Source: a virus
Length of the DNA stretch: 36,783 bases
Reading direction: 5' to 3' (one strand)
IMG/VR virus record: IMGVR_UViG_3300009431_000065
Location: 1-36,783 of that record
Each line of letters begins with the position of its first letter. The stretch's first letter is position 1. A model generated the notes under the pieces. That model searched no databases. It saw nothing but the letters and a program-made list of their open reading frames with translations, and was not told where the DNA came from. This document shows positions 1 through 36,783 of this stretch, in pieces. Made by a program: the position numbers and the translations under genes.

Positions 1-548
1 GACCGGCCCCGGCCGACCCCGGCCCCACCGCCCGCCGCGCCCGGCCGGTCCAGCCGGCCCGCATCGCCGGCCAGGTCCCGCCGCCGGCCCCGGCGGCGAC
101 CGAGACCGGGACGGTCTGGTGGTGGGCCGGCGAGATCGCCGACATCCCAAGCGGGAATCTGCACTGCGACGGGTCGGCGATCTCGCGGACGACCTACGCC
201 GACCTGTTCGCCGCGATCGGGACCGTCCACGGCGTCGGCGACGGGTCGACCACGTTCAACATCCCCGAGCTCCGCGACACGTTTATCATCGGGGCCAAGC
301 AGGACGACTCGAACGTCCCCAAGACCAACGTCACCGGGTCCCTGACCCAGACCGGCGGATTCGCCACCCACGGCGGGGCGACCAACGACCACGACGACCA
401 TTTACCGGCGCCCGGCCAGTTCGCCGACCTGGGCAGCGCCGACTACACCGTCCTGGGATGGCATTGTCTCGACAACCCGAACCTGACGCACTCCGAGACG
501 GACAACACCCCGCCCTACCGGGCCCTGGTCCCGGTGATCAAGACATAA
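1..548 (+). CDS. Tail tip/fibre protein, C-terminal collar domain (left-open)
   Basis: The frame is open at the left edge (codons start at base 3) and stops at 546-548. About 38 Pro/Ala/Arg-rich linker residues come first. A phage tail-collar domain follows, with the typical run IPSGNLHCDGSAISRTTYADL, then LFAAIG, FNIPELRDTF and a C-terminal NTPPYRALVPVIK. Collar domains sit in short tail fibres or baseplate proteins that meet the host surface. If the window is a circle, this is the C-terminus of the gene beginning at 34902: base 36783 plus bases 1-2 complete a codon in the same frame, giving a protein of about 809 residues. The domain call is firm; the fusion is inferred from the frame match. 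Confidence 0.8.
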   Translation, partial: PAPADPGPTARRARPVQPARIAGQVPPPAPAATETGTVWWWAGEIADIPSGNLHCDGSAISRTTYADLFAAIGTVHGVGDGSTTFNIPELRDTFIIGAKQDDSNVPKTNVTGSLTQTGGFATHGGATNDHDDHLPAPGQFADLGSADYTVLGWHCLDNPNLTHSETDNTPPYRALVPVIKT

Positions 549-552
549 CGCC

Positions 553-1116
553 ATGCAGATCGACCCGAAACGCACCGCCGCGATCGTCCTGGCCTGGCCC
601 GACGGCCGGGTCCGGCCGGAGTTGCTTTACTGGTTGACCGACATCGGGGTCGCCCGCGACGCGACGATCCCGCACACCCTCGGCGGCCGCGACCAGGCCA
701 GCGGGTGGAACGCCTCGATCCGGATCGCCCTGGACACCGACCCGGGCCGGTTCGATTCGTTCATCTTCGCCGAGCACGACATCCGCCCGGACCTGACCCG
801 GACCCGGCCGTTTCTCGACACCGCCGCCGACGTGGTGGGCGTGAAGTTCGACAACGGGAACCCCGGATCCTTCCACCGGTCCAACGAGATGCACCTGGCC
901 CTGTGGCGGACTCGGCGGGACGTCCTGGCGGCCCTGGCCCCGCCCTGGTTCGTCCGCGACACCGACGAATACGGCATCGAGCGGGCGTGCCTGTGCTGGC
1001 CGTTCAACCGCCGCCTGATCGCCGCCGGATACGCCGTGACCGCCGTCGGATGGGCCGACCACACGCCGGCCAACGCCGCCCGCCATGCCGCGCGTCACAC
1101 CGCCGCCGACCCTTGA
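553..1116 (+). CDS. Glycosyltransferase-like tail-module protein
   Basis: The 187-residue product starts five bases after the tail protein stop. The middle reads FDSFIFAEHDIRPD, where EHD stands in the place of the DxD metal/nucleotide-sugar motif of GT-A glycosyltransferases. Upstream is an RxxLNxAI-like helix (GWNASIRIALDTD) and downstream VVGVKFDN, as in small phage GT2-like proteins. Such enzymes may glycosylate tail proteins or alter host surface sugars. The downstream part (EMHLALWRTRRDVLAAL, DTDEYGIERACLCW) would be the acceptor side. The fold assignment rests on this pattern only and no substrate can be named. Confidence 0.45.
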   Translation: MQIDPKRTAAIVLAWPDGRVRPELLYWLTDIGVARDATIPHTLGGRDQASGWNASIRIALDTDPGRFDSFIFAEHDIRPDLTRTRPFLDTAADVVGVKFDNGNPGSFHRSNEMHLALWRTRRDVLAALAPPWFVRDTDEYGIERACLCWPFNRRLIAAGYAVTAVGWADHTPANAARHAARHTAADP

Positions 1117-1131
1117 CAGACGGACGCCGTA

Positions 1132-1590
1132 ATGGACCCCACGGTCGACATCGAGTCGGCCGATTTGATTGTGCGATCGGGCGAGCACGCAGAGCACCGG
1201 ACAACGGTCCGCCTGGCCGGACCCCACACCGCCCCGATCCGCCTGGCCGGCCTCCTGAGCCCCGGTGACGACCCCGGCGTTTTCTACGAGGTCGGCCACC
1301 TGGTCCGCCTCGACGCCGATCGCCGGCCCGGCCGGCGGGCCGAGATCCAGGCCGTCGTGGCCCGCATCTGGCCGGTTTTCGAGGCCGCCGCGGCCGGGGC
1401 GCCCATCCTGATCCAGTGCGCCCCGGGCCACACGCGCCTCTGGCGGCGGGCCCTGGCCGCCCTGGGCGCCACCGTCGAGGTCCTGCAGACCGGCGTGAGA
1501 TACCGCGGCGACGTCGGCCCGTCCGGCGACGACGACCGGATCCTGATCGTGACACGGCCGCGAGACCCGCCGCGCCGGATCAGCCCTTGA
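1132..1590 (+). CDS. Hypothetical protein, end of tail operon
   Basis: This 152-residue protein is not recognised. The middle looks like a regular alpha/beta segment (AEIQAVVARIWPVFEAAAAGAPILIQCAPGHTRLWR) and the C-terminus is Arg/Pro-rich. There is no signal peptide or membrane segment. It lies 15 bases behind the glycosyltransferase-like gene and is the last rightward gene before the lysogeny module. Its 3' end overlaps the 3' end of the leftward integrase by 11 bases, so the two operons converge with no room for a separate terminator. Codon use matches the late genes. Confidence 0.6.
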   Translation: MDPTVDIESADLIVRSGEHAEHRTTVRLAGPHTAPIRLAGLLSPGDDPGVFYEVGHLVRLDADRRPGRRAEIQAVVARIWPVFEAAAAGAPILIQCAPGHTRLWRRALAALGATVEVLQTGVRYRGDVGPSGDDDRILIVTRPRDPPRRISP

Positions 1591-2779
1591 GTCCCGCCAG
1601 GCCGGCGGCCCGGGCGAGGTTGACGTATCGCATGGTCGTCGCCACCGACGCGTGGCCGAGCCAGGCCGCCAGTTCCCACGGGGAGGCCGGCCGGTCGAGG
1701 CCGACCCCGCCGGCCCGTTGGCAGGCGAAGGTCGAGCGGAGGAGTTTCCACTGTTCCCGTTTGCCGAACGGGGCCATCCCCTCGGTCACCCGCGACAGGT
1801 TCTCCAGCCACCACCGCGGATCGTGTTGCGGGAACACGACCCCCTCGGCGGCCTTCCCGCCGGCGGCCCGTCGCATCTTTCGGAGGATCGGCCGCATTTC
1901 GGGGAAGATCGGGACGGTTCGGTAATCGCCGGTCTTGGTCGGCGTCGCGGCGCCGAACAGGATATGGTCGCCGTAGACGTCCTGCCAGCGCAGGGCCCGG
2001 ATCTGGGCCATCCGCGGGCCCTGGTAGACGCCCACGGCGATCGCGTCGGCCAGCCAGGGGGGGCCATCGGCCCGGGCCTTCTTGAGCAGCGCCTTGATCT
2101 GTTGGGTCGTCAGGAACAACGGCGGCCGCCTGACCGGCCGGGCCAGGTCCACGCCATCGGCGGGATTGACATCCAGGACACCGCGGCGGATGAGGAACTT
2201 GCAGAACATCCCGATCGCCACCGCATGGGCCTGGACGGTCCGCGGAGTCCGGGCCCGGCCGCCGTCGATCGCCCCGTCGCGCAGGGCCGCCAGGTACCGA
2301 TCGACGGCCTCGGCCGAGATCTCCCAGGGCCGCGGCCCGCCGGCGAATTCGATGAACTTGGTCGCCGTGCCGACGTTGAACGCCACCTGCCGTTTGGACG
2401 TCCCCTTGTTGGCGTTCCACATCTCGAAGGCATCGAGCCAGCGGTCGACGCCGACGGCGCCGGTGGCCGTCTGCGTCCGCCGGCCCCACTGGTCCCACAG
2501 CCGCCGCCTGACGGCCTTGGCGTGTTGCATCGACTTGGTCGCGAACCGGCCCCGGCCGAATTTCATCGGGAGAGCGAGAAATTTTCTGTTCTTGCCCTTG
2601 TTCCCCCGCAAGTCCGCCGGCGCCCAGCGGGCCGCCACCTGCCAGTAGATCCCCCCGGTTTTCGCATGCCGATAGAGACACCCCGGCGGCGATTTCGGCC
2701 TCGACGTTGCGAAACCATTACGAAACCCCCCGTCCCGCCCCTGATTTCCAGACTTCCCAAGTTCTGCCTTGTTCACCAC
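1580..2779 (-). CDS. int: Tyrosine integrase (tRNA-targeting)
   Basis: The 399-residue tyrosine recombinase carries an Arg I region YQGPRMAQIRALRW (Arg about 256), a beta-hairpin Lys in TKTGDYRTVPI (about 282), box II WLGHASVATTMRYVN with His 376 and nucleophile Tyr 385, and a SAM-like core-binding domain at about 105-205. The usual HxxR is KxxR here (WKLLRST, Lys 345/Arg 348), a known substitution in some integrases. The basic N-terminus probably binds arm-type sites. The ATG lies nine bases from a tRNA 3' fragment, the classic attP-int arrangement, so it should integrate the phage into that tRNA gene. It is transcribed leftward, away from attP. Confidence 0.9.
   Translation of the reverse strand: MVNKAELGKSGNQGRDGGFRNGFATSRPKSPPGCLYRHAKTGGIYWQVAARWAPADLRGNKGKNRKFLALPMKFGRGRFATKSMQHAKAVRRRLWDQWGRRTQTATGAVGVDRWLDAFEMWNANKGTSKRQVAFNVGTATKFIEFAGGPRPWEISAEAVDRYLAALRDGAIDGGRARTPRTVQAHAVAIGMFCKFLIRRGVLDVNPADGVDLARPVRRPPLFLTTQQIKALLKKARADGPPWLADAIAVGVYQGPRMAQIRALRWQDVYGDHILFGAATPTKTGDYRTVPIFPEMRPILRKMRRAAGGKAAEGVVFPQHDPRWWLENLSRVTEGMAPFGKREQWKLLRSTFACQRAGGVGLDRPASPWELAAWLGHASVATTMRYVNLARAAGLAGLKG
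2709..2727 (+). repeat. Candidate arm-type integrase sites, left arm
   Basis: Two direct copies of RCGAAACC occur at 2709-2716 (GCGAAACC) and 2720-2727 (ACGAAACC), 11 bp apart or one helical turn. They lie about 60-80 bp left of the tRNA-derived core, inside the 5' end of the integrase gene. The same octamers recur in the same orientation right of the core. Arm-type binding sites for the integrase N-terminal domain are the natural reading; no binding data can be seen. Confidence 0.45.
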
Positions 2780-2787
2780 TTACCTCA

Positions 2788-2831
2788 TGGAGCCGAGGGG
2801 ATTCGAACCCCTGACCTGTTGATTGCGAATC
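2788..2831 (-). other. attP: attP core: 3' half of a tRNA gene
   Basis: Read on the minus strand, this is the 3' half of a tRNA: anticodon loop TTCGCAA, 3' stem TCAAC, five-base variable loop AGGTC, T-arm AGGGG/TTCGAAT/CCCCT, and acceptor strand CGGCTCC with discriminator A. CCA is not clearly encoded. The sequence 5' of the loop (CCCCGA) cannot form the anticodon stem, which would need GTTGA, and no D-arm or 5' acceptor strand follows. It is therefore a fragment, as carried by phages that integrate at the anticodon loop and restore the tRNA 3' end. Read literally the anticodon is CGC (alanine), but identity is uncertain because the 5' half is absent. Confidence 0.8.
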
Positions 2832-2970
2832 GGGGCGAGGCCGTGAGCCAAGGGACGGGCGACAATCGTCTTATGAACGCAAGGCCACACCACACCGCGA
2901 TATACGACGCCACAAGCCACCCTCACCACCACCCAGCCGACGCCAGACCACACCGGCGATTCGGGCCACT

Positions 2971-2992
2971 ACGAAACCCATCCTGCGAAACC
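2971..2992 (+). repeat. Candidate arm-type integrase sites, right arm
   Basis: ACGAAACC at 2971-2978 and GCGAAACC at 2985-2992 repeat the octamers found left of the core, with 14 bp spacing. They lie about 140-160 bp right of the core in the non-coding stretch 2832-3004. That stretch shows no gene and otherwise holds only pyrimidine-rich sequence. The two-sided arrangement matches the P and P' arms of lambda-type attP sites. Confidence 0.45.
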
Positions 2993-3004
2993 TCCGACAC
3001 GCCC

Positions 3005-3841
3005 TCAGCGGCGTTCTGTAGTGGACCAATCCATCGTTGCCGGGCCACGGAAACGCGGTATGTAAGCCGCCCTCGGCACCGTTCGAGATGGCGGAGATAT
3101 TCGCACAAGCGTCAAGATTTGGCCCGCCGTCCTGGAGACCATCAGGTGCGCCTCAATGCCATTGGACACCACCGAGCCCTCCGCATCGTCTGACCTCGCA
3201 GCGAACCGACACGTCTGCGAAACCATGCGGCCCAAGGCCCTATTATCAGCGGCGTCCCACCCCTTGCACGTCGTGGCAAACCCGATGATCGCATGCAGAA
3301 GTGTCTGGGCGCCAGCATCGCTAGTCGCGCCATCTATCGAGAAGATAAAAGCCACCTCCCTAACGCGGTCCGACCCGTCAACGGTAAACACCACCCCACC
3401 ATCGTAACAATCCGGATCGAAATGGTAGGACACAGTCCCGCCCGGCGTGTCGTCCAGAAAAGGGCCACGCGTCTTGGGGACGGCCCGAAAGTCGTCCAGG
3501 ATGGGCTTGAAGTCCTCCATAGGCGCCAATAGCACCAACGTGGGGGCGGGATTCTCCGGCGACGCCGGTCGAGCGGCGGGGGCCGCCATGCAGCGGCGGC
3601 AACGGCGACGGCCCTCGGCCAGGGCGTTGTCCAGGACGTCCCAGCCGATGCGATTGGCGCGTTTGATCCACACCACGTGCGGGCAATCGGCGCGGTGGAC
3701 GACATCCGATCCGCGGGACCCGACGTACGGCGGGCGGTCCGCGAACGGGTCCGGTTCAGCGCCCGACGGCGACTCATCGCCGCAGCCGACAAGACAGACG
3801 GCCGCCAGGATTAGCCACACGATTGACGTTTTCCCGTTCAT
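3005..3841 (-). CDS. Lipoprotein with Ada-like Cys cluster; lysogenic conversion candidate
   Basis: The 278-residue protein starts with a lipoprotein signal peptide: MNGK, then hydrophobic IVWLILAAVCLVG, with lipobox LVGC at about 17-20. Residues about 40-85 carry YVGSRGSDVVHRADCPH and RRRCRRC, the spacing of the small Ada-type metal-binding module found in some secreted nucleases and lipoproteins (Cys, His, then CxxC). The remaining 190 residues are not recognised. It is leftward behind the repressor, so it is probably expressed in the lysogen. Such genes often alter the host surface or block superinfection. GC is lower than in the late genes. Function is inferred from position only. Confidence 0.7.
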   Translation of the reverse strand: MNGKTSIVWLILAAVCLVGCGDESPSGAEPDPFADRPPYVGSRGSDVVHRADCPHVVWIKRANRIGWDVLDNALAEGRRRCRRCMAAPAARPASPENPAPTLVLLAPMEDFKPILDDFRAVPKTRGPFLDDTPGGTVSYHFDPDCYDGGVVFTVDGSDRVREVAFIFSIDGATSDAGAQTLLHAIIGFATTCKGWDAADNRALGRMVSQTCRFAARSDDAEGSVVSNGIEAHLMVSRTAGQILTLVRISPPSRTVPRAAYIPRFRGPATMDWSTTERR

Positions 3842-3911
3842 GCGTTACACTCGTTTCAACGGAGTCAGTCCCGGCCACGGTGGGCCAGGGTTTACGTTTC
3901 TGGGGTACGCA

Positions 3912-4133
3912 ATGCAAACGAACATCATCACCCTCGTCGACGACGTTACCGATGCAGCCGCCGCGGCGCTGACCAGCCGGGTCTGCGGCGTCGTATCACG
4001 GTTGCCGGAGGATCTTCAGCAACTGGTCATCCTGCGGTTCGGCCCGTTTTGCCACGACGAGGCGCGAGGTCACTGTCAACGGCCCGGTCCAGTTGATCGA
4101 ACTCCGCATCTGAAAGTCCACTGGCCCGACTGA
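3912..4133 (+). pseudogene. Short ORF resembling a truncated sigma region 4
   Basis: This rightward reading frame of 73 codons lies between the lipoprotein and repressor genes and overlaps the repressor 3' end by 107 bases. Residues 27-45 read RVCGVVSRLPEDLQQLVILRF, close to the first helix of sigma-70 region 4 (LPxxxRxVLxLRF). The helix-turn-helix expected after LRFG is missing and replaced by an Arg/Pro-rich run antisense to the repressor. It may be a remnant of a sigma-like gene or chance similarity. No clear ribosome site precedes it. Confidence 0.25.
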
Positions 4134-4596
4134 CGCCAGGCCCTCGCTTCTCATGCGCGCGCGTCGCTGGCAAACGCCCGCCAGATGCCCCGTCGGACCT
4201 GTGGATGGCCTCTTGTTCAGCGAGATCTCTGTCGGCCTCTTCTACCCACGCATCATTCTCGGAGTCCGGATTCGCAGCCTCGCCAGCCAATTTCGCGCAC
4301 AAAATGAATATTCGAGCGCGGTCGTACTCGCTCAGGCAGTTGAAGTTCTCCACGAGTTCCTCTTCTTGGCGAACCCGCCGGATCGATTCCGCCCGCGATG
4401 GCATCTCACATTGGAGATCCGAAACCGATACGCCCAACAGCGCAGCCAGCGCATGTTGACGTGGGCCGTACGGCCTATTGATGCCTCGCTCGTACCGGGA
4501 GATGACAGCGACGTGACAGCCCAAACGCCGGGCTAGTTCGGCCTGCGACCATCCCGCCATTTCGCGGTAGTTTCTCATTCGCGATCCATCAAACAT
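4027..4596 (-). CDS. XRE-family phage repressor (CI-like)
   Basis: The 189-residue protein has an N-terminal HTH_3 domain at about 6-60: MRNYREMAGWSQAELARRLGC, recognition helix VAVISRYERG, and HALAALLGVSVSDL. The rest is acidic and charged without a visible LexA/CI peptidase motif (no Ser-Lys dyad), so induction is unlikely to be classical self-cleavage. It faces away from the early operon across a 142-bp divergent region and is the obvious lysogeny repressor. The ATG at 4596 coincides with the predicted transcription start, so the mRNA would be leaderless, as for lambda cI from PRM. A second Met six codons in could be used from a longer transcript. Confidence 0.85.
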   Translation of the reverse strand: MFDGSRMRNYREMAGWSQAELARRLGCHVAVISRYERGINRPYGPRQHALAALLGVSVSDLQCEMPSRAESIRRVRQEEELVENFNCLSEYDRARIFILCAKLAGEAANPDSENDAWVEEADRDLAEQEAIHRSDGASGGRLPATRAHEKRGPGVSRASGLSDAEFDQLDRAVDSDLAPRRGKTGRTAG

Positions 4597-4602
4597 GTCG
4601 TA

Positions 4603-4631
4603 ATTGTACCGCCACCTATCGATTCTAAAAA
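4603..4631 (-). promoter_or_regulatory. Repressor promoter (PRM-like), leaderless
   Basis: On the minus strand a -10 TACAAT (4603-4608) is preceded after 17 bases by a weak -35 TTTTTA (4626-4631). Exactly six bases separate the -10 from the repressor ATG, which puts the start codon at +1. The weak -35 with a good -10 fits an activated maintenance promoter. Confidence 0.55.
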
Positions 4632-4636
4632 AACTT

Positions 4637-4652
4637 TTCCGTTATAAGGGAA
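4637..4652. promoter_or_regulatory. Candidate operator dyad between divergent promoters
   Basis: The 16-bp near-palindrome TTCCGTTATAAGGGAA has one mismatched pair in eight. It lies between the leftward and rightward promoters of the immunity region, next to the repressor -35. It is the best dyad there and a likely site for the XRE repressor or the ribbon-helix-helix protein. No second identical copy is visible. Confidence 0.4.
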
Positions 4653-4702
4653 GAAAAGATCAGCACTTGTCGTTTTTTCGTTTCGATCTGTCTTTGTTTC
4701 TG

Positions 4703-4732
4703 TTGCCAACCTGTCTCAAGCATGTCTATAAT
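4703..4732 (+). promoter_or_regulatory. Early rightward promoter (PR-like), leaderless
   Basis: TTGCCA at 4703-4708, an 18-bp spacer and a perfect TATAAT at 4727-4732 make the strongest sigma70-type promoter in the window. Six bases after the -10 comes the ATG of the first early gene at 4739, so transcription should begin at the start codon. It stands in an AT-rich stretch unlike its surroundings. Confidence 0.8.
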
Positions 4733-4738
4733 TCCGGC

Positions 4739-5011
4739 ATGGCGAAGAAGAACGGACAACAGATCGTCATCGCGGCCGGGTGTCCCGTGGCGACAGTCGC
4801 GGCGGTGGACATGGTGGCGCGGCACTTGCGGCCGGCCAAGCCCAAGCGGTCCGATGCGATCCGCCACCTCCTGGGCCGCGGGATCCAGTCGTGGGCCAAG
4901 GACCATCCCGAAGCCCTTGTTGGCGCGGAAAAACGACAGCACACCGACCCGATGCCGGACCTGGTCACGCCGGAGGCCGAGCCGTTGGCCGTGCGGGAGG
5001 GCGCCGCATGA
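4739..5011 (+). CDS. Ribbon-helix-helix regulator, Cro/Arc-like
   Basis: The 90-residue protein has a short strand QQIVIA near the N-terminus, a helix over about residues 22-34, and KRSDAIRHLLGRGIQSW, the signature second helix of Arc/CopG ribbon-helix-helix proteins (RSxAIRxLLxxGI). The C-terminal 30 residues are acidic. As first gene of the rightward operon opposite the repressor it holds the place of cro; P22 Arc is a precedent for this fold in phage control. The start at 4739 was chosen because the -10 ends six bases upstream, so upstream in-frame codons are not transcribed from this promoter. No Shine-Dalgarno is present, consistent with a leaderless message. Confidence 0.75.
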   Translation: MAKKNGQQIVIAAGCPVATVAAVDMVARHLRPAKPKRSDAIRHLLGRGIQSWAKDHPEALVGAEKRQHTDPMPDLVTPEAEPLAVREGAA

Positions 5012-5601
5012 GACGCCGTGCGACCCAGATCGCCCAGTGCATCGACTGCGCCGAGCATCAGGCCAACGGCGGCCTGTGCGAGGGGGCCGTCGGGCCCTGC
5101 GCCTGTTGGACCGTCAGCGATCCCTGGGGCGACCTGGGCCTGGGCCTCCAGCCGCCGGCCCGGGCCGAGCGGACGCAGGGGCCCGAACCCCACGAACCCA
5201 CCGGGCCCCTTGAGCCAAAAGAGGCCGAACAAAAAGACGCCGCGGTTCCCTCCGTCCGCGAGCGTATGCAGGCGGGAGCCACGGAACTGGCCACCGCCAA
5301 CATGCCGGGCCCGTCGGTCCCCCCCCGCCGAGTGGGCCCGGCCGCATTTTTCATCGGGATACCCATCACTGGCCATCACGCCGAATTGTACGCCCCCCCC
5401 TGCCAGGTCACGGGTGTGAAAGTTTCACACCCGTGCGGCCCCGACGGCCTGCCACCGTCGGATTTCGAGGCCGCCGAGTCCGAGACGGACCGAGCAAAAA
5501 ATCTGTCACACCCGTACCGCCACGGGTGTGAAAACCACGGTCCAGGAGAAACGCCATGGTTGCCAACACACGATGGAGCACCTGTCGCCTCGCGGCGATG
5601 A
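5008..5601 (+). CDS. Hypothetical protein with N-terminal Cys cluster
   Basis: The 197-residue product starts by ATGA overlap with the preceding gene. An N-terminal cluster CIDCAEHQ, then LCEGAVGPCACW, gives five Cys and a His in about 25 residues and suggests a small metal site. The middle is Pro/Glu-rich. The C-terminal 70 codons contain two pairs of inverted DNA repeats (5409-5435, 5506-5531) that encode repeated SHP tripeptides, so this part may be shaped by DNA or RNA function more than by protein. The gene overlaps the next one by 46 bases. Function unknown. Confidence 0.5.
   Translation: MRRRATQIAQCIDCAEHQANGGLCEGAVGPCACWTVSDPWGDLGLGLQPPARAERTQGPEPHEPTGPLEPKEAEQKDAAVPSVRERMQAGATELATANMPGPSVPPRRVGPAAFFIGIPITGHHAELYAPPCQVTGVKVSHPCGPDGLPPSDFEAAESETDRAKNLSHPYRHGCENHGPGETPWLPTHDGAPVASRR
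5409..5435. repeat. 27-bp perfect inverted repeat
   Basis: Arms CACGGGTGTGAAA and TTTCACACCCGTG are separated by one base. This is a perfect 13-bp dyad, more like a protein-binding site than an RNA hairpin because there is no loop. The arm core ACGGGTGTGA recurs in the second inverted repeat about 75 bp downstream. Confidence 0.7.
5506..5531. repeat. Second inverted repeat sharing the same arm
   Basis: Arms TCACACCCGT (5506-5515) and ACGGGTGTGA (5522-5531) flank a six-base loop accgcc. Arm sequence matches the 5409-5435 dyad, giving four copies of the decamer within 120 bp. It ends about 10 bases before the AGGAG ribosome site of the gene at 5556, so it could control that gene as an RNA stem or an operator. 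Confidence 0.65.
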
Positions 5602-5906
5602 TCGGGTGCGCCCCGAGCCACACCACCGCCCGGATGGCCCGCCTCGAGGCCCAGGCCCGAGACGTCCTGTTTGCCGACCTGCGGGCCCTGGCCGGATCCG
5701 GCCGGCCCGACCGGGCCGCCGAGGCCGCCCTCGGGATGGTCCGAAGCCTCGGCCGGATCGCCGAGGCCGACCCCGCCGGCCTGCGCAGCCTGTTTCGCAC
5801 GATCGCCGAGACGGCCGGCGCGACGGCGGCGACGGCGGTTGAAGGTTCCGGGTTGAAGGTCCAGGGTGCGACGGCCCGAAACGGCCGGAAGGGGGGGCGG
5901 CGATGA
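5556..5906 (+). CDS. Hypothetical early protein
   Basis: This 116-residue Ala/Arg-rich, probably all-helical protein is not recognised. The start is supported by CCAGGAGAAACGCC just upstream, one of the best ribosome sites in the early operon. Residues 25-90 form amphipathic helices (DVLFADLRALAGSGRPDRAAEAALGM). The C-terminus is basic and encoded partly by a short repeat (GGTTGAAGGT twice). It overlaps the next gene by ATGA. Position directly behind the inverted repeats suggests regulated expression. Confidence 0.55.
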   Translation: MVANTRWSTCRLAAMIGCAPSHTTARMARLEAQARDVLFADLRALAGSGRPDRAAEAALGMVRSLGRIAEADPAGLRSLFRTIAETAGATAATAVEGSGLKVQGATARNGRKGGRR

Positions 5907-6130
5907 ACCTTCCAGACCTGAGCGAAGCGCGGATCGTGGAGATCGTCATCAGGCCCGAGGAGGGCCTGGCCGCGACCGTCGCGTCGTGCCTGTGGGAGAT
6001 GGTGGGGGTCCTCGAAGCGCTGCCCGAGGATGCGCAGGTGGTCCTGATCGACAACGGCCGCCGCCACGTCCTGACGCACGAGAGCCTCCAGGACGCCCTT
6101 GTCACTGAGCAGCCGGAGGCCCCCCGATGA
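5903..6130 (+). CDS. Hypothetical small acidic protein
   Basis: The 75-residue protein starts with MNLPDLSEARIVEIVIRPEEG and is acidic in its middle (VGVLEALPEDAQVVLIDNG). It joins its neighbours by ATGA overlaps at both ends (5903 and 6127). No known family is recognised. A purine-rich AAGGGGGGGCGGCG precedes the ATG. Size and place suggest an early regulatory or accessory factor. Confidence 0.6.
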   Translation: MNLPDLSEARIVEIVIRPEEGLAATVASCLWEMVGVLEALPEDAQVVLIDNGRRHVLTHESLQDALVTEQPEAPR

Positions 6131-6363
6131 CCGCCAATCCGCAATCCGCAATCTCGATACCGGAACATCCGCAATCGAGTGAACTGGTCAGCGTCAGCCA
6201 GGTCGCCCGGCGCCTCGGCGTCCACGTCAACACGGCGTCCAAGTACCTCGCGACCCTCGAGGTCGAGGGCCACCTGCCCGGCCACATCGGCGCCAGCCAC
6301 GGCAAGCGATGGTTCTGGGCCGACGTCCTGGCCGCCCTGCGGAAATGGAGCAAAGCCGGATGA
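6127..6363 (+). CDS. Helix-turn-helix protein, excisionase/MerR-like
   Basis: The 78-residue protein has one DNA-binding domain: LVSVSQVARRLGVHVNTASKYLATLEVEGHLPGHI, then GKRWFWADVLAALRKW. This is the winged-helix layout of small excisionase or HTH_17 proteins. The first 20 residues are disordered and encoded by short repeats of the type AATCCGC. In temperate phages such proteins serve as Xis or as early regulators. Distance from attP is about 3.4 kb, so an excisionase role is possible but unproven. ATGA overlaps on both sides. Confidence 0.65.
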   Translation: MTANPQSAISIPEHPQSSELVSVSQVARRLGVHVNTASKYLATLEVEGHLPGHIGASHGKRWFWADVLAALRKWSKAG

Positions 6364-6677
6364 CCTGGAGAGATGATCCGAGAATTCGCCAACTGGAGCC
6401 GTACGCAGAGCAGCACGGATACGCGACGATCGTCCTGTTCGCCATCCACGACAACGGGACCGAATACACCGTCACGACGTACGGCAAGACGGCCAAACTC
6501 TGCAAGGCCGCCAAGCAGGCCGGCGACGCGATCCACGAACTGATCCAGAGCGGCCGGTGGCCCATCTACACGATCACCGAGCCGGATGGCATGCCGAACG
6601 TGCCGACCAGTACCCAGCGCCGCACGGACGGCAACACCGAATCGAAAACCCCCGGGCCTCCGACGGGGCCCGCATAA
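6360..6677 (+). CDS. Hypothetical early protein
   Basis: The 105-residue protein starts by ATGA overlap. The core YATIVLFAIHDNGTEYTVTTYGKTAKLCKAAKQAGDAIHELI suggests a compact alpha/beta fold with two strands and a long helix. The last 30 residues are low-complexity (Thr/Pro/Gly). Similar small proteins of unknown function sit in early regions of many temperate phages. No catalytic motif is seen. Confidence 0.55.
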   Translation: MTWRDDPRIRQLEPYAEQHGYATIVLFAIHDNGTEYTVTTYGKTAKLCKAAKQAGDAIHELIQSGRWPIYTITEPDGMPNVPTSTQRRTDGNTESKTPGPPTGPA

Positions 6678-6700
6678 CCGAAAGCTGAAAGGACATCGAG

Positions 6701-7561
6701 ATGGACGGAACCAACGAACAGTACGACAGCCTGCGGGACCTGATCCGCGAGGCCGCCGAGGGCGACGAGACCGTTTTCGCGGTCGCCGAAATGATGGTCG
6801 GCGAGGGCGAGGACAAGCACCCGCGACGGGAACTCGCCGTCAGGCGGCGCCAACTCCAGCCCGAACCGCCGGAGGCCCCCGAGCGGGCCGAGAGCCCGAA
6901 AAGGGCCCACACGTTCCACGCGATCGCCGGGTTTGCCGACTACCTGACCAAGTACGGATCCGCCGACGTGGTGGTCCTGGCCGACGTATCGAACGGGCGG
7001 ATCGACGCGGTCCTGGACGAAACGGCCGAGACCGGATTCGAGACCGTCGCGTGCGTCCCGACGATGCACCCGCTTCTGCGGCCGTGGGCAGACGCGGCCG
7101 CCCGCGAGGCGATGGCCCTGGACGCCTTCGTCGAGTTCCTCCGGTCCAACCGCCGGACGATCCGCGAGCCGGACGGCCGGGAACTGGCGATGACACTCAG
7201 CCAGGTCACCGCGGCGATCAAGACCACGATCCAGCGCGGCACGTCGACCAACAGCGTCAACGGGATCATGTTCGAGACGAAGATCCAGGGCGAGACACAA
7301 CAGGGCGCCGTGGAGATCCCCGACACCCTCACGCTTTCCTGCCCGATATTCGTCGGCGGCGATCCGGTCCCGATCGAGGTCGACCTGACCCTCCGGGCCG
7401 ACCCGGGTAGTCCCAAGATCGTCGTGTCGGTGACCGCCGCGGAGATCGAGGTGCGCATGATCGAGGCCTTCGAGGCGATGGTCGAGACCCTCCGGGCCGT
7501 CGACGGGATCACCGTGGCCCTCGGCCGGACCGGACACGAGACCTGGAACTACCTCCGCTGA
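6701..7561 (+). CDS. DUF2303 (YfdQ-like) phage protein
   Basis: The 286-residue product matches the YfdQ/DUF2303 pattern: FHAIAGFADYLTKYGSADVVVLADVSNGRIDAVLDE, then a DAFVEFLRSNRRTI segment and a beta-rich C-terminal half with TSTNSVNGIMFETKIQGE. The family is common in early regions of temperate phages and prophages, often near recombination or replication genes. Its function is not established. Ribosome site AAAGGA lies 9 bases upstream. The next gene is separated by three stacked hairpins. The family call is from remembered motif order. Confidence 0.7.
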   Translation: MDGTNEQYDSLRDLIREAAEGDETVFAVAEMMVGEGEDKHPRRELAVRRRQLQPEPPEAPERAESPKRAHTFHAIAGFADYLTKYGSADVVVLADVSNGRIDAVLDETAETGFETVACVPTMHPLLRPWADAAAREAMALDAFVEFLRSNRRTIREPDGRELAMTLSQVTAAIKTTIQRGTSTNSVNGIMFETKIQGETQQGAVEIPDTLTLSCPIFVGGDPVPIEVDLTLRADPGSPKIVVSVTAAEIEVRMIEAFEAMVETLRAVDGITVALGRTGHETWNYLR

Positions 7562-7572
7562 CCGCACGCACC

Positions 7573-7639
7573 GTTTAACGGCGGGGCAACGCCCCGCGCT
7601 TCCGGGCAGAGCCCGGCGGGCCCCGCAGGCCGGGGCCCG
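7573..7639 (+). repeat. Hairpin repeat element, copy 1 (three stem-loops)
   Basis: GTTTAACG is followed by GCGGGGC-aac-GCCCCGC (7581-7597), CCGGGC-aga-GCCCGG (7602-7616) and CGGGCCCCG-caggc-CGGGGCCCG (7617-7639), all perfectly paired. It fills the gap between the DUF2303 gene and the gene at 7654. The first stem, with its AAC loop and GTTTARC box, recurs at 8424, 9175 and 31619. No T tract follows, so it is not a classical terminator. Confidence 0.75.
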
Positions 7640-7653
7640 ATGGAGACCGCACC

Positions 7654-8064
7654 ATGAAAACAACGATCCTGCCCCTGGCTCTGGACACCCTCGACGGCGG
7701 CCAGTTCGTCGCCGACGTCAACGACGCCCTCGGCGAACTCCAGGAGACCCTCCTGGCGTTCGTCGACAAGTACGGCACCGAGCGCACCGCCGGGGCCAAG
7801 GCCAAGTTGACCGTCGAGATCGTCATCGGCCACGACCAGGCCGGCCAGTATTCGGCCGCCTCGCAGATCAAGACCGCCGAGCCGGCCAGGCCCAAGACGA
7901 CCACGGTGGCCCTCGACGGCGAGGACCAGACCGAGCGCCGGCGCCTGCTGATCCCCAACGCCGGCCAGGGGGCGCCGAATCCGCGACTCCCGTTCAGGAA
8001 ACCGGCCGCCGGCGACAAGGTCGACCAGGAAACCGGCGAGGTGATCACCTCGACCCCCGCATGA
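7654..8064 (+). CDS. Hypothetical early protein
   Basis: The 136-residue protein has N-terminal amphipathic helix FVADVNDALGELQETLLAFVDKYG, then AGAKAKLTVEIVIGH and a Lys/Pro-rich tail. Small proteins of this layout frequently follow DUF2303 in phage early operons; beyond that it is not recognised. TGGAG lies 10-14 bases before the ATG, straight after the hairpin element. The 154 bases downstream (8065-8218) hold only a stem-loop CCGGGAC-gcgtt-GTCCCGG near 8115 and GC-rich repeats. Confidence 0.55.
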   Translation: MKTTILPLALDTLDGGQFVADVNDALGELQETLLAFVDKYGTERTAGAKAKLTVEIVIGHDQAGQYSAASQIKTAEPARPKTTTVALDGEDQTERRRLLIPNAGQGAPNPRLPFRKPAAGDKVDQETGEVITSTPA

Positions 8065-8218
8065 GCCCTCAAGGACAGAGACCCGCGTCGGCCGACGGGC
8101 CGGCGGATGGACAAGACCGGGACGCGTTGTCCCGGCCGGCCGGACCCGCCGGCGGTGACCTCGTCCGTGATCGGGCGGGCCGGCCGATCGTACCGCCGCA
8201 CCGCACCGGGAGAACCCG

Positions 8219-8377
8219 ATGGCCCTGACCGACCAACTGACCGACGACGACGTGATCACGATCCACGGGGCGATCGGCGCCCTGGCCCGGATCGTGGACC
8301 TGACGGACGCCGAGGCCGCCGCGTGCGAGAAACTCGACCTGACCGCCCGCCGGGAGGCGATGGTCGCCGCCACGTAG
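8219..8377 (+). CDS. Small hypothetical protein (52 aa)
   Basis: The ATG at 8219 follows GGGAGAACCCG. The product is acidic and helical (LTDQLTDDDVITIHGAIGALARIVDLTDAEAAACEKL) and shows strong C/G third positions, which argues that it is coding. No homologue is recognised. Its stop codon is inside the start of an 82-bp unit that is repeated behind the next gene. Confidence 0.55.
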   Translation: MALTDQLTDDDVITIHGAIGALARIVDLTDAEAAACEKLDLTARREAMVAAT

Positions 8378-8450
8378 AGACCGCGTGCGAGCGCGGACGC
8401 CCGCACGGATGCACTGTTTAGCGGCGGGGCAACGCCCCGCGCGTAATGGA
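8369..8450 (+). repeat. 82-bp direct repeat with two hairpins, copy A
   Basis: This unit starts nine bases before the end of one gene and ends ten bases before the start of the next. It contains CGTGCGaGCG-cgga-CGCcCGCACG (8384-8407), a spacer with GTTTAGC, and GCGGGGC-aac-GCCCCGC (8424-8440). Copy B at 9120-9201 differs at three positions only. It includes copy 2 of the AAC-loop hairpin. Confidence 0.85.
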
Positions 8451-8459
8451 GTACGAACG

Positions 8460-9128
8460 ATGACCGATCAGACGACCCCCGAGCCCCCCCCCGAGACCCC
8501 CGACGCGAACGGCGCCTCGGCGCCGGTGAGACTGATGGACCTGGTCGCCGCCAGCGCGATGGCGGCGGTGTCGCGGTCGCGCGAGCGGTACAGCCATGCG
8601 CTGCAGGCGGCGCTGGTCCTGGCAATCGAATCGGGCATGCGGTTCGACCTCGGCGACATGAGGGACCTGTATGCGCGATACGACGGGGGCTGGTGGGGCG
8701 TCTGGCCGGGCCCGTGCGAGCGGGACTATGCCCGCGCCGTGGCCGGCGGGAACCTCTCGGCGGCCCGGTCGTTCGAGGAGTGGCAAGGGCGGCCGCCATT
8801 CATCGTCGACGGAGCGACGCCTCCGTGTTCGATGTCCGGCGGGGCGCACTTTTCGTCAACCCGCGTCCGCGGCCGCGTCGCCGAGGGGTACAGATTCCCG
8901 TGGGATGGCCGGACGGTGACCGTGACGAGCTTCGCCTCCGACGGGGAGTCGCTAACCGCGTGCAGCTACCACCCGTCGACCGACGGCGAATACCGCCGCC
9001 GGATCCACCGTCGCTACGGGATAACCCGTGCCGACATCATCGCCGACCGCAAGGCCCGCAAGGCCGCGGCCGCCGCCGAGGAAAACCGCGACCGCGCCGC
9101 CGAGGCCGCGGCCGCCGACGCCACATAG
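8460..9128 (+). CDS. Hypothetical protein
   Basis: The 222-residue protein starts at 8460; upstream in-frame codons lie inside the hairpin repeat and are rejected as start. After a Pro-rich leader, residues 20-60 form a helical region (RLMDLVAASAMAAVSRSRERYSHALQAALVL), then YARYDGGWWGVWPGPCERDYARA and a C-terminal Ala/Arg/Glu coiled helix. There is no known motif. Its 3' end begins the second 82-bp repeat, so it looks like a cassette between two repeat copies. Confidence 0.6.
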   Translation: MTDQTTPEPPPETPDANGASAPVRLMDLVAASAMAAVSRSRERYSHALQAALVLAIESGMRFDLGDMRDLYARYDGGWWGVWPGPCERDYARAVAGGNLSAARSFEEWQGRPPFIVDGATPPCSMSGGAHFSSTRVRGRVAEGYRFPWDGRTVTVTSFASDGESLTACSYHPSTDGEYRRRIHRRYGITRADIIADRKARKAAAAAEENRDRAAEAAAADAT

Positions 9129-9201
9129 AGACCGCGTGCGAGCGCGGACGCCCGCACGGACGCACTGTTTAGCGGCGGGGCAACGCCCCGCGCGTAACGG
9201 A
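9120..9201 (+). repeat. 82-bp direct repeat with two hairpins, copy B
   Basis: This is the second copy of the 8369-8450 unit, 751 bp away, with three substitutions, all outside the paired stems of the AAC-loop hairpin (GCGGGGC at 9175-9181, GCCCCGC at 9185-9191). It again spans the stop of the upstream gene and ends shortly before the AAAAGGA ribosome site of the next gene. Confidence 0.85.
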
Positions 9202-9214
9202 AAAGGATTCCCGC

Positions 9215-9511
9215 ATGGACTGGACCGAACCCACCGCCTGGGGAGTTTTCGCCATCGCCCTGATCGGCGTCCACCTCAACAACGGCCGCCACCGGGCCTG
9301 TTTCGTCCTGTGGTGGGTCTCGAACGCCGCGAGTTTCGCCATCCACGCCGGCGCCGGCATGACCGGCATGGCCGCCCGCGACGCGGCGTTTTTCGTCCTG
9401 GCCATCGTCGGGTACAGAAAGTGGGGGAGAACAGCGGTCCAAGGTCCAAGGTCCAAGGTCGACGGTCCGACGGCAACGGCCCGAGACAGCCGGCCGGAGG
9501 ACACGCCATGA
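9215..9511 (+). CDS. Small PnuC-like membrane protein
   Basis: The 98-residue protein has membrane segments at about 6-22 (WGVFAIALIGVHLNNG), 29-45 (CFVLWWVSNAASFAIHAG) and 52-68 (ARDAAFFVLAIVGYRKW). The order LNN, LWWVSN and AIVGYRKW matches the short transmembrane proteins related to the PnuC nicotinamide riboside transporter that many phages carry. A role in NAD precursor uptake is possible, but the protein is only half of PnuC. The tail is encoded by a GGTCCAA tandem repeat. It ends by ATGA overlap. Confidence 0.6.
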   Translation: MDWTEPTAWGVFAIALIGVHLNNGRHRACFVLWWVSNAASFAIHAGAGMTGMAARDAAFFVLAIVGYRKWGRTAVQGPRSKVDGPTATARDSRPEDTP

Positions 9512-9876
9512 AACGCCGCGAGACCTGCGCTGGATGCGGATGGTGTTGCGACGGCAGCCTCATCATCGAGGCGACGGCGCTGGACGTGTTGCGGGAGCCC
9601 GAGATCGCACGGCGAGCCAAGCCCCTCGACCGCGATCTGGAGCCCGAGGAATGGATGTGGTCATTGTCCTGTGGCACGCCGTGCCCATTTCTAACGCCCG
9701 ACCGCCGGTGCGAAATCTACGCGACCCGGCCGGAGGCGTGCGTGGCGTTTGCCCCCGGCGAAAGCCGATGCCGCCACGGGGCCGCCCAGCCCCTCGCCAA
9801 CGATGACGAAGGCGACCTGCGCGCGTTTCGCCGCGCGGTTCGCCGAGCCGCCGAACAGAAAGAGGACACGCCATGA
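9508..9876 (+). CDS. YkgJ-family cysteine cluster protein
   Basis: The 122-residue protein has CAGCGWCC near the N-terminus (CxxCxxCC), SCGTPCPFL in the middle, RCEIYATRPEAC, and a late Cys-rich RCRHG. This is the eight-cysteine pattern of the YkgJ/UPF0153 putative zinc or Fe-S binding proteins. The biochemical role of the family is unknown. It is joined by ATGA overlaps to the PnuC-like gene and to the replication gene, which places it in the replication block. Translation starts at 9508 behind GGAGGACACGCC. Confidence 0.75.
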   Translation: MKRRETCAGCGWCCDGSLIIEATALDVLREPEIARRAKPLDRDLEPEEWMWSLSCGTPCPFLTPDRRCEIYATRPEACVAFAPGESRCRHGAAQPLANDDEGDLRAFRRAVRRAAEQKEDTP

Positions 9877-10832
9877 AGCGCGACGAGTGGTTACGGCCGG
9901 GGGACTATTCGTCTCTGCCGGATCCGTTGCGGGTGCGGCGGGACATTTCGCCGCCTGCGAAGATCGTGGCGATGGCCATGGCCGGCCATTGGCGCACGGA
10001 CGACGAGTGGATCTACCCGTCGATCGAGACCCTCGTCGCGGCGTCTGGGCAGTCGCGCAACACCGTTTTCCGCGCCGTCGAGTGCCTCGAAACCACCGGC
10101 GTGATCGAGGTCGACCGGTCCCGACGACACAACCGTTACCGTTTTCTGCCCCTCTACGCAACGGACGACGGGTCCCAAGATGGGACCAATGGAACGGACG
10201 ACGGGTCCCAAGATGGGACCAATCAGATGGGCGACGGGTCCCAAGTTGGGACCAATGGAACGGACGACGGGTCCCAAGATGGGACCAATCAGATGGGCGA
10301 CGGGTCCCAAGATGGGACCAATGGAACGGACGACGGGTCCCAAGATGGGACCCCACAGGTCCCAAGATGGGACCCCACAGGTCCCAAGATGGGACCCGAA
10401 ACACTCTTACGAAACACTCGAAGAAACACTGAATCGAATTCGAATTCGATTGTCTCTGTCGCTTTTGGTTCGACGGAAGATTCGACGGAAGATTCGACGG
10501 AAGATTCGATTTCGCCCTCGCCGCCTGGCGGCGGCGGGCGGATCGACCCTCGCCGGTTCGCGCGGTTCCTTCTCGACAAACTCCACCTGGCCAAGGGCGA
10601 CCGCAAGCAGTTCCGCGCCGATATGACGACGTTCACCACCGTCGCCGGCCATGTCATCGCCAGCCACCTGGGCCCGATCCGCCCGGCCTTCGACCGCGTG
10701 GTCCTGACGGCCATGAACGTCGCCGGCGACGCGTCGGTCAAGAACAACGCCGCGTTCTTCGTGACCTGGTTCAAGGACGAACTGTCCAAAGCCGGCCACG
10801 CATGGGGCGAGGGGGTGGACCGATGCGCGTAG
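9873..10832 (+). CDS. Replication initiator, lambda O-like, with internal origin
   Basis: The 319-residue protein has an N-terminal winged-helix domain (about 20-95): SPPAKIVAMAMAGHW, WIYPSIETLVAASGQSRNTVFRAVECLETTGVIEV. This is like the DNA-binding domain of lambda O and other phage initiators. Residues about 100-175 are low complexity because the DNA there is an iteron array (10171-10396), followed by AT-rich repeats. The C-terminal domain (about 225-319) is helical and may contact a host helicase or loader; no loader gene follows. An origin inside the initiator gene is the lambda arrangement. The central protein segment is probably only a linker. Confidence 0.8.
   Translation: MKRDEWLRPGDYSSLPDPLRVRRDISPPAKIVAMAMAGHWRTDDEWIYPSIETLVAASGQSRNTVFRAVECLETTGVIEVDRSRRHNRYRFLPLYATDDGSQDGTNGTDDGSQDGTNQMGDGSQVGTNGTDDGSQDGTNQMGDGSQDGTNGTDDGSQDGTPQVPRWDPTGPKMGPETLLRNTRRNTESNSNSIVSVAFGSTEDSTEDSTEDSISPSPPGGGGRIDPRRFARFLLDKLHLAKGDRKQFRADMTTFTTVAGHVIASHLGPIRPAFDRVVLTAMNVAGDASVKNNAAFFVTWFKDELSKAGHAWGEGVDRCA
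10171..10396. repeat. ori: Eight origin iterons
   Basis: Eight copies of the 17-bp dyad GGTCCCAAGATGGGACC start at 10171, 10204, 10237, 10270, 10303, 10336, 10358 and 10380. Copy 3 has T for A in the middle. Spacings are 33 bp five times and then 22 bp twice, all multiples of 11, so every copy lies on one DNA face. Because 22 is not a multiple of three, the last copies are translated in the two other frames. The dyad is therefore conserved as DNA. It is the likely binding site of the initiator. Confidence 0.85.
10398..10507. repeat. AT-rich unwinding region next to the iterons
   Basis: GAAACACT occurs three times (10398, 10411, 10423), then comes a perfect 20-bp palindrome of CGAATT units at 10432-10451 and three tandem 12-mers GACGGAAGATTC from 10472 to 10507. 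This is among the most AT-rich stretches in the early region and lies directly beside the iterons, as the DNA unwinding element does in iteron origins. The 12-mers also encode a repeated Asp-Ser-Thr-Glu. Confidence 0.6.
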
Positions 10833-11137
10833 GAATCGGATATGCCCGGCCCGGCGGGCCCCTGGTCGTCAGCCTGGAGGCCGAGACGTTCGGCGAGGTC
10901 CACCAGTTCGGCCGGTGGCATCAGGCCATCGAGTCCGGCGGCGGCGCCGTGCGGTCGTTGGTCATCGAGACCGACGAAGAGGCCGGCGGTCTGCGATGGG
11001 CCCGGTCGGTGATCCACATCGAGATCGCCCGGACCCCCGCCGGCCCGCAGACGCACCCGCCAGGGACCACCGTGCACCTGAACCCCGACGGCACGGTCAC
11101 CATCACCCCCGGCCCGAACGGAGAACCGACGCCATGA
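10823..11137 (+). CDS. Hypothetical protein after the initiator
   Basis: The 104-residue protein overlaps the initiator 3' end by 10 bases; the ATG at 10823 is preferred over one 21 bases upstream because it follows GAGGGGGTGG. It appears to be a small beta-rich domain (LVVSLEAETFGEVHQFGRW, RSLVIETDEEAGGLRWARSVIHIEI) with a Pro/Thr-rich tail (HLNPDGTVTITPG). In lambda this place holds the helicase loader P, but there is no ATPase motif here. Function unknown. Confidence 0.6.
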   Translation: MRVGIGYARPGGPLVVSLEAETFGEVHQFGRWHQAIESGGGAVRSLVIETDEEAGGLRWARSVIHIEIARTPAGPQTHPPGTTVHLNPDGTVTITPGPNGEPTP

Positions 11138-11181
11138 AAATCGAGAAAAGGACCATCTTCATCGCAAAGGACACCCCATGA
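11134..11181 (+). CDS. 15-residue mini-ORF bridging two genes
   Basis: MKIEKRTIFIAKDTP is encoded between two ATGA overlaps (11134 and 11178). Its last codons contain the AAAGGACACCCC ribosome site for the next gene. It may act only as a translation-coupling bridge. Too short to judge by homology. Confidence 0.4.
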   Translation: MKIEKRTIFIAKDTP

Positions 11182-11327
11182 CCGAAACCCATATCACCCT
11201 CGCGATACCGGCCCTGATGGTCCTCGGCGCCTTTTGGACCTACGGCGTCACCGAAGCCATCCGGGCCATGATCGCCGCCCGGCGAAAGCGGACAGACGCC
11301 AGCGAAAGGAAACGCCCATGCCCATGA
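11178..11327 (+). CDS. Small single-pass membrane protein (49 aa)
   Basis: The product is MTETHITL, then hydrophobic AIPALMVLGAFWTYGV, followed by a basic tail (AARRKRTDASERKR). One membrane helix with a positive C-terminus suggests N-out/C-in topology. It overlaps the DUF5131 gene by 10 bases and the mini-ORF by 4. It might be an inner-membrane accessory such as a superinfection or lysis-timing factor; nothing in the sequence decides this. Confidence 0.5.
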   Translation: MTETHITLAIPALMVLGAFWTYGVTEAIRAMIAARRKRTDASERKRPCP

Positions 11328-12166
11328 CACGGACCGGGATCCCGTACCTGGACCTGACGCACAACCCCGGCGGGTTCGGATGCAGCGCGACCTGCCTGAC
11401 GTGTTGGGCCCGCCGCCTGGCGGCGCGGATCGGGACGAACATCGCCTGCGACGCCTGCACGCGATTCGCCGTCCACCTGCACGCCGAGCGCCTGCGCGAC
11501 CCGATCCGCCGCCGCAAGCCGGCGACGATCGGCGTGCAGTTTACCGGCGAGTTGTTCGACCCCCTGCGGCCCGCCCAGGAGGTCCACCGGGTCCTGGGCC
11601 CGATACGAAAGGCCCCGCAGCACGTGTACGTTTTTCTCACGCAGCGCCCGGACATCATGGCCGCCGAGCGGTTCCTCGGGGCCCCGGCCGAGTGGGCGAG
11701 GCCGAACTGGTTCTGCGGCGTCACCGCCCGGACGCAGGCCGAACTCGACCGCCGCATGGGCCACATGGCCCGGATCCACCACCCCAAGTGGTTATCCGCC
11801 GAGCCGATGCGCGGGCCGATGGACCTGCGAAAGCACCTGGCCGACCTGCGGGGCGTGGTCATCGGGTGCGACAACGATCCCAAGGCCGCGAAAACGGCGC
11901 CGCAGTGGATCCGGGCGATGACGCGCCAGTGCGAGGCCGCCGCCGTGCCGGTCTACGTCAAGCAGATCCGCGCCACCCGCGGCCGCCTCCTGACCGACCC
12001 CCGAGAATTCCCGGCCGACCTGGCGATCCGGGAACTGCCCTGGCCGGCCGACGGCAAGCCGGGCGGATGGGACCATTACCGCGATGCCCGCACGCCGGGC
12101 CCGCCGCAGCCGTTCCCCGCCCGCCGCGAGATCCCCGACCCCTTACTGCAGGAGCCCACGCCATGA
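11318..12166 (+). CDS. DUF5131 (phage Gp37/Gp68-like) protein
   Basis: The 282-residue protein has the family order: LTHNPGGFGCSATCLTCWARRLA near the N-terminus (Cys cluster in place of CxxGCxxCYA), then HAERLRDPIRRRKPATIGVQFTGELFD, HVYVFLTQRPD, NWFCGVTARTQ and PKWLSAEPM. DUF5131 proteins are widespread in phages and have radical-SAM-like Cys motifs, but no reaction is established. The C-terminal part with VIGCDNDPKAAKTAPQWIRAM and VYVKQ is typical. Start 11318 (or 11324) follows AAAGGAAACGCCC. It is coupled by ATGA to the methylase. Confidence 0.7.
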   Translation: MPMTRTGIPYLDLTHNPGGFGCSATCLTCWARRLAARIGTNIACDACTRFAVHLHAERLRDPIRRRKPATIGVQFTGELFDPLRPAQEVHRVLGPIRKAPQHVYVFLTQRPDIMAAERFLGAPAEWARPNWFCGVTARTQAELDRRMGHMARIHHPKWLSAEPMRGPMDLRKHLADLRGVVIGCDNDPKAAKTAPQWIRAMTRQCEAAAVPVYVKQIRATRGRLLTDPREFPADLAIRELPWPADGKPGGWDHYRDARTPGPPQPFPARREIPDPLLQEPTP

Positions 12167-13119
12167 CCAGCGGCGAGGCCACGATCAACTCGATCGCCCC
12201 ATGGTTCGGGGGCAAGCGGACCCTTGCCCCGGTGATCATCGGCGAATTGGGCCCGCACTCGGCGTATTGGGAACCGTTCTGCGGATCGTGCGCCGTGTTA
12301 CTGGCCAAGGCCGAATCGTCCCACGAGACGGTCAACGATTTGCACCGCGACCTGGTGAACCTGGCAACGGTCCTGATATCGCCGCGGTGGGCCGACCTCT
12401 ACGGACGCCTTGGCCGATGGATCATGACCGAGGACGGATACGCCGAGGCCCGCGAGCGGATCTCCAATCCACCGGCGGACGTGGTGACCGACCCGGCCGT
12501 CGTGGGCGAGTCGCATGTGGACAGGGCGTTCTGGTATTTCATTGCATCCTGGGCCGGGCGAAACGGGACGTCAGGCACGCGGGGATACAACTACCAGATG
12601 GCCGTGCGGTGGACCCCCGGCGGCGGGGCCGGCGGCCAGCGGTTCGCCTCGGCGACCGATTCGATTCCCGCGTGGCATCGCCGATTGCGGCGCGTGACGG
12701 TCCTGAACCGCGACGCCTTCGACGTCCTGGCCGCCATCCAGGACGACCCGGGCGTGGCGGTCTACGTGGACCCTCCGTACCTCAAGGCCACGCGAACCGG
12801 AAGCCTTTATCTCCACGACCTGGACGAATGCCAGCACGCGGACCTGGCCGAGGCCCTGACGCGCTTTCACCACGCCCGCGTGGTCGTCAGTTACTACGAC
12901 CACCCCAAACTGGATGACCTGTATCCCGATTGGACCAAGCGCCCCGTTTACCGGATGAAGAACCTCCATGTGCAGAACCGCCGCGGCCTGACCAAGACCA
13001 CGGCCCCGGAAGTCCTCCTGATCAACGGCCCGAGTTACGCCCGCGCGGCCGACGATGCAACCCCGTTGTTCGGACCTTCAACCTTCAACCTTGACCCTTC
13101 AACCGAGGACACGCCATGA
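12163..13119 (+). CDS. D12-class DNA adenine methylase (Dam-like)
   Basis: The 318-residue protein has PWFGGKRTLAPVI (SAM-binding start, about 13-25), EPFCGSCAVLLAKAES (about 37-52) with NDLHRDLVNL, and catalytic DPPY at about 202-205 followed by YLKATRTGSLYLHD. This is the motif order X-I-IV of alpha-class adenine methylases such as Dam. Target specificity cannot be read off directly; GATC or a related site is likely. It may protect phage DNA from restriction or time replication or packaging. The C-terminal 20 residues come from a repeat of the CCTTCAA type. Confidence 0.9.
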   Translation: MTSGEATINSIAPWFGGKRTLAPVIIGELGPHSAYWEPFCGSCAVLLAKAESSHETVNDLHRDLVNLATVLISPRWADLYGRLGRWIMTEDGYAEARERISNPPADVVTDPAVVGESHVDRAFWYFIASWAGRNGTSGTRGYNYQMAVRWTPGGGAGGQRFASATDSIPAWHRRLRRVTVLNRDAFDVLAAIQDDPGVAVYVDPPYLKATRTGSLYLHDLDECQHADLAEALTRFHHARVVVSYYDHPKLDDLYPDWTKRPVYRMKNLHVQNRRGLTKTTAPEVLLINGPSYARAADDATPLFGPSTFNLDPSTEDTP

Positions 13120-14060
13120 CCCCGCAAACGACTACCGAGATCCTGATCTGGGCGATGGCCGCCCTGATGATCGTCGCCGTCCTGATCGACTGGCGCCGAG
13201 GCGTGTGGAAACGCCGGGCCGACGGCGGATACGCCGAACGCCTCGCCCGGACCGAGGGCGACCTGATCGTCACGCGGGCCGACCGCGACGCCCTGGCCGC
13301 CGAGATCGACCGCCTCGACGCCGTGGTCCATGCCCCGGGCGACGATGCGGGGACCGTCGACGCGGCGCTGGCCATGATCGACGCGACCGAAACGGCCCTG
13401 GCCAAGGCCCTCCATCGCGTCGGCGAAATCGAGGACGACCTGGCCCGCCTCGACGCCGAGGTCGCCCCGCGGTCCAACGCCGCCGGCCCGGTCGACGCGG
13501 CGATCGACGCGCTGACCCAGGCCGACGCGGCGATGGCCGCCGCCGGCGGGAAGATCGCCACCCTCTGGACAAGCCTCGAAGCCGCGACCGCCAACCGCGA
13601 CGAGGCCTGGAACGCGGTGACGCACCGAAACACGACGATCCACGACCTGGCCGGCGAGATCAACCGCCTGGCCTACGGCCTGGGCCTGCCGACCGGGGCC
13701 ACCGGCCGGACGATCGAGGCGGCCCTGACCCGCGTGGCCCGCCTCGAACTGGACCTGGCCACGGCGAGAAACCAGGGGGCCCTGGCCGCCGCCGGCGGGC
13801 GCGCCGACGTATACCACGCCGCGATGCGATTCTTTGCCGACAACCCCGACGGCGACACGATCACCGTCGGTCAGGTCGAGCGGTACAACGACCTGGCCAT
13901 GGCCGTCGCCGACGCGGACATCGCCGAAACGAATGACCGGCCGCCCCTGATTGACCCGGACAAAGCCAACCGCGCAAGAGCGATAAGCCATCGCCTCGGC
14001 ACGGCCGACCCGATGGGCGAAGTCGGCATGGATGTCCTCGACCCCGAAACCGACGCCTGA
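13116..14060 (+). CDS. Membrane-anchored coiled-coil protein
   Basis: The 314-residue protein has one N-terminal membrane segment (ILIWAMAALMIVAVLIDW, about 9-26) with a basic stop-transfer (RRGVWKRR). About 200 residues of heptad-like Ala/Asp/Glu helix follow (DRDALAAEIDRLDAVV, TETALAKALHRVGEIEDDLARLDAEV), then a short globular end (MRFFADNPDGDTITVGQVERYNDLAMAVAD). The body should lie in the cytoplasm. It could tether phage DNA or replication proteins to the membrane, or resemble spanins; neither is shown. ATGA overlap with the methylase. Confidence 0.6.
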   Translation: MTPQTTTEILIWAMAALMIVAVLIDWRRGVWKRRADGGYAERLARTEGDLIVTRADRDALAAEIDRLDAVVHAPGDDAGTVDAALAMIDATETALAKALHRVGEIEDDLARLDAEVAPRSNAAGPVDAAIDALTQADAAMAAAGGKIATLWTSLEAATANRDEAWNAVTHRNTTIHDLAGEINRLAYGLGLPTGATGRTIEAALTRVARLELDLATARNQGALAAAGGRADVYHAAMRFFADNPDGDTITVGQVERYNDLAMAVADADIAETNDRPPLIDPDKANRARAISHRLGTADPMGEVGMDVLDPETDA

Positions 14061-14073
14061 CCCCGGAGAAACC

Positions 14074-14280
14074 ATGCCCGAGCCCGACCTGTACCGGATC
14101 AGCCCGATCGGGGCCGCGATCGTCGAGGCGATGCCCGACCGCAAGGCCGTCGCCCGGATCAAGCGACAATACCGGATCGACGGGACCTGCCCGACCTCGG
14201 CGGTCTACCCGACGGTCGCCGAGATCCAGGCCTATTACCTCACCGCCGCCGACCCGGCCGACATGGAGGGTGCCGACTAG
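14074..14280 (+). CDS. Small hypothetical protein
   Basis: The 68-residue protein starts at 14074 behind CCCCGGAGAAACC. It reads LYRISPIGAAIVEAMPDRKAVARIKRQYRIDGTCPTS, then EIQAYYLTAA, suggesting a small helical domain. Its TAG is directly followed by the ATG of the Xer-like recombinase, and the ribosome site of that gene (GGAGG) is inside its last codons, so the two are co-translated. It could be an accessory factor of the recombinase. Confidence 0.55.
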   Translation: MPEPDLYRISPIGAAIVEAMPDRKAVARIKRQYRIDGTCPTSAVYPTVAEIQAYYLTAADPADMEGAD

Positions 14281-15207
14281 ATGGCCGCGACGCGCACATC
14301 GTGGATCGCCACCGCCCGGAACCTCCTGGAGGTGTTCTACGCCGCCCAGAAACCCACGACCCGGCGGGCCTACGAAGCGGACATCGCCGCCTTTCGGCGA
14401 TTCATCGGGGCCGACAGCGCCGCCGTCGCCGTCGCCGACCTGATCCGAAGCGGCCAGGGGGCCGCCCTCGAACAGGCCACGTTGTACAAGGCCGCCCTGG
14501 GCAACACCGTCGCCCCGGCCACCGTCAACCGCCGCCTGGCGGCCCTGCGGTCCCTGACCCGGACGGCCCGCAACCTGCAGAAGATCACCTGGCGGTTGCG
14601 GATCCCGCCCCTGCGCGTGATCCGCCAGCGGGACACCGCCGGGCCCGGCCGCCAGGCCGTCCACGACATGATCGCCATCGCCGAGGCCACCGGCGGCATG
14701 AAGGGCCCGCGCGACGCGGCGATGATCTGGTTGTTCTACGGCCTGGCCCTGCGCCGAGGAGAAGTCCAGCAGTTAAACCGCCAGGACGTCCACCTGGAAC
14801 GCCGCCCGCCGGCGATCGACGTCCTGGGCAAGGGCCAGTATCAGCGGCGGCGGATGACCCTGCCCGAGCGCGTGGTCGAGGCCGTGGCGACCTGGGCCGT
14901 GGTCCGCGGCGACCACGACGGGCCGTTGTTTACGACCCTCAGCCGGGCCCACGACAACGCCCGCCGCCTCAGCGCCGGGTCGATCGTGCGGATCGTCAAG
15001 GCCCTCGGCCGCGCCGCCGGGGTCGAGACCAGCCCCCACGGCCTGCGGCACACGGCGATCACCGAGACGATCCGCGCCCCGGGGTCCAACATGGGCGACG
15101 TCCAGGGGTTCAGCCGCCACGCCCGGATCGAGACCCTCCAGGCCTATTACGACCGCGACGCCGACGCGGCGGTTGAACTGGCCACGCGCATCACGGAGGA
15201 CCTGTGA
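14281..15207 (+). CDS. Second tyrosine recombinase, XerC/D-like
   Basis: The 308-residue protein has the Xer size and full catalytic set: core-binding domain at about 10-105, Arg 158 in GLALRRGEVQQL, Lys 184 in GKGQYQRRRMTLP, HGLRH (His 253, Arg 256), His 280 in FSRHARI and nucleophile Tyr 289 or 290 in LQAYYDRD. Unlike the attP-linked integrase it lacks an N-terminal arm-binding extension, as in XerC/D and Cre-type resolvases that use simple sites. A dif-like dyad lies 84 bp behind its stop. Plausible roles are multimer resolution of the replicating circle or use of a host dif-like site. Confidence 0.88.
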   Translation: MAATRTSWIATARNLLEVFYAAQKPTTRRAYEADIAAFRRFIGADSAAVAVADLIRSGQGAALEQATLYKAALGNTVAPATVNRRLAALRSLTRTARNLQKITWRLRIPPLRVIRQRDTAGPGRQAVHDMIAIAEATGGMKGPRDAAMIWLFYGLALRRGEVQQLNRQDVHLERRPPAIDVLGKGQYQRRRMTLPERVVEAVATWAVVRGDHDGPLFTTLSRAHDNARRLSAGSIVRIVKALGRAAGVETSPHGLRHTAITETIRAPGSNMGDVQGFSRHARIETLQAYYDRDADAAVELATRITEDL

Positions 15208-15878
15208 TGCGCAGCGCCGAGACCCGCGATCGACGGCCGTCGGAGCCCCGGACGGCGCCCGGCGGACCCCCCCCAAGCGCTGTGGACGCCTTAGCGCGCC
15301 ACAACTACGGTTATGTCGCGCTTAAATCGGACAGCGCGCCAAGGCCCGCATCGCCGAAGCCGTCGGCGCCCATGCACTTACCGCAGAAATCGCCCCGCGA
15401 AATCGCAAAAAACCTGAACGTTCAGGTCAACCGTTTGTATAGTCCCGAAAACGGGCACAGTCAAGAGGATATTTCAGCGGAAAAACACCCCTCATCGTTG
15501 CCGATATGGCGGGACCGATCGCACAGCCCAATGAGCAGTGATATCGCCGCCCGCAAATCGATTCTAAGCGACTTTCTCGATTCCAAAAGCGACCGCCACA
15601 GGCCGCGAGAGTTTCCCCGTGAGCGACGATCGCCAGCAGACGTACCACACCCCGCCGCAACCGGAGATATGGCCGCAGGAGCAAGCCAGTGGCCTCAGGA
15701 CAAAAGGTACTACCGACGCCACAGCGACAACTGGAATCTCCACACGCCGCGCTTTTTTGACACAGTCCGTCCGTCGGGCCTCCTGAGCGAGAAAGTCGAC
15801 CAGGGCCAAACGTCGCAAGCCGTCGAGGCCGCCAGGGCCACGACCCCCACACGCCGGCCGGAGCCCCGAATCGCGTGA
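15207..15878 (+). CDS. Doubtful ORF in lower-GC boundary segment
   Basis: An open frame of up to 223 codons runs from just behind the recombinase to the TerL start, with which it shares a GTGA overlap. Codon use is unlike the neighbours: third positions are often A or T over 15290-15780. No ribosome site precedes any start. An inner start at 15372 would give MHLPQKSPREIAKNLNVQV, a stretch like a helix-turn-helix. The rest (RRYYRR-like, Ser/Pro/Arg-rich) looks unstructured. It may be a transferred gene, a regulatory region that is open by chance, or a small TerS-like gene at the usual place before TerL. Confidence 0.3.
   Translation: MRSAETRDRRPSEPRTAPGGPPPSAVDALARHNYGYVALKSDSAPRPASPKPSAPMHLPQKSPREIAKNLNVQVNRLYSPENGHSQEDISAEKHPSSLPIWRDRSHSPMSSDIAARKSILSDFLDSKSDRHRPREFPRERRSPADVPHPAATGDMAAGASQWPQDKRYYRRHSDNWNLHTPRFFDTVRPSGLLSEKVDQGQTSQAVEAARATTPTRRPEPRIA
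15291..15325. other. dif/lox-like recombination site candidate
   Basis: Left arm TTAGCGCGCCACAA (15291-15304), six-base centre CTACGG (15305-15310) and right arm TTATGTCGCGCTTAA (15311-15325) form a dyad with 11 of 14 arm positions paired. Arms of 11-14 bp around a six-base centre are the geometry of Xer dif sites. The right arm begins TTATGT, like the XerD arm of E. coli dif. It lies 84 bp downstream of the Xer-like recombinase gene. No binding evidence; a single copy is visible. Confidence 0.5.
15412..15427. promoter_or_regulatory. 16-bp perfect palindrome, possible operator before late genes
   Basis: ACCTGAACGTTCAGGT is a perfect dyad. Ten bases further is TATAGT (15438-15443), which could be a -10 with the palindrome over a weak -35 (TGAACG, 17-bp spacer). 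A small hairpin CCCG-AAAA-CGGG follows at 15444-15455. This would be a regulated promoter for the terminase and late genes. The promoter reading is weak; the palindrome itself is clear. Confidence 0.4.
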
Positions 15879-18001
15879 GACCCCAGATCCTGACATTACG
15901 CAGGGCGGCCGACGCGGAGAGAGTCCGCGACGCCGAGCGCGTCCGGACCCGACGGGCCCTCGGCCGCGAGATCACCATCCCCGAGATCCGCAACCCGCGC
16001 CGCCGGCGCAAGTGCAAGCAGGCCCCCGCGGTCTTCCTCCGGACGTACTTCCCGGACATCTTCTACAACCCGTTCAGCAAGACCCAGCGCAAGATGATCG
16101 AGGCCTTCAAGACCTGCATCGCCCAGGTCGGATGGAAGGCGATCGCCGCCGAGCGCGGCGGCGGCAAGACCAACATCTCCCTCGGCCTGGCCATCTACGC
16201 GATCTGTTACGGGTTCCGGGATTTCGTCGTGATCGTCGGCGCCAACGCCACCGAGGCCGACCGCAACGCCGAGCAGGTCAAGGGCAAGTTTGAGGACCCC
16301 GAGCGATGGCCCGACCTGGCGGCCGACTTCCCGGAGATCTGCGCCCCCGTCCAGGCCCTCGAGGGCGCCGCCCAGCGGGCCCGCCAGATGTCCTACCAGG
16401 GCCGCCTCCTGCGGATGAAGTGGTCCAGCGAGATGATCCGATTCCCCGAGGTCCCCGGGTCCGACGCCGGCGGGGCCATCCTCCTGTCCCGCGGCCTGGA
16501 CGCCGCGATCCGCGGCACGCAATACGACGGCCGCCGGCCGAACCTCGTCCTGGTCGACGACCCGGAAACCGCCGCCAGCGCCCGCAGCGAGGAGCAGACC
16601 AACCAGCTCGAGGAGCGCCTCGAACGCGACATCGCCGGCATGACCGGCCCGACCCGGTCGATTTCGATATTGTACCTCGGCACGATCATGCACCGGAACT
16701 GCCTGGCCGACCGGTTCACCGACCGCGAGCGGAAACCCGCCTGGTCCGGCGAGCGTCACCCCCTCCTGATCCAGTACCCCGACCGGATGGACCTCTGGCA
16801 AGAGTACATCGACCAGTACCGCCGCGACACCGCCTGGGGCGACGTCCTGTACACCAAGGCCCACAAGATGTTTCTCCGCCGCCGCCGCATGATGGAAGCC
16901 GGCGCCATCGTCACCAACCCGCATCACTTCAAGCACGACCCGAAGGAGAACCGTCCGGACGGGACGCCCCTGGAGCGGTCGACCCTCCAGTTCTGCATGA
17001 ACATGATCGCCAAGGTCGGCCAGGAGGCGTTCGACTCGGAATACCAGCAGATCCCGCCGAGCCACGAGGCCCCGCAGACCGCCGAGATCGCCCGCCCCGA
17101 CGTGGTGACGGCCCTGACCGGCAAGCCCCGCGGCCTGGTCCCGGCCGACACCGCGTACCTGACCGCCGGCATCGACGCCGGGGCCCGCCTGTGCCACTGG
17201 GTCGTCATGGCCACGGCCAACGCCGTCAGTCACGTGATCGATTACGGGGCCGAGCGCGTCAACAGCCCCCTGGAGACCGACCTGAAGGCCCCGGACGTCC
17301 AGCAGGCCGTCGAGGCCGCCATCCTGACCGCGCTGCTCCAGATCCGCGACGTCTTCAACGCCGGATGGCCGACCGAGGATACCGGCGAGATCCGCCACCT
17401 CGACACCTGCCTGGTCGACGCCGGATACAAGGACACCGCCGTGTACACCTTCGTCAAGAGCGGCCCCCGCGGCCTGTACCGCGCCAGCAAGGGGTTCGGA
17501 TCCAAGAGCGGCCAGTCGAGATACAAGCACCCGACCAAGAAAGGCCACGGCCGGCGGATCGGGGCCCACTGGTTCGCCACCCACCAGCCGGCGCCGAAGG
17601 TCTGGTTGTACCACCTCGACGCCGATTTCTGGAAGGAGCGCGTCCAGATCGGGTTCATGTTGCCCAAGGACGGCCAGCGCCGCCCGGGGGCGACGACCGT
17701 CTTCGGATCCGACCCCGCCGTCCACACGCGGTTTGCCGACCACATCACCGCCGAGGTCCGAACCACCGTCTACCGCCAGGGCAAGGAACTGACGTACTGG
17801 AACGTCAAACGGCCGCGGAACCACTGGCTCGATTGCCTGTACATGGCCGCCGCCGCCGCGGCGGTCTGCGGCCAGCCGATCATCACCGACCAGGCCACCG
17901 CCGCCGCCGGCGCCACCGCCCCGCCGACCCGCGACACCGCCGCGACCAAGAAACGCATGAAGATGTCCGAACGCCAGGCCGCCAAACGAGCGGCCGTATA
18001 G
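15875..18001 (+). CDS. terL: Terminase large subunit
   Basis: The 708-residue packaging motor has ATPase Walker A AAERGGGKTN (about 91-100), Walker B LVLVDDPE (about 224-231) and an RNase-H-like nuclease with acidic residues in GIDAG (about 431), LVDAGYK (about 513) and NHWLDCLYMA (about 648). Length and the Cys-free nuclease resemble GpA-like/T4-like large terminases. It cuts and pumps DNA into the prohead through the portal. The start is GTG at 15875 by overlap with the previous frame; the ribosome site is weak. It opens the late operon, and unusually the TerS-like gene lies 1.5 kb downstream. Confidence 0.9.
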   Translation: MRPQILTLRRAADAERVRDAERVRTRRALGREITIPEIRNPRRRRKCKQAPAVFLRTYFPDIFYNPFSKTQRKMIEAFKTCIAQVGWKAIAAERGGGKTNISLGLAIYAICYGFRDFVVIVGANATEADRNAEQVKGKFEDPERWPDLAADFPEICAPVQALEGAAQRARQMSYQGRLLRMKWSSEMIRFPEVPGSDAGGAILLSRGLDAAIRGTQYDGRRPNLVLVDDPETAASARSEEQTNQLEERLERDIAGMTGPTRSISILYLGTIMHRNCLADRFTDRERKPAWSGERHPLLIQYPDRMDLWQEYIDQYRRDTAWGDVLYTKAHKMFLRRRRMMEAGAIVTNPHHFKHDPKENRPDGTPLERSTLQFCMNMIAKVGQEAFDSEYQQIPPSHEAPQTAEIARPDVVTALTGKPRGLVPADTAYLTAGIDAGARLCHWVVMATANAVSHVIDYGAERVNSPLETDLKAPDVQQAVEAAILTALLQIRDVFNAGWPTEDTGEIRHLDTCLVDAGYKDTAVYTFVKSGPRGLYRASKGFGSKSGQSRYKHPTKKGHGRRIGAHWFATHQPAPKVWLYHLDADFWKERVQIGFMLPKDGQRRPGATTVFGSDPAVHTRFADHITAEVRTTVYRQGKELTYWNVKRPRNHWLDCLYMAAAAAAVCGQPIITDQATAAAGATAPPTRDTAATKKRMKMSERQAAKRAAV

Positions 18002-18014
18002 ACCGGAGAACCGA

Positions 18015-18824
18015 ATGACCGACCGCAACAAAACGCCGTTGACGACGCGGATCACCGCGACGGCGGCGGCCTACCTCGACGGGGCGGGCTTCAAACCCGT
18101 CGAAACCGAGGTACCCGTCGCCCCAGGATGGACGGCAGACCTTGCATCGTACATCTACCCCAGCCCGACCCAGGCCCATCGCCTGCGCCTGGTCGCCAAG
18201 CGCCGCGTCCGTCACAACTACTTCCCCGTCGACGACAAGGCCTACCGCGAGCTGCAATATCGCACCGGCCCACTCCTCACGGCCCTGGTCGAGGTCAAGA
18301 TCACCGCCGGCGACCTGAAAAAGGATGCTGATCGGAAGTTCGCCGCCGCCCATCCGCCGGCCCACCTGTGCTACCTGGCGTATCCCAAGGGCCTGATCGC
18401 CCCCGAGGCGGTCCCGTGCGGATGGATCGGACTGGAAACCACGGCCGACGGCCGCCGCATTATCCGCCGCCACCAGCCGATAGGGACCGCCGTCCTCCAC
18501 CCGCAGCACCCCGGCGACATCGCAGACTTCTGCGCCCAGGTCGGGATTCGACGCGACCACCGCACCCGTTATCGGGCAATGAGCGCATTCATGCGCGCCC
18601 ACCGCGCCAAGGACCGCGATCACCGCCGCGCGGACAATGCCAGCCGTTTCTTGACCGGCCTGCTCGACTGGCTTGTGGGCCGCGGGTTTTACGCCTCGGC
18701 CGAGACGATCCCCGACCTCCTCCGCCTGGCCGGATGGACATGCCACCTGACGCAACGGGCCGAGGCCGCCGCGCAGGAAATCCAGGCGATGCGATGTCGG
18801 CCCGCCCCGGAGCCCGCCGAATGA
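18015..18824 (+). CDS. PD-(D/E)XK nuclease-like protein (MmcB-like core)
   Basis: The 269-residue protein has PGWTADLASYIY (Asp about 42) followed by ALVEVKITAGDLKKDADRKF (Glu/Lys about 92-94), then CYLAYPKGLIAPEAVPCGWIGLE. This is the D...ExK order of PD-(D/E)XK nucleases of the MmcB/VRR-like type, with the usual YLAxP strand after it. The C-terminal 120 residues are helical and basic. It is the first of two extra nuclease-like genes wedged between TerL and the TerS-like gene, suggesting a role in DNA maturation, repair before packaging, or host DNA breakdown. Ribosome site CCGGAGAACCGA. Confidence 0.6.
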   Translation: MTDRNKTPLTTRITATAAAYLDGAGFKPVETEVPVAPGWTADLASYIYPSPTQAHRLRLVAKRRVRHNYFPVDDKAYRELQYRTGPLLTALVEVKITAGDLKKDADRKFAAAHPPAHLCYLAYPKGLIAPEAVPCGWIGLETTADGRRIIRRHQPIGTAVLHPQHPGDIADFCAQVGIRRDHRTRYRAMSAFMRAHRAKDRDHRRADNASRFLTGLLDWLVGRGFYASAETIPDLLRLAGWTCHLTQRAEAAAQEIQAMRCRPAPEPAE

Positions 18825-19501
18825 CCCCGCCGCCCGAACAGCCCGTCGGCGACCCGTTAAGGGAACTCGAAACCGGGTTCCTGGTCGAGGACCTTCTCGG
18901 GTTGACCACAGGCCCCGCCGGCGGCGCCGATGCGCTCGAAACCGAACACATGCCGGCCGGCCGGGCCCACGGCCGGACGCCCGCCCGCCGCCGTTACGAG
19001 CGGATCGCCCAGCGTCAACAGTTGCTCGATGTGATTCCCGCCCCGCCGGGCCCGGGCGAGTCCATCCACGTCATCGGGACCGGGCTCTATGATTTCTGGA
19101 CGTTCATCCCGCAATTCATCACGTGGGTCGGCCGCGCGGAGAGGCTGACGTGCAGCACATGGACGATGAGCCGTCCCAACGTGGTCGAACTATTCGAGCT
19201 GTGGGACAGCGGCGCCATCGTCACGGCCGACGTCCTGACCGGCCTTTACTTCAAGCGCCGCGAGAGCGCCGTCTACGCCATGATCCAGTCCGGCATCCGC
19301 GCCCGGGGCGGCCGCTACCGCGCATTCAGGAACCACGCCAAGGTCCTCCTGATCGAGGCGCCCGCCGCCGGGGCGTGGATCACCGTCGAGGGATCGGCCA
19401 ACCTGACGGCCAACCCGCGGCTGGAACAGTACGTGATCACCAACGACCGCGACCTTTACGCCTTCCACCGGTCCTGGACCGAGGAGGCGCTGACGAAATG
19501 A
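18821..19501 (+). CDS. Phospholipase D-fold nuclease-like protein
   Basis: The 226-residue protein has a disordered N-terminus to about 75. A PLD domain follows: IHVIGTGLYDFWTFIPQFI, then AFRNHAKVLLIEAP (HxK at about 172-174) and VEGSANLTANPRLEQYVITND (GSANxT at about 190). One HKD half-motif per chain means it should act as a dimer, like the endonuclease Nuc and phage PLD proteins. It overlaps its neighbours by ATGA on both sides within the terminase block. Substrate is probably DNA; lipid is not excluded. Confidence 0.7.
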   Translation: MTPPPEQPVGDPLRELETGFLVEDLLGLTTGPAGGADALETEHMPAGRAHGRTPARRRYERIAQRQQLLDVIPAPPGPGESIHVIGTGLYDFWTFIPQFITWVGRAERLTCSTWTMSRPNVVELFELWDSGAIVTADVLTGLYFKRRESAVYAMIQSGIRARGGRYRAFRNHAKVLLIEAPAAGAWITVEGSANLTANPRLEQYVITNDRDLYAFHRSWTEEALTK

Positions 19502-20184
19502 GCAAGGCCACCAAGAAGCCCGCCGCGGCGACGCCGCCCGAACAACCGCCGCCGATCGACCCGGCGGTCGTCGACAAGATCGTCCTGCTGATGACCGCCG
19601 CCCTGCGGCCGGCGGAGATCCGGGACACCTGCATCGAGAAACTCGGCCTCGATCCGGCCGACGTGCCGGAGGCGATCGCCGCGGCCCGGACGAAGATCAC
19701 GCGGGCCGCCCGATACGACCCGGACGAACTGTTGGGCGAGGCGATCACCCGCCTCGACGATATCTACCAGCGCTGCCTCGGCGTCCAGGACACCAAGACC
19801 GCCCTGGCCGCCCAGCGCGAGAAACACCGCCTCCTGGGCATCGGCCCGACCGAGCGCGACCCGGCGCCGGGCCCGGACGATCCGGACGGCGAGGTCCCGA
19901 CGACCGCCGCCGAGCGCCGCCGGATCGAGGACGCCGAACTGGCGGCCATCGTCGACGCGATCGAGGCCCACCTCGAGCCGGTCGGCCTGCCCGGCGCCGC
20001 CAGCCCCCACACCACCGACGCCGAGATGATCGAAGCCGCCGGCAAGGAACTGGTCCGCCTGGCCCGGGCCCTCAAGCGGGCCAAACCCGCCAGGAAGAAG
20101 CCCGCCGCCAAACGAAAAGCCCCCAGGCGCAAGACGGCCAAACAAAAAACCGCCAAGAAGGCCGCGAAAGGAATCGCCAAATGA
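19498..20184 (+). CDS. Terminase small subunit-like protein with histone-like tail
   Basis: The 228-residue protein has an N-terminal helical DNA-binding region (VDKIVLLMTAALRPAEIRDTCIEKLGL, then PEAIAAARTKI) and a helix pair DELLGEAITRLDDIYQRCLGVQDTKTALAAQREKHRLLGIG typical of the oligomerisation part of TerS. The last 35 residues are almost all Lys, Ala, Arg and Pro, like histone H1 tails, and should bind DNA without sequence preference. TerS is expected to select phage DNA for TerL. The call rests on pattern and place. Confidence 0.55.
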   Translation: MSKATKKPAAATPPEQPPPIDPAVVDKIVLLMTAALRPAEIRDTCIEKLGLDPADVPEAIAAARTKITRAARYDPDELLGEAITRLDDIYQRCLGVQDTKTALAAQREKHRLLGIGPTERDPAPGPDDPDGEVPTTAAERRRIEDAELAAIVDAIEAHLEPVGLPGAASPHTTDAEMIEAAGKELVRLARALKRAKPARKKPAAKRKAPRRKTAKQKTAKKAAKGIAK

Positions 20185-20483
20185 CCGTTACCCCGCTCGA
20201 CATATACACCACCGCACGCGAAGCCCTGGCCTACACGGCAACTTTGGCCGTCTCGGACCACCGTCGGCGCCGGACCATCGTCAGGGTCCGAAACCTCCTG
20301 ACGATGGCGAGGGACGCGGTCAATCCCGATTATCCAACGGCCGACGATCTGCGCGGGATCTACAACACGATGATCGCCTGCCTGCGGGCCGGTCGCCACC
20401 GTGACATACTCGACGCGATCACCCTCCTGACCCGCCTCGAGGCCGTCTGGCGCAAGGCAGAGGAGGCAGCGACCAATGGGTGA
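20181..20483 (+). CDS. Hypothetical protein
   Basis: The 100-residue all-helical protein (YTTAREALAYTATLAVSDHRRRRTIVRVRNLL, then DILDAITLLTRLEAVWRKAEE) is not recognised. It overlaps the TerS-like gene by ATGA and the zinc-ribbon gene by 8 bases. Conserved-looking basic patch HRRRRTIVRVR could contact nucleic acid. Codon use is phage-like. Confidence 0.55.
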   Translation: MTVTPLDIYTTAREALAYTATLAVSDHRRRRTIVRVRNLLTMARDAVNPDYPTADDLRGIYNTMIACLRAGRHRDILDAITLLTRLEAVWRKAEEAATNG

Positions 20484-20685
20484 CGACAATCCGCAATCCC
20501 AAGATCAAGAGGTCCGCAATCCGAAATCGAAACCCGGCCTGCGATGCCGCAAGTGCGGATGCCGGCATTTCTACACCGTCTCGACGGACCCCGGGCCGGC
20601 CAGGGTCGTCCGATACAAGCGATGCCGCAACTGCGGGCGACGACATCGCACCGTGGAGCGAATCGACGCCAAACCCGCCACATAA
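20476..20685 (+). CDS. Zinc-ribbon protein, Ogr/Delta-like
   Basis: The 69-residue protein has LRCRKCGCRHFYTVST, then YKRCRNCGRRHRTVERI: two CxxC knuckles 25 residues apart with the Thr/Arg-Tyr-Lys pattern of small zinc ribbons such as P2 Ogr and the NrdR head. Ogr-type proteins activate phage late promoters by touching RNA polymerase. An 18-bp palindrome lies 31 bp behind its stop, in the 224-bp gap before the head genes, a natural target. The first 20 residues are encoded by AATCCGC-type repeats. Confidence 0.6.
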   Translation: MGDDNPQSQDQEVRNPKSKPGLRCRKCGCRHFYTVSTDPGPARVVRYKRCRNCGRRHRTVERIDAKPAT

Positions 20686-20715
20686 GGGGGCATGGGGGCG
20701 GTCCAAACCAGAAAG

Positions 20716-20733
20716 TACACCATATATGGTGTA
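20716..20733. promoter_or_regulatory. 18-bp perfect palindrome before the head genes
   Basis: TACACCATATATGGTGTA is a perfect dyad with an AT core in an otherwise GC-rich gap (20686-20909). The rest of the gap holds GGGCCC-ggccggac-GGGCCC and GGCGGGG-cctggcaa-CCCCGCC stem-loops but no supported gene. It is a likely operator or activator site controlling the head-to-tail genes. Confidence 0.6.
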
Positions 20734-20909
20734 AACCAGGAAATACCGGGGATTACCATTGCCCCCGCCGTCGCCCGGGGCGAAAAAACAATCAGACGCC
20801 GTAGCGGGCCCGGCCGGACGGGCCCTGAAAAGTCGAGCGTGGTTTCTCCTGGAACGGGCCTGGCGGGGCCTGGCAACCCCGCCAGCGCCCGGACCGTCAG
20901 CGAGCACCA

Positions 20910-21119
20910 ATGTCCACAGCAACACAGATCGCCGCGATCGAGACCGCCCTGGAAACCGGGGCCACGTCGATCACCGACGAACACGGCCGCACGACCAACT
21001 TCGGAAGCCGCAAGGACATGCTCGACGCCCTGGCCGTCCTCGAAAGCAAACTCCAGCAGGCCGCCACCGGCCGCGGATTCGCCATCGGCGGCATCAAGTG
21101 CTCAGGGACGCGCGGATGA
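20910..21119 (+). CDS. gpW-like head-tail connector
   Basis: The 69-residue protein reads STATQIAAIETALETGATSIT, then HGRTTNFGSRKDMLDALAVLESKLQQA. Lambda gpW (68 residues) has the same plan: a helix, a GxxxxxxxGRxxxF hairpin, and a second helix with LxxxIxxLE. Position between terminase and portal, with ATGA overlap to portal, is that of lambda W. gpW joins the portal ring and the tail. A clear family match by size, motif and order. Confidence 0.7.
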   Translation: MSTATQIAAIETALETGATSITDEHGRTTNFGSRKDMLDALAVLESKLQQAATGRGFAIGGIKCSGTRG

Positions 21120-22693
21120 GCCGACAACCCCGACAACCCGGCCTGATCCAGCGCGTCGTCGCGGCGATCCGCAACCGGCCGGCCGGGCCGTCCGGCCCAC
21201 GGACGATCAAGGTCATCCGCCAGCCGGGCCAGGAGCGGACCTTCTTTGACGGGGCCGACTCGAACAAGTACACGCAAAACCACTTCGCCCACGCCACCAC
21301 CGCCGACATCAACACCGTCGTCCGGGCCGACCTGCCCCGCCTGCGCCAGTGGTGCCGGTACGAGGGCCACAACAACGGATACGCCCGCGGGATCATCGAG
21401 ACCCTCGCCAACGACATCGTCGGCCGCGGCCCCCGGGCCCAGGTCACCATCGACGGCGAGGGCCCCGACGAGACGATCGCCCAGCGCATCGAGGACGACT
21501 GGGCCCGGTGGTGCGAGCACTGCGACGCCGACGGCCGCCAGAGTTTCGGCGAGATGTTGGCCCTGGCCGTCAAGCAGTGCCCGGCCGCCGGCGAGGCGTT
21601 CATCGTCATGACCAGCGACCCGGCCGCCCGCCCAAACGAGGTGGCCCTGCGCCTGCGCCTGATCGAGGGCGACCGCGTCTCGACGCCGTACGGCCTGTTC
21701 GTCGACAAGACCGTCGCCGACGGGATCCGGTTCGACGCCGAGAGGCGGCCCACGCATTACCTGGTCCTCAAGAAACACCCCGGCGACACCGGGAGCCTGA
21801 CGATCGTCAACCCGGCCGATTACGACGAAGTGCCGGCCGGCCAGATCGTCCACGTCTACCGCCCCGAGCGGCCGAGCCAGCATCGCGGGATCCCCTGGTT
21901 CGCCTCGGCCCTGATCCCCCTGGCCCACCTGCGGCGGTACACCCTGGCCACCGTCAACGCCGCCGAGAACGCCGCCTCGATCAGCGCCGTGACCTACACC
22001 ACCCTGCCCGGCGTGGACGTCAAGGCCGACGAGGAATTCGACGAAGTCGAGATCCCCCGCGGCAGCCTCCTGACCCTGCCGGCCGGATACGACATGAAAC
22101 CGTTTACGCCGAGCCAGCCCACCGCGACGTATGCGACGTTCAAGGGCGAGATCCTCGACGAGATCGGCCGCGGCCTGTCGATGCCCCACAACGTCGTGGC
22201 CGGCAATTCCAGCGGATACAACTACGCCTCGGGCCGCCTGGACTGGCAGACCTATTTCCGGATGATCCGGACCGACCAGGCCTGGATCGGCCGCCTCTGC
22301 ACGCGGATCTTCCGGGCCTGGTATGCCGAGTATTACATGACGCGCCGGACCCTGAGCACCCTCGCCGGCGCCGCCAGGCCGGAGGTCCAGTGGTTCTGGC
22401 CCGGCCACCAGCACGTGGACCCGGCCAAGGAGGCCAACGCCCAGCGCATCCGCCTCAACAGCCTGACGACCACCCTCGAGGACGAATGGGCCGCCCTGGG
22501 ATTCGATTGGCGCCGCAAGGTAAAGCAGATCGCCGTCGAACGCGACTTCGTCGCCGACCTCGGCCTGCGGATCGAGGACGCCGCCCCGGCCGTCGCCGCG
22601 ATCGAGGACGCCCAGGCCGCCGAGGCCGCCGCCGAGACCGCCGCACAGGACACCACCGATGACGAAGCGACAAGCCAAACCGCCGCGGCCTGA
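21116..22693 (+). CDS. Portal protein, lambda gpB-like
   Basis: The 525-residue protein shows the lambda portal pattern: FFDGADSNKYTQNHF at the N-terminus, LRQWCRYEGHNNGYARGIIETLANDIVGRGPR, GEAFIVM, LIEGDRV, HVYRPERPSQHRGIPWFASALIPL, and SMPHNVVAGNSSGYNYASGRLDWQTYFRMI. The dodecameric portal is the DNA entry gate of the prohead and docks the terminase. The C-terminal 40 residues are acidic and Ala-rich. Its 3' end overlaps the protease-capsid gene by 35 bases. Confidence 0.9.
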   Translation: MSRQPRQPGLIQRVVAAIRNRPAGPSGPRTIKVIRQPGQERTFFDGADSNKYTQNHFAHATTADINTVVRADLPRLRQWCRYEGHNNGYARGIIETLANDIVGRGPRAQVTIDGEGPDETIAQRIEDDWARWCEHCDADGRQSFGEMLALAVKQCPAAGEAFIVMTSDPAARPNEVALRLRLIEGDRVSTPYGLFVDKTVADGIRFDAERRPTHYLVLKKHPGDTGSLTIVNPADYDEVPAGQIVHVYRPERPSQHRGIPWFASALIPLAHLRRYTLATVNAAENAASISAVTYTTLPGVDVKADEEFDEVEIPRGSLLTLPAGYDMKPFTPSQPTATYATFKGEILDEIGRGLSMPHNVVAGNSSGYNYASGRLDWQTYFRMIRTDQAWIGRLCTRIFRAWYAEYYMTRRTLSTLAGAARPEVQWFWPGHQHVDPAKEANAQRIRLNSLTTTLEDEWAALGFDWRRKVKQIAVERDFVADLGLRIEDAAPAVAAIEDAQAAEAAAETAAQDTTDDEATSQTAAA

Positions 22694-24881
22694 GCCCCTG
22701 GCCACCCGGTCCCCCGCAACGGCGACCCCCGCCGCCGAGGCCACCGACGCGATGATCGCCGACCTCGAGGCCCGCGACCTGTTCACGCGGACGTTCAGCC
22801 TCCGGGCCCGGACGATCGACGAGGACCACCGCAGCGTCGAGGCCGCGATCGCCACCGAGGCCCCCGTCCGCGTCTGGGACTGGCATCGCGGCGAGATGGT
22901 CCACGAGATCCTCCTCATGGACGGCGTCGACCTGCCCGACAGCCGCCAGGTCCCCCTCCTGGACAGCCACAACCGATGGTCGATCGATTCGCAACTCGGA
23001 TCGACCCGCAACCTCCGCGTCGACGGCGACAGTCTGATCGGCGAAAACACCTTCGCCGGCACGCCGGCCGGCGACGCGGCGTTCGCCCTGGTCCGCGAAG
23101 GCCACCTGACCGACAACTCCGTCGGGTACCGCGTACACGCCTCGGTGATCATCGAGCCCGGCGAGAGCGAGGAAATCAACGGCCGAACATTCACCGCCAA
23201 GGAACTGCCGTTGAAGGTCTCGACCCGGTGGAGCCCCCACGAAAACTCCGTCTGCGCCATCGGGGCCGACGCGGCCGCCAAGAACCGGGCAGACACCCCA
23301 CCAGCAACGACCCCCCGTCAAGCCGACACACGAAAGGACAGAGACATGGGATTCAACGAATGGTTACAGGCACGCGGCCTCGACCCCGAGGCCCTGACCG
23401 ACGAGCAACGAACCGCCCTGCGGGCCGATTATGACGCCGAGCAGGTCCGCAACGCCGCCGGCGACAACGAGACCCCGCCGGCCGGCCCGCCGGACCCGGA
23501 GCCCCTGCGGATTCCCCCCGAGGACCTCGACGCGGCCATGGACCGGGCCGTCGACCGCCGGGCCGAGCGCGAGGCCGCCCAGCGGCGGGGCCGCATCACC
23601 GAACTGGCCGAGATGGCCGGCGTCGATGACGAGACCCGCGACGCGGTCCTGGCCGACACGGCGGTCACCGTCGCGGCCGCCCGCGAGCGGTTCGTCGAGC
23701 GCATGCGGGACCAGCGCCCGGGCGTCCCGGCCGCCCACGTCGCCCCGTCGGCGGCCGACGCCGACCGCCGCACGGTCGAGGCCGCCCTCCTGATCCGTGG
23801 CGGACACGGCGAGGCGGCGGCCGCCCGCGACGAGTACAGCGACCCCGTCATGGACCACGGCCACCGCCTCCGCGGGGTCACCATGGAGGACCTGTGCCGC
23901 CACGCCCTGCGCCTGGCCGGCCAGGCGGTCCCGATCGGCCGCGAGGAGATGATCCGCGCCGCGATCTCGACCGGATCGTTCAGCGAGATCACCTCCAACG
24001 TCGCCGGGGTTTCCGCCCTGCAGGGCGCCCTGTCGGTCGCCCAGACCTGGCGGGCCTGGTGCAGCACCGGATCGGTGAGCAATTTCCAGGCCAACAAGAT
24101 GGTCCGCCTGGACATCGCCGGGAACCTGCAGACCGTCGGCGCCGACGGCAAACTGCAACACATCAACCTCGAGGACACCGGCGAGAGCATCACCGCCGAG
24201 ACCAAGGGCAACATCCTGACCGTCACCCGCAAGACCATCCGCGACGACCGGATCGGGATCCTGACAAAGGCCCCCATGGAACTCGGCAAGGGCGCCATCC
24301 AGACGATCAGCCAGACCGTCTACACCCTCCTCCTGGCCAACGGGAACATGGGCGACGGCAATGCCATCTTCGACGCCACCAACCGCGGGAACCTGAACAC
24401 CAGCACGACCCTGGACCCGGTCGGCATCGCCACCGCCGCGGCGTCCCTGGCGGCGATGACCAACGCCAAGGGCCAGCCCCGCGACCTGATCCCGGCCGTC
24501 CTCCTGGTCCCGCCCGACCAGTACAATGACGCCTGGTCCTGCGTCAGCCAGCCGGCCATCATCGCCGCCGGCCTGGCATCCACCAGCGCCGCCAGTTACA
24601 GCCCGGCCGTCCACGCCTACGGCGACGGGTCCATCAAGCCCGTGCAGGAAAGCCGCCTGTCGAATGCCAATTACACCGGGTACAGCGCCACGTCGTGGTA
24701 CCTGATGGCGGCCCCCAGCCAGTGCGACAACGTCCGGGTCGATTTCCTCGACGGCGTCCAGACGCCGACGGTCCGCCAGGTCAGCCCCGGCCCCGGCGTC
24801 CTGGGCGTGGCGTTCGAGGTCTTCATCGACTACGGCGTCGCCGCCGCCGACGGCCAGGGCATGATCCTCAACCAGGAATAG
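22659..24881 (+). CDS. Prohead protease-major capsid fusion
   Basis: The 740-residue product joins two head proteins. Residues about 40-205 are an S78 prohead protease: RSVEAAIATEAPVRVWDW, LLDSHNRWSID (His about 104) and LTDNSVGYRVHAS (Ser about 153). A Glu/Ala/Arg-rich helical delta-domain (about 230-390) follows as a built-in scaffold, then an HK97-fold capsid (about 400-740) with SEITSNVAGVSALQGALSVAQTWRAWC and C-terminal VAFEVFIDYGVAAADGQGM. An internal in-frame ATG at 23346 has its own ribosome site. The full-length product would be a minor form. Confidence 0.85.
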   Translation: MTKRQAKPPRPEPLATRSPATATPAAEATDAMIADLEARDLFTRTFSLRARTIDEDHRSVEAAIATEAPVRVWDWHRGEMVHEILLMDGVDLPDSRQVPLLDSHNRWSIDSQLGSTRNLRVDGDSLIGENTFAGTPAGDAAFALVREGHLTDNSVGYRVHASVIIEPGESEEINGRTFTAKELPLKVSTRWSPHENSVCAIGADAAAKNRADTPPATTPRQADTRKDRDMGFNEWLQARGLDPEALTDEQRTALRADYDAEQVRNAAGDNETPPAGPPDPEPLRIPPEDLDAAMDRAVDRRAEREAAQRRGRITELAEMAGVDDETRDAVLADTAVTVAAARERFVERMRDQRPGVPAAHVAPSAADADRRTVEAALLIRGGHGEAAAARDEYSDPVMDHGHRLRGVTMEDLCRHALRLAGQAVPIGREEMIRAAISTGSFSEITSNVAGVSALQGALSVAQTWRAWCSTGSVSNFQANKMVRLDIAGNLQTVGADGKLQHINLEDTGESITAETKGNILTVTRKTIRDDRIGILTKAPMELGKGAIQTISQTVYTLLLANGNMGDGNAIFDATNRGNLNTSTTLDPVGIATAAASLAAMTNAKGQPRDLIPAVLLVPPDQYNDAWSCVSQPAIIAAGLASTSAASYSPAVHAYGDGSIKPVQESRLSNANYTGYSATSWYLMAAPSQCDNVRVDFLDGVQTPTVRQVSPGPGVLGVAFEVFIDYGVAAADGQGMILNQE
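23346..24881 (+). CDS. Major capsid protein from an internal in-frame start
   Basis: ATG 23346 follows GAAAGGACAGAGAC, the same leader that precedes the decoration gene at 24998 (GAAAGGACAGAACC). It gives a 511-residue protein starting MGFNEWLQARGLDPEALTDEQ, a normal length for a delta-domain plus HK97-fold capsid. The segment before it (Thr/Pro-rich, ADTPPATTPRQADTRKDRD) looks like an inter-gene linker. Separate translation would supply capsid in excess over protease. Confidence 0.6.
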   Translation: MGFNEWLQARGLDPEALTDEQRTALRADYDAEQVRNAAGDNETPPAGPPDPEPLRIPPEDLDAAMDRAVDRRAEREAAQRRGRITELAEMAGVDDETRDAVLADTAVTVAAARERFVERMRDQRPGVPAAHVAPSAADADRRTVEAALLIRGGHGEAAAARDEYSDPVMDHGHRLRGVTMEDLCRHALRLAGQAVPIGREEMIRAAISTGSFSEITSNVAGVSALQGALSVAQTWRAWCSTGSVSNFQANKMVRLDIAGNLQTVGADGKLQHINLEDTGESITAETKGNILTVTRKTIRDDRIGILTKAPMELGKGAIQTISQTVYTLLLANGNMGDGNAIFDATNRGNLNTSTTLDPVGIATAAASLAAMTNAKGQPRDLIPAVLLVPPDQYNDAWSCVSQPAIIAAGLASTSAASYSPAVHAYGDGSIKPVQESRLSNANYTGYSATSWYLMAAPSQCDNVRVDFLDGVQTPTVRQVSPGPGVLGVAFEVFIDYGVAAADGQGMILNQE

Positions 24882-24897
24882 CGCACCGGCCATGAGA

Positions 24898-24934
24898 GGC
24901 CGGCGGCGGCCCGCCCATGGGGTCGCCGCCGGCC
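24898..24934 (+). other. Stem-loop after the capsid gene
   Basis: GGCCGGCGGCG and CGCCGCCGGCC pair perfectly over 11 bp around a 15-base loop. No T tract follows. It may protect the capsid mRNA 3' end or attenuate transcription before the decoration gene. Confidence 0.5.
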
Positions 24935-24997
24935 GGACCATGGCGACGACAAAACACAGCGAACCCAAAAGACAACGCACAACGAAAGGACAGAACC

Positions 24998-25723
24998 ATG
25001 GAAGCAGTCCTCCTGAGGGACAACACGACGACCGAGGATTTCTATTCCGCCTCGGCCAGGACGGCCGGCGAGGTCGTCAACATCGACGGCCGGGCCGGCG
25101 TCTGCGTGGCGGACATCGCCGCGGCCGCCACCGGAAGCGTCTACACCGACGGCAAATTCAGCGTCGACGCCGTCGAGTTCGCCATGAGCCGCGGCGGCGT
25201 GGTCGGATGGGACACCGACGGGACGCCCTACGGCGGATCGACCACCGGCGCCGCCGAGACCCGCCTCGGCACGACCGGTTTCCTCCTGGGCACCGTGATC
25301 ACCGACAAGGTCGCCGCCCTGGCCAAGGTCGAGGTCGACCTGAACGCCTACCCCGCCGACCTGATCCCGATCCTGAGCATCGGGAACTTCGAGGACGTCG
25401 CCGACAACAAGACCCTCGACATCCAGGACGTCGGCAAGGTCTTCTGCGTCAACACCGACGCGAAGGCCGTCACCCTGCCGGCCGTGGCCGCCGGCCACCG
25501 CCTGGCGATCATGAACGTCGCCGCCGACGGGGCCGTCCTCGTGACGGTCAGCCCCAACGCCAACGACAAGATCATGGGCCCCGACTGGGCCGGCGTCGAC
25601 GACAAGGACGCACTGAACACGAAGGCGACGGCCAAGAGCGGCGACCACGTCATCCTGAACTACGGCGGGGCCACGGGATGGTTGATGGAAGCCCTCCGCG
25701 GGACCTGGGCGGCCGAAGCCTAA
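24998..25723 (+). CDS. Capsid decoration protein, DUF2190-like
   Basis: The 241-residue protein starts MEAVLLRDNTTTEDFYSASARTAGEVVNIDGRAGVCVADIAAAATGSVYTDGKFSVDA. The pattern of a short N-terminal arm, GxVVxxxGxxGV and Gly-rich strands is that of DUF2190, the cement/decoration proteins following capsid genes in many siphophages and myophages. The C-terminal half is beta-rich (LPAVAAGHRLAIMNVAADGAVLVTV) and longer than the usual DUF2190 of about 110 residues, so an extra jelly-roll-like surface domain is likely. The ribosome site copies that of the capsid. Confidence 0.75.
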   Translation: MEAVLLRDNTTTEDFYSASARTAGEVVNIDGRAGVCVADIAAAATGSVYTDGKFSVDAVEFAMSRGGVVGWDTDGTPYGGSTTGAAETRLGTTGFLLGTVITDKVAALAKVEVDLNAYPADLIPILSIGNFEDVADNKTLDIQDVGKVFCVNTDAKAVTLPAVAAGHRLAIMNVAADGAVLVTVSPNANDKIMGPDWAGVDDKDALNTKATAKSGDHVILNYGGATGWLMEALRGTWAAEA

Positions 25724-25757
25724 GCGGCACGAGCGACGCGTGAGCACCCGGGCCGGA

Positions 25758-25785
25758 GCCCCGGCCGTCCGACGGCGGCCGGGGC
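25758..25785 (+). other. Stem-loop between decoration and connector genes
   Basis: GCCCCGGCCG and CGGCCGGGGC form a perfect 10-bp stem with an eight-base loop. It is the second hairpin bracketing the decoration gene, whose mRNA it could stabilise. No T tract. Confidence 0.5.
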
Positions 25786-25818
25786 GATGGCCCGCGCTGG
25801 GACAACCGGGACGCCGTC

Positions 25819-26181
25819 ATGAGCAACGCCGCGAGATTGTCGACGATGGCCGGCATCATCGCCACGGCGATGGGCGAGACCGTCACCCACACCGCCGCGG
25901 ACGGCACCGCCACCGAGATCACCGACGCGACGTTCTGCGAACAGGAACCGGAGATCCACGACGGCCTCGACGGCAAGACCACCGTCCGCCGCGCCGGTTG
26001 CACGATTCCCGCCGCCCGCGTCGCGGTCCCGGCCCGCGGCGAGACCGTCACCCACGGGACCACCGTCTGGACGATCGACCAAAACCCCCTGGCCGTCGGC
26101 GGCGGCGAGTATTGGCAACTGGCCCTGAAGCGAACCGAACCGATCGAGCGAACCCGACAAGGCCACCGGACACCGCGATGA
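25819..26181 (+). CDS. Head-tail joining protein candidate
   Basis: The 120-residue protein is beta-rich: ETVTHTAADGTATEITDATFCEQ, RRAGCTIPAARV, ETVTHGTTVWTIDQNPLAVGGGEYWQLAL. A repeated ETVTH(T/G) motif starts both halves. The pattern resembles lambda gpFII-like attachment proteins that sit behind capsid genes and close the head to the tail. The assignment is by position and fold impression. It is followed by a 9-codon bridging ORF. Confidence 0.5.
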   Translation: MSNAARLSTMAGIIATAMGETVTHTAADGTATEITDATFCEQEPEIHDGLDGKTTVRRAGCTIPAARVAVPARGETVTHGTTVWTIDQNPLAVGGGEYWQLALKRTEPIERTRQGHRTPR

Positions 26182-26207
26182 CACGGCAGAAACGAGAGAC
26201 GCGATGA
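26178..26207 (+). CDS. Nine-residue mini-ORF bridging two genes
   Basis: MTRQKRETR is bounded by ATGA overlaps at 26178 and 26204. It carries the AGAGACGCG sequence preceding the next gene and may only pass ribosomes on. No protein function is suggested. Confidence 0.3.
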   Translation: MTRQKRETR

Positions 26208-26512
26208 TAAACCACGTCAGAGACAACACGGCACACATTGACCTGGCAGACGATGATCAGGCCATCGCCAACACCCACACGGATGTCGCCACGCCCGAGG
26301 AACATACCGGGTTCGCCGACGGCGGCCGAGTCATCGTCATCGGCAAGGACACCTGGGTCACCGTCGGATCCACCAGCGCCATCGCCCTGGCCGGCGGAAT
26401 CTACAAGGGTCCCCAGGACACCCTGGTGGTCAAATTGAAGAAAGGCGAGACCGGCCTCTTCGTCAACGCCGCCAGCGGCGGCAAATACGCCATCTACCCC
26501 ATGAGATACTGA
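26204..26512 (+). CDS. Hypothetical structural protein
   Basis: The 102-residue protein has an acidic N-terminus (DLADDDQAIANTHTDVATPEE) and a beta-rich C-terminal part (GGRVIVIGKDTWVTVGSTSAIALAGGIYKGP, LVVKLKKGETGLFVNAASGGKYAIYPM). It is probably a minor head or connector component, since it sits in the head block and its stop overlaps the LamG gene start (TGATG). No family is recognised. Confidence 0.55.
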   Translation: MINHVRDNTAHIDLADDDQAIANTHTDVATPEEHTGFADGGRVIVIGKDTWVTVGSTSAIALAGGIYKGPQDTLVVKLKKGETGLFVNAASGGKYAIYPMRY

Positions 26513-27870
26513 TGCTGACCGCACAGCGGACACCCCGATTCACCCCCGCCGGCCTGGTCGCCGACATCGACTACAACCGCCCCGGCCGCCAGGGCCCCCA
26601 GGACCGGTCCCTCGGCGGCCACCACGGCACGTCCTACGGAGCCCCTGCTCTTTCCTTCGACGGACTAAACGACGAGGCACAGATCACCGATGACCTGCTG
26701 ACGCAGTTCCCGTGCACCGTTGCCGGATGGGCCGATCCGGCGATAGTCAGCGGGTCCGAGGCGCTGTTCTGGTGTGGGGACAGCGGCGCATCCAACGCCT
26801 ATATCACCCTCATGAGAAGCGGCTCGACCGGCCTTCAAGTCCGGCTCAACGATGGAAGCACCTACATCGAAACGGCCTCAGTGACCTTTGTTCTCGATAC
26901 GCGCATCCATGTTGCGGTCGTTCTCTACGTCGAGGATTCGGCGGTCAAGGCCGATGTATACGCGGACGGGGCGTTTGTTGAAACTCTGACCAATGCGGGA
27001 TGGGACACCGGTTATTTCTCCTCCGTCTCTTGCGACAAGACCGGCCTTGGAGCGCTCCTTGATTCCAGCCCTGCCGGGTTTTTCGAGGGGAAGCTGAGCG
27101 ACTGGCACGTCTACGACGGCTACAAGGCCACCGCCGTAGATGTGAAACGTCTCTACAACGGCTTTGCTCTTTCTGCTGCCAGCGGAGCTGCTGATCCTAC
27201 AGCACGCTGGCGAATCCGTGATGGGTCAGGTAATGCCACAGACTCCAGCGGAAACGGCAAGACGCTCACCGTCACAGGGGCTTCGTGGGACAACGGGGCC
27301 AATGGTGGGAACTCATGGCTCAACGCTGATGGTGCAGGCGATCAGTTCAAAGGCGGCAGCAAATACTTCGACGGCGCCAACGACTATGACGATCTCGGCT
27401 CGGAGGCGGACCTTGACGACATGGAGGAACTGACCTTCGTCGTCTGGGCGGTTCCTTCGGCCACGGCGGCGACACGATACCTCCTGGCAAAGAACGCCAA
27501 GACGATCCGAATGACGCTCCTGGACGACCACCGCCTCTTTTTTGAGAGCGATTATTCCGGCACCGACGCCCAGTCCTATACCCCGGATACTGTCACGCCG
27601 GGAGTCTTGGCGATGGTCGCGGCCAGGTACTCCGTCTCCGGGGACCGCAAGGCCGATCTGTTTATCGACGGTGCGGAAGTCTCCAGTTACACCGCCCAGG
27701 CCGCATCGACCGGGACAAAGGACACCGACGCGGCCAGCCCGCTCCTGGTGGGAGCATACGACGGGCCGACAAACCCGTACGACGGGACGATTCGCCGCGT
27801 GCAAGTCTACAACCGCCCCCTGACCGACAACGAAATCGCCGCCCTCTACGCACAAGGACCGAACCGATGA
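26512..27870 (+). CDS. Tandem LamG (concanavalin-like) virion protein
   Basis: The 452-residue protein has two lectin-like jelly-roll domains, at about 40-215 (LSFDGLNDEAQITD, FPCTVAGWADP, IHVAVVLYVEDSAVKADVYADGAFVET, GKLSDWHVYDGYKA) and 225-448 (KYFDGANDYDDLGSEADLDDM, ELTFVVWAVPS, DGTIRRVQVYNRPLTDNEIAALYAQG). The YFDGxxDY start and (V/Y)NRxLTxxEIxALYxxG end are LamG_3 hallmarks. GC is visibly lower than in flanking genes, a sign of transfer. In the head block it may decorate the capsid and bind glycans. Domains firm, role inferred. Confidence 0.8.
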   Translation: MLTAQRTPRFTPAGLVADIDYNRPGRQGPQDRSLGGHHGTSYGAPALSFDGLNDEAQITDDLLTQFPCTVAGWADPAIVSGSEALFWCGDSGASNAYITLMRSGSTGLQVRLNDGSTYIETASVTFVLDTRIHVAVVLYVEDSAVKADVYADGAFVETLTNAGWDTGYFSSVSCDKTGLGALLDSSPAGFFEGKLSDWHVYDGYKATAVDVKRLYNGFALSAASGAADPTARWRIRDGSGNATDSSGNGKTLTVTGASWDNGANGGNSWLNADGAGDQFKGGSKYFDGANDYDDLGSEADLDDMEELTFVVWAVPSATAATRYLLAKNAKTIRMTLLDDHRLFFESDYSGTDAQSYTPDTVTPGVLAMVAARYSVSGDRKADLFIDGAEVSSYTAQAASTGTKDTDAASPLLVGAYDGPTNPYDGTIRRVQVYNRPLTDNEIAALYAQGPNR

Positions 27871-28169
27871 GCGCACGACAACTGATCAACGCACAGCTCG
27901 ACCACGCCGCCGTCGGCGTCGGCACGTACATCCGCGTCAAACCCGGAAAGACCCTGCCGAAGGCCCTCGACGTGACCCCCGGCCCGTCCCGTAACAAGTT
28001 CACCGACAAGAACGGCGCCGAGTGCGTCAAGGACTGGCAGCCGTGGACCCAGGCCCGCCTCGACGCCCTCGACGCCGCGATCAAGGCCGGCGTCGTCGAG
28101 TTGCTGGCCGCCGAGACGATGAAGGCCGACCTGCCCGCCGACGTCGGCCAGACCCCTGCCACCCGGTAA
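27867..28169 (+). CDS. Hypothetical protein
   Basis: The 100-residue protein reads MSARQLINAQLDHAAVGVGTYIRVKPGKTLPKALDVTPG, then a helix WTQARLDALDAAIKAGVVELLAAETMKADL. It overlaps the LamG gene by ATGA. Small proteins of this sort are often minor virion parts; no motif supports a particular one. GC returns to the phage average here. Confidence 0.5.
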   Translation: MSARQLINAQLDHAAVGVGTYIRVKPGKTLPKALDVTPGPSRNKFTDKNGAECVKDWQPWTQARLDALDAAIKAGVVELLAAETMKADLPADVGQTPATR

Positions 28170-28175
28170 GTGACC

Positions 28176-28502
28176 ATGAGTGAACCGAACCACATCGACC
28201 GCGACCGGATCCGCGAGGAGTGCGCCGCACGATTCGAGCGCGGCGCCCGGGCAATGACCGTCGCGGCGGACAAGATCGACACCCTCGCCGACAAGGTCGA
28301 CACCGTCTGCACCCTCCTGACCGGCAACGGCCAGCCGACGGCCGGCGTGATCTACCGCCTGGCCAGGATCGAGGAGGCCCGCACCGGCGAGTCCGGCCGG
28401 ACCCGGACCCGCGCCGACCGGATCTGGCATCTCGCCAGCGGCGTGATCCTCCTGATCGTCGGCGCCGCGATCGCCGCGATCGCCGCCGGGGGTGCGCCAT
28501 GA
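28176..28502 (+). CDS. Holin/XhlA-like membrane protein candidate
   Basis: The 108-residue protein has an N-terminal charged helix with heptads (ADKIDTLADKVDTVCTLL) and one C-terminal membrane helix (IWHLASGVILLIVGAAIAAIAAG). Hemolysin XhlA and class III-type holins have this plan. It overlaps the next gene by ATGA, which also encodes a membrane protein, so the pair is the best lysis candidate in the genome. No endolysin lies beside them. GTG at 28170 is an alternative start. Confidence 0.45.
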   Translation: MSEPNHIDRDRIREECAARFERGARAMTVAADKIDTLADKVDTVCTLLTGNGQPTAGVIYRLARIEEARTGESGRTRTRADRIWHLASGVILLIVGAAIAAIAAGGAP

Positions 28503-29023
28503 CCGCCAAGCAGACCGCCGCGATGATCGCCCTGGGCGTCGCCTCCTGCGCGATCCTGGCCGTCGCCCTGGCCGCCCTGATCCTGCCCGGGTGTTACTGG
28601 CCCCCGCCGTCGCCCCCGGACCCGGGCGACAACATCGACGGCGCCGCCGGGAGCCCGCCGGGCGAGAACCCGCCGCCGGCCCCGGCCGGCGAAACCGCCG
28701 ACGCGATCGACGAGATCGTCGCGACGATTCTCCCCTTCCTGGGGCCCCTCGGCGCCGCCGCCGGCGTCCTGTACGGCCGGATCAAGCCGGCGCGCACGAT
28801 CCGGAACATGGTCACCGCCGTCCAGAACGGCCGCAACCGCCTCAAGGCCCATGCCGAGGTCGCCCTGACGGACTTCGACGACGTCGTCCGCGCCGCGATG
28901 GACCCGGCGACCGCCGCGACGGTCCGCCGCGTCAAGAAACGGGCCCACCTGCGCTCCGTCACCCACGGCGACCCGCCGCCGCCGGACCGACCCGAAAAAA
29001 CCGACCCGATGGACACCGACTAG
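28499..29023 (+). CDS. Membrane or lipoprotein with Pro-rich linker
   Basis: The 174-residue protein has an N-terminal hydrophobic segment (IALGVASCAILAVALAALILPGCYW) ending in a lipobox-like LPGC at about 32, a Pro/Gly-rich linker (40-60), then a second hydrophobic stretch (IVATILPFLGPLGAAAGVLYG) and a basic helical end. It could be an outer spanin-type lipoprotein or holin partner of the gene before it. The linker and Cys favour lipidation; the second hydrophobic stretch does not fit a spanin well. Confidence 0.45.
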   Translation: MTAKQTAAMIALGVASCAILAVALAALILPGCYWPPPSPPDPGDNIDGAAGSPPGENPPPAPAGETADAIDEIVATILPFLGPLGAAAGVLYGRIKPARTIRNMVTAVQNGRNRLKAHAEVALTDFDDVVRAAMDPATAATVRRVKKRAHLRSVTHGDPPPPDRPEKTDPMDTD

Positions 29024-29036
29024 CCCGAGACGAAAA

Positions 29037-29534
29037 ATGACCGTTGACCGCGAAAACCTGATCTGGGGCCCGGTGGCCAACTTCCGGACCCTCCTGGCCT
29101 CGGCGCCGGCCTTTCGGACGTTGGTCGGCGAGACCACCGCCCCGGACGCCGCGGCCCACATCTACACCCCGGGCATCCCGCCGGCCGACGTCGCCGCCGC
29201 CCGCCCGTTCGCCGTCGTTGACCAGGGCACGGTCCGCGAGATGGCCCGGATCGACACCGACGCGTTCGGCGACGCCGGGAGCATCCTGTTTCTCCTGGAG
29301 GCCGACGTCGCCGCCGCCGACCAGGGCGCCACCGCCGCGGCGTGGGAAGCCGCGCACAAGGCGTTCCTGACGACCGTCGGCGAGATCATCGCCGAGATGA
29401 TGGACCTCAGCGGCCAAAACGACCACCTGGCCATGACCGGCGCCCGGTTCCTCGAGCGGCCCCACCGCAGCGAGGACACCGGCGAGGGCGATTTCTACCA
29501 GACGATCATGGAACTGGACTGGAGGACGGCATGA
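29037..29534 (+). CDS. Tail terminator/completion protein candidate
   Basis: The 165-residue protein has an N-terminal helix (NLIWGPVANFRTLLASAPAF), a strand region (ARPFAVVDQGTVREMARI), a helical part (AAWEAAHKAFLTTVGEIIAEMMDLS) and a C-terminal strand (YQTIMELDWRTA). This alternation and the position between connector genes and the tail tube resemble tail terminators (lambda gpU type), which cap the tube. No motif proves it. Confidence 0.45.
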   Translation: MTVDRENLIWGPVANFRTLLASAPAFRTLVGETTAPDAAAHIYTPGIPPADVAAARPFAVVDQGTVREMARIDTDAFGDAGSILFLLEADVAAADQGATAAAWEAAHKAFLTTVGEIIAEMMDLSGQNDHLAMTGARFLERPHRSEDTGEGDFYQTIMELDWRTA

Positions 29535-29623
29535 TGGTTTTCCGCATCGGGACAACGCAGACGCCGACAGCCCCCGCCGCGGGCGGCGGCCGCCCGGCAC
29601 GGAGGGCCGTCCGATGGCGCTGA
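29531..29623 (+). CDS. 30-residue bridging ORF
   Basis: This frame starts by ATGA overlap at 29531 and runs past the next ATG at 29614. MMVFRIGTTQT is followed by Ala/Pro/Arg-rich codons. It probably serves to carry ribosomes across the gap; a protein role is not suggested. Confidence 0.3.
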   Translation: MMVFRIGTTQTPTAPAAGGGRPARRAVRWR

Positions 29624-30090
29624 AGGCCTCCATCACGTACGTCGGCGGCCCGGACGTCCTGGCCAAGGACCTGCGAGCGGCCGCCAAGGAGGCCCTGGCC
29701 GTCGTCGGCGACCAGTGGCACAAGGACACCCTGCCGGGCCACTTCGCACCCGCCGCCGCCGGCAAGTACAAGTACCGGGCCCGGACCGCGAAGTACAAGG
29801 CCCGGAAGCGCAAGGCCGTCGGCCACAACATCCCCCTGGTCTTCGACGGCGACATGAAACGCCAGGTCGGCCGGATGGCCCGGATCACCAGCACGTCCAA
29901 GGGCGCCAAGGTCACGATGACCGGCCCGCGGTACCTGTACAAGTACAAGAAACCCGGCCAGCCGGACAAGGCCGCCGAACTGACGGCCACGACGTACCAA
30001 GAGGCCGACGCCATGGCCCGCCGCCTGGACACCCTCATGACCGACCGCCTCAACGCCAACAAGACCACACGAACCGTGAAGATCGGATGA
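29614..30090 (+). CDS. HK97 gp10-/Mu gpG-like tail connector
   Basis: The 158-residue protein reads VGGPDVLAKDLRAAAKEALAVVGDQWHKDTLPGHF, then a very basic stretch (KYKYRARTAKYKARKRKAV), PLVFDGDMKRQVGRM and TMTGPRYLYKYKK. HK97 gp10 and Mu gpG-type proteins have the same order: helix with WH, a basic Arg/Tyr/Lys middle, and PLVxTGxMRxxI. They form part of the neck or tail completion. Position before the major tail protein fits. Confidence 0.6.
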   Translation: MALKASITYVGGPDVLAKDLRAAAKEALAVVGDQWHKDTLPGHFAPAAAGKYKYRARTAKYKARKRKAVGHNIPLVFDGDMKRQVGRMARITSTSKGAKVTMTGPRYLYKYKKPGQPDKAAELTATTYQEADAMARRLDTLMTDRLNANKTTRTVKIG

Positions 30091-30182
30091 CCAACGCGAC
30101 CGGACAACCCGACCCCGGGCCGACAACGAGAGGCCCGGCCGACCCCCGCGCGAGGGCGACGGCCCGAGGCCAAAAGGAATAG
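30087..30182 (+). CDS. 31-residue bridging ORF
   Basis: It starts by ATGA overlap at 30087 and ends three bases before the tail tube gene. The translation is Pro/Arg/Thr-rich with no pattern. Its end contains AAAAGGAATAG, the ribosome site for the tail tube. Likely a coupling device. Confidence 0.3.
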   Translation: MTNATGQPDPGPTTRGPADPRARATARGQKE

Positions 30183-30185
30183 ACC

Positions 30186-31022
30186 ATGATCCAATCCATC
30201 TACCAACTCGCCGCCGTGCAACTCGGATCGACCGTGATCGGCCAGATCACCGACGGGGAGGCCTCCGACGCGGTGACCGAATTCCTGTCCGCCGACAGCG
30301 GCCAGGTCTACAACCGCGACGCGGCGGTCGACCTCGAGGACGTCCGGATCAGTTTCACGACCACGGCCGTCAAGACGGCCCTCGGCGCCGTGGGCCTGAC
30401 CGGATACGACATCGGGACCGGGGCCAACGACGTGCATTTGTTCTTCAAGAAGAAGGCCGACGGCGGAACCTTCACGGCCGACCAGTCGATCACGATCACC
30501 CTGACCGCCGGGGTCTGCGTCTGGCGTGGCCTGTCGGCCCCGGGCGACGGCCTGGCCACCGCCACCTTCGAGATCATCGCCACCAGCGCCGACGGCGCCA
30601 ACGACCCGTACACCACGGCCACCGCCCAGACCGACGCGGACCCGACCACCGCCGAGATGTACGTCGCCCAGGCCAGCGACCTCGGCCTGATCGGATTCGA
30701 GATCGACACCGGCATCACCGTCACCCCGATCCGGTCGGACGGCGAGCCGTGGTTCACCCACGTCGCGATCGACCGGATCCAGCCGATCATCACCCACCGG
30801 TACCACACCCTGACCGACCTCGGCGTGGGGTCCTGCGGGTCCCTGAAGGTCATCGACGTCGCAAGCGGCGGATTCCGGGGCAGCAGCCCGATCACCTTCA
30901 CCTTCAACCAGGAAATGACCACCGTGCGGTCCATCGGCGGGGCCCCGGCCGTCGAGGAGCGCGTCACGACGCCGACGTATGACAACGCCAACGCCCCGAT
31001 CGTGATCACCGGCCTGGCATAG
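30186..31022 (+). CDS. Major tail tube protein candidate
   Basis: The 278-residue protein is beta-rich: VQLGSTVIGQITDGEASDAVTEFLSADSGQVYNRDAAVDLEDVRISFTTTAVKTALGAVG, later LVVGxx-like Gly-rich strands and SSPITFTFNQEMTTVRS. Its place between connector genes and the tape measure, and its size, suit a siphophage tail tube subunit. The start MIQSIYQLAAVQLG follows AAAAGGAATAGACC. Sequence similarity to a named family is not recognised. Confidence 0.55.
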   Translation: MIQSIYQLAAVQLGSTVIGQITDGEASDAVTEFLSADSGQVYNRDAAVDLEDVRISFTTTAVKTALGAVGLTGYDIGTGANDVHLFFKKKADGGTFTADQSITITLTAGVCVWRGLSAPGDGLATATFEIIATSADGANDPYTTATAQTDADPTTAEMYVAQASDLGLIGFEIDTGITVTPIRSDGEPWFTHVAIDRIQPIITHRYHTLTDLGVGSCGSLKVIDVASGGFRGSSPITFTFNQEMTTVRSIGGAPAVEERVTTPTYDNANAPIVITGLA

Positions 31023-31056
31023 CCCACGAAAAGACACAACGCCAAAGGAACCCACA

Positions 31057-31566
31057 ATGGCCCAGACATTGAGCAACGCCGTGATCAAGGCCTCCATCGT
31101 CTCCGGGGTCGCCAAGAGCACCGACTTTCAGGACGTCAGCCAGTCGTTTTCGCACAGCGTCAGCGAGGCCCTGAGCGCCGGGACCGGATCCGGCCAGGCC
31201 GACCTCCTGTGGGCCGACGAGCGGACCCTGGCCGCCGACGCCACCGAGGACCTGGACCTGGCCGGCGTCCTGGCCGACATCTTCGGCGACACCGTCACGT
31301 TCGTCGACGTCAAGGCGATCCTGATCGAGAACACGTCGACCACCGCGTCGGTGATCTCGATCTCGCCGGCGGCGGCCAACGGATTCACCGGCCCGTTCGC
31401 CGACGCCAGCGACCAGTTGAACATCCCCGCCGGCGGGTCGGTCCTCCTGTCCCACCCCGGCGCCGGATGGACCGTCACGGCCGGGACCGGCGACAAGATC
31501 ACGATGACCGAGGAATCGACGCTCGAAGGCCAATACAAGATCACGATCCTCGGCGCCACGGCGTGA
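31057..31566 (+). CDS. Beta-sandwich virion protein
   Basis: The 169-residue protein has an early SFSHSVSEALSAGTGSGQADLLWADERTL, then DTVTFVDVKAILIENTSTTASVISISPA, LNIPAGGSVLLSHPGAGWTVTAGTGDKITMTEES. This pattern of VKxIxIxN, IPAGGSxLLxxP and TAGTGDxI is seen in small phage structural proteins, often decorating the tail or head. Good ribosome site CAAAGGAACCCACA. The exact place in the virion is unknown. Confidence 0.55.
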   Translation: MAQTLSNAVIKASIVSGVAKSTDFQDVSQSFSHSVSEALSAGTGSGQADLLWADERTLAADATEDLDLAGVLADIFGDTVTFVDVKAILIENTSTTASVISISPAAANGFTGPFADASDQLNIPAGGSVLLSHPGAGWTVTAGTGDKITMTEESTLEGQYKITILGATA

Positions 31567-31605
31567 TGGTACCCGGCGGCCCGTAGCGGGTAGCCGGTGA
31601 TGAAC

Positions 31606-31657
31606 GCATTGTTTAGCGGCCGGGCAACGCCCGGCGTTCCCGGGCCGACGGCCCGGG
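31606..31657 (+). repeat. Hairpin repeat element, copy 4, with covarying stem
   Basis: GCATTGTTTAGC (31606-31617) precedes GCCGGGC-aac-GCCCGGC (31619-31635) and CCCGGGCC-gac-GGCCCGGG (31639-31657). The first stem equals copies 1-3 except for a G-C pair flipped to C-G, so pairing is kept. It stands directly before the zinc-finger gene. Confidence 0.75.
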
Positions 31658-31660
31658 CGA

Positions 31661-31694
31661 AAAGGACAAGACGATGGAAAGGACAAGACGATGG
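31661..31694 (+). repeat. 17-bp tandem duplication of ribosome site and start codon
   Basis: AAAGGACAAGACGATGG occurs twice without spacer (31661-31677, 31678-31694). Each copy has a Shine-Dalgarno and an ATG. The first ATG (31674) opens a nine-codon frame ending at 31703; the second (31691) starts the zinc-finger gene. Confidence 0.9.
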
Positions 31695-32062
31695 CCCACC
31701 TGAAATGCCCCAGATGCCCCAAGACGTACAAGACGCAGAGGGGATACGACGCCCACCTCGCCACGTATCCCGACCACGCCGAGCCCGCCGAGGCCGACAG
31801 CGAGAGGCCGAACGCACGGCCCCCAGTCGAAACAGCCCCGCCCGAAAGACGTCTGCCGTGGGCCTTGAACGGGCCGACGTGGCAGGCCGACAGCCTGAAG
31901 GTCCCCGGCCGCGTCTACACCGTCCGGCATACGCCCGACAAGGGATGGTTGGCCGGATACACCGGCCAGAAATCCACCTGCCCGGCCGCCGGCCAGCCCC
32001 ACGGCCTGGCCAGCCAGGCCCGCCGCGCCTGCCAGGAGATCGAGGACGCCATCGAGGCCTGA
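31691..32062 (+). CDS. C2H2 zinc-finger moron protein
   Basis: The 123-residue protein starts with HLKCPRCPKTYKTQRGYDAHLATYPDH, a C2H2 finger (CxxC, 12 residues, H, 6, H) with the conserved aromatic and Leu positions. A Pro/Glu-rich linker follows, then VYTVRHTPDKGWLAGYTGQKSTCPAAGQPHGLASQARRACQEIEDAIE. It sits between two structural genes, behind hairpins, and has the GCATTGTTTARC motif in opposite orientation on either side, so it looks like an inserted cassette. It may bind DNA or RNA; no target is known. Confidence 0.65.
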   Translation: MAHLKCPRCPKTYKTQRGYDAHLATYPDHAEPAEADSERPNARPPVETAPPERRLPWALNGPTWQADSLKVPGRVYTVRHTPDKGWLAGYTGQKSTCPAAGQPHGLASQARRACQEIEDAIEA

Positions 32063-32092
32063 CCCGCCCGGCGGGAGCGAGTTAAACAATGC
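32063..32092 (-). repeat. Inverted partner of the GCATTGTTTARC motif
   Basis: CCCGCC-c-GGCGGG (32063-32075) is followed by GTTAAACAATGC (32081-32092), the reverse complement of GCATTGTTTAAC. It differs from the motif at 31606 by one base. The two bound a 487-bp segment holding only the zinc-finger gene. Confidence 0.6.
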
Positions 32093-32163
32093 CGCGATTT
32101 CTCTACTTCATCGTTTTCGGCCGCACGACGGACCGGACAGCGGCCGGCGCCACGGAGACCTGA
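32089..32163 (+). CDS. 24-residue ORF repeating the next gene's N-terminus
   Basis: The product starts MPRFLYFIVFGR; the next gene starts MASRFLYFIEQAR. The matching DNA is CGATTTCTCTACTTCATCG against CGATTCCTGTACTTCATCG. It ends two bases before the next ATG. It is either a leftover of a duplicated or re-cut gene start or a coupled leader peptide. Confidence 0.4.
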   Translation: MPRFLYFIVFGRTTDRTAAGATET

Positions 32164-32165
32164 CG

Positions 32166-33002
32166 ATGGCCAGCCGATTCCTGTACTTCATCGAACAGGC
32201 CCGGGCCGCGACGGGCGAGACCCTCGCCGCCGCCGGCCTGACCGACGTCGTGGTCGGTACCCCCACCGCCCGCGAGTCGATCGCCGGCCCGGGCCCGGCC
32301 AAACGCGGCGGCGTGGTGATCGCCGCCGGCGAGTACGGCCAGGACGTCGGATTCTGGCCCGACCGCCAGACGTGGGCGCCCATCCCCGGCCGGGACGGCG
32401 TCTACGTCGGGACGACCGACGCCGAGCCGGCCCCCGGTCCGGGCGACCTGGAGCGGGCCGAGATGATCGACGGCCCGGCGGTCCGCCTGGCCGACGGGGC
32501 CGACTGGATCGTCCCGGTGGGCCGGTGTTTCCCCGGCGGGACCCGCCTGCCGTCGTCGATGGCCATCGGCCCCGACGGGGCCCTGGTCACCGAGATCCTG
32601 CCGCGATTCGCCGCCGCCGGCCGGATGGCGGACCGGATCTGGGACGCGATCGCCACCCAGGCCGGCCGGCCGGCCGACCCCGAGGCCCCCACGGTGATCG
32701 ACGACATGGAGATCTTCGAGATGGCCGTCGGGATCCTCAGCCTGAATTACCGGATCGGCGCCGCCGAGGCCTCGGCCCTTCGGATCCTGACCACGACCAA
32801 CATCCTCGGCGTCCTGGAGGCCTTCGTCGACTGGCCCGCGTGGGTCGCCTACGGAAAAAAAAACGCGCCGACGGATCCGGACCCGCCGGCGACCGAAACA
32901 GCCCCAGCCAAAAAACGAGAAACGCCCGCCTCTGGATCCGCGGCCTCCTGCCGCGAACCTACGTCCCGACCCGAGGCGAGGTCGCCATCTTCGACGCCAT
33001 GA
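32166..33002 (+). CDS. Tail assembly chaperone candidate (zero frame)
   Basis: The 278-residue zero-frame product starts MASRFLYFIEQARAATGETLAAAGL. The body contains MIDGPAVRLADGADWIVPVGRCFPG, ATQAGRPADPEAPTVIDDMEIFEMAVGILSLNYRIGAAEASAL and EAFVDWPAWVAYGKK. It lies just before the tape measure gene, where tail chaperones with a programmed frameshift sit (lambda G/GT). At codon 231 is a run of nine A with A AAA AAC. The zero frame then continues 47 codons with poor third-position bias, while the -1 frame to 33010 keeps the phage bias. Both products would share about 232 residues. Confidence 0.55.
   Translation: MASRFLYFIEQARAATGETLAAAGLTDVVVGTPTARESIAGPGPAKRGGVVIAAGEYGQDVGFWPDRQTWAPIPGRDGVYVGTTDAEPAPGPGDLERAEMIDGPAVRLADGADWIVPVGRCFPGGTRLPSSMAIGPDGALVTEILPRFAAAGRMADRIWDAIATQAGRPADPEAPTVIDDMEIFEMAVGILSLNYRIGAAEASALRILTTTNILGVLEAFVDWPAWVAYGKKNAPTDPDPPATETAPAKKRETPASGSAASCREPTSRPEARSPSSTP
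32858..32864 (+). promoter_or_regulatory. -1 frameshift slippery site A AAA AAC
   Basis: In the zero frame the codons are AAA AAA AAC, so A AAA AAC fits the X XXY YYZ rule exactly. The -1 frame then reads 48 codons ending LWIRGLLPRTYVPTRGEV and stops at 33010, eight bases after the zero-frame stop. A homopolymer miscount in assembly is the alternative. Confidence 0.55.
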
Positions 33003-33018
33003 GCGGATGAGAACAATG

Positions 33019-33103
33019 GTCGAACGTCGAACGTCGAACGTCGAAGGTCCCAAACGGCCCGATGCGGCCGCGCGCACGGGACCGGCGACCTTGGACCTTC
33101 GAC
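33019..33103. repeat. Heptamer tandem repeats forming a long inverted repeat
   Basis: GTCGAAC occurs three times in tandem, then GTCGAAG (33019-33046). GTCGAAGGTCC (33040-33050) is matched in reverse by GGACCTTCGAC (33093-33103), itself in a tandem series. This fills the 124-bp gap between the tail chaperone and the tape measure. Related GGTTGAA or GGTCCAA units occur near 5837, 9436 and 13072. Confidence 0.7.
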
Positions 33104-33134
33104 CTTCGACCCGCGACCCACGGGAGCGCTTCTG

Positions 33135-34523
33135 ATGGGCAACGTCCGATTTGATCTCGACGCGCAGTCGGCCAAGGCCGTGCGGGGTTTCCTGAAGATC
33201 GTCGACGTCCAGAAGAAGGTCGCCGGCGGCACGCGCAAGGCCACCCGGGCCACGAAGGACCAGGACAACGCCATGGCCCGCGCCGGCAAGCAGGCGGCCA
33301 AGGACGCGAAGTCCATGGTCACCGGTTGGCTCAAGGTCGGCGCGGCGGTCGCCGGCGTAACCAAGGGCATCACCGCCCAGATCGAAGAGGCCAAACGCCT
33401 CGCCGCCCAGCAGGGGGCCACGACGAAATCGTTGATCGAGGCCATCGCCGGGGCCGGCGACCTTCCCTTCGCCAGCGTCATCCAGCGCCGGATCCTCCAT
33501 CGAACCGGCGGCATGGCCCTCCGACCGAAAGAGGAGGGCATCCCCCTGTACGACGCCCTGCGCGGCGCGGCACCGACGATGGAGATCGGCCGTTTTGAGA
33601 AGATCTACAGTTGGATGGCCGAGGGCAAGAAGGCCGGCAACTTCCTCGGCGCGGGCCCGACGGACTTTGGAACCATCGGCGGGACGATTGGAAAGTTGTT
33701 TCCCAACATGGCCGCCGACGACGTCGCCGACGTTACGGCGTTCCTGTCACAGGCCAGGGGCCGACACGGCAAGAAGTTCACCCGCGGCGGCCTCAAGGCA
33801 GTATCTCAGTGGAACACGCTAACGAGAGGGAAACACGGGATGACGGGCCTGGGCCTTGCCCTGGCTGGACTCGAGTCCGAACAGGGAGCCGAACCCCTGC
33901 AGGCCATCGTCCAGAAACTGGGTGAAAAACGCGAGTTCGCCCCCCAGACGTTCGGAAAGAAGCTCAGCGACAAAGAGGCGGCCCAACGCCGTTTCTACGG
34001 ACTCACAGGCATCCAACGCTACGAGGCGCTGAAAAAGGATCCGTCCTTGGTGGACAACATCTTCGAGGGAAGCCAGGTCGGCGGCGTCAAGGCGATGCTA
34101 GCCCGCGATCCGACGCAGTACACGCGGGATATCCACCTGGCGATGAAGCGAGACGAGATACTGCAGGCGCAGGACCGGGCGATGGCCAGGCCCAACTGGG
34201 CGAACCTGATGGCCAAGCACGAAGCGGAAGCCGAGGCCCAGAAACTGGAGTATTACAAACGGAGCGGCCTGATGGGCCAGTCCCTCGAGATCCGCGCCGC
34301 GAGACGACGCCAGAACGACATGGTGCCGTTGCTACGCTGGATCGAGGGAGTGCGGGACCAATGGCAGGTCGGGCTCGGCGTCGGACGTGTCGATCCGCAC
34401 GTCCAGGGCGAATCCCGCGCTCAAGTGGAACGCGAGGCCGCCCGGGAACTACGGGAAGCCGCACGCAACCTGCGCCAGGCGACCGAGAAACTGCCGGCCC
34501 ATAACGCCCATGGGGAGCGATAG
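33135..34523 (+). CDS. Short tape measure-like tail protein
   Basis: The 462-residue protein starts with VRFDLDAQSAKAVRGFLKIVDVQKKVAGGTRKATRATKDQDNAM, the usual opening of tape measure proteins, then helical MVTGWLKVGAAVAGVTKGITAQIEEAKRLAAQQ. The middle (FEKIYSWMAEGKKAGNFLGAG, DDVADVTAFLSQARGRH) and C-terminal coiled helix (REAARELREAARNLRQATEKL) are also alpha-helical. At about 0.15 nm per residue it would set a tail near 70 nm. No lytic domain is seen. GC is a little lower from 33700 to 34300. Ribosome site CCACGGGAGCGCTTCTG. Confidence 0.65.
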   Translation: MGNVRFDLDAQSAKAVRGFLKIVDVQKKVAGGTRKATRATKDQDNAMARAGKQAAKDAKSMVTGWLKVGAAVAGVTKGITAQIEEAKRLAAQQGATTKSLIEAIAGAGDLPFASVIQRRILHRTGGMALRPKEEGIPLYDALRGAAPTMEIGRFEKIYSWMAEGKKAGNFLGAGPTDFGTIGGTIGKLFPNMAADDVADVTAFLSQARGRHGKKFTRGGLKAVSQWNTLTRGKHGMTGLGLALAGLESEQGAEPLQAIVQKLGEKREFAPQTFGKKLSDKEAAQRRFYGLTGIQRYEALKKDPSLVDNIFEGSQVGGVKAMLARDPTQYTRDIHLAMKRDEILQAQDRAMARPNWANLMAKHEAEAEAQKLEYYKRSGLMGQSLEIRAARRRQNDMVPLLRWIEGVRDQWQVGLGVGRVDPHVQGESRAQVEREAARELREAARNLRQATEKLPAHNAHGER

Positions 34524-34526
34524 ACG

Positions 34527-34898
34527 ATGGCCCGCGAGATCGGAGCGCTGGGATTTGACGCCATGACCGGCCGGCCGGTTGACCCGGCCGAAACGGGTGA
34601 GGAACTCGACCGCGCCGTCGGGGAGAACCACCACCGATATCGCCTGACCGGGGTCGTCGCCGCCGCGTCGACGATCCGGACAACGCACTTTGCCGCCGAC
34701 GCCGCGACCGCAAGGGCCCACGCCGCCGCCTGCCTGGCCCTCCAGTGGACCACGCAGGACATCACCGACGCGACGGACGAGGTCTATGACGATTGCATGA
34801 TCCTGGCCGTGGTCCCCGTGATCATCCCGTGCCTCCACGGGGCCGACAGGTTCCGCGTCGAGACCGAATGGCGGGTCCGCAAGGCCGCAGGAGGATAG
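34527..34898 (+). CDS. Hypothetical tail protein
   Basis: The 123-residue protein starts three bases after the tape measure stop. It reads EELDRAVGENHHRYRLTGVVAAASTIRTTHFAADAATARAHAAACLALQWTTQDITDATDEVYDDCMILAVVPVIIP. Layout suggests a two-layer alpha/beta domain. Between tape measure and tail tip, small distal-tail proteins are usual. Not recognised further. Confidence 0.55.
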   Translation: MAREIGALGFDAMTGRPVDPAETGEELDRAVGENHHRYRLTGVVAAASTIRTTHFAADAATARAHAAACLALQWTTQDITDATDEVYDDCMILAVVPVIIPCLHGADRFRVETEWRVRKAAGG

Positions 34899-34901
34899 CC
34901 C

Positions 34902-36783
34902 GTGCCGGCCAAGATCGCCGACATCACGCGCCCGACGGTCGAGACGCGAGAGGACTGGACCGACGAATGGGAGCCGAGGCCGAACCTCACGCCGGTCACC
35001 GCCAAGGCCAACCTGGCCCCGGCGGTCCCCGAGGCGGCCCTGCGATGGCATTACGGCGAGATCGACGACGGCGACGGCGCCGGCCGCAAGACCGTCGCCC
35101 CGATCGACCTGAGAGGCCATTACGTCCGCCTGGTCGACCCGGGCCCGCCGGAGCGGGCCGTCTGGCACGGCGTGATCACCGGCGAGGCCGACAACGCCGG
35201 CATGGCCGACCTGGACGAACCGACCGGAACGCAGATCCTCCAGGCCCGCGGCCTGGAATGGATCCTCCACCACACGCCGATCGACGGGTCGATCGTGGAA
35301 CTGTCGGCGACCGCCGAGACCATCACCCGCCGCCTGGCCTGGAACACCCCGCACGCCGAGGGCCTGGCCGTCCAGGGCAACCGGTCGTCGAGCAAGTACC
35401 AGGCCCCGTCGGGGGAGTCGTCGTACATTTTCAGCGCCGACGGCGAGACCTGGACCGCCCGGGACATCGCCGAGTACGTCCTGGCCTGGTTCGGCGACGA
35501 CGACCTCGCCTTCGACCTGGCCGGCCTGCACGCCAACCTGGCGGCCTTCACCGCCGCGGTGGGCCCCATGCGGACCGTCGGCGACGTCCTGGACGCGGTC
35601 GCCTGCCGCCAGCGGGGCCACGCCTGGCGGGTGATCGTCAACGTCGACAACACCGCCAGCGTGGAGATTTTTTCGGCCTTCGATCAAGACGTGACCGTCG
35701 GTGCCGTGACCCTGGCCGCCAGCGCCGAAGTGATCGACCTGCCCCGGTCCAACTACAGCAGCGTCACCCTGACCAGCGACGCCGCCGCGCGATACGGCGA
35801 GGTCGTCGTCCGCGGGTCCCCCATCCTCCTGGTCGGGACGTTCGATTACGATTCGGCGACCCTCGCCAAGGCCTGGACGGCGGCCCAGGAAACCGCCTAT
35901 GAGGCCGCCACCGAGGCCAACCGCAAGGGCGAGAAATACCAGAGCGTCTTCACCGCCCACCGGATCCCCGCCGACAAACTGCCCGGCGGCCCGGTCTGCA
36001 ACGCCGACGGGACCCTGGCCGCCGGGCCGGCCAAGATCCTCGCCTACGGCAAGCAGATCCTCCGGCAGATCCCCCTCCGCCTGACCGCCGACGATTCCGA
36101 CGCCCCGGACGATTTCAGGTCGCCCCTGGTGGTGATCGACAACGACCCCGGCGGCACGACGACGTACGAACCCGTCGACAAACTCGCCAAGAGCGACAAC
36201 CGCCGGCCGAACATGACCGTCGTACCCCTCGACGGCGAGCCCGGCATCCGGATCATCGTTCATCCGAACTACATGCTCGGCCGCAACCATTACACCGACG
36301 GGGCGTCGTTCGACTGGCCGGAGGCCTCGGCCGTCGACTACGACACGATCTACGCCACCGTGGCGTGGTACAGCGACGAACACCTGTCGGTCACCGCCGA
36401 CCTCGGCGGCGGCATCGGCGGGACGTTGGTGATCGACATCCCCGAGGCCCAGTGTTGGTACCGCCTGGCCGACACGATGGTCGACGTCGCCGGCGGCAGT
36501 CGGACCGAGGAGGCCGCCGCGGCCACCCTGCGCACCGACGCGGCCCAACTGACGGCGATCGCCGCGATGGCCAAGGCGTGGTACGGCCGCGACCGCCGCG
36601 GCGCCGTGGCCATCCTCGAAGTCATCGACATGGCCGACCAGATCGGCGTCCTGCTTAACGGATTCACCACCCCGGGCCACGACCAGGACATCGAGGTCAA
36701 CAGCCTCATCACGGAGGTCGCCTGGGACTTCGACCGCGGCACGACCACCCTCCGATCGGATTTCACGGAACTGGACTTCTCGA
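34902..36783 (+). CDS. Tail tip/baseplate hub protein (right-open)
   Basis: The start is GTG 34902 (VPAKIADITRPTVETREDW) behind AGGAGGATAGCCC, the best Shine-Dalgarno in the tail block. At least 627 residues reach the window edge. Early segments (LRGHYVRLVDPGPPERAVWHGVITGEADNA, then TGTQILQARGLEWILHHTPI) have the beta-barrel pattern of gp27/gpD-like hub proteins; later ones include SYIFSADGETWTARDIAEYVLAWF. The frame continues across the circle junction into the collar-domain part at base 1-548. Full product about 809 residues: hub, Pro-rich linker, collar. Confidence 0.75.
   Translation, partial: MPAKIADITRPTVETREDWTDEWEPRPNLTPVTAKANLAPAVPEAALRWHYGEIDDGDGAGRKTVAPIDLRGHYVRLVDPGPPERAVWHGVITGEADNAGMADLDEPTGTQILQARGLEWILHHTPIDGSIVELSATAETITRRLAWNTPHAEGLAVQGNRSSSKYQAPSGESSYIFSADGETWTARDIAEYVLAWFGDDDLAFDLAGLHANLAAFTAAVGPMRTVGDVLDAVACRQRGHAWRVIVNVDNTASVEIFSAFDQDVTVGAVTLAASAEVIDLPRSNYSSVTLTSDAAARYGEVVVRGSPILLVGTFDYDSATLAKAWTAAQETAYEAATEANRKGEKYQSVFTAHRIPADKLPGGPVCNADGTLAAGPAKILAYGKQILRQIPLRLTADDSDAPDDFRSPLVVIDNDPGGTTTYEPVDKLAKSDNRRPNMTVVPLDGEPGIRIIVHPNYMLGRNHYTDGASFDWPEASAVDYDTIYATVAWYSDEHLSVTADLGGGIGGTLVIDIPEAQCWYRLADTMVDVAGGSRTEEAAAATLRTDAAQLTAIAAMAKAWYGRDRRGAVAILEVIDMADQIGVLLNGFTTPGHDQDIEVNSLITEVAWDFDRGTTTLRSDFTELDFS

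Follow-up and report, generated by a model that had tools for sequence, protein, structure and literature searches.

What does the second tyrosine recombinase of a temperate phage act on, and what is it for? The question is raised by a gene at 14281-15207, and by a dyad that follows it, in a stretch of 36,783 bp (here called the window) that is a whole IMG/VR record. Searches for relatives of the window among phage records at the DNA level and for relatives of its terminase in viral contigs found none, and an Rfam search of the window gave no match. When the two ends of the record (34902-36783 and 1-548) are joined, the reading frame continues across them to give a tail-like ORF of 809 aa; the record is classed as linear. 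A complete, circularly permuted genome is the probable explanation, though the frame match could also have arisen by chance. Elsewhere in the window, 22659-24881 encodes a fusion of prohead protease and major capsid protein (NF045541, E=2e-111, below the curated cut-off).

The gene (14281-15207, plus strand) encodes a simple, Xer-type tyrosine recombinase of 308 aa. Its GC content at the three codon positions is 0.70/0.53/0.94, and the GC3 of 0.94 matches that of the other genes of the phage. The protein matches Pfam PF00589 (E=9e-18) and, weakly, an N-terminal SAM-like domain from residue 25. Across alignments of 24 and 34 members, R158, K184, H253, R256 and Y289 are invariant and H280 nearly so; with the R-K-H-R-H residues, the tyrosine and the catalytic-domain fold all present, the protein qualifies as a tyrosine recombinase. 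An AlphaFold2 model (mean pLDDT 92.7, pTM 0.72) consists of a five-helix N-terminal (core-binding) part and the catalytic domain, with no further domain, and neither the model nor the domain search revealed an arm-binding N-terminal domain. The alignments, domain search and model thus bear out the original prediction, made from the window's sequence, that this recombinase has all six catalytic residues and no arm-binding extension.

Which known recombinases does it resemble? The closest solved folds were archaeal XerC-like/XerA proteins, followed by integron integrase, Cre and XerH; the IntBrujita-type structure 5vfz was also among the matches. TM-scores were about 0.5, probably due to differing domain angles. 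Cre was matched by fold alone and not by sequence. Against the XerC and XerD models the protein scored below both cut-offs (TIGR02224, 83 bits versus 335; TIGR02225, 55 versus 330), and it likewise fell below the curated cut-off of the XerS model (NF003462, 46 bits versus 267).

Upstream of the recombinase, on the same strand, lie genes for a replication-initiation-like protein (HTH_36, 9873-10832) and a D12-class adenine methyltransferase (11380-13119), and the order RepA, adenine methylase, recombinase recurs in phage L010. Downstream is the terminase large subunit, with a GpA-type nuclease domain (15875-18001, plus strand). Domain and family searches identified a separate phage integrase of 399 aa, with an N-terminal extension, on the minus strand at 1580-2779. 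Beside it, a 37-nt sequence (2788-2824, minus strand) matches a tRNA 3' end from one planctomycete genome at 37/37 positions, and its near-identical matches are tRNA-Ala(CGC). This match suggests that 2788-2824 is the probable attP core of the integrase at 1580-2779 and that the host is a planctomycete, and it supports the earlier view that the phage already has a separate integrase that targets a tRNA gene.

Is the dyad anything but a chance palindrome? On re-measurement it was as first described: it occupies 15291-15325, begins 84 bp past the recombinase stop, and has 14-bp arms around a centre of 6, the right arm carrying TTATGT. Eleven of its 14 arm positions pair. Counting this one, the window has 15 dyads of the same geometry that pair as well or better, and a repeat search of the window reported no repeat for it. 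Judged by pairing alone, the dyad is at chance level and unremarkable; hence, the initial evidence was not significant on its own. The dyad gains significance only from comparison with relatives.

Judged by synteny, the closest relatives are L034 and L035, two MAG contigs from Planctomycetales. Their recombinases are 49% identical to that of the window, and after the gene come a non-coding gap and the same terminase (47%). This order recurs in a contig from Phycisphaerales (L069), and all three have a gap equivalent to 15208-15874 of the window. An ORF at 15207-15878 spans the dyad, but its codon-position GC is flat (0.63/0.56/0.69) and a domain search found no family match. With a GC3 of 0.69 and no family, we rejected a coding reading of this ORF, and the site probably lies in a non-coding gap between recombinase and terminase. 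Just before the terminase, at 15690-15775, the gap also holds an element, AAAGGTACTACCGAC...CGCGCTTTTTTGAC, that is found whole or in part in L034/L035 and is a possible packaging (cos) site.

Other homologues, at 33-45% identity, come from Azospirillum prophages, MAG contigs, a Desulfomonile plasmid and cyanobacterial plasmids, for a family of about 60 related recombinases. A quick tree split 63 rows, including the window, from 45 others, with SH-aLRT 99. Six tested proteins from the outside branch scored 183-337 bits on XerC/XerD-type models, compared with about 55-118 for family members. Matches in viral contigs at about 26% identity (L002-L009) formed a separate group in the tree. A search of open-licence papers returned Cre/lox, XerS, XerH, XerL and the simple recombinase classes and no description of this family, which is weak evidence of novelty.

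We asked whether the dyad accompanies the homologues, a check that the original prediction had proposed, and the prediction withstood it. In phages, MAGs and plasmids with recombinases of 33-49% identity, the same 11-6-11 site stands beside the gene, its arms altered yet palindromic. The site type is an 11-bp arm ending AA, a variable 6-bp centre and an 11-bp arm starting TTAT (TTTT in some plasmids), as in the Azospirillum phages (GCTTGCGAAAA-N6-TTATCGCAAGC), L054 (ACTAACGAAAA-TCAGCA-TTATCGTTAGT), L055 (GTTACCTTAAA-CATACA-TTATAGGTAAC) and L118 (AGTATCGAAAA-GGTTTA-TTTTCGATAGT). L034/L035 keep the inner motifs, the position and TTATGT, with only 5-6 of 11 arm pairs. Sites in phages lie downstream of the recombinase, mostly within 0-530 bp and at about 1.0-1.1 kb in L010/L015/L017. 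The same recombinase-site pair is found on plasmids, some of which also have annotated genes for ParA/ParB or replication. Of ten cyanobacterial plasmids, nine have a candidate site 28-73 bp upstream of the recombinase start, three of the nine being weak (shuffle p 0.008-0.064); the tenth has no candidate near the start. With a strict motif filter, 30 of the 62 distinct family members had a site close to the gene, compared with 0 of the 48 weaker homologues, many of the 30 members being related Azospirillum phages and one or two 8/11 matches possibly chance. About half of the family showed no adjacent site by this filter; in these members the site may be further off, have other inner bases or be absent. 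Further planctomycete homologues mostly had no clear adjacent site.

Arm sequences vary by lineage, and left and right arms change together. Among 26 sites we counted 54 cells with changes on both sides versus 18.8 in shuffles (score 0.481 versus 0.160), a signal whose strength these controls overstate, since the sites were chosen partly for palindromy. Sliding the partners by one base abolished the covariation, and the lineage differences in arm sequence do not depend on palindrome-based selection. The 11-6-11 alignment is gap-free across all 26 sites, and 22 of them carry a mismatch at one position, three bases from the centre, with A/G/C in the left arm and T in the right. Spacers of 4 and 8 are also enriched near recombinase genes, because the palindrome is nested; the assignment of the centre is fixed by the inner AA/TT motifs, and the points of strand exchange are putative. 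Centre sequences vary between close phages, and two A. cavernae loci have sites with different centres. All nine Azospirillum virus records examined have one site each, which argues against DNA inversion. On this comparative evidence, we conclude that the pairing of gene and site is well supported by sequence.

Within the window, the predicted recombination site is 15294-15321 (plus strand), 28 bp comprising a left arm GCGCGCCACAA (15294-15304), the centre CTACGG (15305-15310) and a right arm TTATGTCGCGC (15311-15321). Nine of 11 arm positions pair; the earlier dyad is this site plus outer bases. A matrix built from 14 other sites, with the window excluded, ranked it fifth of 73,512 positions by matrix score alone and first when palindrome score was added. 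It was also the only match to the strict filter in the 36.8 kb, both strands included; 0.0 matches were expected from 200 shuffles, an expectation qualified by the filter's motifs having been taken partly from a prior view of the window.

We put the probability at about 70% that 14281-15207 and 15294-15321 form a self-contained Xer-type, Cre/lox-like system with a single recombinase, most likely for multimer resolution. Two protomers would bind the two 11-bp arms. A dimer or multimer of circular phage DNA would carry two sites, which would pair in direct orientation, and strand exchange across the 6-bp centre would release monomer circles. The site would owe its direction to its asymmetric centre and to the mismatch fixed three bases away from it, while integration at the tRNA gene would be performed by the integrase at 1580-2779. 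Multimer resolution is the most likely role, inferred, as are binding and catalysis, from sequence comparison; it is favored by one site per replicon, linkage to the gene, occurrence on plasmids, symmetric arms and a free centre. Symmetric arms suit a single enzyme, and a freely varying centre would keep elements that share a cell separate, as with the two A. cavernae loci. For an integrated prophage, multimer resolution has no obvious use; the need would fall in the circular, replicating phase.

Might the recombinase instead be a second integrase, with its site acting as an additional attP directed at host dif or at some other locus in the host? Some phages, such as Brujita (PMC8138268), do integrate by means of a simple tyrosine recombinase, elements able to integrate at host dif are known (PMC2731167, PMC9765430), and the right arm of L034, TTATGTTAAGT, is near the classical XerD arm. 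However, in four Azospirillum genomes and one large plasmid, exact or one-mismatch copies of the phage site lie at recombinase loci, inside prophages, and the only other matches are two with three mismatches, which resemble each other. The dif-like sites of these hosts, which are hosts of the relatives, are C[AG]CATAA-N6-TTATGGAAA, with arms unlike those of the phage site; the same pattern found no dif match in the L034/L035 genomes. In three Azospirillum genomes (G010, G012 and G013) this pattern occurs on many contigs per genome, with differing centres. The centre also varies between close phages, which would not be expected of a core that has to pair with one fixed attB.

Where the ends of a prophage could be mapped, they pointed the same way. 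The A. oryzae prophage is bounded by a 106-bp repeat that holds the 3' part of tRNA-Pro, its copies 46.1 kb apart, and the recombinase and its site lie about 16-17.5 kb inside; hence, the recombinase is not the integrase of that prophage. A second integrase was present in seven of 12 virus records, near the record end in four of the seven, and the records that lack one may be fragments. Second integrases, the tRNA-Pro ends in A. oryzae and the tRNA match beside the window's own integrase indicate that integration is most likely performed by another enzyme. We therefore consider it unlikely that the recombinase is a second integrase. Of the two roles that the original prediction had offered, a Cre/lox-like multimer resolver fits best; entry at host dif sites gained no support, given that good copies of the site in Azospirillum hosts occur only in prophages, that host dif arms differ, and that the A. 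oryzae prophage ends at tRNA-Pro.

We wondered if the pair might be selected for recombination between phage genomes, by cointegration or arm swapping, rather than for multimer resolution. Where Azospirillum phages are compared, a 90%-identical block of about 2 kb often breaks off one base beyond the site. Six of these phages (L014, L019-L021, L025 and L026) have unrelated inserts of about 140-530 bp that start at the site's right edge. Yet the common sequence resumes beyond the inserts, and no second site was found at their far ends. Integron-like cassette capture is thereby ruled out, and the inserts read as ordinary gene insertion into the gap, which suffices to explain the edge. Differing centres, moreover, should block exchange between phages. 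We regard selection for exchange between phages as quite improbable.

Could the dyad serve the recombinase gene as operator or terminator, or belong to a packaging site? It adjoins the gene, and in the window it lies in the gap before the terminase, but it is found upstream of the gene in plasmids and downstream, at up to about 1.1 kb, in phages. The 11-6-11 layout is fixed, its inner AA...TT invariant and its centre free, which argues against such a role, as does the presence of the site on plasmids without packaging genes, and we think any of these roles very improbable. Least probable of all is that the window dyad is a coincidence while the sites of relatives are real: its pairing and fifth place by matrix alone, its TTATGT in place of the commoner TTATCG, and its distance of 86 bp from the stop versus 18 bp in L034/L035 would allow it, but its first place by combined score, its being the sole strict match (the filter having drawn in part on motifs already observed in the window) and the TTATGT it has in common with L034/L035 speak against it.

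How does the multimer-resolving system proposed here compare with known ones? Cre/loxP resolves multimers of phage P1 (PMC2409434) and has phage-plasmid relatives including VCre and SCre (PMC4957104). Like these, the window has a phage-encoded, single simple tyrosine recombinase, a linked palindromic site with an asymmetric centre, and a presumed role in multimer resolution. It differs in site layout (13-8-13 for Cre/lox, 11-6-11 here), in the XerA/XerC-like sequence neighbours of its protein, and in that P1 is a plasmid prophage whereas this phage integrates with a separate tRNA integrase. The single-recombinase Xer systems XerS/difSL and XerH/difH (PMC2731167) and XerL/dif (PMC9765430) likewise pair one Xer-type enzyme with a dif-like site, linked to the gene in XerS and most XerH systems; a linked site of this kind was found in the present family as well. 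Here, in contrast, the pair resides on phages and plasmids and not at the chromosome terminus, its arms are lineage specific, and the protein scores far below the XerS, XerC and XerD cut-offs. XerCD/dif has the same 11-6-11 layout, inner ..AA/TTAT.. and domain plan, but uses two enzymes and not one; the hosts' own dif-like sites differ in their arms, and in the quick tree the family is set apart from XerC/D-like proteins (SH-aLRT 99). IntBrujita-type enzymes (PMC8138268) are also simple tyrosine recombinases of temperate phages, with a fold match in 5vfz, whereas the recombinase here is apparently not an integrase, given the second integrase with its tRNA att site and the internal position of the site in the mapped relative.

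Recombinases are easily found and their targets are not; here, enzyme and site adjoin. Lineage-specific arms yield dozens of predicted enzyme/site pairs that are directly testable, and some could perhaps be used beside Cre/lox. Why does a phage that integrates at a tRNA gene retain a second, plasmid-type recombination system for keeping monomers? We suggest, tentatively and with more doubt than confidence, that the window belongs to a widespread, undescribed family of gene-plus-site modules found, in many phyla, both in tailed phages that integrate and in circular plasmids, whose centres may diversify to separate co-resident elements and whose presence would imply a plasmid-like circular phase that needs multimer resolution.
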